Assembly (NCBI RefSeq): GCF_000178955.2
Contig: NC_016631.1
Span: 62,001-126,000, forward strand
Reading direction: 5' to 3'
Origin: Granulicella mallensis MP5ACTX8
GTDB taxonomy: Bacteria > Acidobacteriota > Terriglobia > Terriglobales > Acidobacteriaceae
DNA: 64,000 bases
Position 1 is the first letter of the stretch. Each line of letters starts with the position of its first letter. Positions 1 to 64,000 of this stretch are shown one piece after another. The notes below the pieces were generated by a model that was not told where the DNA came from, did not search any database, and saw only the letters and a program-made list of their open reading frames with translations. A program made the position numbers and the translations under genes.

Positions 1-1
1 G

Positions 2-751
2 ACCAAGCCTTCGCCTTCCGCAACGCTGGTGCGTCCTGCAGGCTTCATGCCTGAGCCGCCGCAACCCGAGGCGCAGCCGCATGAGTCGCCGCAGACTACG
101 CACTTTTCTGTCGTCGATGCCGACGGCAACGCCGTGTCGAGCACCTACACGCTGAACTTCGGCTTTGGTTCGGGCGTCACCGTCGACGGCCTCGGATTCC
201 TGCTCAACGACGAGATGGACGACTTCGCCTCAAAAATGGGCGTTCCCAACGGCTTCGGGCTGATCCAGGGGCCGGCCAACGCGATCGCGCCGGGCAAGCG
301 CCCGCTCAGCTCCATGACACCGACCATCGTCAGCGAGCCTTCGAGCTACACCTATCACAAGCTCCTGGGCCACACGACTTCGTCCGTGGTGCGGCCCGGC
401 AAGCTGCGGCTTGTGCTCGGCTCGCCCGGCGGTTCGACGATCATCACCACGGTCGCCAATGACCTTATCAGTGTGCTCGACAACGGCCTCGATGTTCAGG
501 CCGGAGCAGATGCACCGCGCTTTCATCATCAATATCTGCCGGACGTGCTGCAGTTCGAGAAGACCTTTCCCCAGGCTCCTATCGCTGCTATGAAGGCCGC
601 AGGCTATGTCACGAAGCGCGAGGCGGAGTTCGATGAGAAGAGCGCCGGCCAGTGGGGAGACAGTGAGCTGATCGCCGTCGATCCCAAGACCGGAGTGCTA
701 ATGGGTGGGCAGGACAAGCGGCATCATTTCGGCAAGGCTGCGGGGTATTAG
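2..751 (+). CDS. ggt: gamma-glutamyltransferase, C-terminal part (cut by left edge)
   Basis: This is the C-terminal 249 residues of a gamma-glutamyltransferase, the periplasmic or secreted enzyme that hydrolyses or transfers the gamma-glutamyl group of glutathione. The frame is open to the left edge, so the start lies outside. The motif TTHFSV (first Thr codon near 95) matches the autoprocessing site of the family, where that Thr becomes the N-terminal nucleophile of the small subunit. The small-subunit core follows: DADGNAVSSTYTLN, RPLSSMTPT (the Ser-Ser pair binds the substrate) and LGSPGGS. The Pro-rich stretch just before the Thr is the end of the large-subunit linker. Family assignment is firm; substrate preference cannot be read. 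Confidence 0.93.
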   Translation, partial: TKPSPSATLVRPAGFMPEPPQPEAQPHESPQTTHFSVVDADGNAVSSTYTLNFGFGSGVTVDGLGFLLNDEMDDFASKMGVPNGFGLIQGPANAIAPGKRPLSSMTPTIVSEPSSYTYHKLLGHTTSSVVRPGKLRLVLGSPGGSTIITTVANDLISVLDNGLDVQAGADAPRFHHQYLPDVLQFEKTFPQAPIAAMKAAGYVTKREAEFDEKSAGQWGDSELIAVDPKTGVLMGGQDKRHHFGKAAGY

Positions 752-844
752 GGCGACGACGTTTCGCTGTTGTCTTTCTTCCTTTCACAAGCTTTGTGGA
801 AAGGCCGGAAAACCTAAATACCCACCCATGCCACCATAGACACA

Positions 845-2854
845 ATGAGCTTCTTCAACCTCTTCGGAAAGTCCAAGTCCTCGACGCCCAAAGCGGAACC
901 TACCCCCAAACCTACGCCACCGCCCGCGACCCAGGAGACCGTAACCCTTCCCGCAGGCTCCCTCCTTCAGCGAGCCCCGGAGGTCGCACCGGGAAAGCGC
1001 CCCGAAGACACCCCGGCCACCGTCCGCGCCTATGACGAGTTCGGCCGTGAGGTGCTTATTCCCGTCGAGGCCTGGCGTTCCAGCGTCCTGCCTGCCGCGC
1101 TCGAGAGAGTGAAGGACGATCCCAACCAGCTCTACAACCTTATCGTCGACGCCCTTCAGCTTCGCCTCGCCTCCGATATGCTTCCCGCCGCCGAGCGTCT
1201 CCATGAGATCGACCCTCTGCCCGAGCGCGGAACCACGATCTACGGAATCGTGTTGATGGAGAGCGGCGACCCGCTTGCCGCGAGCCGTCTCTTCGAAAGC
1301 TATCTCGCCGAGAAGGGTTCCAGCGGTGTGATCCTGACCAACCTCGCCAAGGCGCAGACCGCCCTCGGGCAGGAAGCGGAGGCCGAGGCGACGCTCTGGC
1401 GTGCGCTCGAAGCCGATCCTAACCAGGAGAACGGACTCGGCTGGTACACCGCGATGGCCCGCGATCGTGGCGGCGAGGAGGCTTATCTCGAGGCTATGCA
1501 CCGCGCCGCCGACCTTCCCTCGGCGTGGCGTCCGCAGGTCTGGCTGGCGCGAGCCGCTCTGGAGCACAACGACGTGTCGCAGGCTATGACGTTCTACGGG
1601 CAGGCGCTCGAACGTGCCGGAAGACCGGCTCCACTGGTGCTGCTGCAATCGATGAGCGGCGACCTCGGCCAGACCGGACACCTCCGCGAAGCGCTGGCCC
1701 TCACGCGCCCTGCCTACGAGGCGAAGACCCACGGTCTCGCCGTCGGCAACAACCTCATCAAGGCTTCGCTGGACCTCGGTGAGATCGGCACGGCACGGGC
1801 CATGGTCGAAGAGCTCTACACATTGAACCATCCCGACTGGGCCGATAACCTCCACTTCTGGGAGATGGAGATTCGCCGCAGCGAACTCGCCCAAAATGGA
1901 CTCCAGCCTGAATCCTTGCCCGAGCCCAGGGTGACGACCTACAGCATCGAGGGTCCGGTCTGGTTGCCAGGGAACGCACCCTCGCGCATTCTCTTCGCAC
2001 TGCCCGCACCGCGCCGCGCCAAGGTGGTCTTCCTCGGTTCGAGCATCACCGGCCAGCAGCCGCAGCAGTTCTTCGCCGGCCAACTCCCGGATGCGCCCGG
2101 ACGCCTCAGCCGTGCGCTTCCTCTCTTCCTCGCCGAGAGTACGTTCCTGCATCTCGGCCTCGACACGGACACAATCATTCCCTGGGTAGAGCGCGGCGGG
2201 TTCGCTGTTGTTTCCGCTCCGTGGGGCGAACAGGAGTCCGTAGAGTACGCACGCAAGACGAACTCCGATGCGGCGATCAGCGTCCACATCCACTGCGTCG
2301 AACAAACGGCAGAGGTGACGCTGCGCATCCTCCGTGCTCAGCCTGAATCCGCTGAGCCCGCAGTCTTCGCGGAGTTCACGGTACCCTTCAGCTTCGAACA
2401 GGCTGGCACCGGCGCGCTGGGAATCTGGTCGCAGTTGGCGAACAGGCTCGTGCAGCTCTTTGGGAACACGCCTGCGGCGGTCGAGCCTTCGCGCTACACG
2501 CTGCCCGCAAACAATGGCCTTGGGACCTATCTGCTGCGGCTGGAGCAACTGCTGGCCGTACGCTGCGCAGGCAGCGAGGATGAAACGATGAACTCCCTCA
2601 GCGGCCTTCGCGAGATCGTACGCGGCGAGCTGGATCTTGCGCTCAGCACTCCGCATAGCCTGCCCGCGCGTCTGATCCTGCACGAGACCTTGTTGCGGCT
2701 TCGCGATCTGCAGCCGCATATCGCGGCCGAGTTCCGTCAACCCACGGAGCTGTTGCAGCAGCGGTATTCGCTGCCGGACTCGCAGGCGAATGCGATTCTT
2801 GAGCGCCAGTTGCGGGCTATCTATGGAGATGGAGATACAAGCGAAGGCGTTTAG
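845..2854 (+). CDS. tetratricopeptide repeat protein
   Basis: A 669-residue protein with no signal peptide. A low-complexity Lys/Pro-rich N-terminus (about residues 5-30) is followed by helical repeats from about residue 90 to 340 with TPR spacing (for example GVILTNLAKAQTALGQEAEA and LWRALEADPNQ). The C-terminal half (about 370-660) has no motif I recognise. TPR domains bind protein partners, so a scaffold role is inferred only. The ATG at 845 is the first in frame and lies 94 bp after the upstream gene. The long open frame on the opposite strand is a codon-bias shadow. Confidence 0.8.
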   Translation: MSFFNLFGKSKSSTPKAEPTPKPTPPPATQETVTLPAGSLLQRAPEVAPGKRPEDTPATVRAYDEFGREVLIPVEAWRSSVLPAALERVKDDPNQLYNLIVDALQLRLASDMLPAAERLHEIDPLPERGTTIYGIVLMESGDPLAASRLFESYLAEKGSSGVILTNLAKAQTALGQEAEAEATLWRALEADPNQENGLGWYTAMARDRGGEEAYLEAMHRAADLPSAWRPQVWLARAALEHNDVSQAMTFYGQALERAGRPAPLVLLQSMSGDLGQTGHLREALALTRPAYEAKTHGLAVGNNLIKASLDLGEIGTARAMVEELYTLNHPDWADNLHFWEMEIRRSELAQNGLQPESLPEPRVTTYSIEGPVWLPGNAPSRILFALPAPRRAKVVFLGSSITGQQPQQFFAGQLPDAPGRLSRALPLFLAESTFLHLGLDTDTIIPWVERGGFAVVSAPWGEQESVEYARKTNSDAAISVHIHCVEQTAEVTLRILRAQPESAEPAVFAEFTVPFSFEQAGTGALGIWSQLANRLVQLFGNTPAAVEPSRYTLPANNGLGTYLLRLEQLLAVRCAGSEDETMNSLSGLREIVRGELDLALSTPHSLPARLILHETLLRLRDLQPHIAAEFRQPTELLQQRYSLPDSQANAILERQLRAIYGDGDTSEGV

Positions 2855-2911
2855 TTGTTGCCCGCTTTTGCCGTTGTTTGTTTTTCGTCGTTGTCGTTGC
2901 TTGTTTTTCGC

Positions 2912-3070
2912 CGTCATCCTGAGCCGTAGGCGAAGGACCCCCGAATTAGTAGCGGCACAGTCGCATGGGGAACACCCAGGCAAACGCTGCTGGGGCCAGG
3001 AAGCTGCGTTCGCTCAAATGGGCATCGTGCAAAATGCGGGGATCCTTCAGCTACGCTTCAGGATGACGAC
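2912..3070. repeat. palindromic intergenic repeat, family A copy 1
   Basis: The left end CGTCATCCTGAGCCGTAGG returns inverted at the right end as CTACGCTTCAGGATGACG, so the whole element can fold on itself. A second copy with the same ends and a different centre lies at 16360-16520. It fills the gap between the TPR gene and plsC and codes for nothing. Confidence 0.8.
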
Positions 3071-3085
3071 GAAAAACAAACAACC

Positions 3086-3883
3086 TCAACCATGGTGCGC
3101 GATATACGTCGCATGAATCTCGTTGCGCAGGCGTTCTGTCAGCGCCTCGGCATCACGTGTGGTCATGCCGATCGTAGAGATCGGCTCGCCGACGATCAGC
3201 TTCAACGGACGCGGACGTAGCGCATACACATGGATCGGCAATAGCTCATAGGTACCTACAAGCGTTAGCGGAACGAGCGGCACCTGGGCCTTGATGGCCA
3301 GCCACGCGGCGCCGGCGACCATCGTCTGCAGCTCACCCGTTGCGGCGCGGCCGCCTTCGGGAAAGATCACCAGCGGCATCCCGGCTTCCAGTGTCTTGAC
3401 GCCGCGGCCGAGGCTCGTGATGGCCGAGCGCGCGGAGCTCTGGTCGATGGGCACCTGTCCTGAACGGTCGAGATACCAGCCGATGAATGGGATCTTCCAT
3501 AGCGGAGCCTTCGCCAGGATGCGGAACTGGAACGGCAGCTTCGCGAAGAGCACGGGGGTGTCGTAGTAGCTGAGATGGTTGCTGGCGTAGACGGCGGTCT
3601 TGTGTGTCCGCAGCCGCTCGGCATTTTCGAGCGTAACCGGCGAGAGCGCGACCCGCAGCAACACGCGCGCCCACTGGCGGGCGATGAAGTGCTGCTGGCT
3701 GCCGTCCTTGTCCCACAGGCCGCAGGCGAGCGAGATCGTGCCGAAGAAGATCGTCGCAATCCCGACCAGCGGGATCAGCAGCAGGTACGAGAGCCAGCGC
3801 AGGGCGAAGGGCACGGGTGAACGCGGCGCGGGTTCGCGTTCCGTGTGTTCTTCAGGCTGAAGGGTTTCATTGGCTGCTGGCAT
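3086..3883 (-). CDS. plsC: 1-acyl-sn-glycerol-3-phosphate acyltransferase
   Basis: A 265-residue acyltransferase that adds the second acyl chain to lysophosphatidic acid at the inner membrane. A Glu/Pro-rich N-terminus leads into a hydrophobic segment (about residues 29-53) that would anchor it. The catalytic block NHLSYYD has the NHX4D motif, and IFPEGGRAATG carries the FPEG substrate-binding motif. The length fits the PlsC family. It begins with ATG and stands alone between two repeat elements. Acyl preference is unknown. Confidence 0.9.
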   Translation of the reverse strand: MPAANETLQPEEHTEREPAPRSPVPFALRWLSYLLLIPLVGIATIFFGTISLACGLWDKDGSQQHFIARQWARVLLRVALSPVTLENAERLRTHKTAVYASNHLSYYDTPVLFAKLPFQFRILAKAPLWKIPFIGWYLDRSGQVPIDQSSARSAITSLGRGVKTLEAGMPLVIFPEGGRAATGELQTMVAGAAWLAIKAQVPLVPLTLVGTYELLPIHVYALRPRPLKLIVGEPISTIGMTTRDAEALTERLRNEIHATYIAHHG

Positions 3884-3940
3884 CTATGGCTATGCTAAAC
3901 CGGGTCGTCGTGATTACACCAAACCTCGCAGAAGGCCCGT

Positions 3941-4137
3941 GCTTTTGCTTTTCTGGCTTGTCATACCGAGGCGTAGCCGAGGAACCTGCTTCCTCCCGCT
4001 CTTAGCTCGTACTACCCAGAAAACATGGGCAAAAAAGCAAAGAGCATGGCCTGTGCCGACATCGTTAAAAACGGGAGGAAGCAGATTCGCTCCCCTCCGG
4101 CTACGCTCAGGGTCGGAATGACAACCAGAAAAGCAAA
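3941..4137. repeat. palindromic intergenic repeat, family B copy 1
   Basis: Family B starts with a T-rich arm ending TTTTCTGGCTTGTCAT, then CCGAGG-like sequence, AACCTGCTTCCTCCCG, a variable centre, CGGGAGGAAGCAGATTCGC, and ends GGAATGACAACCAGAAAAGC. The two halves are inverted copies. Other copies lie near 5.7, 8.7, 21.9, 23.4, 32.1, 39.9, 49.5, 61.4 and 62.6 kb, with a half copy at 56.0 kb. Confidence 0.85.
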
Positions 4138-4151
4138 GACCAGAACGACAA

Positions 4152-5573
4152 CTACTCCGCCAGCACCAATGCCCTCAACTCACCCACAAGAAACACCGAC
4201 CCGGTGGCCACGATCACGCCCTCAGGCGGTGTAATCGCCTCGGCCTGGGCCAAAGCTCCAGGCAGATGCGGCGCGGCATGGGCGGGCACGTCGAGCCTGT
4301 GTGCTGCAGCGAGCAGATCGTCCACGCTGGCCGCGCGGGGATTCTGAATCGGCGCAAGAACCACGTGATCGCGCACCCGTGCCGGATCGCCTGAGGTGGA
4401 GTCGAAGAGTGGCAGCAGTACCTGTGCCATCTCATCGATCTGCTTGTCGGCGAGGCAGGAGAAGATCAGAGTGCGGGGCATGGCTTCAGGCAGCTGCGCG
4501 AGCGCGGCCCGCAGCGTCCACGCTCCGGCGGGATTGTGGGCGACATCAAGCAACAGCGGAGCGTGGCCCTTGCGGGAGGGAATCCACTCCAGCCGTCCCG
4601 GCCACTCGGTAGCGCGGACACCCTGCTCGATCGCCGCATTCGAGATCGCGAAGCCGTGGTTCGTCCGCAGCTCGATCGCCGTTGCCACAGCCAGCGCAAG
4701 GTTGCGCTGCTGATGCTGGCCTGCCAGTGGCGAGTCGATATGCAGGATCTCGCCATCGATGGAAAGATCGTAGCGATTGGGCGCCAGCGGCGAACTGAGT
4801 CCCCTGAACCCTGGGCCCTGAGCCCTATGCCCTGTCTCCAGTTCTCTCGGCGGCAGGCAGCGCGCGGCATCGACCCCGCGCACGTTTTTGGCAACCGCGA
4901 TCTCGCCGATGACGGCATTGGCTTCGGGATGCTGGGAGAGCGTTACGAGCACGCCATTGTCGCGCAGGATGCCCGCCTTTTCCGTGGCGATCAGGGTGAG
5001 CGTATCGCCGAGGTAGTCGGTGTGGTCGATGCCGATATCGGTAATCACCGAGATCAGCGGCTCGACGATATTGGTCGCGTCGAGCCGGCCTCCGAGGCCT
5101 ACCTCCAGGATTGCGAGCTCGACCTTCTGCTCGCTGAAGTAGAAGAAGGCAGCGGCGGTGAGGATCTCGAAGAAGCTGGGATAGTGCGGCAGCGAGCCAA
5201 TTTCGACCAGAGCGTTGGCGGCATTGTCGACGCGCGTAAAGCTGTGGGCGAAATCGTCGTCCGCGATCTCGGCGAGTTTGTCCCCGGCGGAGAGGCGGAT
5301 GCGTTCGTTCACACGCAGCAGGTGCGGCGAGGTATAGAGTCCCGTGCGCAGGCCTGCGGCATTCGAGATCGAGGCCAGCGTGGAGGCGGTCGAGCCCTTG
5401 CCGTTGGTGCCTGCGATCAGCACCGAGGCGAAGTTGCGCTGGGGATTACCAAGCGCTTCCAACAGCGCACCGATGTGGTCGAGTGAAAACTTGCGGGGCG
5501 GGCCGCCGGTCTTGTCCGTGCGCAGCTCAGGGCCCATGGAGGCTAATTGGTTCAGTGCTTCGGGGTAGGTCAC
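4152..5573 (-). CDS. folC: bifunctional folylpolyglutamate synthase / dihydrofolate synthase
   Basis: A 473-residue Mur-ligase-family enzyme that joins glutamate to dihydropteroate and extends the folate polyglutamate tail. The ATP-binding loop GTNGKGSTAS lies near residue 55, the YTSPHLLRVNERI block follows, and LEVGLGGRLDATN and DIGIDHTDYLG are typical. The C-terminal domain has DVAHNPAGA. The start is GTG at 5573 with GGAGA eight bases upstream. Around residues 246-260 the protein carries an extra segment (TGHRAQGPGFRGLSSPL) encoded by five tandem CCCTnnn heptamers, unlike normal FolC sequence. It is probably a surface-loop insertion that leaves the enzyme working. Confidence 0.93.
   Translation of the reverse strand: MTYPEALNQLASMGPELRTDKTGGPPRKFSLDHIGALLEALGNPQRNFASVLIAGTNGKGSTASTLASISNAAGLRTGLYTSPHLLRVNERIRLSAGDKLAEIADDDFAHSFTRVDNAANALVEIGSLPHYPSFFEILTAAAFFYFSEQKVELAILEVGLGGRLDATNIVEPLISVITDIGIDHTDYLGDTLTLIATEKAGILRDNGVLVTLSQHPEANAVIGEIAVAKNVRGVDAARCLPPRELETGHRAQGPGFRGLSSPLAPNRYDLSIDGEILHIDSPLAGQHQQRNLALAVATAIELRTNHGFAISNAAIEQGVRATEWPGRLEWIPSRKGHAPLLLDVAHNPAGAWTLRAALAQLPEAMPRTLIFSCLADKQIDEMAQVLLPLFDSTSGDPARVRDHVVLAPIQNPRAASVDDLLAAAHRLDVPAHAAPHLPGALAQAEAITPPEGVIVATGSVFLVGELRALVLAE
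4802..4836. repeat. five tandem heptamers inside folC
   Basis: The plus strand reads CCCTGAA, CCCTGGG, CCCTGAG, CCCTATG, CCCTGTC in perfect 7-bp register. The array is flanked by the inverted hexamers GAACTG (4792-4797) and CAGTTC (4839-4844). It is in the folC frame and encodes part of a loop. Confidence 0.8.
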
Positions 5574-5681
5574 AGTTTCTCCAGCCTTTTAGATGTCGTT
5601 CGGTAGCGTAGCGAAGTATTTGTTTTGTCGTTGGTCAGTGCCGCTGCCCGTGTGATTGCTGCTCTTGCTATTGTCGTTGCC

Positions 5682-5861
5682 CTTGCTTTTCTGGTTGTCA
5701 TTCCGAGGCGCAGCCGAGGAACCTGCTTTCTCCCGCTTTTAACAGCCGTCTGCACAGGCCATGCTCTTTGAGCTTGCCCATATTTTTCTAGGTAGTACGA
5801 GCGAAGAACGGGAGGAAGCAGATTCGCTCGCTGCGCTCGGAATGACAAACTAGAAAAGCAA
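5682..5861. repeat. palindromic intergenic repeat, family B copy 2
   Basis: Starts CTTGCTTTTCTGGTTGTCATTCC-like sequence and ends GGAATGACAAACTAGAAAAG. It occupies most of the 303-bp gap between the methyltransferase and folC. The rest of the gap (5574-5681) is T-rich with no gene. Confidence 0.82.
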
Positions 5862-5876
5862 GAACAAAGGCAAACC

Positions 5877-6734
5877 TTACCCGCTCTGCGCCACGCACAC
5901 CCGCCCGCCCTTACCACGCAGCAACAATCCATCGCTCCGCCCGCTGAAGTATCTAGCGGTCAGGGAGGTGCTATCGAGGTCTTCGACCACTCGCAATCCG
6001 GCCAGGGCGAGCTCCGTAGCCAGCGCCTCCGGCGTAAAGAATCGCTGAAACGGTTCACCCGACAACGCGACACGTTCGGACATCGAATCCAGCATCTGCT
6101 GCTCCACCGGAGGCAGGACCTCACGCGGCTGCGCGTAGTCGAAGATCACCTGGCTGCCTGCGGCAAAACTACCGAGCAACGTGGTCGTCGCACGAAAGGC
6201 CTCCAGCGTGAGGTACGGCACCACGCCGAGCCACGCGGTCACCGTCGGCAGGGTGCTGTCGAAGCCCGCGGCGTGCAGTTCTTCCGTCAACGACTGCCGC
6301 TCGAAGTCGACCGGGACAAACTGCATCGTCTCGGGAATCGCGATGCCCGCGGCAGCCAGGCACTCACGCTTCCAGGCCTGCGTCGCGGGGTGGTCGACCT
6401 CGAAGACCCGCACCTGAGGATGAGGATTGCGATAGGCAAAGGTGTCGAGCCCCGCCCCGAGAACGAGGTACTGTCGCGTGCCGTTGGCAGCAACGCTGTG
6501 GGAGAGCGTATCCTCCGCCAACCGCGCCCGCGCAACCATAAAGGCTCGCAACGCCGCCGAAAAGGGGCGCTTAATGCTGTTGGGAGTGCGGTTCAGCTCT
6601 TCGCGGTGCTCCGGCCCGAGGATGCGCACGGCGAGCGGGTCGTCAAAGACCAGCGGAGCGTCATCGTGGATCTGGTGTGCGGCGCGGCGCAGGGCTACGC
6701 GTAGTGCGGTGCGTGATGGCTGGGCTTCGTGCAT
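5877..6734 (-). CDS. class I SAM-dependent methyltransferase (LCM/TIGR00027-like)
   Basis: A 285-residue member of the leucine carboxyl methyltransferase-like group, whose bacterial members are mostly uncharacterised. The SAM-binding strand and loop is YLVLGAGLDTFAYR (about residue 90), followed by an acidic EVDHPATQ segment. The N-terminal AHQIHDDAPLVFDDPLA block is typical of the TIGR00027 group. It starts 10 bp after the accD stop on the same strand, so both may be on one mRNA. The target molecule cannot be read from the sequence. Confidence 0.82.
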   Translation of the reverse strand: MHEAQPSRTALRVALRRAAHQIHDDAPLVFDDPLAVRILGPEHREELNRTPNSIKRPFSAALRAFMVARARLAEDTLSHSVAANGTRQYLVLGAGLDTFAYRNPHPQVRVFEVDHPATQAWKRECLAAAGIAIPETMQFVPVDFERQSLTEELHAAGFDSTLPTVTAWLGVVPYLTLEAFRATTTLLGSFAAGSQVIFDYAQPREVLPPVEQQMLDSMSERVALSGEPFQRFFTPEALATELALAGLRVVEDLDSTSLTARYFSGRSDGLLLRGKGGRVCVAQSG

Positions 6735-6744
6735 GGCTTTGGTA

Positions 6745-7608
6745 CTAAGCCGGAGGCTGCGTGTTGTTGCTCGCCGTCATCCAGTCCAGCGTCTTCGCCA
6801 GGTAACTCTTCAGCTCCTTGCGTGGCACGATCGCGTCCAGAAACCCGTGCTGCAGCAGGAACTCAGAGCGTTGGAAGCCCTCGGGGAGCTTCTGCCGGAT
6901 CGTCTGTTCGATGACGCGCGGGCCTGCAAAGCCGATCAGCGCGCCCGGCTCGGCGATGTTCAGATCGCCCAGCATGGCAAAGCTCGCGGTCACGCCGCCG
7001 GTCGTGGGGTCGGTCATCAGAGAGATGTACGGAATCTTTTCGTCGTCCATTCTCGCCAGGCCTGACGACACCTTCGCCAACTGCATCAAGCTGGCGATGC
7101 CCTCCATCATGCGCGCTCCGCCGGAGGCCGAGATGATGATGAGCGGATGCCGCGTCGCCAGCGAACGGTCGACGGCACGGGCGATCGTCTCTCCTACCAC
7201 CGCACCCATCGAGCCGCCGATAAAGCCGTATTCCATCACTGAGAGCACCACGTCCTGCTCGCCGATCCTGCCGACGGCGTTGATGATGGCGTCGTTCAGG
7301 CCGGTCTTCTTCTGGGCCTGCGCCAGGCGCTGCTTGTAGGGCTTGAGATCGGTGAAGTTCAGCGGATCGGTCGACCGCAGGTCAAGATCGACCAGCTCGT
7401 AACCGGGCTCGAGCAGGTTCTCAATGCGGGAGCGCGCGTCGAACTTGAAGTGGTAGCCGCAGTGCGGGCAGACCTGGAGATTGCTCTCCAACTCGGCCTT
7501 CCAGAGCGTCTTGCCGCAGTTGCCGCACTTGGTCCAGAGCCCCTGGGTGCGGACCTCGTGGTCCGGTGTGGGGACGATCTCATGGGTATCGCGCTTAAAC
7601 CAACTCAT
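6745..7608 (-). CDS. accD: acetyl-CoA carboxylase carboxyltransferase subunit beta
   Basis: A 287-residue beta subunit of the acetyl-CoA carboxylase carboxyltransferase, which makes malonyl-CoA for fatty acid synthesis with AccA. Near the N-terminus a four-Cys zinc ribbon is complete (TKCGNCGKTL and VCPHCGYHF). The crotonase-like core includes SASGGARMMEG and PTTGGVTASFA. The start chosen is the ATG at 7608 (protein begins MSWFKRD, the usual AccD start) with AAGGAG 12 bases upstream; the frame stays open to a TTG at 7638. AccA is not in the window. Confidence 0.95.
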   Translation of the reverse strand: MSWFKRDTHEIVPTPDHEVRTQGLWTKCGNCGKTLWKAELESNLQVCPHCGYHFKFDARSRIENLLEPGYELVDLDLRSTDPLNFTDLKPYKQRLAQAQKKTGLNDAIINAVGRIGEQDVVLSVMEYGFIGGSMGAVVGETIARAVDRSLATRHPLIIISASGGARMMEGIASLMQLAKVSSGLARMDDEKIPYISLMTDPTTGGVTASFAMLGDLNIAEPGALIGFAGPRVIEQTIRQKLPEGFQRSEFLLQHGFLDAIVPRKELKSYLAKTLDWMTASNNTQPPA

Positions 7609-7760
7609 CGGCGGGTGCGGCTCCTTCGTGGCTTCCAACCTACGATTGTATCGAAGCTGGCGTTTTTAACGCACAAGAGGCTGCGGTTTCATGGAGGTAC
7701 GAGGGATTCCCGCTGCAATTCACATCCACTTACACTTCCATGCGGTAGCCTGTATAGCAC

Positions 7761-8651
7761 ATGAAACAGGGAATCTCGACTCACGTCTTTCTGGCGCAAC
7801 GCCTCACGCCGGGGTTGCTCGATGCGCTCACGCGCGGTGGCGCCACCGCCGTGGAGGTCTTTGCCGCACGGCATCACTTCGATTACGCGGACCGCGGCGC
7901 CGTGCGTGAGTTGGCCAACTGGTTTCGCTCCAACAACGTCGACGCCTCGCTGCATATGCCGCTCTTCAGCAGCGACGAAGACTCCAACTGGAGCCGCCAC
8001 ACCGCACCTGTCATCAATCTCATCGACCTGAACAAGTCCACGCGCATCGAGGCCATGGACGAGGTCAAGCGCGCTCTCGAATCCGCCGAGCAGATACCGT
8101 TCCGCTCCTGCGTGATCCACCTCGGCCTCAAGGGCGACCGCTGGAACACGCGCGCGCTCGACGATTCGATGACCGCGATCGAACACCTCAAGGCCTTCTC
8201 CTCGCCGCTTGGCATGCAGTTGCTGCTCGAGAACCTGAACAACGAAGTCGCCACCCCGGCGCACCTGGTGGAGATCGTTCGCGCAGGCCACTTCGACAAC
8301 GTAGGCTTCTGCCTCGACACCGGCCACGCGAACCTCGTGGAACCGCAGCCCGAAACCCGCGACCAAGAAGCGAAAGACGGCATCGCACAGGCCTTCGAGG
8401 ACTTTGGCGACCGCATCACGGAGCTGCACCTGCACGACAACCTCGGCAACCGGCCCGAAAACGGCAAGGACGAGCACCTCTGGCCGGGGAGCGGAACGAT
8501 TGACTGGGATAGCGTCGCGAAGCGGATTGCGGCACTCAAGCAGCCTCCTGTGGGCATCCTCGAGATCGCTCATGAGCTTGGCGAGGATATGAAGCAGATC
8601 GAGACGGAGTTCCGGGCGGCTTGGAAGAAGCTTGGGGTGGTGGCGCAGTAA
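7761..8651 (+). CDS. sugar phosphate isomerase/epimerase-like TIM barrel
   Basis: A 296-residue xylose isomerase-like TIM-barrel protein (AP endonuclease 2 fold). Metal-site features are visible: LLLENLNNE (Glu), FCLDTGHAN (Asp and His), ELHLHDNLG (His and Asp) and ILEIAHE (Glu). These are the usual divalent-metal ligands. It may isomerise or epimerise a sugar, but the substrate is unknown. It is divergent from accD and shares the 152-bp gap with it. It is followed by a family B repeat. Confidence 0.8.
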   Translation: MKQGISTHVFLAQRLTPGLLDALTRGGATAVEVFAARHHFDYADRGAVRELANWFRSNNVDASLHMPLFSSDEDSNWSRHTAPVINLIDLNKSTRIEAMDEVKRALESAEQIPFRSCVIHLGLKGDRWNTRALDDSMTAIEHLKAFSSPLGMQLLLENLNNEVATPAHLVEIVRAGHFDNVGFCLDTGHANLVEPQPETRDQEAKDGIAQAFEDFGDRITELHLHDNLGNRPENGKDEHLWPGSGTIDWDSVAKRIAALKQPPVGILEIAHELGEDMKQIETEFRAAWKKLGVVAQ

Positions 8652-8678
8652 TAGCCGTTGTTTTTTTGTTTTTGCTCT

Positions 8679-8872
8679 TGCCTTTCTGGTTGTCATTCCG
8701 AGGCGCAGCGAGTGAACCTGCTTCCTCCCGTTCTTCGGTCGTATCACCAGAAAGCACGGGTATCACTAAAAGAGTGCAGCATTGCCGGAGCATTACGCAT
8801 GTGCCGGCATGGGCAAAAAACGGGAGGAAGCAGGTTCGCTCGTTTCACTCGGAATGACAGCCAGAAAAGCAA
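8679..8872. repeat. palindromic intergenic repeat, family B copy 3
   Basis: Begins CCTTTCTGGTTGTCATTCC-like and ends GGAATGACAGCCAGAAAAGC. The inner arms CCTGCTTCCTCCCG and CGGGAGGAAGCAGG are inverted. It fills the gap before asnS. Confidence 0.82.
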
Positions 8873-8914
8873 AGGCAACGGCAAATACAAGCCACCGCGT
8901 AAACTAGACATCTC

Positions 8915-10264
8915 ATGTCCACCGAAATAAACCCCGCTCCCGTCACGACCATCGCCACCCTCGGCCAGCACGAAGGCCAGACCATCACGCTCCGCGGCTG
9001 GCTCTACAACCTGCGCTCCTCGGGCAAGCTGCTCTTCCCGACCTTCCGCGACGGCTCCGGCACCATCCAGGGCATCGTCCCCAAGGCGGCGGTGGCGGAA
9101 GAGGTCTTCGAGACCCTCAAGAACCTCACGCTGGAGTCGAGTGTCGTCGTCACCGGCAAGGTCCGCGCCGATAGCCGCGCGCCCAGCGGCTTCGAACTCG
9201 ACGTCGAGAATGTCACCGTGACGCAGCGCATCGCCGACGAGACACCCTACCCTATCTCGCTCAAGGAGCACGGCGTCGACTTCCTCATGGAGCACCGCCA
9301 CCTCTGGCTGCGCACCCCGCGCCAGTCGGCGATCCTGCGCGTGCGCGCGACGATCATGCGGGCGGCGGCGGAGTACTTCGACACCAACGGCTTCATCCGC
9401 ACCGATCCACCGATTCTCACGCCCAATGCCTGCGAAGGAACCAGCGAGCTGTTCGAGATGGACTACTTCGACGACGACAAGGCCTACCTCACGCAGAGCG
9501 GCCAGCTCTATATCGAAGCCACGGCGCTCGCGCTGGGCAAGGTCTACTCCTTCGGCCCGACCTTCCGCGCGGAGAAGTCCAAGACCCGCCGCCACCTCAC
9601 GGAGTTCTGGATGATCGAACCCGAGGTCACCTACCTCGACCTCGACGGCCTGATGGGCCTGGCCGAGGGCTTCCTGACGCACATCGTCACGCGCGTGCTC
9701 GAAACCCATCGCGCCGACCTGAAGGTGATCGGCAAAGAGGTCTCCAAGCTGGAAGCCGTTGCCGCCCCGGGTGAGTTCCCGCGCCTCAGCTACGACGAAG
9801 CCCACCAGATGCTGGTCGAAGCCCACGCCAAGGGCCTGATCGAAAATGCGCACACCTACGGTGACGACTTCGGCTCGCCCGACGAGACCTATATCTCGAA
9901 CCAGTTCGATAAGCCGGTGATGGTGCACCGCTACCCGGCCGAGGTAAAGGCCTTCTACATGCAGCCTGATCCCAACGACCCGACCAAGGCCCTCTGCGTG
10001 GACGTGCTCGCGCCCGAAGGCTACGGCGAGATCATCGGCGGCTCACAGCGCGTAGACAGCTACGACCTGCTCAAGTCCCGCATCGAGCAGCACAACCTGC
10101 CGCTCGCGGCCTTCCAGTGGTATCTCGACCTGCGCAAGTACGGCAGCGTTCCGCACTCGGGCTTCGGTATGGGCATTGAGCGTGCCGTTGCGTGGATCTG
10201 CGGGTTAGAGCATGTGCGTGAGACGATTCCGTTCGCAAGGACGCTGAACAGGATCTACCCATGA
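8915..10264 (+). CDS. asnS: asparagine--tRNA ligase
   Basis: A 449-residue class IIb aminoacyl-tRNA synthetase that charges tRNA-Asn. An N-terminal OB-fold anticodon-binding domain ([27 protein letters not shown]) comes before the catalytic domain with motif 2 ([22 protein letters not shown]) and motif 3 ([13 protein letters not shown]). The ending [12 protein letters not shown] resembles the bacterial AsnRS ending rather than AspRS, and there is no GAD insertion domain. The next gene overlaps its stop codon. Confidence 0.92.
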
Positions 10265-10704
10265 TGAGTGACTACGCCAATCCACCCACTCCCGAAGTGC
10301 AACCATCGCATCGGGCAGTGGGCGGATGGCTGCTTTACTTCTGCATTGCGCTCACATTCCTCGGACCGTTCAAAATGGTCCAGATGTTTCAGACGTCAGA
10401 GGTCTGGTACATGATGATGATCTATGCCATTCTTGCGCTTACGAGCTTGGTGGCCGGTGTCCTGACTTGGTCCAGGTCAAACGCAGCTTTTCCGTGGCTT
10501 AGAATTCACTTGCTGGCACGCCTCTTCTATGGCTTCCTGCAGGTCTATTTCACCCTTCAATACTTCCAACATCCAAACCTCGGTCAGTCAAAAGCCATAC
10601 AAGAAGCCTTCTACTCCATGATCAACATCTTGGCGTCGATTGCCATCTTCCTCTATTTCCGTATCTCTTCGCGCGTCGACGAAACCTTTGGCAGAAATAT
10701 TTAG
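10261..10704 (+). CDS. small integral membrane protein, DUF2569-like
   Basis: A 147-residue protein with four predicted membrane helices (around residues 22-40, 48-68, 80-100 and 118-135). The opening [11 protein letters not shown] resembles the first helix of DUF2569-type proteins, a tentative match. The ATG overlaps the asnS stop (ATGATGA), so translation may be coupled; a second ATG lies at 10264. Function unknown. Confidence 0.7.
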
Positions 10705-10941
10705 TTAGTGTTGCGGACCTGCAGGCTTATCGCGTTTTGCGACAAGCGCGCATTCATGTCACAGCTCAAGCCGCTCTCGCCTATTGTCTGTGTCTTGCAT
10801 AAATCGGAAGGGCAGGGTTTCAACCCTGCCACAAATCCCGTGGCGAAGATATCTACCTCGCTGCCGCAGGCCAGAGTGAAGGCGAAGCCGGAACGACTAA
10901 TCTGCTTTTTGTCGGGCGCTCACGGTGTATTCTGAGCGCCT
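10705..10941. other. gap without a supported gene
   Basis: Contains a short inverted repeat (GGGCAGGGTTTCAACCCTGCC, about 10810-10830) of the kind seen as dispersed intergenic hairpins. A 75-codon open frame here has no ribosome-binding site and unconvincing composition. Confidence 0.5.
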
Positions 10942-11709
10942 ATGATCCGCCGCTGCCTCCTCGCTGCCGCAATCGCTCTAACGGTTACTTGTACCCTCGC
11001 GTCAACGCAGCTCATCCCCACCACCCTGCATCTACCCGAGACTAACGTCAACATCTCCATCCACGTCACGCTCCAGCCCGGTTTCGACAAATCCTTTCAC
11101 GCGATCCAGTTCCGCATAGACGGCCGCACCTACCGTCTCATCGCGAAGAGCGACCTCCAGTACCTCAGCAAGCCAGAGGGCCCAGGCCTGCAACCTGCCG
11201 ATCCCATCCGTGGTCTCGTTCTCGATCGTTCACGTCTCTTCTTCCTCGCGCACTACACCTCTGAGGCCAAACCTCATACTCTCCTCTTCTTCATTGGAGA
11301 CGCCGGGGCCAGCGATGCCGCGCCTGTTCTTGTCGTCGGCTTTCACGAAGATGGTTCGCCCTACAAAGTCCTCGAGCTCGATCAATTCGACACCTCGAAC
11401 TTCACTCAACTCGAAGATGGTTCGCCAGTCATCATAGGTAAAGCCACTCTCTCGCAAGCCTACTCAGAGGCAAGCAAGGATTCTGTCTACGCCACCACCT
11501 ACGATCCCTATGCGATTTACATCGTTCACCCGAACGAACCTGCCGAATACTCTCTTGTTGAATCCAAGCGCTATAACCAACTCCATTACGTTTGGGCGGG
11601 AACGAAATCGCGAGAAGACATCGCCGTAGTCTTCCACGATAAGAATCACCATCGGCCTTACATCGTCCCGGCGAAGGATCTCGGTAAGGTCTTTCCTAAA
11701 ACGCAATAA
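10942..11709 (+). CDS. secreted hypothetical protein
   Basis: A 255-residue protein with a clear signal peptide (MIRRCLLAAAIALTVTCTLA, cleavage near ALAST). The mature part is Ser/Thr- and Asp-rich with likely beta structure. I recognise no family. Codon use is less GC-biased than its neighbours, with many AT-ending codons in the C-terminal half, which may point to a different history. It is the last ordinary gene before the Y RNA array. Confidence 0.65.
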   Translation: MIRRCLLAAAIALTVTCTLASTQLIPTTLHLPETNVNISIHVTLQPGFDKSFHAIQFRIDGRTYRLIAKSDLQYLSKPEGPGLQPADPIRGLVLDRSRLFFLAHYTSEAKPHTLLFFIGDAGASDAAPVLVVGFHEDGSPYKVLELDQFDTSNFTQLEDGSPVIIGKATLSQAYSEASKDSVYATTYDPYAIYIVHPNEPAEYSLVESKRYNQLHYVWAGTKSREDIAVVFHDKNHHRPYIVPAKDLGKVFPKTQ

Positions 11710-11795
11710 TCGTTCCATAAAATAAAACTAAATATTTCTATGAATTCACTTGCCTTTTTCCTGAGTAACTGGCAAAGTAACATCTGCGTAGGAGC

Positions 11796-11877
11796 AGCCC
11801 GATGAAATATCAATCGCACAACACGATGCGTAGGTCCCCAGAGAGAATAAGTCTCTGCGGCGATCGCCGGGCTTTTT
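11796..11877 (+). ncRNA. candidate structured RNA with 3' terminator, upstream of the Y RNA array
   Basis: AGCCCG (11796-11801) can pair with CGGGCT (11868-11873), directly followed by a T run. Inside are an AGAGA/TCTCT hairpin (11840-11856) and a CGGC-GATC-GCCG hairpin (11858-11869). This could be a small RNA, a leader attenuator or simply the terminator of the upstream gene. It does not share the Y RNA consensus. Confidence 0.35.
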
Positions 11878-11940
11878 TCTTAATCTGGTCCTAGCCCTCG
11901 GCGGACGATCCTACGCACAATCGCACGCATAACTAGATCT

Positions 11941-12014
11941 ACCGGGTGGTGAAAGAGGACAGGTACTTCGACTGTCACTCGACCCATACCACTGTCTTCG
12001 CTGATTCCCCCGGT
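11941..12014 (+). ncRNA. Y RNA-like RNA 1, minimal form
   Basis: Outer helix ACCGGG (11941-11946) with CCCGGT (12009-12014). Internal loop with TGGTG on the 5' side and ATTCC on the 3' side. Inner helix GAGGACAG (11955-11962) with CTGTCTTC (11992-11999), one G-U pair. TACTTCG follows the inner helix, as in the larger RNAs. The 29-nt terminal loop has no tRNA-like part. Upstream of rsr and only 2 nt before RNA 2. If real, it may be a Ro-binding RNA without an effector module. Confidence 0.65.
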
Positions 12015-12016
12015 AG

Positions 12017-12110
12017 TCCTGTCAGTGGCGCACTTTATGGCTACTTCTGGCAAATCCGCAAGGATTGGGTTCGAATCCCATCTGCCATGACGGATTATTC
12101 CCTGACAGGA
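12017..12110 (+). ncRNA. Y RNA-like RNA 2, T-arm-like module without D-arm
   Basis: Outer helix TCCTGTCA (12017-12024) with TGACAGGA (12103-12110), perfect. GTGGCGCA and ATTATTCCC flank the internal loop as in the other RNAs. Inner helix around 12035-12041 with 12084-12090, then CTACTTC. The module has a GGCA/TGCC stem enclosing two hairpins: AATCC-GCAA-GGATT, with a GNRA tetraloop, and TGGG-TTCGAAT-CCCA, a T-arm mimic with the T-loop TTCGAAT. No D-arm is seen. The order (capped hairpin before T-arm) is reversed relative to RNAs 4 and 5. Confidence 0.75.
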
Positions 12111-12156
12111 ATGCGCTTCTCGCGCAGCCGCGGATCTGCGTCTGCACGAGAGTAAG

Positions 12157-12312
12157 TTCCAGTGGTGATAGAGACGAGTTACTTCCACACCTAACTACGC
12201 AGGCCCGGAAGGCCTGCCGGAGAGAAAGACACTGTGGAACGGAGGCGTTGCCTCGAAGCACAAGGTTCCGTAGTTGCACTTACTCCGAACTCGTCTCGGT
12301 AGTTCCCTGGAA
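12157..12312 (+). ncRNA. Y RNA-like RNA 3, large multibranched module
   Basis: Outer helix TTCCAG (12157-12162) with CTGGAA (12307-12312). Inner helix GAGACGAGTT (12171-12180) with AACTCGTCTC (12288-12297), 10 perfect pairs. TGGTG and GTTCC flank the internal loop and ACTTCC follows the inner helix. The module is closed by AACTACG (12193-12199) with CGTAGTT (12269-12275). It has a GCAGGCC/GGCCTGC hairpin (12199-12217) and a GGAAC/GTTCC arm holding a GAGGC-GTT-GCCTC hairpin. No T-loop or D-arm is visible, so the cargo would differ from tRNA-binding enzymes. Confidence 0.75.
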
Positions 12313-12341
12313 TACGCATCGTTTGCGATAGAGAAAAGTTT

Positions 12342-12472
12342 GGCCGGTGGCGCAGAGAACAGTTACTTCGCCTATGACGCAGATGGTCGCAGGTTCGAGC
12401 CCTGCCACGGGTGTAAGTCCGTGTAGCTCAGTGGGTAGAGCATCTAGTCTGTTCTCGATTTATTCCCCGGCC
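12342..12472 (+). ncRNA. yrlA: YrlA-type Y RNA 4 with permuted tRNA mimic
   Basis: Outer helix GGCCGG (12342-12347) with CCGGCC (12467-12472); inner helix GAGAACAG (12355-12362) with CTGTTCTC (12449-12456). TGGCG and ATTCC flank the internal loop and TTACTTCG follows the inner helix. The module runs in permuted tRNA order: T-arm GCAGG-TTCGAGC-CCTGC (12389-12405), acceptor-like stem CACGGGT/GTCCGTG (12406-12423, two wobble pairs) closed by GTAA, a GNRA tetraloop, then D-arm GCTC-AGTGGGTA-GAGC (12426-12441). AGAT/ATCT can form an anticodon-stem-like helix. This is the layout known for bacterial YrlA RNAs that bind Rsr. Confidence 0.88.
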
Positions 12473-12519
12473 AATAACCCGTTCCAGCGAGAGGGCTGGT
12501 TAGAAAGAAGAGCTTTGTT

Positions 12520-12858
12520 ATGGGCAAGGCCTATGTCAAAGGCGGCACACCGGTAGGTTCGGTGTCGCTATGCAGAACGTGTACGAGTGCGCAGATCATG
12601 ACCGGCTATCGCGAGTCGGAGTTGATTACGATCTGCGACAACGTTCATCCCAACATCGTAGTTCCGTTCAATATCTATGAGTGCACGGGTTACTACGACA
12701 AGAATCGTCCCAGTTGGGACGAGATGAAGAAGCTCGCTATCAATGTGGCTCCCGGTCCTTTGAAACCCGTAGGTTTCAAAGTCGGCATCGGCTTCCGCGA
12801 AGCAGCGGTCACTGTCGGAGAACCCGATGAGGACGAGTACGACGATGACGATGATTAA
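12520..12858 (+). CDS. small Cys-containing protein with acidic tail, between Y RNAs
   Basis: A 112-residue protein I do not recognise. It has Cys residues at CRTC (a CxxC pair, about residues 18-21), ICD and YECTG, which could bind a metal. The tail is almost only Asp and Glu (EDEYDDDDD). ATG at 12520 is preceded by GAAGAG about eight bases upstream. It begins 47 nt after RNA 4 and ends 6 nt before RNA 5, so it seems co-transcribed with the array and rsr. It is intronless and not a shadow of another gene. It may be a protein partner of the RNP; this is inference. Confidence 0.65.
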   Translation: MGKAYVKGGTPVGSVSLCRTCTSAQIMTGYRESELITICDNVHPNIVVPFNIYECTGYYDKNRPSWDEMKKLAINVAPGPLKPVGFKVGIGFREAAVTVGEPDEDEYDDDDD

Positions 12859-12864
12859 CACCTT

Positions 12865-12993
12865 CGCCGGTGGCGTAGGTAACAGCTCCTTCGGACTAAG
12901 GTGTTGCAGGTTCGAATCCTGCCACAAGCGCAAGCTCGTGTAGCTCAACTGGCAGAGCACTTGGCTATGCTGTTGCCACTTTGTTCCCCGGCG
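12865..12993 (+). ncRNA. yrlA: YrlA-type Y RNA 5 with permuted tRNA mimic
   Basis: Outer helix CGCCGG (12865-12870) with CCGGCG (12988-12993); inner helix GGTAACAGC (12878-12886) with GCTGTTGCC (12969-12977). TGGCG and GTTCC flank the internal loop; the loop-proximal TACTTCG is altered to TCCTTCG. T-arm GCAGG-TTCGAAT-CCTGC (12906-12922); acceptor-like stem CACAAGC/GCTCGTG (12923-12940, one mismatch) closed by GCAA, a GNRA tetraloop; D-arm GCTC-AACTGGCA-GAGC (12943-12958). CTAAG (12896-12900) can pair with CTTGG (12960-12964) as an anticodon stem mimic. It ends just before the rsr ribosome-binding site. Confidence 0.9.
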
Positions 12994-13027
12994 ATTTTTG
13001 TAAGTGCACTTTATAAGGAGGTGCGTG

Positions 13028-14341
13028 ATGAAACTGAACATCCTGAAGTTTGCCCATCTCGCTCGGCCCCGCACCCATGAGGGTGCGCCGGCTGTAGCCA
13101 TCACCCCGGAGCTTGCGCTGCGGCGCAGCGTGCTCGCCTGCATGCTGTGGGAGAACGAGTTCTATGAGGACGGCGTCGCCATCGCGGGACGCATCCGCGA
13201 ACTCGTGCCGAAGGTCGCGGCAGAAAAGGTTGCCGCGCTCGCGGTCGAGGCCCGCACGGCGATGAAGCTGCGCCATGCGCCGCTGCTGCTCGTCCGCGAG
13301 ATGGCGCGCCACGCCACGCACCGCGCGTTTGTAGCGGAGACGCTGGCTCGCGTGATCCAGCGTGCCGACGAGCTCGCCGAGTTCGTCGCAATCTACTGGG
13401 CCGATGGCCGTGCACCTCTCTCGGGGCAGGTGAAGAAGGGTCTTGCAGCGGCGTTCCCGAAGTTCGACGAGTACGCGCTCGCGAAGTACGATCGCGCGGG
13501 CGTTGTTCGGCTTCGCGATGTGCTGTTCCTGTGCCACGCGAAGCCGCGAGATGCGGAGCAGGCTGCGGTCTGGAAGCGGCTGGTCGATGGTGAGCTTGCG
13601 ACGCCCGATACCTGGGAGGTCGCACTCTCGGCCAGTGCGGGCGACAAGCGTGCGCACTGGGAGCGTCTGCTTGCAGAGAACAAGCTTGGCGCGCTCGCCC
13701 TGCTGCGCAACCTTCGCAACATGAAGGCTGCGGGAGTCGACGAGAAGCTGGTGGTCTCAGCTCTCGGCACGATGAAGACCGATCGCGTTCTGCCCTTCCG
13801 CTTTCTTGCTGCGGCGCGTTATGCCCCGCAGTGGGAGGAGGAGCTGGAGGCTGCGATGTTCCGCGCAGTCGCCGAGCGCGAAAAGCTTGTCGGTCACACG
13901 GTGCTGCTGGTCGACGTCTCAGGCAGCATGGTCGTGCCTCTCTCTCGCCGTTCGGAGATGCTGCGCACCGACGCGGCCTACGGTCTTGCGGTGCTGCTGC
14001 GCGAGATCGCGGAGAAGGTGAGCGTCTATACCTTCTCGGTTGGTGCTGTTCGGGTTCCGCCGCGGCGTGGCTTTGCACTGCGCGATGCGATGGAGGCGAG
14101 CCAGCCGCACGGAGGGACGAATCTCGGTGCGGCGCTGGAGGCGGTAAAGGAGAAGTACGACCGCATCCTCGTCATCACGGACGAACAGTCACACGATCGC
14201 GTACCCGCGCCGAAGGGCCGTGGCTATGTGATCAACGTAGCCAGCGCGCGCAACGGCGTAGGCTACGGAGCGTGGTCGCACATCGACGGCTGGAGCGAGG
14301 CCGTCATCGAGTACGTCCGTGAGTTGGAGCGGGCGGAATAA
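13028..14341 (+). CDS. rsr: Ro60-related protein Rsr (TROVE plus vWA domains)
   Basis: A 437-residue ortholog of the Ro60 autoantigen. Ro60 is a ring of helical repeats that binds Y RNAs on its outer face and misfolded RNA in its central hole. In bacteria Rsr acts with Y RNA in RNA processing or decay, often with a 3' exonuclease such as PNPase. The TROVE region is about residues 10-280. The C-terminal von Willebrand A domain has an intact metal site: DVSGS (D296), T364 in GGTNLG and D385 in ITDEQ. The start is the ATG at 13028 behind a strong AAGGAGGTG; an upstream in-frame start at 13004 lacks one. Y RNA genes lie immediately upstream, which supports the call. No rtcB or pnp lies in the window. 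Confidence 0.92.
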   Translation: MKLNILKFAHLARPRTHEGAPAVAITPELALRRSVLACMLWENEFYEDGVAIAGRIRELVPKVAAEKVAALAVEARTAMKLRHAPLLLVREMARHATHRAFVAETLARVIQRADELAEFVAIYWADGRAPLSGQVKKGLAAAFPKFDEYALAKYDRAGVVRLRDVLFLCHAKPRDAEQAAVWKRLVDGELATPDTWEVALSASAGDKRAHWERLLAENKLGALALLRNLRNMKAAGVDEKLVVSALGTMKTDRVLPFRFLAAARYAPQWEEELEAAMFRAVAEREKLVGHTVLLVDVSGSMVVPLSRRSEMLRTDAAYGLAVLLREIAEKVSVYTFSVGAVRVPPRRGFALRDAMEASQPHGGTNLGAALEAVKEKYDRILVITDEQSHDRVPAPKGRGYVINVASARNGVGYGAWSHIDGWSEAVIEYVRELERAE

Positions 14342-14364
14342 CTAATGGAACCACAAAGCCTTGT

Positions 14365-14408
14365 GGTGCCTGTCTTAGGTGGGTTGCCTCACTCCTAAGA
14401 TAGGCACC
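14365..14408 (+). terminator. hairpin after rsr
   Basis: GGTGCCTGTCTTAGG and CCTAAGATAGGCACC form a 15-pair stem with one wobble and a 14-nt loop. There is no following T tract, so it may act as an mRNA end stabiliser as well as a terminator. Confidence 0.5.
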
Positions 14409-14468
14409 GGGCATGAATCACTGGCACGAATACACCAAAATATGCCATCCTTACACATCGGAGTCTTC

Positions 14469-14672
14469 ATGCGAACCAACATCGAAATCGACGACCAACT
14501 GATGGCCGAGGCTTTGCGTTCGAGTGGTGAACCCACCAAGCGTGCCGCCGTCGAAGCGGCCTTGCGCCTGCTGATCCAAACCAAGGCGCAGGGCGGCATC
14601 CGCAAGCTTCGCGGCAAGATTCAATGGGAAGGCGATCTCGCGGAACTTCGCCGGAGCCGCGTTCGGGACTGA
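14469..14672 (+). CDS. vapB: type II antitoxin, VapB family
   Basis: A 67-residue antitoxin that neutralises the VapC ribonuclease and represses its own operon. The N-terminus MRTNIEIDDQLMAEALR is the ribbon-helix-helix DNA-binding part of the VapB group, followed by the toxin-binding tail (KAQGGIRKLRGKIQW). The ATG at 14469 is chosen because homologs begin MRTN; the open frame extends upstream without similarity. The stop lies 2 bp before vapC. Confidence 0.9.
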   Translation: MRTNIEIDDQLMAEALRSSGEPTKRAAVEAALRLLIQTKAQGGIRKLRGKIQWEGDLAELRRSRVRD

Positions 14673-14674
14673 TC

Positions 14675-15076
14675 ATGGTTATCGTCGACACGACGGTCTG
14701 GATTGATTACCTCGCGGGCAGAACCAATGCGCAGACCGCCTGGTTGGATGCCCAGGTAGACCATCAGCGCCTTGGGCTTACGGATCTTATCCTGTGCGAG
14801 ATTCTGCAGGTGATTCGCGCTGATGCCGATCTCAAAAAGGTTCGTCGCGAACTCTCGCGCTTCGAAGTCTTTTCTACGGGTGGGGAGACTCTTGCAGTAG
14901 CCTCGGCGCAGAACTATCGGGCACTGCGGCGTCGCGGTATCACCGTTCGCACGACGATCGACTGCCTCATCGCCACCTTCTGCCTCCGCGAGGGGCACTC
15001 GCTATTGCATCATGACCACGACTTCAATCCCTTCGAGAAGCATCTTGGATTGCGCGTGGTTCACCCGGTGACATAG
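14675..15076 (+). CDS. vapC: type II toxin, VapC-family PIN-domain ribonuclease
   Basis: A 133-residue PIN-domain RNase; VapC toxins usually cleave tRNA or rRNA when free of antitoxin. The acidic site is visible: VDTTVW (Asp4), an ILCEILQ Glu (about residue 43) and TIDCLIA plus HDHDF in the C-terminal half. The ATG at 14675 is 2 bp after vapB. Its position beside a Ro60 RNP locus is notable but functional linkage is only a guess. Confidence 0.92.
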   Translation: MVIVDTTVWIDYLAGRTNAQTAWLDAQVDHQRLGLTDLILCEILQVIRADADLKKVRRELSRFEVFSTGGETLAVASAQNYRALRRRGITVRTTIDCLIATFCLREGHSLLHHDHDFNPFEKHLGLRVVHPVT

Positions 15077-15089
15077 GGCCGCACGATGA

Positions 15090-15260
15090 CTAGTGCAGGC
15101 CCCGCGTAACCAGAAAAATAAACAAGGCTATAACGCCCCCGACCGTCCCAATCAGCCCTGTCGCGATAAAGATCGTCGCGCCGCGCTTTTTCTCAGGAGT
15201 GGGTGGGGTAATGCCTACCGTGATGATGAAGCCATCGACAATGCCCTGGATGAGACCCAT
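15090..15260 (-). CDS. small single-span membrane protein
   Basis: A 56-residue open frame with one membrane helix (about residues 30-50, IFIATGLIGTVGGVIALFIF) after a positively charged EKKRG. The ATG at 15260 has GAGGT about eight bases upstream. It converges on vapC with a 13-bp gap. No family recognised. Short length leaves some doubt. Confidence 0.5.
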   Translation of the reverse strand: MGLIQGIVDGFIITVGITPPTPEKKRGATIFIATGLIGTVGGVIALFIFLVTRGLH

Positions 15261-15370
15261 CTTCGTGTACCTCAGTTAAAGAGATAACGGATCGCATCCT
15301 AAGCCATCGCTCCGATCTTGCTGCGGCTTGACGATTCTTGCGGGAACTATGATGGAGCAGGAGACAGCCA

Positions 15371-16345
15371 ATGCCTCGGCCCGGGAAAATAGCGGACAGC
15401 AGGACGCGGCAGGACGCAGGCCCGCTTGCGTCTCCTTCTTCCGCAAAACCCGATCTCCCCTCCGCGAAACGGGTATCCGTGCTGGTCGGAACGAGGTCCG
15501 TACCGCTCCTTCCCGGCCGGCCGCTCATCGACAACTCGCGCTCGCCCTGGACCGGCCTGGTGATGGAGAAGCACCGTCTCGGTGCCGTCGCCATCCCCGT
15601 GCATGAGCACGATACCTTCTGCCTGCACCTGCAGACCAGCGGTCCGGTCGAGATGGACTGGAACTCCTCCGGGCGCAGCGGGCGGGTGCACTCGGGTGTG
15701 GGAAATCTCATCTTTCTCAGCCCCGGAACGCGCGACAGCATGCTTTGGCACGGCCCCTCGCAGCGCATCGTCACCTCCATCCAGCCGGCGCTGCTGCGGC
15801 AGGCCGCTGAGCAGATGGAGCTCAAAGGCCTGTACGACTTCGACAACCAGTGGTCGTTTCAGGACGAGCAACTGCAGCTTCTATTAACAGAAATGGATCG
15901 TGAGATGGCTGCGGGCTGGCCGATGGGTTCTCTCTACGGCGACCTGCTGGGGATGTCCCTGTCGATTGCGCTGATCCGCAAGTACGGACACACCTCGTCA
16001 GCGCTGGTTCCGCTGAAGGGCGGCCTCTCCCAGCCGCGCCTCAAGCATGTGCTTGCCTATATCGAAGAGAGCCTCGACCGCGATCTTCGTTTGCAGGATC
16101 TGGCGGAGCTGGCAGGCCTGAGCCCCTTCCACTTTGCGCGTTCCTTCCGGCAGAGCATCGGTGCGACGCCGCATCAGTACATCGTGCAGCGCAGGGTGCA
16201 GCGTGCGAAGGAACTTCTGCTGCGGCCGGAGTGGAGCATCGAACAGGTCGCCTCCGCCACGGGATTTGCAGGCGCGAGCCAGTTTTCGAGGGTCTTTCGG
16301 CAGAGCGCGGGCGTTACGCCGACGGAGTGGCGACGAAAGGTTTAG
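15371..16345 (+). CDS. AraC-family transcriptional regulator
   Basis: A 324-residue regulator. The N-terminal part (about residues 60-170) resembles a cupin-like effector domain. The C-terminal 100 residues hold two helix-turn-helix motifs: LQDLAELAGLSPFHFARSFR and IEQVASATGFAGASQFSRVF, ending with the usual AGVTPTEWRR. The effector and target are unknown; the nearest neighbours are not an evident regulon. Confidence 0.9.
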   Translation: MPRPGKIADSRTRQDAGPLASPSSAKPDLPSAKRVSVLVGTRSVPLLPGRPLIDNSRSPWTGLVMEKHRLGAVAIPVHEHDTFCLHLQTSGPVEMDWNSSGRSGRVHSGVGNLIFLSPGTRDSMLWHGPSQRIVTSIQPALLRQAAEQMELKGLYDFDNQWSFQDEQLQLLLTEMDREMAAGWPMGSLYGDLLGMSLSIALIRKYGHTSSALVPLKGGLSQPRLKHVLAYIEESLDRDLRLQDLAELAGLSPFHFARSFRQSIGATPHQYIVQRRVQRAKELLLRPEWSIEQVASATGFAGASQFSRVFRQSAGVTPTEWRRKV

Positions 16346-16359
16346 CTTTTGTTTTTCGT

Positions 16360-16520
16360 CGTCATCCTGAGCCGTAGGCGAAGGACCCCCGCATTGGGGT
16401 AGCCACGTATGCTCTAGGCAGGCAAAGAGCGCGACAGATGGTGCCTGCATAGGCCGTATTCGCTCTCTCCGGCATCGTGCAAAATGCGGGGGTCCTTCAG
16501 CTACGCTTCAGGATGACGAC
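16360..16520. repeat. palindromic intergenic repeat, family A copy 2
   Basis: Shares with 2912-3070 the left end CGTCATCCTGAGCCGTAGG and a right end ending CTTCAGGATGACGACGAAA, plus the segment GGCATCGTGCAAAATGCGGG. The centre differs. It separates the AraC and cytochrome P460 genes. Confidence 0.8.
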
Positions 16521-16549
16521 GAAAGGCAAGATTGTCGGTAGTACAAAAC

Positions 16550-17041
16550 CTACGGCATCACCGCAGCCCGTTGCGCCAGCAGATACGCCGTACGCTCGTT
16601 CGGTGTAACACCCGCTTCTTCATCCACCTGCTTCAACGGCGAACCCTCATATCGCTGGTAGGTAAAGTGCTGGTCCGGAGCGATCGTCACATACTCGACC
16701 GACTTCGCCGCCGCCGGAATATTCCCGCCAAACCAGCGCGGATCTTCCTGCTGCGTCCACGTCACCACCGACAGTGCCGACCCGGCAGGATAGCCCGACT
16801 GCGCCCCCGTCCGGGCATATTGCACGGCAGTATCGTTGCCGTAGAGCGTCGACATCGTTCCGGCGTTCTTGTCGATCCACGAGGTAATGACGCGGTTCTG
16901 CAGGGGATTCGAGGGCAACTCACTGCCCAGCATCGCGTTGGTGTTCAGAGCCGTCACCACGCGCGGATTCGTTTTGGTGCAACCAGCAAGACCGCACATC
17001 AGAACTACACCGGGAGCTAACAGCATCAGTCGCACTCTCAC
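16550..17041 (-). CDS. cytochrome P460-like lipoprotein
   Basis: A 163-residue lipoprotein: the signal ends LMCGLAGC, with Cys as the lipidation site. The mature part (NRVITSWIDKNAGTMSTLYGND, then SVVTWTQQEDPRWFGG) looks like a P460-type domain, but no CxxCH haem motif is present. It overlaps the upstream haem protein by ATGA (17038-17041), so the two are surely co-translated. Probably a periplasmic partner of that protein. Confidence 0.7.
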   Translation of the reverse strand: MRVRLMLLAPGVVLMCGLAGCTKTNPRVVTALNTNAMLGSELPSNPLQNRVITSWIDKNAGTMSTLYGNDTAVQYARTGAQSGYPAGSALSVVTWTQQEDPRWFGGNIPAAAKSVEYVTIAPDQHFTYQRYEGSPLKQVDEEAGVTPNERTAYLLAQRAAVMP

Positions 17042-17994
17042 TGTTGACCTCCCAGCGGCATCGTGTAGACGTAGTCGTTTGGACGTACCGGTTCATGGCA
17101 GCCGATGCACTCGTTGGTGAAGTCTGCGTTCTTGCCATAGGGTTTCAGGTCCATGCCGCGCCAGCGACCCCAACCCCAGCCTTTGCTTGAGGCGTACTTC
17201 TTGCTGTCGCGAATCATGAGCTCCACCTGGATGAAGGCGCCGGTCTGTACGGCTCCCTTGCCATCCGGCTGCTGGGCCCATGCGACCTTGGCGAAAGCTG
17301 TGCCATCCGGCCACGGATTGATGTGGTGCTCGGCGATGGCCTTGATCGCAACATCGTTGCCCAGGATCTCGCGCATCGTGTGGTTGTCGGGGCGATCGGT
17401 GCTGCTGATGGCCTTCCAGTTCTTATAGTCCGGCAGGAACTCGACGCCGTTGAACTCGGCCTGCACCTTCAACGGCGCGCCACTGGCTGTGATCCAGCCC
17501 TTGTACTGTGCATCAGCCGCACTGGTATCGGCTGCCGGAGCCGCACCCGCGGGCGGCATCAGATAGTCGCGCAGCACCTTCAGGTTCTCGGCCGAAACCG
17601 CGGCCCCCGGATGTACCCGCAGATACGACGGCAGCGGCATCGCGCCCATCTGAATCATGTTCACGGCTTCGAACAGCGCGCCCTTCTGCTGGGCGGCGGG
17701 GAGCTTGCCGATCTCGGAGAAGTTCAGGTGCGCCCGCGCCTCCTTTACGTCTTTGTTCACAAGCCAGTACGCGGGCACCACCTGGTCGAACCACGGCAGC
17801 TTCGTCTCATTGGAGTGGCAGCTATAGCAGGACTGCCGCAGCACAGCGCGAACCTCCGGCGGAGCCTGAAGCTCCGCCGTGACCGGAGGGTTGGTCAGCG
17901 TGGGGCGAACAAATTGCAGGCCAACAAAGACCAGGCCCGCAATCAGTGCGATCCAGAGAACAGCTCGAACTCGAGCCCCATACGCCGATGCCAT
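17038..17994 (-). CDS. haem-binding plus cytochrome P460 domain protein
   Basis: A 318-residue c-type haem protein. One N-terminal membrane helix (about residues 10-28) anchors it. The Haem_bd domain has CYSCH near residue 55 followed by ETKLPWFDQVVPAYWLV, the usual pattern. The P460 part covers about residues 160-310 and ends with a second haem motif CIGCHEPV. P460 cytochromes oxidise small nitrogen compounds in some bacteria; here no substrate can be named. ATG at 17994 has GAGAGG six bases upstream. Confidence 0.85.
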   Translation of the reverse strand: MASAYGARVRAVLWIALIAGLVFVGLQFVRPTLTNPPVTAELQAPPEVRAVLRQSCYSCHSNETKLPWFDQVVPAYWLVNKDVKEARAHLNFSEIGKLPAAQQKGALFEAVNMIQMGAMPLPSYLRVHPGAAVSAENLKVLRDYLMPPAGAAPAADTSAADAQYKGWITASGAPLKVQAEFNGVEFLPDYKNWKAISSTDRPDNHTMREILGNDVAIKAIAEHHINPWPDGTAFAKVAWAQQPDGKGAVQTGAFIQVELMIRDSKKYASSKGWGWGRWRGMDLKPYGKNADFTNECIGCHEPVRPNDYVYTMPLGGQQ

Positions 17995-18071
17995 GCCGAA
18001 CCTCTCATCTGGTGAATCGTAGTCAGATCAAATAGACGGCTCGATCGCAGGAATAAGATGCTTAGCTGCCG

Positions 18072-18656
18072 CTACTTCTCGCTGCTCGGAGGGGTAAGTC
18101 CCTTCAGGCGCATATACAGCGCGAGGGTCGCGTACTGCTCATTGTCGTGCGACGCATTGCCCCAGAGAAGTCCTACGCGCGAACGACTCGCCTTGCCCAG
18201 CGTAAACATCTCGGCCAGGTTGGTATCGGTCGCCGACGCATAGGCCTTGTCGCACTCCGCAAACGAAGCCTTCAGTGCCTCGAGGATCGTTGCCTTGTCT
18301 GCCGTCTCGGCCGGGACCTTGAAGAGGTCGGCAGCAGCGGTGTGGTTGACCGCGCCACAGCTGCGCAACTGGGCTTCGGTAACGTGGTTCACGACCCGGG
18401 CAAAGGTGCGGATGTCGGGCTCCGGCTTGAAGGGATAGGCGTCGTCCGGCATCTCGGTGGCCGATTTAAGGATGTTGGCCTTTACACCGGCATAGTAATG
18501 CTGCACCTCAGCCGCTGGCCCTGTCGGGACATTGGCCTGGCCGCTGCCTGCGGGTGCTGTTGGGGGTGTGCCTGCATGGGCCTGCGCCATCGCCGCCCCG
18601 GTTGTAACCAATCCAGCCAAAATTGCCGTCGCACAGATCACTCGAACACGCTGCAT
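18072..18656 (-). CDS. secreted DinB-family protein
   Basis: A 194-residue DinB/YfiT-like four-helix protein, a fold that often binds a metal through three His. The signal peptide is AGLVTTGAAMAQ-type. In the mature protein FARVVNHVTEAQ and NASHDNEQYATL supply candidate His ligands. The ATG at 18656 is chosen over a GTG at 18665 because GAGGTG lies just upstream. Function unknown. Confidence 0.75.
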   Translation of the reverse strand: MQRVRVICATAILAGLVTTGAAMAQAHAGTPPTAPAGSGQANVPTGPAAEVQHYYAGVKANILKSATEMPDDAYPFKPEPDIRTFARVVNHVTEAQLRSCGAVNHTAAADLFKVPAETADKATILEALKASFAECDKAYASATDTNLAEMFTLGKASRSRVGLLWGNASHDNEQYATLALYMRLKGLTPPSSEK

Positions 18657-18810
18657 CGTCTTCACCTCGCAACCAGCCTACAACATGGTCGTGGTTTTTA
18701 ATGCAAAGAGATGCCGAGCTTTCGCGGAGGCCCCGATGGCTTCGGTGGCAGTTCTTGTGAGACGCCGGGAACTAATTTCGACCACATGTTTTTTCCAGTC
18801 CCCACGGAAT

Positions 18811-19033
18811 CGTCATCCTGAGCGAAGCGCCTCGCGTTTTTTTGCGAGGTGCGAAGTCGAAGGACCCCGAGGGACTTGATCTTACCCATAGTGTCGGAAC
18901 CTTCTCCAGCACGAACGTCCGGGCCTCAAGCGCTTGAGGTAGAAAAGGGGCAAAGGGCATGGGCAGGATTACAGCCTTCGGGGTCCTTCGACTCCGCGTC
19001 CCCAAAAGCCGGGACGCTTCGCTCAGGATGACG
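18811..19033. repeat. palindromic intergenic repeat, family C copy 1
   Basis: Starts CGTCATCCTGAGCGAAGCGC, has a CCTCGCG-T-run-CGCGAGG-like hairpin, GTCGAAGGACCCCGA, a variable centre with CAAGCGCTTGAGGTAGAAAAG, then GGGGTCCTTCGACTCCGCG and ends GCTTCGCTCAGGATGACG. Copies lie at 36592-36811 and, inverted, at 59482-59702. The rest of the 410-bp gap (18657-18810) has nothing I can support. Confidence 0.85.
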
Positions 19034-19066
19034 CTTTTGTGGCGAGATTGATAATCAACTACGGTC

Positions 19067-20092
19067 TTACCCATTCACCAACGGCCGCACCTGCGTCCCC
19101 AGCATCTCGATCGTGCGCAGCATCTTGGCATGCGGCAGCGGACCGCCGCTCAGCATCAGGGTAATGCGCGAGACGCCGCCCAGCACCTCATCGACATACC
19201 GCATCTTCTTCGCCACCGTCTCGGGGTCGCCGATAAAGTATGCCCCCTGCTCGCTGCGCTGGGCATCATAGGCCGCCCGCGTCGTCGGAGGCCAGCCGCG
19301 CTCGCGCCCGATCCGGGTAAAGGCCATCGAGAGATACGGCCACAGGTCATCCGCCGCCTGTTCCGTAGTATCGGCGACGAAGCCGATTCCATGGATGGCA
19401 ACGTCCAGCGTCTCCGGCGCATGTCCCGCCCGCAGACCGGCCTGGCGATACAGGTCGATCATCGGGCGAAACCGGTGCGGCTCGCCGCCGATGATCGCCA
19501 CCGTCAGGGGCAGACCCAGTATGCCTGCGCGGACAAACGACGCTGGTGTTCCACCCACGCCGAGCCGTATCGGCAACACGTCCTGGGCAGGCCTCGGCCA
19601 AACGCCCTGGCCCGTCAGCGAGGGGCGATGCTTGCCCTCCCACTGCACGCGGGTCTCTTCACGCAGCTTCAGCAGCAGGTCGAGTTTTTCGGCGAAGAGC
19701 TCGTCATAGTGCTGCAGGTCATACCCAAACAGCGGATAGGACTCGATGAACGAGCCGCGTCCCACAACGATCTCCGCCCGCCCCGCTGAGATCAGATCGA
19801 CTGTGGCGAAGTCCTGGAAGACCCGCACGGGATCGTCGGAACTGAGCACCGTCACCGCGCTGGTCAGGCGGATGTTCTTCGTCCGCGCCGCCGCAGCGGC
19901 GAGCAGAATGGCGGGTGAGGAGGCGATGTACTCCTCGCGATGGTGTTCGCCGATTCCGTAGACATCCAGCCCGACGCGGTCCGCCAGCTCGACCTCTTCC
20001 AGCAGCTCGCGAACGCGCTGCACTCCCAGCTCGCCCTCCGGGCGGTTCGTGCCGGTCACTGTCTCCACAAAGCTATCGATACCGATCTGCAT
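19067..20092 (-). CDS. LLM class flavin-dependent oxidoreductase
   Basis: A 341-residue bacterial luciferase-like TIM-barrel oxidoreductase that uses reduced flavin. Typical elements are GIGEHHREEYIASSPA (near residue 45), VVGRGSFIESYPLFGYD and VHG-like GIGFVAD. The ATG at 20092 (MQIGIDSF) is used; ATG at 20095 is equally possible, with AGAGGA directly upstream. It is divergent from a MarR gene across a short palindromic region, so it is the likely target of that regulator. Confidence 0.88.
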   Translation of the reverse strand: MQIGIDSFVETVTGTNRPEGELGVQRVRELLEEVELADRVGLDVYGIGEHHREEYIASSPAILLAAAAARTKNIRLTSAVTVLSSDDPVRVFQDFATVDLISAGRAEIVVGRGSFIESYPLFGYDLQHYDELFAEKLDLLLKLREETRVQWEGKHRPSLTGQGVWPRPAQDVLPIRLGVGGTPASFVRAGILGLPLTVAIIGGEPHRFRPMIDLYRQAGLRAGHAPETLDVAIHGIGFVADTTEQAADDLWPYLSMAFTRIGRERGWPPTTRAAYDAQRSEQGAYFIGDPETVAKKMRYVDEVLGGVSRITLMLSGGPLPHAKMLRTIEMLGTQVRPLVNG

Positions 20093-20140
20093 CATTCCTC
20101 TTTCCGCGTCTATTTTTGGCGCACTTGCCTCGTTATCAAG

Positions 20141-20158
20141 TATATTGATGTCAATATA
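20141..20158. promoter_or_regulatory. candidate MarR operator
   Basis: TATATTGA-TG-TCAATATA is a perfect 8+8 inverted repeat between divergent genes, overlapping the start region of the MarR gene. MarR dimers bind such AT-rich palindromes. Confidence 0.55.
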
Positions 20159-20159
20159 T

Positions 20160-20636
20160 ATGAAAACGATGCAAAAGCCGGAAAAGGACAGGAAGTCTGA
20201 CGGAGTGCATCTGTGGCTTGTCCTGATGAAGGCCTTCCAGTCGATCTCAGCGTACGCCATGCACACGCTGCGCGACAGCGGTCTCGGCGACTCTGACTTT
20301 CGGGTGCTGGAGGCCCTGCTGCACAAGGGGCCTCTGCCGGTGAACGTCCTGGGGCCCAAGGTCTTTCTGACCCCGGGGTCTATCAGCGTCGCGGTCGACC
20401 GGCTGCACAGCCGGGGGCTGGTAACGAGGATCGAAAGCGAGTCCGATCGCCGGGTGCGCATCGTCGATCTGACGCCCAAGGGCCGCACCCTGATCCAGCA
20501 GGTATTTGCGGCGCACACCAGGGAGATCGACGCACTGATGCAGGTCCTGGACCCGGAGGACCGCAGGAAGATGACGAAAGCCCTGAAAAAAATAGGCAAA
20601 CACGCGGCGGAACGCCTGCAGCCTCCCACACCGTAA
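20160..20636 (+). CDS. MarR-family transcriptional regulator
   Basis: A 158-residue winged-helix regulator. The DNA-binding part includes DSDFRVLEALLHKGPLPVNVLG, VFLTPGSISVAVDRLHSRGLV and the wing ESDRRVRIVDLTPKG. Start is uncertain: ATGs at 20148, 20160 and 20169 are all in frame and none has a clear ribosome-binding site. 20160 is a compromise. Likely controls itself and the divergent flavin oxidoreductase. Confidence 0.85.
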   Translation: MKTMQKPEKDRKSDGVHLWLVLMKAFQSISAYAMHTLRDSGLGDSDFRVLEALLHKGPLPVNVLGPKVFLTPGSISVAVDRLHSRGLVTRIESESDRRVRIVDLTPKGRTLIQQVFAAHTREIDALMQVLDPEDRRKMTKALKKIGKHAAERLQPPTP

Positions 20637-20650
20637 GCATCCTTAAAAAG

Positions 20651-20722
20651 CCTTGACGCAAAGAACGCCACCGTAGCCGTGGCGAAACTTGTCGCTCTTC
20701 CTTCGCGCACTTTGCGTCAAGG
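20651..20722. terminator. hairpin between marR-like gene and ychF
   Basis: CCTTGACGCAAAG and CTTTGCGTCAAGG form 13 perfect pairs; A-rich sequence precedes and CTTTTG follows, so it could stop transcription in both directions. The 46-nt centre is not paired with it. Confidence 0.6.
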
Positions 20723-20779
20723 CTTTTGCTTGTTCCTGCCCCGCCCATGTTCCAATAGAAGAGAAGGAAACTGAACAGA

Positions 20780-21880
20780 ATGCCCCTGAACTGCGGAATC
20801 GTAGGTCTGCCGAACGTCGGCAAGTCCACCATCTTCAACGCGCTGACGGCCTCCAAGGCCCAGGCTGCGAACTACCCCTTTTGCACCATCGACCCCAACG
20901 TCGGCATCGTGCCCGTGCCTGACGTGCGCATGGATCGTATCGTGACGATGGTCAAGCCTAATTCCATCGTTCCCACCACGATGGAGTTCGTCGACATCGC
21001 CGGCATCGTAGAAGGAGCCAGCAAGGGTGAAGGGCTGGGCAACCAGTTTCTCAGCCACATTCGCCAGACCGATGCCATCCTTCACGTTGTTCGCTGCTTC
21101 GCCGACCCGGAAGTCATCCACGTCGCGGGCGGTGTCAACCCTCAGCACGATATGGACATCATCAATACAGAGCTCCTGCTGGCGGATCTCGACACGGTTG
21201 AAAAGCGCCTGACGAAGGCGGAGAAGGCGGCGAAGTCTCAGTCTGCTACTGCTGCGCAGAAGTCGGAGCTCTCCACCATCCAGAAGCTCCTTGTCGTTCT
21301 GAACGCCGGCAAACCCGCACGTACCGCGGAGCTGGAAGACGATGAGAAGCTGGTGGCTCGCGACCTCTTCCTCATCACCATGAAGCCGCAACTCTACGTT
21401 GCCAACGTTGATGAAGACGGTATTGCCGCGGGTAACGAGTACACAAAGATCGTCGAGCAGCGCGCCGCCGAAGAGAACTCCGAAGTCGTCCGCATCTGCG
21501 GCGCGATGGAGGCTGAGATTGCACAGCTTGAGCCAGCCGAGCGGGCTGAGTTCCTCGAAGCTGCAGGACTGGAAGAGCCGGGCCTCAACCGCCTGATTCA
21601 CGCCGCCTATCGCCTGCTGGGACTCATCACCTACTTCACCTCCGGCGTACAGGAGGTCCGTGCGTGGACGATCAAGCGCGGTACCAAGGCTCCCGGCGCT
21701 GCCGGCGTGATTCACTCGGACTTCGAGCGCGGCTTCATCAAGGCCGACTGCTACGCGTCGAGCGATCTGTTTGCGTTGGGCAGCGAGCAGGCCGTGAAGG
21801 AAAAAGGTCTGCTGCGGTCGGAAGGCAAGGAATATATCGTGAAGGACGGCGACATCCTGTTCTTCAAGTTCAACGTGTAG
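20780..21880 (+). CDS. ychF: redox-regulated P-loop ATPase YchF
   Basis: A 366-residue Obg-type protein that binds ATP rather than GTP and associates with ribosomes. The P-loop GLPNVGKST is near residue 8, DIAGIVEGASKGEGLGNQFL is the G3 region, and the C-terminal TGS domain ends IKADCYASSDL and YIVKDGDILFFKFNV. Full length and typical. The codon NxxE replacing NKxD fits ATP use in the family. Confidence 0.95.
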   Translation: MPLNCGIVGLPNVGKSTIFNALTASKAQAANYPFCTIDPNVGIVPVPDVRMDRIVTMVKPNSIVPTTMEFVDIAGIVEGASKGEGLGNQFLSHIRQTDAILHVVRCFADPEVIHVAGGVNPQHDMDIINTELLLADLDTVEKRLTKAEKAAKSQSATAAQKSELSTIQKLLVVLNAGKPARTAELEDDEKLVARDLFLITMKPQLYVANVDEDGIAAGNEYTKIVEQRAAEENSEVVRICGAMEAEIAQLEPAERAEFLEAAGLEEPGLNRLIHAAYRLLGLITYFTSGVQEVRAWTIKRGTKAPGAAGVIHSDFERGFIKADCYASSDLFALGSEQAVKEKGLLRSEGKEYIVKDGDILFFKFNV

Positions 21881-21894
21881 TTTGCCTTTGTTCT

Positions 21895-22098
21895 TGGTTT
21901 TCTTGCTTGTCATTCCGAGCGCAGCGAGCGAACCTGCTTTCTCCCGTTTTTTGATCGTGTCACCGCAAACCATTAGGTATCGGCACAAGCCATACTTTTC
22001 GAGTTTTCGCTCCCATCTTTAGTTGGGCAGTACGACCGAAGAACGGGAGGAAGCAGGTTCGCTCGCTGCGCTCGGAATGACAAACAGAAAGGCAAAAG
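21895..22098. repeat. palindromic intergenic repeat, family B copy 4
   Basis: TTCTTGCTTGTCATTCCGAG at the left and GGAATGACAAACAGAAAGGC at the right, with inner CTGCTTTCTCCCG / CGGGAGGAAGCAGG. It takes up most of the 311-bp gap between ychF and ddl. Confidence 0.82.
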
Positions 22099-22191
22099 CA
22101 AAAGCAAGAACCAACCCCGAGTACACACCCAGGTTCACCCCCTCGCATTGCCAACCCCCACAGCCCCACTCTGTCCGACACTTGAACTGAC

Positions 22192-23310
22192 ATGGCAAAG
22201 AAAAAACTACGCGTAGGCATTCTGTTTGGGGGCAAGAGCGGCGAGCACGAGATCTCGCTACGTTCCGCTCGCTCCATTCTCAAAGCAATCGACCGCAAAA
22301 AGTACGATGTGGTCGAGTTAGGCATCACCAAAGAAGGCCGCTGGCTGCAAAGCTCCGCCGCCCAGGCGCTGCTCGGCGGGGAATCGCAGCCGAGCGAAGA
22401 CCTCAGCGGCGAAACCGGTCTCACCATCGCCGCGGCTGCGGCCGAACCCGCTGCGGGCACGGGCCTCGATGTGGTCTTCCCGGTGTTGCACGGTACCTTC
22501 GGCGAAGACGGCACCATTCAGGGTCTCTTCGAGCTAGCTGACATCGCCTATGTCGGTTCGGGCGTGCTCGGTTCGTCCGCAGGCATGGATAAGGACGCGA
22601 TGAAGCGCATGTTCTTCGCCGCGGGCCTGCCCATGACGCCGCACGTCACCCTACTGCGCAGCGAGTGGCGCGCCGACGCGAAGAAGTCCACGCGCCTCAT
22701 CGAAAAGACGTTGCAATACCCCGTCTTCGTAAAGCCCGCGAACCTGGGCAGCTCGGTCGGTATCAGCAAGGTGAAGTCGCGCGCGGACCTCGCCGTTGCG
22801 ATGGACCTCGCCGCGAGCTTCGACCGCAAAATCGTCATCGAGCAGGGAGTCGGCGGCCCCGGAGTCAAGCCGCGTGAGCTCGAAGTCGCGGTGCTGGGTA
22901 ATGACACGCCTGAGGCCTCGGTGGTGGGCGAAATCGTGCCTGCGAAGGAGTTCTACGACTACGAGGCCAAGTACGAGCTCAACGGCGCGGATGAGAGCGT
23001 CAGCATCATCCCGGCGAAACTCACGAAGGCCGAAGAGAAGAAGATTCGTGCGATGGCCATTGCGGCCTTCCGCGCCTGCGACTGCGCGGGGCTGGCACGT
23101 GTGGACTTTCTGATGGCTCCTGCCTCCAAGGGCAAGCCTGCGGAGATTGTGCTGAACGAGATCAATACGCTGCCGGGCTTTACCTCGATCAGCATGTATC
23201 CCAAGCTATGGGGGGCAAGCGGCGTTAACTATTCGAAGCTCATCGATCGCCTGATAGAGCTTGCGCTGGAACGCCATCGCGAGAAGCAGCAGACGCACTT
23301 CAGCCGGTAG
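22192..23310 (+). CDS. ddl: D-alanine--D-alanine ligase
   Basis: A 372-residue ATP-grasp enzyme that makes the D-Ala-D-Ala end of peptidoglycan precursors. GGKSGEHEISLRSA at the N-terminus, HGTFGEDGTIQGLFE, the VKPANLGSSVGISKV block for ATP and the metal-binding NEINTLPGFTSISMYPKL are all present. Length is normal. The charged ending EKQQTHFSR is common. It stands alone between two repeats. Confidence 0.95.
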   Translation: MAKKKLRVGILFGGKSGEHEISLRSARSILKAIDRKKYDVVELGITKEGRWLQSSAAQALLGGESQPSEDLSGETGLTIAAAAAEPAAGTGLDVVFPVLHGTFGEDGTIQGLFELADIAYVGSGVLGSSAGMDKDAMKRMFFAAGLPMTPHVTLLRSEWRADAKKSTRLIEKTLQYPVFVKPANLGSSVGISKVKSRADLAVAMDLAASFDRKIVIEQGVGGPGVKPRELEVAVLGNDTPEASVVGEIVPAKEFYDYEAKYELNGADESVSIIPAKLTKAEEKKIRAMAIAAFRACDCAGLARVDFLMAPASKGKPAEIVLNEINTLPGFTSISMYPKLWGASGVNYSKLIDRLIELALERHREKQQTHFSR

Positions 23311-23318
23311 CGAAGCTG

Positions 23319-23576
23319 CCTTTGTTGTTGTTCTTGTCTTTGCCTTTCTTGCTTGTCATTCCCGAAGGAAATCTGCTTTTGCTTTTGTCTTTGCCTTCGC
23401 TTTTCTGGCTTGTCATTCCGAGCGCAGCGAGCGAACCTGCTGTCTCCCGTTCTTTGCTCGCACCACCAGAAAAGCATGGGCAACAACTAAAGAGCATGAC
23501 CTGTCTCCACAACTGTTAAAAGCGGGAGGAAGCAGATTCCCTCCGGGAATGACAAGCAAGAAAGGTAAAAGCAAAG
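23319..23576. repeat. composite family B element, copy 5
   Basis: A half element (TTGCTTGTCATTCCCGAAGG) is followed by a full one beginning CTTGTCATTCCGAGC and ending GGAATGACAAGCAAGAAAGG, as if one copy had inserted into another. The outer arm is (CTTTG/TTGTT)-rich simple sequence. Confidence 0.8.
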
Positions 23577-23631
23577 ACCACCACCCCGCCTCCCTTACAG
23601 CCCATCCCATAAAAGCACTACCATAGACGCA

Positions 23632-24861
23632 ATGCCTTCCACGACTCCAGCTCTCACGCTCGCCGATACCCTCGCCGCCCGCGAACGCATCGGCAGTTCG
23701 ATCTACCTCACGCCTGCAACCCGTTCCGAGATGCTCTCGCGCATTACCGGGCAGGAAGTCTTCCTGAAGCTCGAAAACCTGCAGATGACGGGCAGCTTCA
23801 AGGAGCGTGGCGCTCTGAACAAGATCGCCACGTTGACCCCCGAACAGGGCGCGCGCGGAGTCGTCGCCGCCAGTGCCGGCAATCACGCGCAGGGTGTGGC
23901 GTATCACGCGACGCGTCGCGGCATTCGTGCCGTCATCGTAATGCCGATCACCACACCGCTCGTCAAAGTCACGGCCACGCGCGGCTTCGGCGCGGAGGTC
24001 GTGCTGCACGGCGCAAACTATGACGAGGCCTGCGCAGAGGCCACCCGGCTGTGCGAGGCGCAGGGCATGACCTTCATCCACCCCTTCGATGACCCCCTCG
24101 TCATGGCGGGGCAGGGAACCATCGGGCTCGAGCTGCTGGAACAGATCGACAATCTTGAAGCGGTGATCGTGCCTATCGGCGGCGGCGGCCTCATCGGGGG
24201 TGTCGCCTGCGCGGTCAAAGAATTGAAGCCGGGCATCCGCGTCATCGGGGTGCAGACCTCGCGTCTCCCTTCGATGCAGACAGCCGTCCGCGACCACCAT
24301 CCCACCACGCTCGATCCCGCGACCACCATCGCCGACGGTATCGCCGTGCGCCGCGCCGGCGAAGTCACTTTTCCCGTCGTCGACAAATATGTAGATGAGA
24401 TCGTCACCGTCGACGAGGACGAGATCGCCAGCTCGATCCTGACCCTGCTCGAACGCGAGAAGACGCTCGCTGAAGGTGCCGGAGCCACCGCGCTGGCCGC
24501 TCTGTTGCAGCAGCGCACCTCGCTGCCGAAGGGCATGCGCACCGCGGTCCTCGTCAGTGGCGGCAACATCGACGTCACCCTGCTGAGCCGAATCATCGAG
24601 CGAGGCCTGGTGCAGGACGGCCGTATGATCCGCCTGCGCATCCACCTGCTCGACCGCCCCGGCGCCCTCACCGATCTCACGGTGATCATTGCCCGGCACC
24701 GCGCCAACATCGTCGATACGCTCTACAACCGTGCCTACTACGGGGTGAACCTGGGCGACACGACCATCGACATTACGATGGAGACCCGCGGTCGCGAGCA
24801 GGTCGAAGAGCTGCTCGCCGCTCTCACCGCCGAAGGCTATCGCCACAGCCGCGTCCTGTAA
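23632..24861 (+). CDS. ilvA: threonine ammonia-lyase
   Basis: A 409-residue PLP enzyme that turns threonine into 2-oxobutanoate for isoleucine synthesis. The PLP Lys sits in MTGSFKERGA (near residue 60), and the phosphate is held by PIGGGGLIGG. The C-terminal ACT-like domain (about residues 330-409) starts RLRIHLLDRPGALTD, so allosteric control is likely. The short length with one ACT domain matches the TdcB-like or short biosynthetic form. Confidence 0.92.
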   Translation: MPSTTPALTLADTLAARERIGSSIYLTPATRSEMLSRITGQEVFLKLENLQMTGSFKERGALNKIATLTPEQGARGVVAASAGNHAQGVAYHATRRGIRAVIVMPITTPLVKVTATRGFGAEVVLHGANYDEACAEATRLCEAQGMTFIHPFDDPLVMAGQGTIGLELLEQIDNLEAVIVPIGGGGLIGGVACAVKELKPGIRVIGVQTSRLPSMQTAVRDHHPTTLDPATTIADGIAVRRAGEVTFPVVDKYVDEIVTVDEDEIASSILTLLEREKTLAEGAGATALAALLQQRTSLPKGMRTAVLVSGGNIDVTLLSRIIERGLVQDGRMIRLRIHLLDRPGALTDLTVIIARHRANIVDTLYNRAYYGVNLGDTTIDITMETRGREQVEELLAALTAEGYRHSRVL

Positions 24862-24921
24862 GTGCGGTTGTGGCAGAAAAGCCGTGCCAGAGTGTTTGGC
24901 TTACTTGAGGCTTTTGCGATT

Positions 24922-25180
24922 TCTTTAGAGCAGTTTCCTCATAGGTGTAGAGTTTTCCCAAAGTTACCCATACCTTGTCATCTCGACCGAAGCATGACGG
25001 CTTTATGTCATGCGCAGTGGAGAGACCTGCAGTTTGCTCGCGCAGGCAATATCGCTCGTACGAGCAAACTGCAGGTCTCTCCACTCCGGCGGCAAAGAAC
25101 GCCGCCTCCGGTCGAGATGACAATTTGTAGAAAATCCGAAAAATAAACCCTCTACACCTATAGGGAAATTTGCTCTAGAG
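24922..25180. repeat. nested palindromic element, family F (MITE-like)
   Basis: The outer ends are imperfect inverted copies: TTAGAGCAGTTTCCTCATAG and, on the right, its complement ending GGGAAATTTGCTCTAGAG. Next inward, TGTCATCTCGACCG pairs with CGGTCGAGATGACA. The centre has GTGGAGAGACCTGCAGTTTG and its inverted copy. No coding potential. The next 270 bp up to the TIGR03118 gene hold nothing I can support. Confidence 0.7.
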
Positions 25181-25450
25181 GCGTGAGGAGACCTGTGCCT
25201 TTACGACAAACACGTGAACGACGCATCGCACTGGAAATTTTGAGCGATTCGAAATAGTCAGGAATAAAGCGCTAAGAAGAGGTGTTAAGAGTGGTAACAG
25301 ATACCGTTAGCAAGAAGACGGATACGCTGCCCTCGGAATCAAATGCAGCTCTCCCCGCCTGCGTTTCGATTTCAGCCTTCTTCCGGCACAGCGCCGTAGG
25401 AGGGGCCACGCACTATGTCTGCGGGCTTATGAGCAAATAGGAGCTTGTAC

Positions 25451-26623
25451 GTGAAATCATTGTCTCGTCTCACTGTTTATACCGCATTATCGTTATCGAT
25501 GGCAGCTACCGCTGCTTTCGGACAGCACTATACCCAGACGAATCTCGTCTCCAATGTCTCAGGAGTCGCTCCCATTACCGACCCGCAGCTGGTCAATCCC
25601 TGGGGACTCTCCCGCGGCTCCAGCGGCGATTGGTGGGTCTCCGATAATCTGACCGGTTTCAGCACTCTCTACAATGGTGCCGGAACCAAGAACTCTCTCA
25701 TCGTTACCATTCCCCCTGCAGATCCGAATAACAAGAAGACTCCGATCGGTTCTCCCACGGGAACGATCTTCAACGCCAGCCCTACCGATTTCTTATTGCC
25801 CGGCGGTCTTGCTGCTGAATTTCTCTTCTGCACCATCGATGGCAGCCTCGTCGCCTGGAATGCAAATGTAGCTATCGCACCGGGAGCCGTGGCACCGTCG
25901 ACCCATGCCATCACCGTAGCGAAAAACACAGACGGAACAAGCTACACGGGCTTGACCAGTGCCTTTATTGATAACCGGCGCTTCCTCTATGCGGCTAACT
26001 TTGGCAAAGGCCGTGTGGATGTTTATGACAACGCGTTTCATCGTGTGGAGCTGCGGGGAGGAAGAAATGCTTTCAGGGACGAGCTGTTGCCCCGTAACTT
26101 TGTGCCCTTCAACGTGCAGGCAATCGGCAACGATATCGTCGTAACCTATGTCCTTCACGAAGAGGGAAAACAGGTTGAAACCGATGGTCCAGGTCTTGGC
26201 CGTGTGGATATCTACACTTCAGAGGGCGTATTGCTGCAACGCCTGGAGAGTGGAGATTTTATGAACGCTCCCTGGGGCGTGGCTCTTGCCCCGCTCGATT
26301 TCGGGCGCTTCAGCCATGACTTGCTGGTTGCGCAATTTGCGGGCGGCGGCACGACAGAAAACAGCGGCGTAATTGCGGCTTTCGATCTTGTTACCGGAAG
26401 GTTCGATGGATTGTTGCAGGACGCTAAGGGCAAGACGCTGGTCGTTCCGGGCATCTGGGCCATCAGCCCCGGCAATGTGGCACCAGCGAACAGCGATCCT
26501 GCGGCTTCACCCGCAGCCCAGCTGTACTTCACGGCTGTTCCAATAAACGGCGGAGCCCCAGGTGGATTGTTCGGCTATCTGACGGCGATTTCATCTGAGC
26601 TTGTAGAAGGCGGCGGACAGTAA
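25451..26623 (+). CDS. secreted TIGR03118 family protein
   Basis: A 390-residue secreted protein. Signal peptide ending AATAAFGQ; then HYTQTNLVSNVSG, ITDPQLVNPWGLSRG and WWVSDNLTGFSTLYNG, the characteristic opening of TIGR03118 proteins, which form a beta-propeller-like fold of unknown role. Repeated segments (RFLYAANFGKGRVDVYD, WGVALAPLDFG) support this. The start is GTG at 25451 with AGGAGC seven bases upstream, not the TTG two codons earlier. Confidence 0.82.
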   Translation: MKSLSRLTVYTALSLSMAATAAFGQHYTQTNLVSNVSGVAPITDPQLVNPWGLSRGSSGDWWVSDNLTGFSTLYNGAGTKNSLIVTIPPADPNNKKTPIGSPTGTIFNASPTDFLLPGGLAAEFLFCTIDGSLVAWNANVAIAPGAVAPSTHAITVAKNTDGTSYTGLTSAFIDNRRFLYAANFGKGRVDVYDNAFHRVELRGGRNAFRDELLPRNFVPFNVQAIGNDIVVTYVLHEEGKQVETDGPGLGRVDIYTSEGVLLQRLESGDFMNAPWGVALAPLDFGRFSHDLLVAQFAGGGTTENSGVIAAFDLVTGRFDGLLQDAKGKTLVVPGIWAISPGNVAPANSDPAASPAAQLYFTAVPINGGAPGGLFGYLTAISSELVEGGGQ

Positions 26624-26654
26624 AAACAGCAGCACCTCTGTAGTGCTTTCTTAG

Positions 26655-26690
26655 CTGGGATGCCGCGAATGCTTATTCGCGGCATCCCAG
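26655..26690 (+). terminator. strong hairpin after the TIGR03118 gene
   Basis: CTGGGATGCCGCGAAT and ATTCGCGGCATCCCAG form a perfect 16-pair stem with loop GCTT. There is no T run, so its role as a terminator is likely but not certain. Confidence 0.6.
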
Positions 26691-27075
26691 TTAGAAGTTC
26701 GGAGATGATCCGAGGCTTTCAGAACCCAGTGCAAGCAATCCGGTGGTTGCCTCCCATCGTGGAGTTGAGATCAGCCGTGCGGCGCCGCACGGAACATCTG
26801 TCGACATCTCAATAGCTGTCTTACCAGATACAAGCCTCAGAGACAGGGGGACTGCCTACGATGTCCTGGGGGAAAACCGCAACTTATCCTTATATTTCGC
26901 ATTTTACCTACTTAGCATGTCTGTCCGATTTCTATCCTGCTTGACAGGTCTTTGCTGGCCTCTCTACTATTTGCTCCGAACAGAATTCAGGTTGTTGGCA
27001 CGTTGAAGCGAAGCCATTGAGATTCACGATTCGCATTTCATTGTTGTTTTTGACAGCCCATTTGGAGGAAAACCT
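26691..27075 (+). other. leader of the TonB receptor gene
   Basis: 385 bp with no supported gene; an 87-codon open frame at 26743-27006 has no ribosome-binding site. The region becomes AT-rich toward 27050, where a promoter would be expected, and ends with GGAGG seven bases before the receptor ATG. Confidence 0.5.
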
Positions 27076-30000
27076 ATGGACGCGAATCGCATACGGCTGG
27101 GGCATCGCTGTGTTGAAAGAATGTCAGGCAAGGACCAGTTTCAGACCGCAGGTACGATGCGTGGCCATTGGTTGGTGGCTCTTTTTGCAGCCGCGATGCT
27201 CCTGTTTACCACTGCAGGCAGGGCTCAGATCGCCGGTACAGCCAGCATCCAGGGCACGGTAACGGATCCCAGCGGCGCTGTGATTCCGAATGCTCCCGTG
27301 ACCATCGTTGAAGGCACGACGCAGGTGAAGCACACCACCGCCAGCGGCCAGAACGGACTCTACAGCTTTCCCAATATCAATATCGGCACTTATAACCTGA
27401 CGGTTGCAGCGCCGGGCTTCAAGACTTATAACCAGCGCAATATCGTGCTGGAAGTCGGCAGCAGCATCGGCATCAATGTAACGATGCCGGTCGGCGAAGC
27501 CAGCCAGCAGGTAGAGGTCCAGGCCGACGGAATTGCTTTGCAGACGGAAGACTCTTCGTTCAAGCAGACCGTCGATCAGAAGACCCTCACGGAGCTACCC
27601 CTCAACGGCCGCCAGGTGACATCCCTGATCGGACTCTCCGGAGCGTCTGTCCCCGGTAACGCTCTTACACAGGGAAATAAGGGCTTCTTCAGCTCGGTCT
27701 CCCCGAACATCGCGGGCGGACAGGGCAATCAAACCGACTTCCGGTTGGACGGCGGCGACAACAACGACTACGAGTCCAACACCAGCTTTGCCTTCCCTTT
27801 CCCGGATGCTGTCGCGCAGTTCAGCGTCGAGACCACAGCGCTGGGTGCACAGAGCGGCTCTCACCCCGCCGGCCTGGTCAATGTGGTGACACGCTCCGGA
27901 TCGAACCAGTGGCATGGAACGGCCTTCGAATTTATTCGCAACAACATCATTAACGCGAACAGCTTCTTTTCTCCTACCAAAGACTCACTGCATCAGAACC
28001 AGTTCGGCGGCACCGTCGGCGGCAAGGTCATCAAGGACAAGCTGTTTTTCTTTGCCGGCTACCAGCGTCTGAACTTCTCTCAGAACAGCGCCACCAATAC
28101 AGCATTCGTTCCTACGGCCGCTAACCTGGCGGGTGATTTTTCCCATACGAACTCAAGTGCTTGCGTGACCAGCATCAAGGCCGGGCAGCAGATCCAGCTC
28201 TTCAACCCCATTACCGGGGCTCTGCTTAAGAACGACCAGATCAGCCCGATCAGCGCCGCGAATCCTAACGGGTTCTCACCCGCTGCACTGGCTTTGGACA
28301 AGTTTCTTCCTACAACCTCTGACCCTTGCGGCAAGGTGAGCTACTCCATCCCTTTCCTGCAGACAGAGAACCAGTTCATCACCCGTATCGATTCCACACT
28401 CACCCCGAAGCACAGCCTCTATGGCCGGTACTTTCTTGACGGGTACACCACTCCCGCATTCTTCTCGCCCACCAATATCCTCCTGACGGCTAACCCGGGT
28501 AACACCGAGCGCGCACAGACTCTCACCATCGGTGAGACCTGGGTCGCGAGTTCGAAGCTCGTCAATACGGTTCACCTCACAGCGACTCGGAGATCGAACG
28601 AGCGCGGCCCGGCTGCACAGGGAATCAATGCGACGGACCTGGGCATCGACGTCTTTCAACAGGTCCCGATCGGACTGCGTGTGCAGGGAGGCAAGTTCCT
28701 CACCTATTGCAGCACCTGCGCCACCGGCATCTTCAATGTCAACGCCTTCTCCGTTGCCGATGACGTCAACATGGTTCTGGGTAAGAACCAGCTTGTCTTC
28801 GGTGGAGAGTTCGTTCGCGCCGAGCTCAACGTCAACAATGCGTTCACGTCGAACGGCACCTTCAACTTCACCGGTATCTTCAGCCAGAAGGGCCCGGGTC
28901 AGAATCTCAAGTACACCGCTCCCGCGGGCGATACCACCGACGTTGCAGGTACGGATGCCAACCTCGACTTCCTGACCGGTGCGATGCCCACCTTCGCGCA
29001 GAGCAAGCCTCAACAGAACGCACTGCGTGCGCCGATCCCCAGCCTGTACATTCAGGATACCTATCACGCGACTCCCAAGCTGGTCATCTCCGCCGGCCTG
29101 CGCTGGGGGCCGGAATATGTTCCCACCGATTACTTCGGTCGCGGATCGACGTTCGACATGGCCAGCTTTCTGGCCAACAAGCACAGCACCGTATTTCCCA
29201 ACGCTCCCGCCGGTAGCTTCTTCTACGGGGATCCGGGCGTGCCGAAAAATTTCACCCAGAACTCTCTCAACCAGTTCTCTCCGCGCTTCGGCATTACCTA
29301 CGATCCCATCGGAGACGGCAAGACTGTCTTCCGCGCCGGCTCGTCGCTGGTCTATGACGAGACCAATCTGTTCAATGCCTCCGAAGTGCTGGCCAATCCG
29401 CCCTTCGCCACCCAGGTCACGAACAGCGCTACAGCTACAGGCCCTCTCAGCTTCGATCATCCATGGGTCGGGGGGACAACGCCGGGCAATCCTTTCCCGA
29501 TGCCGTTTACTCCGCCCTCCACCACCACGTTCAGCAACCAGAGCCAGTACATCGTCTATCCGAAGCACTTCCAGTCGCCCTACGTGATTCAGTACACGGC
29601 TAGCCTGCAGCATGAGTTGCCGCGCGGATGGCAGTTCCAGCTCGACTACATCGGCAACAAAACCACGCATGCAGCCTATGGTTATCCTCTGAACCCGGCT
29701 GTCTATATCCCCGGTGTTTCGACCGGCGCCGGCTCGTGCGCTCCTCTGCCCACCGCGCCGGCTCCCGGTACTGCATGTTCCACCACGGGCAACCAGGCCA
29801 GCCGTTTTCTTCTCACGTTGGATAACCCCAGCCAGGGTGTGAAGTATCTGGGCGGCGGTGCCGGCACCGTGCTCATGGTTCCTGGCGCCACGGCTCACTA
29901 CAACGCGCTGGTGGCTACGATCCAGCATCGTGCCTCCGCCAGCTTCGTCTTCCTCGCGAACTACACCTGGTCTCATTGCCTTGACATTCAGGACAATCCG

Positions 30001-30633
30001 GGAGCCTTCAACAGCACGGCTGTAGAGGATCCGAACAACATTCGCCGTGACATGGCGAACTGCGGATTTGATCGCCGCCACATCATCAACAGCTCTCTGG
30101 TAGCCGAGAGCCACTTCGGTCTTTCGGGCTGGCAGGGCTATGCCATCAATCACTGGGAGCTCGCACCGCTGCTCCGCATCACCAGCGGCGCGCCCTTCAA
30201 TGTGACTTCGGGAACGGACAACTCGCTCACCGATATCGGCAACGATCGTCCTAATCTGGTTTCCATCTCGCCTTATACCAAGACGAAGACCCAACTGGCC
30301 CAGGGAACAAACTCGCTCTTTATTACATCGGCAGCCTTTACACAGAATGCGACGGGCACCTATGGAAATCTTGGCCGCAATGCCTTCTTCGGTCCCAGGC
30401 TCTTCCAGTTGGATGCGACCCTGAGCCGCACCTTCCCGCTCCACGACCGTTTGGCGATGGTCCTGCGTATTGAGAGCTTCAATGTGCTGAACCATCCGAA
30501 CTTCAACAACCCCACCAGCACCAGCCTGCTCTCGTCTACCTTCGGACAGATTACTCAGTCCCAGGGCAACAACACGACGACAGGTCCGGGCGCTCCCAGA
30601 ATCTTCCAGGGAGCGGTCAAGCTCACCTTCTAA
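27076..30633 (+). CDS. TonB-dependent outer-membrane receptor, Oar-like, with carboxypeptidase-regulatory-like domain
   Basis: A 1185-residue outer-membrane receptor. After the signal peptide (LFAAAMLLFTTAGRAQ), a CarboxypepD_reg-like domain begins IQGTVTDPSGAVIPNAPVTI and ends near residue 140. A plug region with LNGRQVTSL and GGDNNDYES follows, then the beta barrel to the C-terminus. The last residue is Phe (VKLTF), as in barrels assembled by BAM. Very large receptors of this kind are common in Acidobacteria and take up oligosaccharides. It lies upstream of a polygalacturonase and an esterase, so a pectin fragment is a reasonable guess. GGAGG is seven bases from the ATG. Confidence 0.9.
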   Translation: MDANRIRLGHRCVERMSGKDQFQTAGTMRGHWLVALFAAAMLLFTTAGRAQIAGTASIQGTVTDPSGAVIPNAPVTIVEGTTQVKHTTASGQNGLYSFPNINIGTYNLTVAAPGFKTYNQRNIVLEVGSSIGINVTMPVGEASQQVEVQADGIALQTEDSSFKQTVDQKTLTELPLNGRQVTSLIGLSGASVPGNALTQGNKGFFSSVSPNIAGGQGNQTDFRLDGGDNNDYESNTSFAFPFPDAVAQFSVETTALGAQSGSHPAGLVNVVTRSGSNQWHGTAFEFIRNNIINANSFFSPTKDSLHQNQFGGTVGGKVIKDKLFFFAGYQRLNFSQNSATNTAFVPTAANLAGDFSHTNSSACVTSIKAGQQIQLFNPITGALLKNDQISPISAANPNGFSPAALALDKFLPTTSDPCGKVSYSIPFLQTENQFITRIDSTLTPKHSLYGRYFLDGYTTPAFFSPTNILLTANPGNTERAQTLTIGETWVASSKLVNTVHLTATRRSNERGPAAQGINATDLGIDVFQQVPIGLRVQGGKFLTYCSTCATGIFNVNAFSVADDVNMVLGKNQLVFGGEFVRAELNVNNAFTSNGTFNFTGIFSQKGPGQNLKYTAPAGDTTDVAGTDANLDFLTGAMPTFAQSKPQQNALRAPIPSLYIQDTYHATPKLVISAGLRWGPEYVPTDYFGRGSTFDMASFLANKHSTVFPNAPAGSFFYGDPGVPKNFTQNSLNQFSPRFGITYDPIGDGKTVFRAGSSLVYDETNLFNASEVLANPPFATQVTNSATATGPLSFDHPWVGGTTPGNPFPMPFTPPSTTTFSNQSQYIVYPKHFQSPYVIQYTASLQHELPRGWQFQLDYIGNKTTHAAYGYPLNPAVYIPGVSTGAGSCAPLPTAPAPGTACSTTGNQASRFLLTLDNPSQGVKYLGGGAGTVLMVPGATAHYNALVATIQHRASASFVFLANYTWSHCLDIQDNPGAFNSTAVEDPNNIRRDMANCGFDRRHIINSSLVAESHFGLSGWQGYAINHWELAPLLRITSGAPFNVTSGTDNSLTDIGNDRPNLVSISPYTKTKTQLAQGTNSLFITSAAFTQNATGTYGNLGRNAFFGPRLFQLDATLSRTFPLHDRLAMVLRIESFNVLNHPNFNNPTSTSLLSSTFGQITQSQGNNTTTGPGAPRIFQGAVKLTF

Positions 30634-30686
30634 GTCGAGTAGTTTCCGCGCAGTAAGAACAAGAACGGAACGAGGAAAGAGCAACT

Positions 30687-32102
30687 ATGAATCATCCTGA
30701 GTGGGCGCGACGTACCTTCCTGAAGAGAGCCGGGCAAGGCCTGGCCTCTCTGCCCCTGCTGTCGGCTCTGCCTGCGATGCTTGAAGCGAAGACTCCAGCG
30801 AAGTCCTCTGCCAAGAACCACATTGAATCTGTTCTGCCCAAGCCTGTCGTCAAGCTGAACGTGCGTGACTTCGGCGCTGTAGGCGATGGCAAGACCAAGG
30901 ACACCCTCGCCCTGCAGCAGACGCTGGATCGCTGCAGCCTGCTGGGCGGAGGAGAGGTCTTCGTCCCTGCGGGCGAGTATCTGACCGGCGCGCTCGTACT
31001 ACGCTCCAACACGCTCCTGCGGCTCGATGGCGATGCCTCTCTCCTCGGCTCGCCGGACGTGGCCGACTATCCACTGACGCAGGTTCGCTGGGAAGGCCGC
31101 TGGATCAAGGGTTACATCGGCTTCATCTCCGCCATGGATGCCGAGAACATCGGCATCGTAGGAAAAGGCAAGATCGTCGGTAACACCGCCATCAAGGGCC
31201 GCGTCGAGCGCGCGACGCAGTTCCGCAACCCTGCGCTGCTGGAGTTCGTCAGCTGCAGGAACGTTCGCGTAGAAGATTGCTTCACCAGCCAGAACGACAT
31301 GTGGTCGATCCACCCGACTTACTGCGAGAACATCACGTTCAAGAACGTGACGGTGCATAGCGGAGCGGACGGGATCGACGTCGACTCCTGCAAGCATGTC
31401 GTGATCGATGGCTGCGACTTCGACACCCATGACGACTGCATCTCGCTCAAGTCAGGCCGTGGTGAAGAGGGCTACACCATCCTTCGCCCGACCGAGGATG
31501 TGCAGATCTCCAATTGCACGTTCATGGATCACTTCTGGGCCTGCATCGGCATCGGCAGCGAGACCTCCGGCGGCATTCGCAACGTCCGTGTCAACCACTG
31601 CAAGTGTCTCGGTGCGAGAACCTTCGCGATCTACATCAAGAGCCGTCCGGGCCGCGGCGCGTTCATCGAAGATATCTCGATGAACGACCTCGAGGTCTCC
31701 GGCGCAAAGCAGGGCTTTCTGCGCTTTAACATTCTGGACAGCGGCAAGCAGGACGAGTTCCCGGTCCCCGGAGAGGAAGGTATTCCGACGATTCGGAACT
31801 TCCACTTCAGCAATATTCGCGTGACAGATATGCCGGTGTTGGTCGATGGCGTTGGAATCCATCCAAGCAAGCCGCTCGAAGGCTTCTCGCTGACGAATGT
31901 AACGGGCACCTGCGGCAAGGGAATCTCACTTGCGAATATCAAGCACGCGGTAGTGCGCGATATCAAAGTAACTGGATTTACCGGGCCTCTGCTCAGTGCC
32001 CATAACGTAACGGGAACCGGACTCAACGGTGCCGCTACTCTCGATGCAGCGAAGGTTCCCGAACCGGTTCCAGTACCGGCACAGCCTTACATGCTGCACT
32101 AA
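30687..32102 (+). CDS. Tat-exported polygalacturonase-like glycoside hydrolase, GH28
   Basis: A 471-residue GH28 enzyme that cleaves galacturonan or related pectin. The N-terminus RRTFLKRAGQG is a twin-arginine export signal. The mature beta-helix opens VRDFGAVGDGKTKDT, the usual GH28 start. The catalytic core is GADGIDVDS then DTHDDCISLKSG, matching the paired Asp motif, followed by IGIGSETSGGI and IYIKSRPGRG. It starts 53 bp after the TonB receptor and is probably in its operon. Confidence 0.9.
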   Translation: MNHPEWARRTFLKRAGQGLASLPLLSALPAMLEAKTPAKSSAKNHIESVLPKPVVKLNVRDFGAVGDGKTKDTLALQQTLDRCSLLGGGEVFVPAGEYLTGALVLRSNTLLRLDGDASLLGSPDVADYPLTQVRWEGRWIKGYIGFISAMDAENIGIVGKGKIVGNTAIKGRVERATQFRNPALLEFVSCRNVRVEDCFTSQNDMWSIHPTYCENITFKNVTVHSGADGIDVDSCKHVVIDGCDFDTHDDCISLKSGRGEEGYTILRPTEDVQISNCTFMDHFWACIGIGSETSGGIRNVRVNHCKCLGARTFAIYIKSRPGRGAFIEDISMNDLEVSGAKQGFLRFNILDSGKQDEFPVPGEEGIPTIRNFHFSNIRVTDMPVLVDGVGIHPSKPLEGFSLTNVTGTCGKGISLANIKHAVVRDIKVTGFTGPLLSAHNVTGTGLNGAATLDAAKVPEPVPVPAQPYMLH

Positions 32103-32107
32103 GCCTT

Positions 32108-32306
32108 TGCCTTTGCCGTTGTCTTTGCCTTTGTTGTTGTTCTTGCTTTTCTTGCTTGTCATTCCCGAAGGGAATCTGCTTCCTCCCGTTTTTAACCATG
32201 CCACCGTCGGCTGTATCTTCCGAACTACCTCCCGTCCTTCTCGTCGATACGACCGAAGAACGGGAGACAGCAGATTCCCTACGGGAATGACAACAAGAAA
32301 AGCAAA
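32108..32306. repeat. palindromic intergenic repeat, family B copy 6
   Basis: Outer arm CCTTTGCCGTTGTCTTTGCC-like simple sequence, then TTGTCATTCCCGAAGGGAATC; right end GATTCCCTACGGGAATGACA and AAGAAAAGCAAAG. It lies between the GH28 gene and the esterase gene and would split the operon if it terminates transcription. Confidence 0.82.
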
Positions 32307-32370
32307 GACAAAAGACTTCCTCAGGCCAAGCATCACACTGCTTTAAAACCTCACAAGCATAGGTGAAGTG

Positions 32371-34566
32371 ATGTATCGATTCTCTTCCGTGATCTTCCGT
32401 AGCTTCGCCACCACCGCTCTGCTCGGCACCCTAGCCTACGCCCAGGCTCCTGCCGCACCCGCAAAGATCGACCCCAACAGCCCCGCCAATATCGGCCGCG
32501 CGGAACTCGTCCAGTACCTCGACAGCATCGCAGCACAGGATACAGCCACTCGCCATGCTGCGGTCGCCGCACTCTCAAGCCGCGCAGAAGCAGAAGACCG
32601 CCAGGCCGTCGTTCGCAAGAAGATCCTCTCCCTCATCGGAGGCCTCCCCGAGCGCACGCCCCTCAACGCAAAGACTCTGGGAGTCACCCAGGCCAACGGC
32701 TTCCGCATCGAGAAAATTCTCTTCGAGAGCCAGCCCGGATTTCCCGTCACGGCTCTCCTCTATCTACCCGACGGCAAGCCTGCAGGAGAAAAGCTCTCCG
32801 CGGTCCTCATCGCTCCCGGTCACGGCCCGGCAGGCAAGGCGAGCGACTACTTTACCGCAGCCACCTTTGCGCGTAACGGCTTTGTCGTTCTCTCCTACGA
32901 CCCAATCGGACAGGGCGAGCGCCTCCAGTATCCCGACCCCAGCAAGCCCGACGCCAGCCTCGCCTCGCGTCCCACCGGCGAACATGGCGAAGCTGGCCTG
33001 CAACCTTCGTTGATCGGCGATGCCATCTCCCGCTACTTCGTCTGGGACGCCATGCGCGGCATCGACTACCTCAGTCAGCGTCCCGAGGTTGACCCCAAAC
33101 GCATCGGAGCCTTCGGCTGCTCCGGCGGCGGAGCCATGACCGCGCTTACAGGCGCACTCGACACCCGTGTGGCCGCCACTGCCGTCGCCTGCTACAACAC
33201 CTCGTTCGATACGCTTCTCGCGTCCATCGGCCCGCAGGACGGCGAGCAATCCATTCCCGGCTTTATCGCCGCCGGTCTGGACTTCCCGGACTGGATCGAG
33301 CTCGTAGCTCCGCGTCCCTACGCCGCGGTCGCGACCTACTCCGACATGTTCCCCTTCGCCGGTGCACGTACAACGGTCTCGGAGGCACGCCGCTTCTACG
33401 CACTCTTCGATCCTGCAAGCGCGGGCATGCCCTCGGCCTCTGCGGCAGAGGCGGCAGCTCAGTCTCACCCCACGGCACCTGCTCTCAACATCGACACGCC
33501 CAACGCCGTGCCGCTGACAGCGCGCCTGCAGTTCATCACCGGCCCCGGCGGACATGGTGCCCTGAGCCCGATCATGGGCAACATCGTCGGCTTCTTTCTG
33601 CGCAACCTCCAGCCGGGCTCTGACGCCGATCACCCCTTGCTGCCGCCGCCCATCCCTCGCGGCGCACCCACCGGTCTGCCCAAGGATGCTCTACAAGTCA
33701 CGAGCACCGGCCAGGTGGCGACGAGCTACCCGCACGCTGAAACCATCTTTACTCTCAATCTGAAACATGCGGCTCAGGCGATCCCTTCCAGCCGCCCCGT
33801 CCTCGCTGGAGAAAAGCTGGCCGTCGCCATTCGCGAAACCACCGGCGCGAAGGCCAAGCCCGGAGCCTCAAAGCAGGAGTCCGCCACACAGTCCACAAAG
33901 ACCGGCGAATTCCAACTGGAGACCGCACCGAACGTAAATCTTCGTGGAACGCTGTCTGTTCCGCCGACTGCCGGACGGCATCCCGCCGTCCTGCTCTTGG
34001 CGCCGGAGTCCATCGATGCTGACAACCCCAGGGCGCAGGCGAACAAAGCGGAGTTTGAAAAGCTCACCGCCGCAGGAAACATAGTCCTGGCGGTTACGCC
34101 CTCTCCTTCACCTGCGGGAACGGATGACATGAAGTCGCCGATCCTTGGCCCCTTCTATCTGCTAAGCCTGCGTGCCGAGCTGGTAAAACACACCCTGGTA
34201 GGAATGCGTGTGGATGACGTGATCCGCCTCGTCGATGCCCTCGCGAGCCGTCCCGATGTCGATGCCAGCAGGATCACTGCGATCGGCAGCGGACATATGG
34301 GCCTCGTGCTGCTGCATGCCGCCGTTCTGGACGCACGTCTCAAGCACATCACGATCGACCACGTCCTCAGCAGCTACCACAGCCTGCTCGAAGCGCCGTT
34401 GCCCATCGGCGCGTCAGAGGACATCATCCCCGGCGTGCTGCTTCACTACGACATCCCCGACTTGGCTAAAGCTCTTGGCACCCGCCTGACGGAGACCGAA
34501 CCACTCAAAGGCACCGACGATCTGAGCCAAACCTCAACGCCGCTGGAGACCCTGCGGAATCAGTAA
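32371..34566 (+). CDS. two-domain alpha/beta hydrolase, acetyl esterase-like
   Basis: A 731-residue exported protein with two alpha/beta-hydrolase halves. The signal peptide ends near ALAYAQA. The first half has the nucleophile elbow GCSGGG with S251 and GHG near residue 150, similar to acetylxylan esterases and prolyl-oligopeptidase-like hydrolases. The second half (about residues 530-720) repeats the fold, but the elbow reads IGSGHMG, with Gly at the Ser position, so it may not be catalytic. ATG at 32371 with AGGTGA upstream; the GTG three bases earlier is unlikely. It follows the GH28 gene, so removal of acetyl groups from pectin is a fair guess. Confidence 0.78.
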   Translation: MYRFSSVIFRSFATTALLGTLAYAQAPAAPAKIDPNSPANIGRAELVQYLDSIAAQDTATRHAAVAALSSRAEAEDRQAVVRKKILSLIGGLPERTPLNAKTLGVTQANGFRIEKILFESQPGFPVTALLYLPDGKPAGEKLSAVLIAPGHGPAGKASDYFTAATFARNGFVVLSYDPIGQGERLQYPDPSKPDASLASRPTGEHGEAGLQPSLIGDAISRYFVWDAMRGIDYLSQRPEVDPKRIGAFGCSGGGAMTALTGALDTRVAATAVACYNTSFDTLLASIGPQDGEQSIPGFIAAGLDFPDWIELVAPRPYAAVATYSDMFPFAGARTTVSEARRFYALFDPASAGMPSASAAEAAAQSHPTAPALNIDTPNAVPLTARLQFITGPGGHGALSPIMGNIVGFFLRNLQPGSDADHPLLPPPIPRGAPTGLPKDALQVTSTGQVATSYPHAETIFTLNLKHAAQAIPSSRPVLAGEKLAVAIRETTGAKAKPGASKQESATQSTKTGEFQLETAPNVNLRGTLSVPPTAGRHPAVLLLAPESIDADNPRAQANKAEFEKLTAAGNIVLAVTPSPSPAGTDDMKSPILGPFYLLSLRAELVKHTLVGMRVDDVIRLVDALASRPDVDASRITAIGSGHMGLVLLHAAVLDARLKHITIDHVLSSYHSLLEAPLPIGASEDIIPGVLLHYDIPDLAKALGTRLTETEPLKGTDDLSQTSTPLETLRNQ

Positions 34567-34584
34567 AGCTGCAGAGTCAAACAG

Positions 34585-34639
34585 AAATCGGGGTTCTCGC
34601 AGAGGAAGGCAATTTGCTCCTGGGCAAGAACCCCGATTT
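34585..34639 (+). terminator. hairpin after the esterase gene
   Basis: AAATCGGGGTTCT and AGAACCCCGATTT pair perfectly over 13 bases with a 29-nt loop, ending the esterase unit before the BlaI promoter. Confidence 0.55.
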
Positions 34640-34720
34640 GTTCGATAGTGTCTGATCAATCGGCACGATCTGCCTTTGTTTTTGCTGTTGCTCCTGAGTT
34701 CGCAAGCGACAAATCAATGT

Positions 34721-34777
34721 CCTAAAAAATTAGGTTGACAAGCGTCTTGGCTGAACCTAAACTCCTATTTGTTTAGG
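34721..34777 (+). promoter_or_regulatory. promoter and two BlaI-type operators
   Basis: TTGACA (34735-34740), 17 bp, TAAACT (34758-34763) fits a sigma-70 promoter. CCTAA-AAAA-TTAGG (34721-34734) touches the -35 box, and CCTAAAC-N8-GTTTAGG (34756-34777) covers the -10 box. Both dyads end CCTAA/TTAGG, fitting a BlaI dimer that would block RNA polymerase. Confidence 0.7.
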
Positions 34778-34784
34778 AGAACTC

Positions 34785-35183
34785 ATGGTCGGTCGCAAAA
34801 AAGGTTCCACCGCCCTTACCCCTCTCGAACTGCAGATCATGCAGGTCCTTTGGGCCGAAGGACCAAGCAATGTTTTGCAGGTGCAGAAGAGCCTGTCGCC
34901 CAAGAATGATCTTGCCTACAACACGGTGCAGACCATGCTGAACGTTCTCCATCGCAAGGGGAGAGTCAAGCGCACGTTGATGGGGCGTGCCTATGTCTAT
35001 CGCACGGTTGCCTCCAGGGAGGCCGTCCTCGGCCAGGCCGTCCGCGACCTCGTAGAACGCATGTTCGGCGGGTCTTCCGAAGATCTCGTCATGAGCCTGG
35101 TCAAGAACCGCCAGGTTGATCTGGAGCGGATTGCTGATCTGGGCCGAAAGATGGCACAGGAAAAAGGAGAACACGATGAGTAG
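34785..35183 (+). CDS. blaI: BlaI/MecI/CopY-family repressor
   Basis: A 132-residue winged-helix repressor. LTPLELQIMQVLWAEG is the first helix, AYNTVQTMLNVLHRKGRVKR the recognition part, and the C-terminal half (about residues 80-132) the dimerisation and cleavage region. It probably represses its own operon through the two CCTAA dyads upstream. The stop overlaps the M56 gene start by 8 bases. Confidence 0.92.
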   Translation: MVGRKKGSTALTPLELQIMQVLWAEGPSNVLQVQKSLSPKNDLAYNTVQTMLNVLHRKGRVKRTLMGRAYVYRTVASREAVLGQAVRDLVERMFGGSSEDLVMSLVKNRQVDLERIADLGRKMAQEKGEHDE

Positions 35184-36531
35184 CCTCCGCGTTTTTATGA
35201 CATCGTATGTCGTCAACGCTATCTGGGAGGTCACATTGATTGCGGCGGCGGGATGGATGGTGAGCCGCCTGCTCAAGCGGCTTGGCCCTCAGGCCGAGCA
35301 CGTCACCTGGGCTTCCACTCTGGCCCTTGCGATTCTTATGCCTGCGCTGCCTTTCTTTCGCTGGCTGATGGCCTTCCTTCGCGTTCCAGATAAAGTCATT
35401 GGAAATTCCTCGATTACGCTGGTTGCTGCTCAGGGCGGCGGCGCGCAGGTAGAAGGCATCTATGTGCTACCTGCGATTCTTGTACTGCCCTTACTGCTGC
35501 TCTATGCAGGCTCGTTGCTCTACTTTGCGGTGCGGCTCGTCTGCTCGTTGCATGGCACTGCAAGGCTGCTTCAGCAAGCCAGCCCCATCTCTCTCTCGCC
35601 GGAACAGGAAGAGATCTGGCGTGACTGCAAACGATCATTTTCCGTAGAGGATGCGCGCATCCTGAGCTCGTCGCGAGTTTCTGGCCCTGTCACGTTGGGG
35701 TTTCGAGAGCCTGTGCTCCTCGTCCCCGTGGGCTTTGTGGAGGGATGTACGCCGCAGGATTTTCTTGCTGCGCTGGCACACGAATGCGCACACATGAAGC
35801 GCCGTGACTTTCAGAAAAATATCTTCTATGAGGTCGTCGGCCTCCTGCTTGCCTTTCATCCTGTCCTCTGGATGCTCAAGTCTCACATCGCGCAGACGCG
35901 CGAGATGATCTGTGACGGCATGGCCACGGAAAGGCTTATTGATTCGCGCAGCTACACGCAATCCCTGTTACGACTCGCAACCAGAATCGCTATGGCCTCG
36001 CGAGTCTCCACTCTTCACGCCATCGGGATCTTCGATGCCAACATTCTGGAGAAGCGAGTCATGATGATGAACATCAAGAAGCAGCCTCTTAGCTCTGTGT
36101 TGAAATACGGTCTAATCATTCCCTCAACGCTCTTCCTGCTTTCCATCGCGGCTGGCGGAGCAGCCATGGCCGTCGTGATTGAACCGCAATCTTCTTCTCA
36201 AGCAGCCGATCAGGCACAACCGTATGGTCAGATCTATCAGGTCGGCAAAGACAAAGACGTAAGCGCGCCGCGCTTGATTTTTTCTAAAGACCCTGAATTT
36301 CCAAAGTCGGCTCTAGGGAAAAAGGATAAGTTCAATGGGTCTTGTGTCGTTACTCTCATCGTGGATTCGACAGGAGCCGTTCATGATGTTCGTGTCAAAC
36401 GCTCTCTCAGCCCTGACTTCGACGCGAGTGCAATCAAAGCAGTACAGCAGTATCGCTTCAAGCCCGCCATGCGATCAGGCGAGCCGGTGGCTGTTGCACT
36501 TTACATGGAAATAAATTTCGAAAGGTTCTAA
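35176..36531 (+). CDS. M56 family metallopeptidase sensor with C-terminal TonB-like domain
   Basis: A 451-residue BlaR1-type membrane metallopeptidase. Several membrane helices come before the zinc motif AHECAHMKRRDF (HExxH). The usual penicillin-binding sensor is missing; instead, after another helix (about residue 335), a TonB C-terminal-like domain (VVTLIVDSTGAVHDVRVKRS to YMEINFERF) ends the protein. This M56-TonB arrangement is common in Acidobacteria and Bacteroidetes; the signal it detects is not known. The ATG at 35176 overlaps the blaI stop. Confidence 0.88.
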   Translation: MSSLRVFMTSYVVNAIWEVTLIAAAGWMVSRLLKRLGPQAEHVTWASTLALAILMPALPFFRWLMAFLRVPDKVIGNSSITLVAAQGGGAQVEGIYVLPAILVLPLLLLYAGSLLYFAVRLVCSLHGTARLLQQASPISLSPEQEEIWRDCKRSFSVEDARILSSSRVSGPVTLGFREPVLLVPVGFVEGCTPQDFLAALAHECAHMKRRDFQKNIFYEVVGLLLAFHPVLWMLKSHIAQTREMICDGMATERLIDSRSYTQSLLRLATRIAMASRVSTLHAIGIFDANILEKRVMMMNIKKQPLSSVLKYGLIIPSTLFLLSIAAGGAAMAVVIEPQSSSQAADQAQPYGQIYQVGKDKDVSAPRLIFSKDPEFPKSALGKKDKFNGSCVVTLIVDSTGAVHDVRVKRSLSPDFDASAIKAVQQYRFKPAMRSGEPVAVALYMEINFERF

Positions 36532-36591
36532 AAGATTCTTTCAAACTCGTGTGTAGCCTGAATATTTATGTTCTTGTTCATCCCCTAGAAT

Positions 36592-36811
36592 CGTCATCCT
36601 GAGCGGAGCACCTCGCGTTTTTTTGCGAGGTGCGCAGTCGAAGGACCCCGATGGGTTTAATCTTGCTCATACTGTTGGGACCTTTTCTCGCACGGGGATC
36701 CAGGTTCGAACGCTTGAGGTAGAAAAGGTCCAAAGGGCATTGGAAGGACGCAACCCTCGGGGTCCTTCGACTCCGCGTCCCAAAGGCAGTGACGCTCCGC
36801 TCAGGATGACG
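36592..36811. repeat. palindromic intergenic repeat, family C copy 2
   Basis: Same orientation as copy 1: CGTCATCCTGAGCGGAGC, a CCTCGCG...CGCGAGG-type hairpin, GGACCCCGA, CGCTTGAGGTAGAAAAGG, then CTCCGCTCAGGATGACG at the right end. It fills the gap between the M56 and FAD oxidase genes. Confidence 0.85.
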
Positions 36812-36860
36812 ATTCTGTGGCGACATAAAACACAAATCCCCCACATTTCCATCAATCGCT

Positions 36861-39770
36861 CTACAACCCGCGCGCAAGCACTTCCGCAAGATGCAGCGCA
36901 CGCGTCTCGGAGTTCTGCGCGACCTGCTCGCGACAGCTGAAACCATCCGCAACCACAAGCGTCCCGGCCTTAGCACCACGCACTGCAGGCAGAAGAACAC
37001 GCTCGGCCAGTGTCTGCGATACCTCGTACTTATCTTTCTCGAAGCCAAAGGGCCCAGCCATGCCGCAGCAGCCTGAGTCGAGCAACTGCACATCGGCTCC
37101 GGTGCTGCGCAGCAGTTGCATCTCATCGGTCATCTTCATCACGGCCTGGTGGTGGCAGTGGCCCTGCACGAGAATGGTGCCACCGATAGCAGGGGGCTTG
37201 TACTCGGGAGCGTACTTCACCAGGAACTGGCTCAGCAGATACGTCCGGTCGCGCAGTTTGCTTGCACGCGGATCGTTGGGGCGCAGGTTCATGAGCTCAT
37301 CGCGAAACACCGTCGCGCAGCTGGGCTCGAGCACGACCACAGGCATCTCCGCATAGGGCGCCAGCGCGTCGAGCGTCTTGAGCAGGTATTTCTTCGCGGA
37401 GTCGAGCAATCCGAAGTCGTACAGCGGCCGCCCGCAACAGACGTGCTGTTGCAGCACGTGCACGCGGAAGCCGGCATCGACGAGCACCTTGTGTGCTGCC
37501 ACCGCTGTGTCGGAGTGCAGATAGTTGTTGAACGTATCCGCCCACAGCAGGACATCGCCCTTCGGCTGTGCAGGTTGTCGCAGTGCCTTCGATCGCTTAC
37601 GAAAGGTCTGGCTGGAGAACGAGGGCAGCGTCCGGTCGGGATGAATATGCAGCGCGGCCTTTGCGAGCCTGCTGGTCAGCGGCCAGCTCGTCATGAAGTT
37701 GGCGATGCCCGGAGCGAGAGAGGCGAGCCGCGCACCTTTGTCGACGAAGCCGAATGCATACGCTCCAAGCGGCCGCAGACGTCCTTCATAGTGGTGCGCC
37801 AGAAACTCTGCCTTGTATGTCGCCATGTCCACATTGACCGGGCACTCGGTCTTGCAGGCCTTGCACGCGAGGCACAGGCCGAGCGCCTCACGCACCTCTT
37901 CGCTGCGCCAGCCATCGCGCACCACGTCGCCCTGCATCATCTCCCACAGCAGGTGCGCGCGCCCGCGTGTGGAGTGCTTCTCCTCCTTGGTCGCCATGTA
38001 GCTCGGGCACATAGTCCCGGCTTCCTCCTTGCGGCAGGCACCCACGCCGACACAGCGCAGCGCGGCCTGCTCGAACGAGCCGCCATCCGACGCGAAGTGG
38101 AAGTGGGTCGAGGTTTGTATCGGAGCATGCGAGGTGTTCAGCCTCAGATAGTCATGCGGCTGGTAGGCATCGATCAGCTTGCCGGGATTCATGCGGGCCA
38201 GTGGATCCCACAGCCGTTTGAACTCGCGAAAGGCCTCCATCAGCTCCGCCCCGAACATCTTCTCCAGCAGCGCGCCGCGCGACTGGCCGTCGCCATGCTC
38301 GCCGGAGATCGAGCCGCCAAGGCTGACGACTAAATCCGTAGCCCGGTCGACGAACTCCCGATAGATCGCGATGCCGCGCTCGCTCTTGAAGTCGAAGTTG
38401 ATACGCAGATGCACGCATCCGTGCCCGAAGTGGCCGTACATCGGCGAGCGGTAGCCGTACTCCTGCATCAGCGTACAGATGGCGCGCAGATACTCACCCA
38501 GCTCCTGCGGAGCGACCGCCGCATCCTCCCAGCCCTCCCATCCAACGGGTTCGCCGGGAACGAAGGCAGTAGCGCCCAGCGCGGACTCGCGCACGAACCA
38601 GACCTTGCGAGCCTCCTCCGCTGTGTAGAGGCGAACCGAAGGCCGTGCGGCAAACTGCTGTGCGGCTGCGACCAGCGTCTGGGCCTTTGCCTCAACTTCT
38701 TCCGCACTGTCCGCGCCCAACTCGGCCAGAAGATAGCCTTTGCCGTCGGGCAGCAGGCGCACCTCTTCGGTCGCAAGATTCTTGCGCTGCATAAACTCGA
38801 CGAGCAGGCCGTCGAAGCCCTCCAGCGCAATGGGGTTGTGTTCGAGCACGAGTGGAACGTTGTCGGCTGCGATGAAGGCATCGGAGAAACCAATACCGAC
38901 GAGGCGGCGAAACTGCGGGCTCTTCACCAGTCGCAGCTTCGCTTCGAGGATCGTGACACACGTGCCCTCACTACCTACAAGCGCACGCGCAACGTTGAAG
39001 CCCTGCTCCGGCAGAAGCTCATCGAGGTTGTAGCCGGAGACGCGGCGCGGGATGCGCGGAAAGCGTTGGCGGATAAGCGCGGCGTACTGGTCGCGAATCT
39101 TCTTTAGACCCGCATAGATCTCGCCCTGGCGTCCACCACCGGCGATGATCGCCTCAAGCTGCTCTTCGCTGGTGGGGCCAACGGTCATGCGCGTGCCGTC
39201 GTACAGCAGGATGTCGAGGGACTCGATGTTATCGACGGTCTTGCCGCCGAGCAGACTATGCGTGCCGCAAGAGTTGTTGCCGATCATGCCGCCCAGCGTG
39301 CAGCGGCTGTGCGTGGCGGGGTCTGGTGCAAAGGTCAGCTCATGCTCTTCCGCAGCTTCGCGAACGCGGTCAAGTACCACGCCAGGCTCAACGCGCGCTG
39401 TCCTGCTCTCGGGATCGACGGCGAGGACGCGACGCATGTACTTCGAGAAGTCGAGGATGACGGCCGTGTTGCAGCACTGTCCTGCAAGGCTGGTCGCCGC
39501 GCCACGAGCGAGGACGGGAGCGTTGAACTCTCTGCACGCGGCCAGTGTGGCTTCGATGTCCGCGCTGTCGAGCGGCAGCACCAGGCCGATGGGAATCTGC
39601 CGATAGTTCGAAGCGTCCGTTGCGTAGAGGGCGCGCGTGCCTTGATCGAAGCGCACCTCGCCGCGAACGGTGCGGCGGAGATGCGCTTCAAGATCGGTGG
39701 CTGCGGGAAAGGGATTGAACGGTGTCTTCGCCGCAGGGGCGCGGAGAATCGTCAGCGGCTGTGTAGACAT
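36861..39770 (-). CDS. FAD-linked oxidase / Fe-S / CCG-domain fusion (D-2-hydroxyacid dehydrogenase type)
   Basis: A 969-residue oxidase that oxidises a D-2-hydroxyacid and passes electrons through Fe-S clusters. The FAD-binding part (about residues 35-220) has the conserved ARGAATSLAGQ; FAD-oxidase C follows to about 510. A ferredoxin-like section has a complete cluster motif CLACKACKTECP and a second CVGVGACRKEEAGTMCP. The C-terminal CCG region has HVCCGRPLYD and GCCGMAGPFG. Such fusions cover glycolate oxidase GlcD plus GlcF, D-lactate or D-2-hydroxyglutarate dehydrogenases; the substrate cannot be chosen here. Confidence 0.88.
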   Translation of the reverse strand: MSTQPLTILRAPAAKTPFNPFPAATDLEAHLRRTVRGEVRFDQGTRALYATDASNYRQIPIGLVLPLDSADIEATLAACREFNAPVLARGAATSLAGQCCNTAVILDFSKYMRRVLAVDPESRTARVEPGVVLDRVREAAEEHELTFAPDPATHSRCTLGGMIGNNSCGTHSLLGGKTVDNIESLDILLYDGTRMTVGPTSEEQLEAIIAGGGRQGEIYAGLKKIRDQYAALIRQRFPRIPRRVSGYNLDELLPEQGFNVARALVGSEGTCVTILEAKLRLVKSPQFRRLVGIGFSDAFIAADNVPLVLEHNPIALEGFDGLLVEFMQRKNLATEEVRLLPDGKGYLLAELGADSAEEVEAKAQTLVAAAQQFAARPSVRLYTAEEARKVWFVRESALGATAFVPGEPVGWEGWEDAAVAPQELGEYLRAICTLMQEYGYRSPMYGHFGHGCVHLRINFDFKSERGIAIYREFVDRATDLVVSLGGSISGEHGDGQSRGALLEKMFGAELMEAFREFKRLWDPLARMNPGKLIDAYQPHDYLRLNTSHAPIQTSTHFHFASDGGSFEQAALRCVGVGACRKEEAGTMCPSYMATKEEKHSTRGRAHLLWEMMQGDVVRDGWRSEEVREALGLCLACKACKTECPVNVDMATYKAEFLAHHYEGRLRPLGAYAFGFVDKGARLASLAPGIANFMTSWPLTSRLAKAALHIHPDRTLPSFSSQTFRKRSKALRQPAQPKGDVLLWADTFNNYLHSDTAVAAHKVLVDAGFRVHVLQQHVCCGRPLYDFGLLDSAKKYLLKTLDALAPYAEMPVVVLEPSCATVFRDELMNLRPNDPRASKLRDRTYLLSQFLVKYAPEYKPPAIGGTILVQGHCHHQAVMKMTDEMQLLRSTGADVQLLDSGCCGMAGPFGFEKDKYEVSQTLAERVLLPAVRGAKAGTLVVADGFSCREQVAQNSETRALHLAEVLARGL

Positions 39771-39819
39771 TCGTCGACCTTTCCGTGGCGCTTAAATACG
39801 TCCTCTGAATGCGAGACGC

Positions 39820-40070
39820 CTTTGCTTTTGTACTTGTCTTTGCTTTTGTACTTGTCTTTGCTTTTGCACTTGCACTTGCTTTTCTGGTTGTCATTCCGAG
39901 CGCAGCGAGGAATCTGCTTCCTCCCGTTCTTCGTCCGCATCACCGAGAAAGCGCGGAGCAAGTTACGAAGAGTGTAGCTTTGCCACGCTTGGCGTTTGTG
40001 CCGGCATAGACAAAAAACGGGAGGAAGCAGGTTCCTCGTTCCACGCGGAATGACAACAAGAAAAGCAAAA
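39820..40070. repeat. palindromic intergenic repeat, family B copy 7, with tandem outer arm
   Basis: The left arm contains two exact copies of TTTGCTTTTGTACTTGTC and a third diverged one, then TTTTCTGGTTGTCATTCC. The right half is CGGGAGGAAGCAGG ... GGAATGACAACAAGAAAAGC. The tandem arm makes this copy longer than the others. Confidence 0.82.
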
Positions 40071-40078
40071 TCGTCGAA

Positions 40079-40936
40079 CTAGCTTTTCTCTCCGGGATCG
40101 GCAACGACGAGCTGGTTCTGCTCCCCAAGCCCACCGATGCCCAGCCGGATCTTATTGCCAGCCCGCAGATACACCGGCGGCTTCTGGCCGAGGCCGACGC
40201 CGGGAGGCGTACCCGTCGAGATAATGTCGCCGGGCTGCAGGCTCATGAAGCGGCTGAGATAGCTGATGAGAAATTTGACGCCAAAGACCATCGTGCGGGT
40301 ATTGCCGTCCTGGTAGCGATGACCATCGACCTCCAGCCACATATCAAGCGCCTGCGGATCGGGGACTTCGTCGGTTGTGACGAGCCACGGGCCGGTAGGA
40401 CCGAAGGTATCGGCGCTCTTGCCTTTGACCCACTGGCCGGTGCCTTCGAGCTGGAAGGCGCGCTCCGAGACGTCGTTGATCAGGCAGTAGCCGGCAACAT
40501 GCGAGAGCGCGTCCTCTTCCGACACGTACTTCGCGGTGGTCCCGATCACGACGCCGAGTTCCACCTCCCAGTCGGTCTTCAGCGAGCCCCTCGGAATAAC
40601 GATGTTGTCGTCCGGTCCCGAGATCGAAGATCCAGCCTTCATAAAGAGCACGGGCTCGGCGGGCACGGCCATGCCGGACTCCGCTGCGTGGTCCGAGTAA
40701 TTGAGGCCGATGCAGAGAAACTTGCCCGGCTGCACAACGCACGAGCCAAAGCGCGGATTGCCCTCGACGACGGGCAGGCCGTTCAGGTCAAGCTGGGCAA
40801 TGGCTTTGAGCGAATCGGGAGAGAGGAACTTGCCGCTCAGGTCGGGAACAACCTTGGAAAGATCGCGGATGGTTCCATCGGGTGCGAGGATGCCGGGTTT
40901 CTCCTGGCCTGCGGGGCCGTAGCGTAACAGTTTCAA
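40079..40936 (-). CDS. fumarylacetoacetate hydrolase family protein
   Basis: A 285-residue FAH-family enzyme that hydrolyses or decarboxylates a beta-diketo acid. The central motifs are LCIGLNYSDHAAE, ELGVVIG and FMKAGSSI, and the metal-binding GDIISTGTPPGVG is typical. The start is TTG at 40936 (protein begins MKLLRYGP) with AAGGAG seven bases upstream; the frame opens further to 40954 but lacks a site there. Substrate unknown. Confidence 0.88.
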   Translation of the reverse strand: MKLLRYGPAGQEKPGILAPDGTIRDLSKVVPDLSGKFLSPDSLKAIAQLDLNGLPVVEGNPRFGSCVVQPGKFLCIGLNYSDHAAESGMAVPAEPVLFMKAGSSISGPDDNIVIPRGSLKTDWEVELGVVIGTTAKYVSEEDALSHVAGYCLINDVSERAFQLEGTGQWVKGKSADTFGPTGPWLVTTDEVPDPQALDMWLEVDGHRYQDGNTRTMVFGVKFLISYLSRFMSLQPGDIISTGTPPGVGLGQKPPVYLRAGNKIRLGIGGLGEQNQLVVADPGEKS

Positions 40937-41077
40937 GTCGTTGCTCCTTTGCAATCGGTCGAATCAAATATGGCCCAGGGGAAGCCCCTGCGACCGGCCG
41001 GGAGTTCACAGGTTCCCGGCACTTCTATATCCAGCTTCATGATATCGCCGTCACGTTCGACCTTCGGAGCGGTGCCC

Positions 41078-42664
41078 TCAGGTGGTCTCGTTCAGGTCGA
41101 GTTCGCGTTCCAGTCTTCGCAGTACCGAGTCGCTGATGCGTCCCTCATCGCGCAGATGGACCAGGATCTTTCTCTGTACCTTCAGCAGCTCCAGTACGAC
41201 CGCTTGCTGGCGTGCAAACTGCCTCGCATTCGTCCCGGTATCGCTGTGGCCCAGTACTGCGGCAAGACGCTCCCGATGGTGTTCGGCGAGGTCGTCATAG
41301 AGCCTCGCAAACTCCGGCAGATCATTTTCGCGAGCCTCTTCGATATGCTCCAGCGCTGTTTCCAGCATCAACCGTCGCGCCTCACCCTCTTCACGATCCG
41401 GTTCGCCGGCTCCGCCCAGTCCCAGTGCCCGGACGAGTGGCGGAAGCGTCAGCCCCTGCAGCACCAGCGTCACGAGAATCACGCTGAAGGTCAGAAAGAT
41501 AATCAGGTTCCGGCTGGGAAACGGCTGGCCGTTCTTCAGCGTCTCGGGAATAGAGAGCGCCGCTGCCAGCGAGACCACGCCGCGCATGCCGGTCCATCCT
41601 GTGACGAAGATCTGCTTTGCCGGAAGCATCGGCTCGTCTTGTTTCAGCAGCCGTCTGCGGATGAAATAGGCCAGGTACGCCCCAGGATAGATCCACAGGA
41701 GCCGTAGCGCGATGACCAGCGCGCTGACTGCTGCCGCATCGACCATCAGGGTTACTTTGCTATAGCTGTGCAGCCCTGCAAGGACAAACGGCAACTGCAG
41801 CCCAATCAGGACGAACACCAGTCCGTTCAGCACAAAGTCGATAGCGTTCCACAGAGCATAGGCCTGCAGTCGCACGCCCGGCGAAAAGAAGCTCGCACTC
41901 TTCCGGCTCAGGTAGAGGCCGCAGGCGACCACCGCGAGAACACCGGAGGCATGGGCCTCTTCCGCTGCGATATAGGACGCATAGGCCGTGACGACTCCGA
42001 GCGTCATTTCAATTGGCCCGTCGTCGATGTGCAGCTCAAACCAGTGCACTACCCAGCCCACGGCTACGCCGATTCCAATGCCCGCTACTACCAGATAGAT
42101 CAACCGCAGCGCCCCTGCGCCGAACGACGGAGTTGTGCCACTCACCACCATGGCTACGCCGAACTCCAGCGCCAGCAGGCCGGTGGCATCGTTGACCAGG
42201 CTCTCGCCCTCCAGGATGTCTGTGATCCGCTGCGGCAGTCCTACTCGTTTTGCAATGGACGTCGCGGCGATAGCGTCCGTGGGCGCGACGATCGCGCCTA
42301 GAACAAATCCCGTGCGCCAGTACAAAAGCGAGAACAGCCTCTCCCCAGCCAGCGCCACGCCGAGCACGGTAAAGCCGATGAGGCCGAACCCCATCAGAAA
42401 GATGGTCACGATGTTGTAGCGGAAATCGCGCCACGAGGTCTCCCAGGCGGCGTGAAACAGCAGCGGCGGCAGCACGGCGAGGAAGACCATGTCCGGGTTC
42501 AGGCTGATCTTCGGCAGGCCGGGGATAAAGCTGACCAGCAGCCCGGCGATGACCAGCACGATCGGATAGGCCACCTTCAACCTGCGGGCCAGATCGCCGA
42601 AGATCACCACAAAGAGCAGCAACAGCAGAAAGACTGTCTCTATCCCTCGTATTCCTTCGTGCAT
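41078..42664 (-). CDS. Na+/H+ antiporter, CPA1 family
   Basis: A 528-residue inner-membrane antiporter of the NhaP/TIGR00831 type that swaps Na+ or K+ for protons. About 12 helices span residues 1-420; the ion-site stretch ESLVNDATGLLALEF has the paired Asn-Asp typical of CPA1. A cytosolic tail of about 100 residues follows. The ATG at 42664 is preceded by GGAGGTCAC; the open frame further upstream has no such site. Confidence 0.88.
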   Translation of the reverse strand: MHEGIRGIETVFLLLLLFVVIFGDLARRLKVAYPIVLVIAGLLVSFIPGLPKISLNPDMVFLAVLPPLLFHAAWETSWRDFRYNIVTIFLMGFGLIGFTVLGVALAGERLFSLLYWRTGFVLGAIVAPTDAIAATSIAKRVGLPQRITDILEGESLVNDATGLLALEFGVAMVVSGTTPSFGAGALRLIYLVVAGIGIGVAVGWVVHWFELHIDDGPIEMTLGVVTAYASYIAAEEAHASGVLAVVACGLYLSRKSASFFSPGVRLQAYALWNAIDFVLNGLVFVLIGLQLPFVLAGLHSYSKVTLMVDAAAVSALVIALRLLWIYPGAYLAYFIRRRLLKQDEPMLPAKQIFVTGWTGMRGVVSLAAALSIPETLKNGQPFPSRNLIIFLTFSVILVTLVLQGLTLPPLVRALGLGGAGEPDREEGEARRLMLETALEHIEEARENDLPEFARLYDDLAEHHRERLAAVLGHSDTGTNARQFARQQAVVLELLKVQRKILVHLRDEGRISDSVLRRLERELDLNETT

Positions 42665-42763
42665 CGTGACCTCCGCGACGGACTGTCCTTTTGTCTTCAA
42701 CAGACAACGAAGCTGTGCGTTCCAGTATCTCCTGTTGTTGCCGTTGTTTGTTTTCGCCGTCAT

Positions 42764-42804
42764 TTGCAACTCCACTATTGCTTATGTATTCTCATTATTA
42801 TGAG
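42764..42804 (+). promoter_or_regulatory. candidate leaderless promoter and Fur/Zur-like dyad
   Basis: TTGCAA (42764-42769), 17 bp, TATTCT (42787-42792) would start RNA at about the ATG of the COG0523 gene, which has no ribosome-binding site. CTCAT-TATT-ATGAG (42791-42804) is an inverted repeat over the start, suitable for a repressor. Motif similarity to Fur-type boxes is weak. Confidence 0.4.
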
Positions 42805-44032
42805 TGGAACCGTGAAGACCCTCCCTACCACCGTGCTCTCCGGCTTCCTCGGCGCCGGCAAAACGACTCTGCTCAATCACGTGCTGAACAATCGCGCTGG
42901 AATGCGCGTTGCGGTAATCGTGAACGACATGAGCGAGATCAACATCGACTCGCAGCTGATCGCCCAGAGCGGTGCAGGTCTGAGCCGCACCGAAGAGAAG
43001 CTCGTCGAGATGACCAACGGCTGCATCTGCTGCACGCTGCGCGACGACCTGCTGCAGGAGGTCTCGCGCCTCGCGCGCGAAGGCCGCTTCGACTATCTCC
43101 TGATCGAGTCAACCGGTATCTCCGAGCCCCTCCCCGTGGCCGCGACGTTCACCTTCATCGACGAGACCGGCAAGTCGCTCTCCGAGGTGGCCAAGCTCGA
43201 CACGATGGTGACGGTGGTCGATGCCGCCAAGCTGTTGCAGGACATCCGCTCTATTGACGATCTTCGCGACCGTGACGTGGCCTTGAGCGAGGACGACGAG
43301 CGGTCGATCTCGGATCTGCTGATCGATCAGATCGAGTTCGCCAACGTGCTGGTCATCAACAAGACCGATCTTGTCAGCGAGGAAGAGCTGGCGCGGCTCG
43401 AAGCCATCCTTGAGCATCTGAACCCCGGCGCAGAGCAGATTCGTTCTGTGCGCGGCGAGGTTCCGCTCTACAGCATCCTGCACACCGGGCTCTTCGACAT
43501 GGACGAGGCCGAGAGCTCCGCCGGCTGGATTCGCGAGTTGAACAACCGCCACACGCCCGAGACCGAAGAGTACGGCATCGCAAGCTTCGTCTACCGCGCG
43601 CGCCGGCCGTTTCATCCCGAGCGTCTTGAGCAGCTGACCAACGGTGGCTTCCCCAATGTGCTCCGCGCCAAGGGCTTCCTCTGGCTCGCCTCCTGCAACG
43701 ACGACCTGATCCTCTTCTCGATCGCGGGCGCCACGCTTACGGTTGAGCCGCAGGCGCAGTGGCTCGCCGCGGGAGACCCCGACGAAGAGCATGATCCCGA
43801 TACCAAGGAGTACATCGGCAGGGTATGGGAGCCGGAGTTCGGCGACCGCCGGCAGGAGGTTGTCTTCATCGGCGCCGATATGGATCGCGCCGCCCTTGAA
43901 GCGCAGATGGATGCCGCGCTGCTTACGCCTGAAGAGATGGCTGGCGGCCCGCAGGCATGGAAAAAACTCAACGATCCGTTTGCGGAGATGTTCCGCGATC
44001 GCGAACCGGCTGAAACGCCCGTAGAGGCATAG
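42800..44032 (+). CDS. COG0523/CobW-family GTPase (zinc chaperone type)
   Basis: A 410-residue GTPase of the COG0523 group, many of which hand zinc to client enzymes when zinc is scarce. The P-loop is [10 protein letters not shown], the metal motif is [10 protein letters not shown] (CxCC) and the NKTD motif is INKTDLV. The CobW C-terminal domain is at about residues 260-390. It is followed by zinc-free copies of ribosomal proteins L28 and L33, a setting known from Zur regulons. It starts at ATG 42800 without a Shine-Dalgarno site. Confidence 0.9.
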
Positions 44033-44042
44033 GAGAAGAAAC

Positions 44043-44270
44043 ATGGCAAAGGTATGTCCCATCACGGGCAAGCGAACGGTGACCGGTAATAACGTCTCGC
44101 ACGCCAACAACAAGACGCGCCGCCGCTGGGAGCCGAACCTGCAGCTGAAGCGCATCTGGATTCCCAGCGAGAACCGCTTCGTTCGCATGCGCGTCAGCGC
44201 CCGCGGAATCCGCACGATCCAGAAGCTCGGGATAGAAGCAGCGCTGCTGAAGGCAGCGAAGAGAGGTTAG
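44043..44270 (+). CDS. rpmB: 50S ribosomal protein L28, zinc-free form
   Basis: A 75-residue L28 with typical [20 protein letters not shown]. It has a single Cys and no CxxC pairs, so it does not need zinc. Ten bases after the COG0523 stop, and 2 bases before rpmG. Such a copy can replace the zinc-binding one when zinc is low. A zinc-binding paralog is expected elsewhere in the genome. Confidence 0.92.
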
Positions 44271-44272
44271 CA

Positions 44273-44425
44273 ATGCGAACGATCATCAAGCTGGTCTCGA
44301 CCGCAGGCACGGGGCACTTCTACACGACGACCAAGAATCCCAAGCTGCAGACCGGGAAGTTAGAGCTGCGCAAGTACGATCCGGTGGTCCGGAAGCATGT
44401 TCCTTATAGGGAATCGAAAGCTTAG
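44273..44425 (+). CDS. rpmG: 50S ribosomal protein L33, zinc-free form
   Basis: A 50-residue L33 with [17 protein letters not shown] and ending [11 protein letters not shown]. No Cys is present, so this is the zinc-independent form. The start ATG lies 2 bp after the rpmB stop. Confidence 0.92.
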
Positions 44426-44482
44426 GGGCGTCTCCTGCTGTAAGGAATCCGTTCAGCCGCATATCGTGTCAACTGCTACATA

Positions 44483-44731
44483 TCGCGCAAAGCGCGACAA
44501 CGCTGACGCTTTAGCGTCAGCGGACGGAGGGAGCCGTGGCCTTTAGGCCACGGAATTGAGACTTGGCAAAATGTGGCCTTTAGGCCCGGGCTCTCTTGCG
44601 GCTTCGCACAAAAGGCCCGGGGCTAAAGCCCAATTCCTGCTGACCTTTGATTCCGTGGCCTAAAGGCGATTGCCTCCCTTACCCTCCGTCCCGCGACGCT
44701 AAAGCGTCGCGGTGTGCGCTTCGCGCGATGA
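44483..44731. repeat. palindromic intergenic repeat, family D copy 1
   Basis: GCGCAAAGCGCG and GACGCTTTAGCGTC at the left, GGAGGGAGCCGTGGCCTTTAGG, then the inverted GTGGCCTAAAGGCGAT, CCTCCGTCCCGCGACGCTAAAGCGTCGCGG and CGCTTCGCGCG at the right. A related copy lies at 51551-51688. It fills most of the 393-bp gap after rpmG. Confidence 0.75.
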
Positions 44732-44818
44732 GAAACGTTGCCCTTAACGAAGCCACCACCAACGAAGCAACAAGAGCACTCCAAACAAATCCACAAATCT
44801 CCATCAGGTCCCCACCAC

Positions 44819-45478
44819 ATGCCCGTCAACCCACCGCCCAGGCAATATCTTTCGAACGCCATTCGAAAGCGTGGCAGCGCGCTCCTGCATCAGCAGTGCT
44901 GGCTCTGGGGACAGGACATCAAGCGTGCCGAAGGCAATCTGCTCCTGGCCCACGGCTTCGAACGCGCGCGTCCGCCGGATGGCGTCGCAGGCTCCAGCCA
45001 GTACACCCTCGCAGTAGCGGGCGATCTCAGTGTCAGGCTCTGGGGGTTCGGCATCTACTTCGGAGCGGGGATAGGAATCTTTCTGAACCGCTTTGAGTTC
45101 ATCCCCCGCGAAGCCCGAAGGTCCGACCTGTGGCAGGCACGGGAGATGAGCGCTCTTCCCAGAGCCAAAGATTTTTCCCTGCTCGCGCAGACGCTGCGAT
45201 GGATCGGAGCCTACGAGGCTTGGGTTCTCCGCACGCTGGGGCCGGAGCATCGAAAGGCATGCCTCGTCGGCTGGCCTGGTGCCGCTACGAGTCACTGCCT
45301 GATCGCCGAAGCCTGGAATGAGCTAGCTGCACAGGTCGAGAGATCACAGCCCATTCCAGGCGCCGCGGGTTGCCGCATCGCGCCTGCCAAGGCGCGGCTT
45401 ACTTACAATCCGCACACACCCCGTAAAGAAAGAACTCATGGCCGGTCACGCGGAAGCCGCGCGGCAGCTTCGGTTTAA
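44819..45478 (+). CDS. conserved hypothetical protein overlapping the Fur-family gene
   Basis: A 219-residue soluble protein rich in Trp and Arg (WLWGQDIKRAEGN, LRWIGAYEAWVLRTLG). I do not recognise it. The last 27 codons lie antisense to the end of the Fur-family gene, so the true C-terminus may be shorter through frameshift or mis-annotation. ATG at 44819; no strong ribosome-binding site. Confidence 0.5.
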   Translation: MPVNPPPRQYLSNAIRKRGSALLHQQCWLWGQDIKRAEGNLLLAHGFERARPPDGVAGSSQYTLAVAGDLSVRLWGFGIYFGAGIGIFLNRFEFIPREARRSDLWQAREMSALPRAKDFSLLAQTLRWIGAYEAWVLRTLGPEHRKACLVGWPGAATSHCLIAEAWNELAAQVERSQPIPGAAGCRIAPAKARLTYNPHTPRKERTHGRSRGSRAAASV

Positions 45479-45776
45479 CCGGCACGCCACAGCCCTGCAT
45501 CTCGAACACCTTGCCGCACTCGTTGCAATGGAAGTGATGGTGGTGTTCCTTGCCGGCGACTTCATAGCGCGTTGACTCCCCAGGAATCTCCACCGGCGTG
45601 AGCCACTTGTCTTCCACCAGCGAACCGATGTTGCGATACACCGTAGCAATGCTGATGCCTTCGACCTCTTTTTGAGCATAAGAGAGCGTCTCGTCCGGCG
45701 AGAGGGGGCGGTCCGCATTAATGAAGGCCGCTCGAATCGCATCTTTTTGACGTGTTTTACGTGACTGTATAGGCAT
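45399..45776 (-). CDS. Fur-family metal regulator, candidate Zur
   Basis: A 125-residue Fur/Zur/PerR-type repressor. The helix-turn-helix is about residues 35-60 (DETLSYAQKEVEGISIATVYRNIGSL). The EHHHHFHC segment holds the regulatory metal site, and CNECGK and CADCK form the structural Cys4 zinc site. Subtype cannot be fixed from sequence, but COG0523/L28/L33 lie 1 kb away, which favours Zur. GGAGGAGAG precedes the ATG. Confidence 0.85.
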   Translation of the reverse strand: MPIQSRKTRQKDAIRAAFINADRPLSPDETLSYAQKEVEGISIATVYRNIGSLVEDKWLTPVEIPGESTRYEVAGKEHHHHFHCNECGKVFEMQGCGVPVKPKLPRGFRVTGHEFFLYGVCADCK

Positions 45777-45876
45777 GACTCTCTCTCCTCCACTGAATTC
45801 AATTGGAGTGTTTCACCAGCTGATCGCGGTATAGCTGGTTCTATATTAACGCGAATCGACTCGCGGCTGGCCTCTC

Positions 45877-46719
45877 TTACTTTTCTTTCTGCCTTGGGGC
45901 ATTCAACTCGATCTCGAAGATGTGCGGCCAAAGCTTGCCGGTGAGGAAGAGATGGTTGGTCTTCGCGTCATACGCAATGCCGTTCAACACCGCCTCCGGA
46001 TCGGTCCTTTGATCGGGCGGCAGCAGCATGCTGAGATCGAGCCAGCCAACGACCTTTCCCGTCTGTGGTGAGATGCGGATGATGCGATCGGAGTGCCAGA
46101 TATTCGCGAAGATCTCTCCGTGGATGTACTCCAGTTCATTCACGTTCTGAACGGGGACTCCGTTCTCCGTTACCTTCAAACGGCGAGTCTCTCGGAACGT
46201 GTGAGGATCGAAAAATCGCAGCGTGGGAGATCCATCGCTTCGTATAAGGCTCGTTCCATCCTGCGTCAGCCCCCATCCTTCGCCGTCGTAGTGAAAGGTG
46301 CGCAGCAGATGGAAGTTGGAGCGGTCATACACAAAGCCGGTCTGGGTCTGCCAGGTCAGTTGGATCACCTCGTTCTGCCAGACCGTAATCCCTTCGCCAA
46401 AGTAGGTGTCCGCAATATTGAGATTCCGCGTGATCGCGCCCGTCTTCGGATCGATGGCCCGCAGCGTGGAATGGCCCTTCAGGCCCGTGCTCTCGTACAG
46501 CGTGCCGTCCGCGTAGACGAACCCCTCGGTGAAGGCCCGCGGATCGTGCGGATAGACGTGGATGATGTGGAAGCTGTCCGCCTTCGTGGGAGCATCCGCT
46601 GGGAAAGCGTGCATCCGTGCGCAGGAAAGAAAGACAAGTTCGAGGGCTGCCAACCGCCGCCAAGCCCATCTCTTATGTTGGCGAGGCCTGCTGGAATCAG
46701 TGTGCTGCTTTGGTATCAC
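45877..46719 (-). CDS. glutaminyl-peptide cyclotransferase
   Basis: A 280-residue protein of the glutamine cyclotransferase family (plant QC-like beta-propeller) that makes pyroglutamate at protein N-termini. YPHDPRAFTEGFVYADGTLYEST is the typical opening, and TYFGEGITVW, NELEYIHGEIFANIW and VLNGIAYDAKTNHLFLTGKLW follow. A membrane or signal segment lies near residues 20-38. The start is GTG at 46719 inside the last codons of lgt; GGAG is nine bases upstream. Confidence 0.85.
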   Translation of the reverse strand: MIPKQHTDSSRPRQHKRWAWRRLAALELVFLSCARMHAFPADAPTKADSFHIIHVYPHDPRAFTEGFVYADGTLYESTGLKGHSTLRAIDPKTGAITRNLNIADTYFGEGITVWQNEVIQLTWQTQTGFVYDRSNFHLLRTFHYDGEGWGLTQDGTSLIRSDGSPTLRFFDPHTFRETRRLKVTENGVPVQNVNELEYIHGEIFANIWHSDRIIRISPQTGKVVGWLDLSMLLPPDQRTDPEAVLNGIAYDAKTNHLFLTGKLWPHIFEIELNAPRQKEK

Positions 46720-47581
46720 GTTCAGTGCTCCAGGCGTCCGGGGAATCTTGTGCGGTCCTGCGGGCGCGCCATACTGCGAGCGCGATTCCGGCCACGATCA
46801 TGGGGATCGTCAGCAACTGGCCCTTGCTCATCCAGCCCCAGAATACAGGCTGGCCCGCATCCGGCTCGCGCCAGAACTCGTCGATAAAACGGCCGATGCC
46901 ATACAGCGCACACACCGCACTGGTCGTGAATCCCGGCCGTGGATGGCTGCGATAGATCCACCGCGCCAGCAGAAACAGCAGCAGGCCTTCGATCGCCGCG
47001 GCATAGAGCTGGCTGGGGTGGCGAGGCACCTCCATGCCATTGACCAGCGGCGATCGCGGAAAGATGACAGCCCACGGAACAGTCGTCGGACGTCCCCACA
47101 GCTCGCCGTTGATGAAGTTGGCGATCCGTCCCAGGCCGATCGCCAGCGGACCGGCAACGACGGCAGCATCCAGAAAGAGCCATGGATTGAGCTTCCGTTG
47201 CCAGGCAAAGATACAGATCCCCAGCACCATGCCGAGGATGCCGCCATGGCTGGACATGCCGCCGTTCCAGACGGCGAAGACCTCCAGGGGATGATGGCTG
47301 ATCTCGTGAAAGTCGTAGAAGAGGCAGTAGCCCAGCCTGCCGCCGACGAGCAGCCCGGCCGCCCCATAGATAATCAGCGTGTCGACCTGGTGGAGCGAAA
47401 CCGGAAGCCGTCCTTGGCGCGACCACCTCGAAAAAAGATACGCGGTAAGCAGAATTCCCAGGGCGTAGGCGATGCCATACCAGCGAATCCCAAGGCCACC
47501 CGAAAAGTGAATGATCCAGGGATCGAGATTGTCGACCCAGTACTGTCGTGGAGCGGCCATGGCGAGGGAAGAAAGACTCAT
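46697..47581 (-). CDS. lgt: prolipoprotein diacylglyceryl transferase
   Basis: A 294-residue inner-membrane enzyme that adds diacylglycerol to the lipobox Cys of lipoprotein precursors. Seven membrane helices are predicted. The signature GRIANFINGELWGRPT is complete, and GLGIRWYG and SHGGILG are present. It overlaps the start of the glutaminyl cyclase gene downstream. Confidence 0.95.
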   Translation of the reverse strand: MSLSSLAMAAPRQYWVDNLDPWIIHFSGGLGIRWYGIAYALGILLTAYLFSRWSRQGRLPVSLHQVDTLIIYGAAGLLVGGRLGYCLFYDFHEISHHPLEVFAVWNGGMSSHGGILGMVLGICIFAWQRKLNPWLFLDAAVVAGPLAIGLGRIANFINGELWGRPTTVPWAVIFPRSPLVNGMEVPRHPSQLYAAAIEGLLLFLLARWIYRSHPRPGFTTSAVCALYGIGRFIDEFWREPDAGQPVFWGWMSKGQLLTIPMIVAGIALAVWRARRTAQDSPDAWSTERDTKAAH

Positions 47582-47736
47582 CGAACAGGCCAGCCGAGTG
47601 CTTGCGCCGGAGTCGCGAGGGAGAAGTACAGCATGCCGGGAGTCGCCGCCGCGCCTGCGAACCTTTGCGAAAACGTGCGTCTAACGGTCGAAGACCTCAT
47701 TCCAGCATCTTCCACCGGGAAGCAGGATATGTCAAT

Positions 47737-47756
47737 GCGAATGAATTCTCATTTGC
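47737..47756. promoter_or_regulatory. Fur-box-like palindrome
   Basis: GCGAATGA-ATTC-TCATTTGC is an imperfect inverted repeat whose right half ATTCTCATTTGC resembles a Fur box arm. It lies between lgt and the divergent phospholipase gene and could control either. The remaining 312-bp gap has no gene. Confidence 0.4.
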
Positions 47757-47893
47757 GTAAAGGCTGAAGAAGAGGCATGCTCCAGCGGCATTCCTGTTTC
47801 TATGGCGTTGATCTCGCCACCGTATAATCACGTTCTACCTTGAGAGCGGCAGGGCAGCAGACGCAGGGCTCCGAGGACGGGAGGAATGAATAG

Positions 47894-49507
47894 GTGAAGT
47901 CGTTGCATCGTGGAGTGGCAGCTGTTTTGGTAGGGCTTCTGGGATCTGGACCCATGTACGGGGCTGAAACGGTGCAGCCGAAGGATGCAATTCGGCACGT
48001 CGTCGTTATCTTTCAGGAAAACGTCTCCTTCGATCATTACTTCGCCACCTATCCTCATGCGTTGAACTCGCCGGGCGATCCCCAGTTCACGGCCCTGCCG
48101 GGAACCCCCAGGGTCGATGGCCTGACCGGCGATCTGCTGAGCAACAATCCGAACTCCCTGAACGAGCAGAATGGGCCGGGCAAGTCGAACCCCTTCCGTC
48201 TGCGGCACGACCAGGCCATCACGGCCGACCAGGACCACAACTACCAGGCCGAGCAGCTCGCCTATGACAACGGCAAGATGGACCTCTTTCCGAAGTCTGT
48301 CGGCAGCGCGGACGGCCCGCGTGTCCCCGGAGAAAAAGCGGGCGTGCCCTCCACCACCGGCCTGACGATGGGCTACTATGACGGCAATACCGTGACGGCG
48401 TACTGGAACTACGCGCAGCACTTCGCCATGAGCGACCGTCAGTTCGACACGAACTTTGGGCCGTCGACGCCGGGTGCGATCAACCTCATCTCAGGCCAGA
48501 CGAACGGCGTGGTCAATGACCAGAACGCTGGCGGCGGCATCGTGCCGGACGGCAATGGCGGCTTCACCCTGATTGCCGACCCTCAGCCTTCGGGCGATGT
48601 CTGCTCCAGCACCTCCGATGCGCTGGTCCACATGACGGGCCGCAACGTCGGTGACATGTTGACGGAGTCGAAGATCTCCTGGGGCTTCTTTCAGGGCGGC
48701 TTCGATCTTACGGCTGTGAACTCGAATGGAACCACGGGCTGCCGTCGCAGCTCCGCCGCCGTGTCGGGCGCGCAGAAGCGGGACTATGTGCCGCACCACC
48801 AGCCGTTCCAGTACTACAAGTCGACGGCCAACCCCGAGCATGTTCGTCCCAAGTCCACGAAGACGATCGGCACCAACGACGATGGCGCGGCGAACCACCA
48901 GTACGATACGCATGACTTCGTCGACGCTCTCAAGTCCGGCAACTTTCCCGCGGTGAGCTTCCTGAAGGCTCCCGCCTATCAGGACGGCCACGCCGGCTAC
49001 TCCGACCCGCTGGACGAGCAGAAGTTCGTGGTGGAGATGATCAACCTGATCCAGCAGCAGCCGGACTGGGACCATACGGTGGTCATCATCGCCTATGACG
49101 ACTCAGACGGATGGTATGACCACGTCATGGGTCCGATCGCGAACGGCTCAGCGACGAAGGTGGACCAGCTAACCGGTCCCGGCAAGTGCGGCAACGGCGA
49201 GACGGCGCTGGCTGGCGTTGATTCGGCGACAAAGCACGCGCAGGGTCGTTGCGGCTTTGGTCCGCGTCTGCCCTTGCTGGTGATCTCCCCCTGGGCGAAG
49301 CCGAACTACGTGGACCACACGATCACGGACCAGACCTCGGTTCTGCGCTTCATTGAAGACTCGTTCCTGGCTGGCAAGCGGGTTGGCGGCGGCTCGTTCG
49401 ACGCCCAGGCAGGCGGGCTGAACGGCATGCTGGACTTCAGCAGGAAGAAGCCGCAGAACGCGAAGCGAGTTCTCCTGGACCCGGAGACGGGACTGGTCGC
49501 AAAGTAA
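47894..49507 (+). CDS. secreted phosphoesterase, phospholipase C / acid phosphatase family
   Basis: A 537-residue secreted enzyme of the bacterial phospholipase C/acid phosphatase group (PF04185). Signal peptide ends near GPMYGA. VVVIFQENVSFDHYFATYP is the conserved metal and nucleophile region, and TVVIIAYDDSDGWYDHV and PLLVISPWAKPNYVDHT the distal metal ligands. The start is GTG at 47894 behind GGAGG. It may hydrolyse phospholipids or phosphate esters to obtain phosphate. Confidence 0.88.
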   Translation: MKSLHRGVAAVLVGLLGSGPMYGAETVQPKDAIRHVVVIFQENVSFDHYFATYPHALNSPGDPQFTALPGTPRVDGLTGDLLSNNPNSLNEQNGPGKSNPFRLRHDQAITADQDHNYQAEQLAYDNGKMDLFPKSVGSADGPRVPGEKAGVPSTTGLTMGYYDGNTVTAYWNYAQHFAMSDRQFDTNFGPSTPGAINLISGQTNGVVNDQNAGGGIVPDGNGGFTLIADPQPSGDVCSSTSDALVHMTGRNVGDMLTESKISWGFFQGGFDLTAVNSNGTTGCRRSSAAVSGAQKRDYVPHHQPFQYYKSTANPEHVRPKSTKTIGTNDDGAANHQYDTHDFVDALKSGNFPAVSFLKAPAYQDGHAGYSDPLDEQKFVVEMINLIQQQPDWDHTVVIIAYDDSDGWYDHVMGPIANGSATKVDQLTGPGKCGNGETALAGVDSATKHAQGRCGFGPRLPLLVISPWAKPNYVDHTITDQTSVLRFIEDSFLAGKRVGGGSFDAQAGGLNGMLDFSRKKPQNAKRVLLDPETGLVAK

Positions 49508-49516
49508 GCCTGATCG

Positions 49517-49832
49517 GTTTTTGCCTTTCTTGCTTGTCCTTGTTTTTCTTGCTTGTCATTCCCGAAGGGAATCTGCTTCCCGCCGGTATAGCCCAAACAG
49601 TCTTGCGAGGCAAGCACATCAGTCGTTGCAGTTGTCTTTGCCTCTCTGGTTTGTCATTCCGAGCGCAGCGAGCGAACCTGCTTTCTCCCGTTTTTTGCCA
49701 GTGCCGTCACACACGATAGGCATTAGCCCAAACTAGACATGGTCTATCTGGGTGCTACGCACGAAGAACGGGAGGAAGCAGGTTCACTCGCTACGCTCGG
49801 AATGACAACAAGAAAAGCAAAAACAACGGCAA
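49517..49832. repeat. composite family B element, copy 8
   Basis: A half element (TTTCTTGCTTGTCATTCCCG) is joined to a full copy (TTTGTCATTCCGAGC to GGAATGACAACAAGAAAAGC). The full copy has the inner arms CTGCTTTCTCCCG and CGGGAGGAAGCAGG. It fills the gap to the multicopper oxidase. Confidence 0.8.
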
Positions 49833-49879
49833 AGACCATCGCATTGGCTCAGCCGAGCCGCTCTACTAATCTGTAAGAG

Positions 49880-51538
49880 ATGCAGAAGAAGCCTTTGAAA
49901 CCCTGGACCCGCAGACGACTCATCACCCAGGCCGGAATCGCGGCTGCGGGCAGCAGCCTGCTCGGGCACAAAGCCTGGGCCCTGCAACAGGGAAGCATGC
50001 ACGGGATGAAGATGGGGAGCGCCGCACCCACCCATGGCCCTCACACCCTGGACGCGATGAAGCTGGAGTCCTTCGTCGACCCTCTGCCGCTCCCACAGCG
50101 GATGCATCCTGAAGGCCGCCGCTCTGAAGAATCTCTCAAGGCCGTCGACGCTCCCTACTATCGCGTGGATGTTCGCGAAGTCTCCTGCAAGATGCACCGC
50201 GACCTTCCTCCCTCGCGGATGTGGAGCTACGGCGAGAGCGCCGCTCCGGTGCTCTTCGAGACGCGCCGCGATCAAGGCGTGTTGATCGACTGGTGGAACC
50301 ATCTCCCCCGAAAGCACTTCCTGCCCCTGGACACGCCCATGCAGGGAATGGAGAACGCGCCCGAGACCCGCACCATCGCACACGTGCACGGCGCGCGCGT
50401 TCCCACCAACAGCGACGGCTATCCCGAGGACTGGTTCGGCCCCGGCGAGAGCAAGCTGTGCTTCTACCCGAACCACCAGGACGCCACGGCGCTTTGGGTC
50501 CACGACCATGCGATGGGTGTGAACCGGCTCAATGTCTTTGCCGGGCTCATGGGTTGGTATCTCATCCGCGACGAAGTCGAGGACAAGCTGGGGCTGCCCT
50601 CCGGCAAGTACGAACTCCCGCTGCTGATCTACGACCGCAGCTTCGACCCGCAGGGCCAGCTCTACTACCCCAACCCCCCGGACGAAGGCGTCTGGTCCCA
50701 GGAGTATCTGGGCGATGCGATGGTGGTGAACGGCAAGGTGAGGCCGTATCACGAGGTCGAAGCGCGGCGCTATCGTCTGCGCGTCGCCAACACGGCCAAC
50801 TCCCGCTTCTTCTCGCTGGCTCTGTCGAACGGCCAGAGCTTCCATGTGATCGGCTCCGACCAGGGACTTCTCTCAGCTCCCGTCGAGATGAAGCGCCTGG
50901 TGCTGGCTCCGGCCGAGCGCACCGACATCCTCGTGGACTTCAGCCAGGCACGTGGCGAGAACGTGGTGCTAATGAGCGATCGTCTGGAGCTGATGCAGTT
51001 CCGCGTGTCTAAAGAAAAGGCTTCGGATGTCGGTCTACTGCCGGAGGTCCTGCTGCCGGAGGTCCTGCGGCCCGTCGAGCGCATTCCCGAAAAGCAATCG
51101 ACCCGCACGCGCGAGATGACGCTGAATGAGTTCGACGGCGACAACGGCGACGCCATGGTGATGCTACTGAACCGCAAGCACTGGGCCGAGCCGGTGACGG
51201 AGATCGTGAAGCTGGATTCGACCGAGATCTGGAGCCTCGTCAACCTGACCGAGGATACGCACCCGATCCATCTGCATCTGGTGCGCTTCCAGATCCTCGA
51301 CCGCCAGAGCTTCGCCAGCTACGACTATCTGGCCGACGAAAAGCTGCGCGTCACCGGCGACGTCATGCTGCCGCAGGCCCACGAAGCGGGCTGGAAGGAC
51401 GTCGTGCAGTGTCCGCCGGGTATGGTCACACGCATCATCGTCCCGTTCCACGGCTACGCAGGAAGATACCTGTGGCACTGCCACATCCTCGAGCACGAGG
51501 CGAACGATATGATGCGACCGTATGAAGTGATTGTGTAG
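49880..51538 (+). CDS. Tat-exported multicopper oxidase (CotA/bilirubin-oxidase-like)
   Basis: A 552-residue copper oxidase. RRRLITQAG near the N-terminus is a twin-arginine signal. All four copper-ligand stretches are visible: HVHGARVP, WVHDHAMG, HPIHLHLV and WHCHILEHEANDMM, the last with the type 1 site (Met-containing). It oxidises phenolics, bilirubin-like molecules or metals; the true substrate is unknown. The His/Met-rich stretch SMHGMKMGSAAPTHG may bind copper. It begins 48 bp after the repeat. Confidence 0.9.
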   Translation: MQKKPLKPWTRRRLITQAGIAAAGSSLLGHKAWALQQGSMHGMKMGSAAPTHGPHTLDAMKLESFVDPLPLPQRMHPEGRRSEESLKAVDAPYYRVDVREVSCKMHRDLPPSRMWSYGESAAPVLFETRRDQGVLIDWWNHLPRKHFLPLDTPMQGMENAPETRTIAHVHGARVPTNSDGYPEDWFGPGESKLCFYPNHQDATALWVHDHAMGVNRLNVFAGLMGWYLIRDEVEDKLGLPSGKYELPLLIYDRSFDPQGQLYYPNPPDEGVWSQEYLGDAMVVNGKVRPYHEVEARRYRLRVANTANSRFFSLALSNGQSFHVIGSDQGLLSAPVEMKRLVLAPAERTDILVDFSQARGENVVLMSDRLELMQFRVSKEKASDVGLLPEVLLPEVLRPVERIPEKQSTRTREMTLNEFDGDNGDAMVMLLNRKHWAEPVTEIVKLDSTEIWSLVNLTEDTHPIHLHLVRFQILDRQSFASYDYLADEKLRVTGDVMLPQAHEAGWKDVVQCPPGMVTRIIVPFHGYAGRYLWHCHILEHEANDMMRPYEVIV

Positions 51539-51550
51539 TTAGGCAATCAC

Positions 51551-51688
51551 TGCGCGTAGCGCTAACCGTGACGCTTTAGCGTCGCGGTACGGAGGGAGCC
51601 GTAGCCTTTAGGCTACGGAATAAAAGCAAGCAAGAATATGGCCTTAGGCCCGGGCCTTCTTTCGACTGCGCACAAAAGCTCTGGAGCT
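51551..51688. repeat. palindromic intergenic repeat, family D copy 2
   Basis: GTGACGCTTTAGCGTCGCGG, GGAGGGAGCCGTAGCCTTTAGG and CTACGGAATAAAAG match copy 1, but the right half is shorter. It lies between the multicopper oxidase and the BadF-type kinase genes. Confidence 0.7.
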
Positions 51689-52613
51689 ACGCCGCCTGTC
51701 CAATCCGCGCCCGCCAAACCGCACCCGCAATTGGATCAACTACTCCCGGCAGCAGCTCAATCGCAGGGAAGACCTTCCGCAGAGCCTCTTCCATCGCCCG
51801 CCGCACCGGCTCTACCTTCTCCATAATGCTTCCGGCAAGCGCAATCCGCGGAACCTCTGCCGGTTCGCTGCTGCCTTCCCGCCTCTGCACCTTGCGAATC
51901 ACGTTCGCCACGGTAACCGCCAGCTCTTGCCCGGCCTGTTGCAGCGTCGCAATAGCGACGGCATCTCCCTGGCTCGCGCATGCGACGACCAACTCCGCCA
52001 GCTTGGAGAAATCGGGCGACGGCCTCTGGTTCGCATACTCGACCAGCGCAAACACGGAGTCGAGCTTCCAGAACTCCAGGATCTTTGCGAGCAGAGCGGT
52101 CTCGCGCTCCTCATCCAACGCGGTGAACACATTGCGCAGGCCCTCGTGCCCAATGCCGTGGCCTGATCCCTGATCAGCAAGCGCAGGGCCCCAGCCTCCG
52201 GCCGTGACGATTCGCCCATCCCTGGTTCTGGCGGCGGTATTAGAGCCGGTGCCCGAAAGCACCAGCACACCGCGCTTGCCGAAGAAGGCCGCGTCCAGCG
52301 CAATCTCCACATCGCCCACAAGGATCAGCTCTCCGCCGACATGCTCGTGAAAGGCCGCGCGAAGCCAGTCCACGACCAGCGGTACAGACTCTCCGGCGGT
52401 GCCGATGCAGGTACGCGTGATCTCGCGTGGGTTCACTCCGGTCTGTTTCGTCAGCTCGTCGAGCGCTGTGCGGAGGTTCTGTTCGGCGATATCGGCACTG
52501 GTCCGCATCCGCTTGATCGTGCCGGTGCGGACACGGCCGAGTTGCTGGGTTTCATCCGCGAGAACGAAGTCGGTCTTGGTCCCCCCGGCGTCGAGGGCAA
52601 GAAAATAAGCCAT
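51687..52613 (-). CDS. BadF/BadG/BcrA/BcrD-type ATPase, N-acetylglucosamine kinase-like
   Basis: A 308-residue ASKHA kinase. The phosphate loop is LALDAGGTKTDF at the N-terminus, VLSGTGSNTAAR is the second ATP motif and GGWGPALADQGSGHGIG the third. It is closest to N-acetylglucosamine kinase-like proteins that use ATP, with no Fe-S Cys pair as in benzoyl-CoA reductase activators. Substrate is not proven. Confidence 0.82.
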   Translation of the reverse strand: MAYFLALDAGGTKTDFVLADETQQLGRVRTGTIKRMRTSADIAEQNLRTALDELTKQTGVNPREITRTCIGTAGESVPLVVDWLRAAFHEHVGGELILVGDVEIALDAAFFGKRGVLVLSGTGSNTAARTRDGRIVTAGGWGPALADQGSGHGIGHEGLRNVFTALDEERETALLAKILEFWKLDSVFALVEYANQRPSPDFSKLAELVVACASQGDAVAIATLQQAGQELAVTVANVIRKVQRREGSSEPAEVPRIALAGSIMEKVEPVRRAMEEALRKVFPAIELLPGVVDPIAGAVWRARIGQAA

Positions 52614-52979
52614 GGGTTCTGTTCACTAAAACTTTCTCTTGAATTACAGGTCGTCCAGTTTCTAAGAGTAAGTCTCCCCTATCGCGGAAGCAAATAGACC
52701 GGAAACTGTCTTGCGTTGAGTTGCGAGATACGAGTTGCGAGAGACAAGAGATCAACTCATCTCTCGACTCTCGTATCTCGCGACTCGGAGCATCTCCAGA
52801 GAGCTTCCGGCACCTGGTGAGACAGGTCGCGCCTTCAGCGCTCCGCCTCTTTATCGATAAACGGACACTTTTATCAATAACGTTCCCTTGGCCTGCCAGT
52901 GCGTTTACAAGGTGTTGAAAGTGACATGCTATGTTTCATCTCTTGCAACCCATTAATCCAATCTCCAATTAGGGTATAG
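52614..52979. other. divergent regulatory gap with a large hairpin
   Basis: Between BadF-type kinase and the second TonB receptor. GAGTTGCGAGATACGAG (52718-52734) pairs with CTCGTATCTCGCGACTC (52770-52786) with one or two mismatches. The right part (52900-52979) is AT-rich and would hold the receptor promoter. Confidence 0.55.
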
Positions 52980-55900
52980 ATGCGTCACAGCAAACGATTT
53001 CTTCGTGTGTTTTTGGTTCCGGCTACATCCCTTGTACTCACGCTTTTGATAGCGCCTTTTCTGTCCGCGCAGATCGATCGCGCAGGCCTCAATGGAACGG
53101 TGAAGGACGCCGACGGCAGAAGCATCGCCGGCGCTAAGATCACCGCCCTGCAGATCGCTACGGGGCAGCAGCGTGACACGGTATCCTCCGCGACCGGAAC
53201 CTACGATATCCCCGAGCTTCCCCTCGGTCTCTATCGCGTGACCTACGACGCCTCCGGATTCCACGAAAAGATCATCGACGGCATCCAGCAGACCGTGGGC
53301 CACACTCGCACGCTCAATGTCGTGATGTCCGTTGAGGGCATGACGCAGCAGGTCGAGGTCTCCGATGTCGGCACGCAACTGGACGAGACCTCCGCAGCCC
53401 TCGGAGCGCGTATCGCGCCGGAGCAGGTAAAGAACCTGCCGCTGAACGGACGCAACTGGTCCACCCTCACCGCGTTGGTTCCGGGCGCGGTCGATACCGG
53501 CGGAAGCAATCAGCGCAGCATCCGCTTTGCGGGCCGCGGCCTCGACGATAACAACTTCACCTACGACGGCATCGACGCCACCAACGTCGTAAACCAGGCC
53601 CAGCAGCCCTTCGTGCGCCTGGCGATCCCGACCGAGGCCATCCAGGAGTTCCGCATCGACACCATGCTCTTTACCGCGGAGAACGGCAGCACGCCCGGCG
53701 GTCAGATTGCCGTCGCCTCCAAGACCGGTACGAACAACCTGCACGGCAGCCTGTTTGAGTTTCTTCGCAACGACATCTTCGATGCGCGTCAGCCCATCGA
53801 CACCCTGAATCCGAACAAACCTGCCTTCCGCCTCAACCAGTACGGCGGCAGCCTTGGCGGGCCCGTCCTTCGCGATAAGACCTTCTTTTACTTCGCCTAC
53901 GAAGGTCTTCGGCAGACCCTGGGCCAGACGCTTCCGGGCCTCGTCCCCAGCGACTCCTTCCGGGCCGCGGTTGCGCAGCAGAGCCCCGCTCTGATTCCGA
54001 TCCTGAACGCCTTCCCCAGGGGACAGTTTCCTTCGGGAACCAGCGCCAACGTCTCGGAGTCCATCGGCTCCGGCCGCCAGTTGGACCATGAAGACTCCGT
54101 CGTGCTGCGGCTCGACCACCACTTCTCGACTGCGGATTCTGTCTATCTCCGTTTCAACTTCGATGCCTCGTACAGCGATGTGCCTCTGATCGAGGGACAG
54201 ACCTACTTGAACGATCGCCAGCTCGTGACCTCTCGTCCGGTCAACGGCGAGCTGGAGTCGCTGCACCTCTTCTCTCCGCGCCTGGTCAATGAGCTCAAGT
54301 TCGGCTTCAATCGCGGCAACGTCTACACCACCGACCAGAGCGTGCTGCAGACGCCCTATGCCATCTCCATCTCCGGCTTCACCACGCTTTCAGGCAACGA
54401 GTACAAGCCTGGCGTTGGCAACACCTACTCCTACATCGACAACCTCACCTGGATCAAAGGCGCCCACACGCTCAAGTTTGGCGTCGAGGTTCGGCGCATC
54501 CAGTTGAACCAGGGAAACACCGCCAACGGAACCATCACCTTCAGCTCCGCCGCCAACTTCCTGAACAACCTGGTCAGCTCCGCAACCTACGCCGCGGAGC
54601 TTCCTGTGAACGGTCTGCGCAAGACGGAGACCTACTCCTACGTCGAGGACGAGTGGAAGATTCGCGACAACCTCACCCTCAACGCGGGTGTGCGCTACAC
54701 CTTCTACAACATCTTTCACGAGGTGCTCGGCCGCGCCAATCCCTTTGACTTCGCAACCTGCGGCCCGCAGGGTTACTGCGGCGTAGGCGCCAGCTTCGGC
54801 CAGCCGAACACGCTGGACATCGACCCGCGCCTCTCGATCACCTGGGCGCCCAATGCCGGTGGTGGCAAGACCGTCCTTCGCAGCGGCTTCGGTCTCTATC
54901 ACGGCGACGGCCAGCTCGACGACCAGAACTTTCCCATCAGTAACGAGATCGCGCAATACTCGCTCAACTCGATTGCCAACCTCTCGTATCCCATCACGCC
55001 CTTTCTTAGCGATACTCCCGGCATCATCGCGCCGCGCGAAGCCGATCGAGATCGCAAGGATATGTACGTAGCCCAGTGGGGGCTGTCGGTCCAGCAGGCT
55101 CTGCCGCACGAGCTCGTCGGGACGCTGTCGTATGTGGGGAGCAAGGGAACCTACCTGCTCAACACCTCCTACATCAATCTCAAAGACCCCGTTACAGGCC
55201 TGCGCCCTTATCCCGCGTTTGGCCAGGTCCAGTCACGCGGCAATGAGAACAACAGCTCCTACCAGGGATTCGTAGCCAGCCTTCAGCGCACCTTTACGAA
55301 TGGCCTCCTGCTCTCGGCGAACTACACCTACTCGCACGAGATCGACCAGGGCTCAGCCGGTGGTGGAGACTCGGACTTCCCCCAGAATCCCGCCTGCCCC
55401 TCCTGCGAGCGCTCCTCGGGAGACTTCGACGTTCGCCACGTCTTCAACTCGAACGCCGTATACGAGCTCCCGTTCGGGCCCGGCAAGACCTTCCTCTCCA
55501 ACTCGGGAATTGCGAGCGAAGTATTCGGACGTTGGAGCGTGACCGCTATCGCTACCGCTCGCACCGGCCTGCCCGTCAACGTGACCGAGGATCGCTCCAG
55601 CTCTTCAGTGGCGACCGGGTATACCACCAGCCAGCGCCCGAACCGCGTCCCTGGCGTCTCTCTCACGCCACCCGGTGGACACAAGATCAATCAGTGGATC
55701 AACCCGGCAGCCTTCTCCCTGGTAACGGGCAGCGGCTATGGCGACTCTCCCCGCAACGTCGCCCGCGGCCCGGATCTCTGGCAGGCTGACTTCGGCCTGG
55801 CGAAACGCATTCCTCTGACCGAGAAGATGCAGCTCCAGTTCCGCACGGAGTTCTTCAACATCTTCAACCGGGCACAGTACGGATTGCCCCTCGCGGACCT

Positions 55901-56006
55901 GTCGTCTCCCACCACCTTTGGCCAGATCGTCGGCGCGGTCAACACGGGGCCGGTCGGAACGGGAACGCCGCGACAGATTCAATTCATGCTCCGCCTGGAG
56001 TTCTAA
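52980..56006 (+). CDS. second TonB-dependent outer-membrane receptor, Oar-like
   Basis: A 1008-residue receptor. After the signal peptide (LTLLIAPFLSAQ), the carboxypeptidase-regulatory-like domain reads LNGTVKDADGRSIAGAKI and ends near residue 120. A plug with LPLNGRNWSTLTALVPGA and GIDATNVVNQ follows, then the beta barrel, ending with Phe (FMLRLEF). It is only distantly like the receptor at 27 kb. The neighbour genes give no substrate. Confidence 0.9.
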   Translation: MRHSKRFLRVFLVPATSLVLTLLIAPFLSAQIDRAGLNGTVKDADGRSIAGAKITALQIATGQQRDTVSSATGTYDIPELPLGLYRVTYDASGFHEKIIDGIQQTVGHTRTLNVVMSVEGMTQQVEVSDVGTQLDETSAALGARIAPEQVKNLPLNGRNWSTLTALVPGAVDTGGSNQRSIRFAGRGLDDNNFTYDGIDATNVVNQAQQPFVRLAIPTEAIQEFRIDTMLFTAENGSTPGGQIAVASKTGTNNLHGSLFEFLRNDIFDARQPIDTLNPNKPAFRLNQYGGSLGGPVLRDKTFFYFAYEGLRQTLGQTLPGLVPSDSFRAAVAQQSPALIPILNAFPRGQFPSGTSANVSESIGSGRQLDHEDSVVLRLDHHFSTADSVYLRFNFDASYSDVPLIEGQTYLNDRQLVTSRPVNGELESLHLFSPRLVNELKFGFNRGNVYTTDQSVLQTPYAISISGFTTLSGNEYKPGVGNTYSYIDNLTWIKGAHTLKFGVEVRRIQLNQGNTANGTITFSSAANFLNNLVSSATYAAELPVNGLRKTETYSYVEDEWKIRDNLTLNAGVRYTFYNIFHEVLGRANPFDFATCGPQGYCGVGASFGQPNTLDIDPRLSITWAPNAGGGKTVLRSGFGLYHGDGQLDDQNFPISNEIAQYSLNSIANLSYPITPFLSDTPGIIAPREADRDRKDMYVAQWGLSVQQALPHELVGTLSYVGSKGTYLLNTSYINLKDPVTGLRPYPAFGQVQSRGNENNSSYQGFVASLQRTFTNGLLLSANYTYSHEIDQGSAGGGDSDFPQNPACPSCERSSGDFDVRHVFNSNAVYELPFGPGKTFLSNSGIASEVFGRWSVTAIATARTGLPVNVTEDRSSSSVATGYTTSQRPNRVPGVSLTPPGGHKINQWINPAAFSLVTGSGYGDSPRNVARGPDLWQADFGLAKRIPLTEKMQLQFRTEFFNIFNRAQYGLPLADLSSPTTFGQIVGAVNTGPVGTGTPRQIQFMLRLEF

Positions 56007-56009
56007 GCG

Positions 56010-56060
56010 TTGTTGCTTTTCTTGCTTGTCATTCCCGAAGGGAATCTGCTTCCTACCCGT
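56010..56060. repeat. half family B element, copy 9
   Basis: Only the left half TTTTCTTGCTTGTCATTCCC and GGGAATCTGCTTCC is present, next to a different sequence. It shows that the family can be truncated or rearranged. Confidence 0.7.
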
Positions 56061-56295
56061 AGTGGCAATACCGCTGCGGGCAACCGAAGCAACGAACACA
56101 AAGGACGCCACGGGTCGAATTCCGTCCAGTTGGAAGGCAACCTCAAGGCCTTTGTTTTCGTCCAAAGAATGCGTCAACTCATACCTGACAATAGAACGAC
56201 CCGGATCGAAGTTTTCTCCGTCCATCTGTCTCAGGCACGCCCATCAAACGTCACCTTCCCCAACTCCTTCTGTCTCCGCGAAAGGTTTTAGCTCG

Positions 56296-56736
56296 ATGGC
56301 CCAGCCAAACATTGCATCCGTTTCGATCGGCAGCAACTCATTCAACGCCATTGGTATTCACTTCGGCATGTCCAGCATGCATGGCGGTATGGGGATGCCC
56401 GTCATGGGCAGCCTGGCCTGTTCCATCGCTGTCGTCGTCAACCTCAACGACCAGGTCAACGTGCCCTTTGCTACCCTCAGCGCGCTCTTCCAACTCGCCT
56501 ACGGCATCACCCGCGAAAAGGTGCAGGACATCATCCTCAGCTTCTGGGCCGACGACTCCAAGCAGAATGCCATCTGCACCTATACCTTCCGCGGCTGGAT
56601 CAGCAACTACGTCACCTCGACCGGCTCTGGTCAGGGTGCCGGCCAGGAATCTGGCGCCACCAATCACATCCTCACCCTCACCTTGCAGCCCGAGCTCGAT
56701 ACCAAACAGTTCGTCAAAATTCAGATCGGCAACTAA
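56296..56736 (+). CDS. Hcp/TssD-like tube protein (tentative)
   Basis: A 146-residue protein tentatively placed with Hcp/TssD tube proteins of type VI secretion on the basis of the pattern DIILSFWADDSK, CTYTFRGWISNY and ILTLTLQPELD near the C-terminus. The N-terminal half contains HFGMSSMHGGMGMP. No other type VI genes lie in the window. The ATG at 56296 is chosen because MAQPN begins the natural domain. It would be the carrier of the next gene product. Confidence 0.5.
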   Translation: MAQPNIASVSIGSNSFNAIGIHFGMSSMHGGMGMPVMGSLACSIAVVVNLNDQVNVPFATLSALFQLAYGITREKVQDIILSFWADDSKQNAICTYTFRGWISNYVTSTGSGQGAGQESGATNHILTLTLQPELDTKQFVKIQIGN

Positions 56737-56780
56737 CCGGCAAAGACGCTTCATACTTCACCGATAGGAATGAAGAAACT

Positions 56781-57563
56781 ATGGGCAGCATGCCGCAGTT
56801 CCTCAACGGGCGAGAGATCACCTATGGCGCGGACGGCCGTTGGTGGTGGGTTACCGAGCACCGGCCCGACGGCCCCTACGGCTACCCCATGTACAACCAG
56901 CCGTCCCACCACCACGCTGGGCATGGGCACCACGCCCAGCATCATCTTTCTGGCTCTGGAACTCGCAAGATCGACCGGTCTGGTGGAGGATGGAATTCTC
57001 CAAGCTATTTAGCAGCCCGCCCCACTCCTGGCGTGGACGACCCCTGGCAGGGAAACGACTATGCGCGCCAGCTCTTTCAGGGGCAGGGTGCAAACTACTT
57101 CATCGGCGCGGACCACCTCGTCACGGTGATGGCGGAGGTTTATACCGCCGCGTATACGGCAGCGTTCTTGGCCCCGGAGATTCTCGAAGTAACCGCTCCC
57201 GTTGTGAGAGTCGTTATTAGGCCGGGAGTAAGTATCACGGCACGCTTGTATGGCCGTTATCTGGCGACAGCTGTTGGCGGCACGGTGGCCGTTCTCGGAC
57301 GCTACCCCGAATACATCGACGATGCCCGGGCGATGAGCGCCAACGTCTTCAGCATGTCGATGCGAACGTATAATTTTTTCGACTGGTTTGGAGAGACGTG
57401 GACTGCAAACCAGGCCTTTATCGATCAAGTGGTTACGACGGGACAGAAAATCTATCTGGCAACACCGCCACTCGGGCAGGAGGGAAGTATCTTCCAGGAA
57501 GAACTCTTCTATCTGCGCGGCATTGGCGTAGATCCCTTCTTCTGGCAGATGGTGAAGCGATGA
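56781..57563 (+). CDS. His-rich effector-like protein, candidate toxin
   Basis: A 260-residue protein starting MGSMPQFLNGREITYG. A His-rich linker (SHHHAGHGHHAQHH, about residues 42-55) separates an N-terminal segment from a region with hydrophobic helices (about residues 108-170). The last 60 residues (FFDWFGETWTANQAFIDQVV to EELFYLRGIG) look like the tail of polymorphic toxin proteins, a resemblance from memory. It follows the Hcp-like gene by 44 bp and overlaps the next gene by ATGA. Confidence 0.5.
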   Translation: MGSMPQFLNGREITYGADGRWWWVTEHRPDGPYGYPMYNQPSHHHAGHGHHAQHHLSGSGTRKIDRSGGGWNSPSYLAARPTPGVDDPWQGNDYARQLFQGQGANYFIGADHLVTVMAEVYTAAYTAAFLAPEILEVTAPVVRVVIRPGVSITARLYGRYLATAVGGTVAVLGRYPEYIDDARAMSANVFSMSMRTYNFFDWFGETWTANQAFIDQVVTTGQKIYLATPPLGQEGSIFQEELFYLRGIGVDPFFWQMVKR

Positions 57564-58018
57564 GCAGCTCTCTCGGTATAGGAGATCGTGTCCTCCACAT
57601 CGTGGGGAAGACCCTTTCCAGCATCATCTCGTTTTTTACCAGCGGCTCGGATGGGGCTCAATCGCAGGAGCTTGCCCGTTCTCTCTATCGCGAGATTAAT
57701 TTGGACTGGGCTGCACTGCTGCGCAGGCATTCCGGGACAGTTCTCTTGCCCACTCCCCCCGCCCGCACCCACTTTGATTACGCACTCTGTACGGTAGAGT
57801 TCGAAGACTTTACCGTGCAGGTCACCGAAGGCAGAGCGGAGACCAGGGTACAAGTCAGGCCCTCCAGCGGCGGCGGATGGCAGGAGGTGCAGGAGGCCCT
57901 GCGGATTGCGACCGGCCGTCCCTCCACCTTGCGGCCTCAGGACAGCCTCGCTACCTTCGCTGACGCCATGGCGCAAGACTGGGAGAGCTTAGCTCGCCTG
58001 CTTGCATCAAATTCTTAG
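57560..58018 (+). CDS. putative immunity protein
   Basis: A 152-residue protein without a recognised domain. Its ATG overlaps the stop of the effector-like gene (ATGA), so both are co-translated, as is usual for a toxin and its immunity partner. It is small, soluble and acidic-to-neutral. Alternative: an accessory protein of the same cassette. Confidence 0.45.
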   Translation: MSSSLGIGDRVLHIVGKTLSSIISFFTSGSDGAQSQELARSLYREINLDWAALLRRHSGTVLLPTPPARTHFDYALCTVEFEDFTVQVTEGRAETRVQVRPSSGGGWQEVQEALRIATGRPSTLRPQDSLATFADAMAQDWESLARLLASNS

Positions 58019-58121
58019 CTTCAGTCAGAAATCCAGGGTGTGTCATCACTTCGTTCCATGTTCTAGCCAGATTCCGGCTTTGAAAGAGCGAGGCTTCACA
58101 GTCTGCGGGAAAAATTCCATT

Positions 58122-58409
58122 TGATCTTTAGGGCCAAAGGCCCGTTTCATCCCAGCCTGGGGCAAAGCGAACCCTGGTCAACACGCGACAGCGTGGTGGC
58201 ACGGGAGCGACGCCCCAGGTTAGTGCAGGAGAAGAAACAGAGGGCTGTAAGCCCGACTCATCCTTTGTGCAGGCACGATGAATCGGGCTTACAGCCCTCT
58301 GCTTTCGAGTTGATTCTGTACCTGGGGCTACGCTTGCAGCGAGCTAAAACCGCTCGCTGTTGCGCTCCACCCCAGGCTGGGATGAAACGGGCCCTTGGCC
58401 CTAAAGATC
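58122..58409. repeat. large nested palindrome, family E
   Basis: GATCTTTAGGGCCAAAGGCC at the left pairs with GGCCCTTGGCCCTAAAGATC at the right; CCCAGCCTGGGG pairs with CCCCAGGCTGGG; the centre AGAGGGCTGTAAGCCCGA (from 58239) pairs with TCGGGCTTACAGCCCTCT. No coding. It fills most of the gap between the immunity gene and the IclR gene. Confidence 0.75.
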
Positions 58410-58470
58410 AAGACTCGTTTCCCAGCTAAGAGTTTTTCCGCAGCCGGTGAAGCCGTGCTGCTCGGATCTA

Positions 58471-59304
58471 TCACCTGCCCTTGGCCGTCTTCTGTCCAGG
58501 AGCCTCACCACCCAGCGCAGCGGTAATCTCCGCCGTAGCCTTCTTCAGCGAGTCGATGACCTGGGTGACCGGCGTTGCCGTCCCGTTGTACTGAATGTAG
58601 GGAATCGTCAGCGCTCCAACCGCCGAACCTCTCTCGTCGAAGATCGGATAGCTGATATCGATGACGCCTTTGACCAGATAGCTCGCCCGCTTCTCATAGC
58701 CGGTCTTCTGAATGCGCGAGAGGTGTACGGCCAGATCGCGTGGCGGCTTCTTGCCTGTCTCGCGGCTCCACTCGGCGAGGGTGCGCTCGCGCTGTTCCTC
58801 GCTCTGGTGCGCCAGAATCACGTAGCCGCTGGCGGCCTCCATCAGGTCCACCGTCGAACCCAGCTTCACATAGAAGCCCAGGTTGGAGGGCGCATTCACC
58901 TGTGCCAGAATCGCGACCCGGCTGCCTTCGAGCACGCCCATATGGCAGGACTGCAGCGTCTCGTGCGCGAGCCGGTGCATGACCGGCAGCGCGTCGACGA
59001 TCAGCCGTTCCGTGGGCGGGTGCTCCTGCACCAGCTTGAACAGCTTCAGCGTCAGAGAATAGCGATCCTCGGCGAGTTGCGCGATGTATCCCCGGCGTTC
59101 CAGGCAGAGCAGCATGCGAAAGATCTCTGAAACCGTCCGGTTCAGTTCGCGGGCCATCTGGCTCTTGGTCAGGCCGGCCGGTTGGTGGGCCAGCAACTCC
59201 AGAACATCCAACCCTTTTTCCAGGGCAGGGGTCGCATAGTTGAGAGTCTTCTCGTTGGTTACAGCAGCTTTTGCAGTTCGTTTCCCGGCCATTCTCAATT
59301 CCAT
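58471..59304 (-). CDS. IclR-family transcriptional regulator
   Basis: A 277-residue regulator. The winged helix is about residues 22-80 (ATPALEKGLDVLELLAH, LTKSQMARELNRTVSEIFRML), and the IclR effector domain about 95-260 (AHETLQSCHMGVLEGSRVAILAQ). It is divergent from a GH29 fucosidase, so control of that gene is plausible. ATGs at 59304 and 59292 both fit. Confidence 0.9.
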   Translation of the reverse strand: MELRMAGKRTAKAAVTNEKTLNYATPALEKGLDVLELLAHQPAGLTKSQMARELNRTVSEIFRMLLCLERRGYIAQLAEDRYSLTLKLFKLVQEHPPTERLIVDALPVMHRLAHETLQSCHMGVLEGSRVAILAQVNAPSNLGFYVKLGSTVDLMEAASGYVILAHQSEEQRERTLAEWSRETGKKPPRDLAVHLSRIQKTGYEKRASYLVKGVIDISYPIFDERGSAVGALTIPYIQYNGTATPVTQVIDSLKKATAEITAALGGEAPGQKTAKGR

Positions 59305-59481
59305 CCGTTCCGTCGATCTCGAAACAGAGTACAGGATAGCGCCATCGCCCGGCCCGCAAGGCTAAATTCAATCAAAGGGGGAAGGCCGTGTCTGATGAAT
59401 CGGAGTTTCGATGTTAGAGCGAAATCAGGATCGAGGCACGCATAGCTGTTTGTCTTACTGTTTTACGTTTCCCCACAGAAT

Positions 59482-59702
59482 CGTCATCCTGAGCGTAGCG
59501 TCCCGGCCTTTGGGGACGCGGAGTCGAAGGACCCCGAGGGTTGACCTCTCGCCCAAACCTTTTGCACCTTTTCCACCTCAAGCGTTCGAGCCTGGACGTT
59601 TGTGCTGGAAAAGGTTCCAACACCATGGAAGAGATCAAACCCTTCAGGGTCCTTCGACTCCGCACCTCGCAAAATACGCGAGGTGCTTCGCTCAGGATGA
59701 CG
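59482..59702. repeat. palindromic intergenic repeat, family C copy 3, inverted
   Basis: Compared with the copies at 18.8 and 36.6 kb the two ends are swapped: here GTCCCGGCCTTTGGGGACGCGG is on the left and CCTCGCAAAATACGCGAGG on the right. So the same element occurs in both orientations. Between it and the GH29 gene (59703-59968), TTGACC, 18 bp, TATGTT at 59778-59807 is a weak promoter guess. Confidence 0.82.
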
Positions 59703-59968
59703 TTCATGTGGGAGAACAGAATATGTGATGAGTGGGTACTCCCCGATTCGTCGAGCGCCTTCGATTCCTCACCCCACTTGACCGATTGCTATTCACAAAA
59801 GTATGTTTTTGGTGGTAAAAATTCGAGACATAGAATAAGTCCTGAATGCGGCAGGTTGAGTCCCCTCTTCCTCTTCAACTGCAGGAGCGCCCGGCTTTCG
59901 GCCCTAGGTTTTGCAATATCGCCACACGAATTCAACCACGCACCCAACCCACGCAGCAGGAGAGATCA

Positions 59969-61327
59969 ATGGCAACGAATGCAATGAATCTAAGCCGTCG
60001 CAACATGTTGTTAGGAACCGGAGCAGCCGTTGCGGCGCTCGGAGTAAGCCCTCTCGCACTGGCACAGAAGACGAAGTCGATGAGCGAGCGCAATCCGGAG
60101 CCCGTTCCTCCCACGCCCGACCAGATTCGCCGCATGAAGTGGTGGCATGAGGCCAAATTCGGCATGTTCATCCACTTCGGCCTGTACAGCCAGCACGCCC
60201 GCCACGAGTGGGCGATGGAAGACGAAGCGATCCCCTTCGACGAGTACACGCCTCTGTCAAAGGTCTTCGATCCTGCACCCGGCTCCGCGCGCGGCTGGGC
60301 GAAGCTCGCCAAGGCGGCCGGCATGAAGTACATGGTGCTGACCACCAAGCACCACGAAGGCTTTTGCAACTTCGACACCAAGCTCACCGACTACTGTGCG
60401 ACGAAGCAGGGTCCGGGCCGCGATATCGTCCGCGAGTACGTCGACGCCGCGCGCGCCGAGGGTCTGCACGTTGGCTTCTACTACTCGCTGATGGACTGGC
60501 ATCATCCCGACGGCGCCCGCTGCGCCACCGACGAGGCCGCCCGCAAGCGCTTCGTTGCGTACACCCACGGCCTCATCCGCGAGCTGCTCACCAACTACGG
60601 CAAGATCGATATTCTCTGGTACGACGTCGCCTGGCCGCTCGACGCCGATGGCTGGGAGTCCGAGCGTATGAACAAGATGGTCTTCGAGCTCCAACCCGAC
60701 ATCATCGTGAACAATCGCAACCAGCTCCTCGGCGACTTCTCCACCCCCGAACAACACATTGCCGCCGAAAACAACGGCCGCGCCTGGGAGAGCTGCATGA
60801 CGCTCAACGACAGCTGGGGCTTTCAGCGCGCGGACGATAACTGGAAGACCTCCAAGACCATCGTCCGCAACCTGATCACCTGCGCGCGCGACGGCGGCAA
60901 CTACCTGCTCAACATCGGGCCTCAACCCGACGGCGCCGTCCCCGAGGAGTCGGTCCGCGTCCTCACCGAGGTCGGGCAGTGGATGGCCGTCAACGGCGAG
61001 ACGATCTACAAGTCCGACCCGTGCCAGCCGCGCCGCTCGGAGTATGCGAGCTTCACCCGCACCGGCAACACGCTCTACATGCACGTGAACTTCTGGCCCG
61101 GCGAGGACGTCGCGATCTCCGGTCTCAGGGTGAAGGTGAAGTCGGCGCGGCTGCTGAAGACCAACCAGGAGGTGAAGTTCTCCCAGGACCCCTACCGTGT
61201 GCACCTCACCGGTCTCCCCATGGACGCTCCCGATTCGCCGGTCACCACCATCGCGCTCGAATGCGATGGAGAACCCAGGCAGGACACCGACTTCGTCCGC
61301 AAGAACAAACCTCGCGGAGGCATGTAG
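59969..61327 (+). CDS. Tat-exported alpha-L-fucosidase, GH29
   Basis: A 452-residue GH29 enzyme that removes alpha-linked fucose. The signal is SRRNMLLGTGAAVAALG (twin Arg). The GH29 start MKWWHEAKFGMFIHFGLYS is typical; HHEGFCNF, GFYYSLMDWHHP and the nucleophile stretch DILWYDVAW with Asp follow. GGAGA sits six bases from the ATG at 59969. A divergent IclR gene may regulate it. Confidence 0.9.
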   Translation: MATNAMNLSRRNMLLGTGAAVAALGVSPLALAQKTKSMSERNPEPVPPTPDQIRRMKWWHEAKFGMFIHFGLYSQHARHEWAMEDEAIPFDEYTPLSKVFDPAPGSARGWAKLAKAAGMKYMVLTTKHHEGFCNFDTKLTDYCATKQGPGRDIVREYVDAARAEGLHVGFYYSLMDWHHPDGARCATDEAARKRFVAYTHGLIRELLTNYGKIDILWYDVAWPLDADGWESERMNKMVFELQPDIIVNNRNQLLGDFSTPEQHIAAENNGRAWESCMTLNDSWGFQRADDNWKTSKTIVRNLITCARDGGNYLLNIGPQPDGAVPEESVRVLTEVGQWMAVNGETIYKSDPCQPRRSEYASFTRTGNTLYMHVNFWPGEDVAISGLRVKVKSARLLKTNQEVKFSQDPYRVHLTGLPMDAPDSPVTTIALECDGEPRQDTDFVRKNKPRGGM

Positions 61328-61344
61328 AGCGGTTCGTTTTGGGT

Positions 61345-61545
61345 TGTTGTTGTTCTTGCTGTTGTTTTTCTGGTTGTCATTCCCGCAGGGAATCTGCTGT
61401 CTGTGGGCCCAGCACCAATATTTTGCGAGGCAGCGATAGAAGGGGCACGACACGTGCCCTTTCCACCGCTGCCTCCACGAAGAACTGCCATGGTACGAAC
61501 AAACAGCAGATGCCTTGCGGGAATGACAACCAGAAAACAACCACA
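61345..61545. repeat. palindromic intergenic repeat, family B copy 10
   Basis: GTTGTTTTTCTGGTTGTCAT and TCCCGCAGGGAATCTGCTG at the left; CAGCAGATGCCTTGCGGGAA and TGACAACCAGAAAAC at the right. The centre (CCAGCACCAATATTTTGCG) also occurs in the next copy at 62.6 kb. Confidence 0.82.
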
Positions 61546-61631
61546 AAAGGCTGCTAAGCTGAACCGAAAGACTCACTCCTGTATTCGGGCCCTCAAGTAG
61601 TTTGGCAAGAATGATCCATGAGGAGATTTTG

Positions 61632-62537
61632 ATGAAGCCCCGCTCCATTGCACGACGGCTTGCCGTTTGCGCCACCTTATTCGCAGGCCTTGCACAGGCC
61701 GCGTCCGCCGCTGAGATTCTCATCTCTGACGCGAAGTCCCAGCCAGAGAGCCTGACCATCGCCCCCGGCGGAATCCTCTTCGTCGGCAGCGCGAGCACAC
61801 CCTTCGTCTACAAGGTGCGCCCCGGATCCACTGCTGCGGAAAAGTTCGTCGATGCCAGCGCAGAAGGTGCGGGCACCTTTTTCTTCGGGATGCTCGCCGA
61901 TGCCGCCAACAACATGTTGTGGACGTGCCAGCTAACCCCGGTGCCGGACACCAAGCCGGTGCAGCGCCATACCGCACTGAGGGGCTTCGACCTCTCCTCC
62001 GGCGCGCCAAAGCTTCGTTGGAATCTGCCTGGCGATAACACCACGTGCAACGATCTCTCGGTCGGACCGGACAAGGCACTCTATCTAACGGACACCGCCA
62101 ACGGCAAGATCTTCAAGCTGCCGGCCGGTGCTTCCGCCGCGGAACTCTTCCTGGAGCATCGTGTCCTGATGGGCGTCGATGGCATCACCTTCCTGGACGG
62201 CACGCTCTACGTGAACAACGTGGTCTTCAACAAGCTCTACCGCATCCCGGTGGACGCCTCCGGCAAGCCGGGGCAGCCTGTCGATATCTGGATGGACCAG
62301 CCCGTAAAAGGCCCGGATGGCATGCGTGCGGCCAATGGCAAGCTGTTCGTTGCCGAGAATGGCAGCGGCCAGATTGACGTCCTTACCATCAATGGCGATA
62401 AGGCCAGCGTCACTGTCCTCAAGGACGGACTCAAGACACCCACCGCAGTCGAGCCCGTAGGTGACACCCTCTGGATCGCCGAACGCGGCGCCGGCAAAGC
62501 CCTGTCGATTCCAATGCCGAAAAATACATCTCGCTAA
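61632..62537 (+). CDS. secreted SMP-30/gluconolactonase-like beta-propeller
   Basis: A 301-residue secreted protein with a signal peptide ending AQAASAAEI. The body has repeated blades (PGGILFVGSASTPFVYKV, GPDKALYLTDTANGKIFKL, NGKLFVAENGSGQIDVL), typical of SMP-30/LRE-like lactonases or strictosidine synthase-like propellers. No catalytic assignment is safe. GAGGAG is seven bases before the ATG at 61632. Confidence 0.78.
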   Translation: MKPRSIARRLAVCATLFAGLAQAASAAEILISDAKSQPESLTIAPGGILFVGSASTPFVYKVRPGSTAAEKFVDASAEGAGTFFFGMLADAANNMLWTCQLTPVPDTKPVQRHTALRGFDLSSGAPKLRWNLPGDNTTCNDLSVGPDKALYLTDTANGKIFKLPAGASAAELFLEHRVLMGVDGITFLDGTLYVNNVVFNKLYRIPVDASGKPGQPVDIWMDQPVKGPDGMRAANGKLFVAENGSGQIDVLTINGDKASVTVLKDGLKTPTAVEPVGDTLWIAERGAGKALSIPMPKNTSR

Positions 62538-62573
62538 GGGCACGTTCCTTTGGGGACGCGAAGTCGAGAACCT

Positions 62574-62776
62574 GTTTTTGTCTTTCTTGTTGTCATTCCC
62601 GCAGGGAATCTGCTGTCTGTCGGCACAGCACCAATATTTTGCGAGACGACTTCAGAAGGGCCATGCCTCGAATCACGCCCTTTCTAGCTCTGCCTCCACG
62701 GAAGAACTGTCATGGTACGAACAAGCAGCAGATTCCCTGCGGGAATGACAACAAGAAAGACAACAGCAAGAACAAA
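62574..62776. repeat. palindromic intergenic repeat, family B copy 11, next to a C fragment
   Basis: Left end TTTTTGTCTTTCTTGTTGTC, right end GAATGACAACAAGAAAGACA. Just left of it (about 62549-62570) TTTGGGGACGCGAAGTCGA matches an arm of family C, so elements of two families lie side by side. Confidence 0.78.
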
Positions 62777-62859
62777 ACATCCCCGCTCCAGATGAAGCCT
62801 TTGTGGGGTTGAACAAGGTATGTGATCAACCTCGGCGTCCGGATTCGTCAGACAGCCTC

Positions 62860-63255
62860 TTAGACCCCAACCTTGCCCGCACGCTTCGCAGACTTCTTCT
62901 CCGCCGACTTCTTCGCGCGGGCCTCGTCCTTTGACTGGATCCCATGCGCAACGAGAATCGCCCGTATCAATCCTGGGAAGCGCTCATCCACTTCCGTACA
63001 TCGTGAGACATTCTGCATCTCCACGCCATGGCGCTCGCTGCGAATCAGCCCCGCCTCGCGCAGGATCTTGAAGTGCTGCGAGAGCGTGGACTTCGGAATC
63101 GCCCTATCGCTCACAACCAAAAAGTTAGAACAGTTCTGCGGACAGGCCTGCGCCACGATGTCGACGAACATCGACACCCGCACCGGGTCGGACAAGGCAT
63201 GCAGAAGCCCCTCTACCGTAATGTCCTCGATCGATGGATGGAGCAGGGGCCGCAT
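62860..63255 (-). CDS. ArsR-like winged-helix regulator
   Basis: A 131-residue regulator. ITVEGLLHALSDPVRVSMFV is the typical ArsR-type opening and KSTLSQHFKILREAGLI the recognition helix. The tail is Lys/Ala-rich (EARAKKSAEKKSAKRAGK). The start is ATG at 63255, giving MRPLLHPS; a TTG at 63282 is less likely. It is divergent from an SDR gene, a common pairing. Confidence 0.88.
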   Translation of the reverse strand: MRPLLHPSIEDITVEGLLHALSDPVRVSMFVDIVAQACPQNCSNFLVVSDRAIPKSTLSQHFKILREAGLIRSERHGVEMQNVSRCTEVDERFPGLIRAILVAHGIQSKDEARAKKSAEKKSAKRAGKVGV

Positions 63256-63430
63256 ATCTCTATAGAGTAGACGCAGTCCCAAAACGGTTCAATAGTTCAT
63301 AAATCCGGAACTAATGAATCTTTCCCGAATCTGCCTCCATCTACTCACCAGAACCAGGTGAGGAGCAGGCCCGCAAGGTAGCTCCCAAGAGATCTGAAAT
63401 TCAACGCAGTACCGGAAAAGGGATAAAGAT

Positions 63431-64000
63431 ATGAGCAAGCTCACAGGCAAAGTAGCAGTCGTCACCGGCGCATCCAAGGGTATCGGAGCCGCCATCGCCA
63501 AATCGCTCGCCGCAGAAGGCGCTTCCGTCGTCGTGAACTACGCCTCCAGCAAGGCCGGCGCGGACACCGTCGTCGCGGCCATCACCAAGGCGGGCGGCAA
63601 GGCTGTAGCGGTGGGCGGAGACGTCTCCAAGGCCGCCGAAGCCCAGGGCATCATCGACGCCGCCATCAAGAACTACGGCCGCCTCGACATCCTCGTCAAC
63701 AACTCCGGTGTGTATGAGTTCTCGCCCATCGAAGCCATCACCGAAGAGCATTATCACAAGATCTTCAACGTCAACGTACTCGGCCTTCTGCTCGTCACGC
63801 GTGCCGCTGTCGCTCATCTCGGTGAGGGCTCCAGCATCATCAACATCGGTTCGGTCGTCAGCAGCCTGACGCCTCCGGCCAGCGCGGTCTACACCGGCAC
63901 CAAGGGCGCGGTCGATGCCATCACCGGCGTGCTCGCCAAGGAACTCGGCCCCAAGAAGATCCGTGTCAACGCCCTCAACCCCGGCATGGTCGACACCGAA
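63431..64000 (+). CDS. short-chain dehydrogenase/reductase, cut by right edge
   Basis: The first 190 residues of an SDR oxidoreductase. The NAD(P) site is VVTGASKGIG, the NNSG motif is ILVNNSGVY, and the Ser-Tyr-Lys catalytic set appears in IGSVVSS and YTGTKGA. It resembles 3-oxoacyl-ACP reductase-like SDRs of unknown substrate. ATG at 63431. The stop lies beyond the window. Confidence 0.92.
   Translation, partial: MSKLTGKVAVVTGASKGIGAAIAKSLAAEGASVVVNYASSKAGADTVVAAITKAGGKAVAVGGDVSKAAEAQGIIDAAIKNYGRLDILVNNSGVYEFSPIEAITEEHYHKIFNVNVLGLLLVTRAAVAHLGEGSSIINIGSVVSSLTPPASAVYTGTKGAVDAITGVLAKELGPKKIRVNALNPGMVDTE

Follow-up and report, generated by a model that had tools for sequence, protein, structure and literature searches.

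Computational analysis of the rsr locus of Granulicella mallensis MP5ACTX8 and its relatives reveals an array of five RNAs that share one lower stem and carry different heads, most of them tRNA-like. The array is conserved, is linked to rsr and, in relatives, lies recurrently near tRNA-repair genes. The locus probably makes a set of Y RNAs with one putative grip for Rsr and differing heads, each of which would bring Rsr to, or occupy, a different tRNA-handling enzyme in the course of tRNA surveillance or repair.

Organization of the locus

The window, to which all coordinates refer, is the 64,000 nt stretch at positions 62,001-126,000 of NC_016631.1. The RNAs are all on the plus strand, upstream of rsr: RNA1 (11939..12016), RNA2 (12017..12110), RNA3 (12156..12313), RNA4 (12340..12474) and RNA5 (12864..12994), with lengths of about 78, 94, 158, 135 and 131 nt, respectively. 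The gaps between them are 0, 45, 26 and 389 nt, and not 2-50 nt as given in the first-pass annotation, which made no mention of the intact 112-aa ORF (12520..12858, plus strand) in the gap between RNA4 and RNA5. The rsr gene itself (13028..14341, plus strand) is intact, as had been claimed, and encodes a Ro60 ortholog with a TROVE domain (Pfam E-value 5.8e-15, 55.8 bits against a cut-off of 23) and a vWA-like region, whose two matches fall below the curated cut-offs (VWA_2, 26.4 bits against 27; vWA_Ro60, 21.2 bits against 27.7).

The 112-aa protein belongs to an unnamed family that has members in the rsr clusters of Acidobacteriota and is characterized by a conserved Cys and an acidic tail. 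A search for a solved structural relative returned none (best E-value 1.7), and the AlphaFold model, with a mean pLDDT of 49.3, was set aside. A consensus scan of 11700-13060 gave no promoter; its two terminator-like sites lie on the minus strand, and their number is close to that in shuffles (mean 1.3). A VapBC pair downstream was considered as a partner of the locus and rejected, as it recurs only in a near-identical strain (L002).

The common lower stem

The following observations establish that the five RNAs are real elements. Inspection of the sequence places an outer helix (7-9 bp), TGGYG, TTCC and an inner helix (7-10 bp) in every one of them, where the first-pass annotation had put them. 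TACTTC is present in RNAs 1-4, again as annotated, and its equivalent in RNA5 is TCCTTC. The lower stem common to all five consists of the outer helix, one bulged U, GG/CC, an internal loop and the inner helix. A descriptor of the stem and motifs matches both strands of the 64 kb at five sites, which are exactly these RNAs, and has no match in any of 20 first-order Markov shuffles; a looser first descriptor produced one extra match in the window, on the minus strand.

When the refined descriptor was applied to 42 rsr loci of Acidobacteriota and Alphaproteobacteria, 110 elements were found upstream of rsr on the coding strand, two downstream, one on the other strand and none in shuffles. The three loci without an element (L004, L022, L037) are ones in which less than 1 kb of upstream sequence was examined. 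At least three RNAs are present in 26 of the 34 loci, the window among them, for which 4 kb upstream was examined. The multi-RNA array is not peculiar to the G. mallensis genome.

Between 94 and 115 of 115 descriptor elements are paired at each stem position, partly by construction, since paired outer and inner helices are a requirement of the descriptor; related genomes, moreover, are non-independent samples. In single-sequence folding of stretches within a few bases of the coordinates given above, RNA3 is clearly better than its shuffles (z -4.32), and RNAs 1, 2, 4 and 5 are mildly better (z -1.62, -2.08, -1.86 and -1.36). The case for the RNAs thus rests on comparison rather than on energy. 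By its resemblance to known Y RNA stems, which is the ground for assuming Rsr binding, the lower stem should be the grip of Rsr.

The heads

Above this stem, the RNAs differ. RNA1 (class S) carries an anticodon stem-loop at 11968-11982, TCGA-CTGTCAC-TCGA, whose loop is identical to that of tRNA-Asp(GTC). The head of RNA2 (class V) is a hairpin, AATCC-GCAA-GGATT (12053-12066), followed by a T arm (12067-12079). RNA3 (class L) has a conserved multi-hairpin domain with no tRNA feature. RNA4 (class P) bears a circularly permuted tRNA made of an anticodon arm (12367-12383, with one C.A mismatch), a T arm (12389-12405), a capped acceptor stem and a D arm (12426-12441); its anticodon in the window is AUG, and an automatic search favoured a different hairpin there. 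RNA5, also of class P, has D, T and capped acceptor arms in the layout nearest to that of known YrlA, with a short hairpin but no true anticodon loop. The tRNA mimic had earlier been assigned to two RNAs only; the anticodon stem-loop of RNA1 and the T arm of RNA2 bring the tRNA-like heads to four of five. An anticodon arm in class L RNAs was considered and dropped, as the 7-nt hairpins there mostly lack U33.

The permuted layout was examined with ARAGORN in 63 heads with a T-loop motif, a set that includes several RNA3-type heads merely containing GGTTC. When circularized, 40 of the 63 are called as tRNA; none is called in linear form, and none in five rounds of shuffling. Keeping the T arm and shuffling the remainder gives 5-12 calls.

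Conservation among relatives

Covariance models built from RNA4 (R1) and RNA3 (R2) were run over 100 family genomes, 24 of which have rsr. R1 has 22 strong matches (at least 50 bits) in 16 genomes and R2 has 27 matches in 15 genomes, every one of them located upstream of rsr on the same contig. The first-pass annotation had offered such a search as a check on its proposal of an Rsr locus with several Y RNAs; since the strong matches are confined to rsr loci, the proposal withstands it, and the descriptor supports it as well. Comparison among relatives also bears out the suggestion that the fold is kept while the sequence changes. In the RNA4 class, both sides of a pair have changed in 4/5 pairs of the T arm, 4/5 of the acceptor and 2/3 of the D arm, all of them helices outside the demands of the descriptor. 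Support is weakest for the anticodon arm, with 82.9% of cells paired and both-sided change in 2/5 pairs. The RNA3 domain likewise shows both-sided changes in helices that the descriptor does not require. Every aligned class covaries within itself. Across acidobacterial genera the types of head are preserved, and so for the most part is their order.

Hairpin loops of seven bases identical to real anticodon loops occur in 7 of 25 short RNAs (0.05 expected) and 9 of 90 longer ones (0.22 expected), and held-out loci repeat the result (8 of 41, 0.10 expected). A positional test for an anticodon loop is passed by 21 of 42 short RNAs, for which the test had no shuffle control, and by 22 of 52 class P RNAs. 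Anticodon-bearing heads are found in Acidobacteriota and Alphaproteobacteria alike. The frame of the loop (U33, A37, C/A38) is conserved among relatives, and the triplet at 34-36 changes. Of the 21 passing short RNAs, 15 are from Acidobacteriota, 12 of them with G34-U35, and six are from Alphaproteobacteria, none of them with it. U33 is found in 22/22 RNAs of alignment A3, a biased rate because its members (21 of 42 class P RNAs plus one from L010 that the script assigned to class L) were picked by eye as RNA4-like; the positional tests and the held-out loci are unbiased. The short and permuted RNAs of one locus share an anticodon in 0 of 13 cases by hand-read loops (about 0.85 expected), a difference that is not significant.

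RtcB or the Hen1-Pnkp pair is encoded in the DNA around rsr at 12 of 57 distinct loci, and RtcB at nine of the 57. The cluster of one relative combines Y RNAs, RtcB, Hen1, Pnkp and rsr. In the window neither RtcB nor Hen1 with Pnkp lies beside rsr; RtcB is absent from 8001-18000, and the sole RtcB match of the genome is far off.

Possible function of the array

By combining these observations it is possible to propose how the locus might work. We infer that discrete RNAs are transcribed and processed from the array, bound by Rsr and docked to enzymes. Rsr would most probably grip the common lower stem and be loaded with one or another RNA of the set. Four of the heads present distinct tRNA surfaces: an anticodon stem-loop, a T arm with a hairpin, a full permuted cloverleaf complete with anticodon arm and capped acceptor, and a D/T/acceptor module; the fifth presents the conserved non-tRNA fold of RNA3. 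Each head would then direct Rsr to, or occupy, a separate tRNA-handling enzyme, the end served being tRNA surveillance or repair. It is plausible, as had been suggested, that the RNAs are adaptors that dock different enzymes to Rsr. The array suggests that a single protein is supplied with a range of tRNA mimics, perhaps for use in tRNA surveillance or repair. As five heads on one grip lie in a small locus, head function is testable by single-RNA deletion in a soil bacterium.

Several competing explanations can be weighed against this set of adaptors. The heads of RNA1 and RNA4 could be decoy or sensor substrates for anticodon nucleases, held by Rsr so that cleaved tRNAs pass to decay or to repair by RtcB or Hen1 and Pnkp, a possibility that we entertain tentatively. 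The conserved frame around a varying triplet is in its favour, as are the occurrence of anticodon heads in both bacterial groups, the repair genes near rsr at the 12 loci mentioned above, and the acidobacterial preference for G34-U35, which is of the tRNA-Asp, Asn, His, Tyr type; colicin E5 cuts this set. Anticodon-loop fragments of tRNA trigger a response of the rsr operon in Salmonella, and the authors of that work propose that YrlA might competitively inhibit the nuclease, although YrlA itself was not cleaved (PMC7790460). Moreover, half of the short RNAs have no canonical anticodon loop, anticodons within a locus do not differ above chance, and no nuclease is tied to the locus; the distribution of vapBC is narrow. 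A wider version, which we regard as rather doubtful, has Rsr holding exchangeable tRNA fragments, stand-alone anticodon stem-loops of fixed frame and changing triplet included, as bait for, or sensors of, nucleases that cleave anticodons, with a link to repair by RtcB or Pnkp/Hen1 in many relatives. If true, the fragments would form a panel of tRNA decoys that is carried by the protein and evolves in step with the toxins met, and anticodon-bearing Y RNAs would connect Ro60 directly with the damage and repair of anticodons.

The heads could instead be substrates of TruB, Dus or Tgt, which would modify and stabilize the RNAs or be brought to the Rsr-bound RNA. Tgt reads a U33-G34-U35 element, which is present in 12 of the 15 acidobacterial short RNAs with a canonical loop; the absence of G34-U35 from all six alphaproteobacterial ones and the lack of any tRNA feature in RNA3 make this explanation somewhat improbable, despite the modification of YrlA by DusA and TruB (PMC8394870). 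Tethering of Rsr to PNPase is the established role of the Y RNA in Deinococcus (PMC4726728, PMC8394870), and all five RNAs might do the same, as an ordinary RYPER array whose differences reflect drift or dosage. This is unlikely: the types of head recur across acidobacterial genera in largely the same order, each aligned class covaries internally, and retention of U33 and A37 is not expected from drift alone. An origin as tRNA genes that have decayed or been rearranged, or as hairpins formed by chance, is very improbable. RNA4 and RNA5 do match the Rfam tRNA model weakly (15.9 and 15.3 bits, cut-off 29), and one relative's Y RNA (L019) exceeds the cut-off with 31.1 bits. However, ARAGORN calls no tRNA gene in the whole window, the anticodon-to-T stretch of RNA4 is 31/45 identical (ungapped) to the closest tRNA of its own genome, and the strand, position and shuffle controls and the covariation outside the Rsr stem all argue against such an origin.

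Comparison with known systems

To our knowledge, and by comparison with Rfam, the five-RNA array is a new form of bacterial Y RNA locus. One close counterpart is YrlA (RF02553), which also adjoins rsr and has the lower stem; RNA4 and RNA5, but not RNAs 1-3, share its permuted arrangement of T arm, capped acceptor stem and D arm. In YrlA, the Y stem occupies the place of the anticodon arm. The Rfam model has no separate anticodon arm, and an 18-nt insertion of RNA4 relative to it holds most of that arm. RNA4 and RNA5 score 43.4 and 37.8 bits, below the gathering score of 69, and RNAs 1-3 have no match to the model even at an E-value of 10. Rfam has no match in the window at gathering cut-offs; YrlA at its own cut-off is called neither there nor in the loci of 15 relatives, so that such RNAs go unannotated. 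The rotated order of segments also recalls the circularly permuted tRNA genes of archaea and algae, which are processed into working tRNAs. Here, in contrast, the acceptor end is closed and it is at the cut that the Rsr stem sits.

The general logic is that of other Y RNAs, in which Rsr binds the lower stem and the tRNA-like head is the effector domain (PMC8394870, PMC4726728). The term RNA-repair platform has been applied to a TROVE protein that has a tRNA-like partner (PMC7824862). The stem resembles the Ro60-binding stem of vertebrate Y RNAs, a helix broken by a single bulged pyrimidine (PMC4726728), which here is U; the likeness is one of layout only, as the sequences differ. In Deinococcus, one Rsr works with a Y RNA that bears an effector-binding head (PMC4726728, PMC8394870), whereas several heads are present here. 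Similar to the Salmonella rsr-yrlBA-rtcBA operon (PMC7790460), the locus combines Rsr with more than one Y RNA and, in some relatives of the window, with tRNA-repair neighbours. It differs in having more RNAs per locus, in the lack of an RtcB gene adjoining rsr in the window, and in the presence of Hen1 and Pnkp in some relatives.

A conserved array of predicted Y RNAs ahead of rsr

The array of predicted Y RNAs upstream of rsr, the gene for the bacterial Ro60 ortholog Rsr, combines one shared stem with several heads, among them mimics of different parts of tRNA; it is conserved and tied to rsr. A descriptor made up, in order, of an outer helix, TGGYG, an inner helix, TTCC and the outer helix again matches exactly five elements on both strands of the window and none in 20 shuffles, which bears out the five RNAs that the first-pass annotation had placed there; a looser first version gave one additional match, on the minus strand. 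The five are RNA1 (11939-12016), RNA2 (12017-12110), RNA3 (12156-12313), RNA4 (12340-12474) and RNA5 (12864-12994), all on the plus strand upstream of rsr (13028-14341, plus strand). The spacing had been put at 2-50 nt; the measured gaps are 0, 45, 26 and 389 nt, with 33 nt between RNA5 and rsr. The window covers positions 62001-126000 of a single contig of 6,237,577 bases, and its Rsr is 99% identical to that of Granulicella mallensis X5P3, the closest named relative found. Directly 3' of rsr lies a VapB/VapC toxin-antitoxin pair (14469-15076); the near-identical strain L002 is the sole other case in the set of loci searched.

The first survey, in which genome contigs with Rsr were scanned, gave 42 loci (labelled L) from Acidobacteriota and Alphaproteobacteria, the latter including Asticcacaulis, other Caulobacterales, Hyphomicrobiaceae and Devosia. 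Of 112 elements that the refined descriptor found on the plus strand, 110 lie upstream of rsr; the minus strand has one, and shuffled loci (one strand, three rounds) have none. A relaxed descriptor added 23 candidates versus three on the minus strand; 22 were retained, and L018:3763-3893, unlike the others, was left out. Together with the window's five, the census comes to 137 elements, spread over the window and 39 of the 42 loci, 40 loci in all. In the 34 loci represented by more than 8 kb of DNA, 4 kb of it upstream, one, two, three, four, five and six elements occur in 2, 6, 7, 10, 7 and 2 loci, respectively. Locus L023 also contains Acido-Lenti-1 RNA at 2270-2316 and 6149-6195, one copy above the cut-off and the other just below it.

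Two motifs precede the arrays. Of 25 acidobacterial loci, 8 have CCTACG 22-59 nt 5' of their first RNA (0.6 expected, maximum 4): the window, where it lies at 11910-11915 upstream of RNA1, and L002, L005, L006, L007, L008, L009 and L028. It is a possible promoter element. Of 13 alphaproteobacterial loci, 8 (L029, L031, L032, L034, L035, L036, L040 and L042; 0.025 expected, maximum 2) have the palindrome GTTGC-N-GCAAC no more than 120 nt 5' of their first RNA; it is likely an operator of the array there.

One stem and several heads

The 137 elements were sorted by script into classes, the labels of which are the author's own: S (at most 81 nt; 29 elements), V (T arm, no D arm; 29), P (T arm, acceptor, then D arm; 42), D (a tRNA cut in the D loop; 7) and L (no T loop; 30, a mixture of RNA3-like and other RNAs). 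Among acidobacterial loci the order S-V-L-P, followed by P or D ahead of rsr, recurs partly or wholly: SVLPP in the window and L002, SVLPD in L008, SVPD in L005 and L007, SVVLPP in L023 and SVVLVP in L018. Departing orders are SLPV (L019), SLLPV (L028), SLDDV (L015), SLV (L009) and SLL (L010). In Asticcacaulis the order is PSLP in L036 and L040, and PSLL, PLSP or PPL in others.

RNAalifold assigns three classes the same layout of outer helix, one bulged U, GG/CC, internal loop and inner helix. In the short class (25 RNAs), 15 of 18 pairs have changed on both sides; the figures are 24 of 43 pairs for the 16 RNAs of the RNA3 class and 28 of 38 for the 22 of the RNA4 class. In the RNA4 class 95.2% of cells are paired, versus 80.1% after shuffling and 42-51% with slid partners. 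Because the descriptor requires the pairs of the Rsr stem, the lower stem shared by all the RNAs, the helices outside it weigh most. There, in the RNA4 class, the T arm has 100% of cells paired and both-sided changes in 4/5 pairs, the acceptor 94.5% and 4/5, and the D arm 97% and 2/3; the anticodon arm is weaker (82.9%, 2/5). The inner hairpins of the RNA3 class show both-sided changes too, for instance where columns 92-96 pair with 151-155 (4 to 8 sequences per pair).

Just 3' of the 5' strand of the inner helix, TACTTC is present in 61 of 115 RNAs of all classes, irrespective of the head; a loose version occupies this site in 106 of 115, both counts being made without a chance control. Perhaps one factor recognises the motif in every RNA.

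Anticodon stem-loop heads

The class S head mimics an anticodon stem-loop. The head of RNA1 is TCGA-CTGTCAC-TCGA, in which CTGTCAC is the tRNA-Asp loop of a reference set in which 48 tRNAs come from this genome and 31 from Asticcacaulis AC402. Among 25 short RNAs, 7 have a seven-base hairpin loop identical to a real anticodon loop (shuffled mean 0.05, maximum 1); among 90 longer RNAs, 9 do (0.22, maximum 2). A positional test for a seven-base loop, U33, purine 37 and a paired stem, run without a shuffle control, was passed by 21 of 42 short RNAs (29 from the census and 13 held-out), two of which, from L145, are doubtful; the remainder have other loop sizes or no U33. The triplets are GTC, GTT, GTG, GTA, GCT, CCA, TGA, TAG, GAA, GAG, TCC and AAT. 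G34-U35 is found in 12 of the 15 acidobacterial RNAs that passed and in none of the six alphaproteobacterial ones.

Rotated tRNA heads

The class P head has the layout of a rotated tRNA. Among 63 heads with a T-loop motif, drawn from the 115 strict elements rather than the 137, ARAGORN called a tRNA in none when linear and in 40 when closed into a circle. Shuffled heads gave none in each of five rounds; with the T arm kept and the remainder shuffled, the calls were 5, 7, 7, 10 and 12. For RNA4 of the window, a tRNA was called in 137 trims, most commonly His(atg), in 66. The head of RNA4-like RNAs opens with the anticodon arm, followed by the variable region and the T arm; next come the 3' strand of the acceptor, a small loop and the 5' strand of the acceptor, and the D arm is last. 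The Rsr stem therefore falls between the D arm and the anticodon arm.

In the alignment of 22 RNA4-like RNAs, 20 rows show T33, and correction of two rows that were one base off brings this to 22; at position 37, 21 have A and one has G, position 38 is A or C throughout, and positions 34-36 vary. In 22 of 52 class P RNAs (shuffled mean 3.9, maximum 9), the T arm is preceded by a loop of seven bases that has U33 and a purine at 37. The script behind this count overlooked cases seen by eye (L006, L007 and L134) and let through one or two doubtful RNAs (L017 and L146). Part of one Y RNA, L019:3871-3924, scores above the Rfam tRNA cut-off (31.1 bits), so that annotation may list a tRNA gene there.

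Linkage to rsr in further genomes

A held-out set of 19 rsr regions from family genomes comprised five that overlap earlier loci and 14 new ones. Twelve of the new loci contain 41 elements upstream of rsr, a count that leaves out four further elements inside rsr; one match fell on the minus strand. L144 and L148, each with little DNA upstream of rsr, contain none. The loop is identical to a real anticodon loop in 8 of the 41 (shuffled mean 0.10, maximum 2, 500 rounds). When 10 of the 14 new loci, together with the window, were searched with a short-class model, every one gave matches, 38 in total, four of them in the window, where RNA3 was missed.

The conserved fold proposed on first inspection holds in relatives, where strong matches to the RNA3 and RNA4 covariance models all lie upstream of rsr; the search set includes some of the models' own source genomes. 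Rsr matches, some of them fragments, occur in 24 of 100 family genomes (labelled G). At 50 bits or more, the RNA4 model has 22 matches in 16 genomes, all on the rsr contig and about 7 kb or less upstream of rsr. Weaker matches of this model, under 50 bits, fall partly on tRNAs and other sequences in genomes without rsr, so that its raw tally of 60 of 100 genomes is not meaningful. The RNA3 model has 27 matches in 15 genomes, all upstream of rsr, six above 110 bits. In the present genome neither model reaches 50 bits outside the array; one weaker match lies at tRNA genes.

Protein neighbours

In relatives the array is recurrently tied to tRNA repair genes. The neighbour search covered 62 sequences, five of them repeats, hence 57 distinct loci, with flanks of roughly 4 kb, extending as far as 7 kb on the upstream side in L140. 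Around rsr, RtcB occurs in 9 loci, Hen1 with Pnkp in 4, and either in 12. In the held-out locus L140, RtcB, Hen1 (TIGR04074) and Pnkp (TIGR04075) stand, in that order, after a group of Y RNAs; one more Y RNA separates them from rsr. A BCS1-like AAA ATPase lies near the RNAs and rsr in eight distinct loci (L012, L014, L016, L017, L021, L025, L141 and L142). The rsr clusters L013 (2697-3560), L016 and L136 share a protein of 265-288 aa, the L013 and L016 copies of which have no Pfam match.

Inside the window's array, a 112-aa ORF (12520-12858) encodes a small, conserved protein that contains Cys and has an acidic tail. It belongs to an unnamed family, of which 465 proteins were found, and has no match in Pfam or NCBIfam. 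The family is present in 21 of 100 family genomes, and in 17 of these the contig also bears an Rsr match, which in G041 is a fragment with a stop; the exceptions are G019, G023, G028 and, strongly, G099. On contig G041:C3 the Rsr fragment adjoins the small protein, on G028:C8 RtcB adjoins it without Rsr, and on G070:C42 a 47-residue Rsr match adjoins RtcB.

Possible function and comparison with known systems

The anticodon heads may be a bait or a docking site for anticodon-loop enzymes. That they act as bait is rather unlikely. The Salmonella rsr operon responds to tRNA cut in the anticodon loop, and YrlA, the known bacterial Y RNA with a tRNA-like domain, has been suggested as a possible competitive nuclease inhibitor, YrlA itself being uncleaved (extracts of PMC7790460). 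The Pnkp1-Rnl-Hen1 complex repairs RNA cleaved by ribotoxins (extract of PMC4411300). The RNAs probably constitute an adaptor set on Rsr: the shared stem would bind Rsr, and every head would meet a different tRNA-handling enzyme.

YrlA is said to lack an anticodon loop because the Y stem occupies that place. Its Rfam model has no anticodon arm, and RNA4 aligns to this model with an 18-nt insertion there. It is already known, from extracts of PMC8394870 and PMC7790460, that bacteria may encode two or more Y RNAs, and that YrlA is a tRNA mimic. Among titles and the opening parts of abstracts, which did not include the key Y RNA papers, no report of anticodon arms in Y RNAs was found; as judged from titles and abstracts, the anticodon-bearing array seems to be a variant not previously reported. 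The likeness of its shared stem to the Ro60-binding stem of vertebrate Y RNAs is one of layout.
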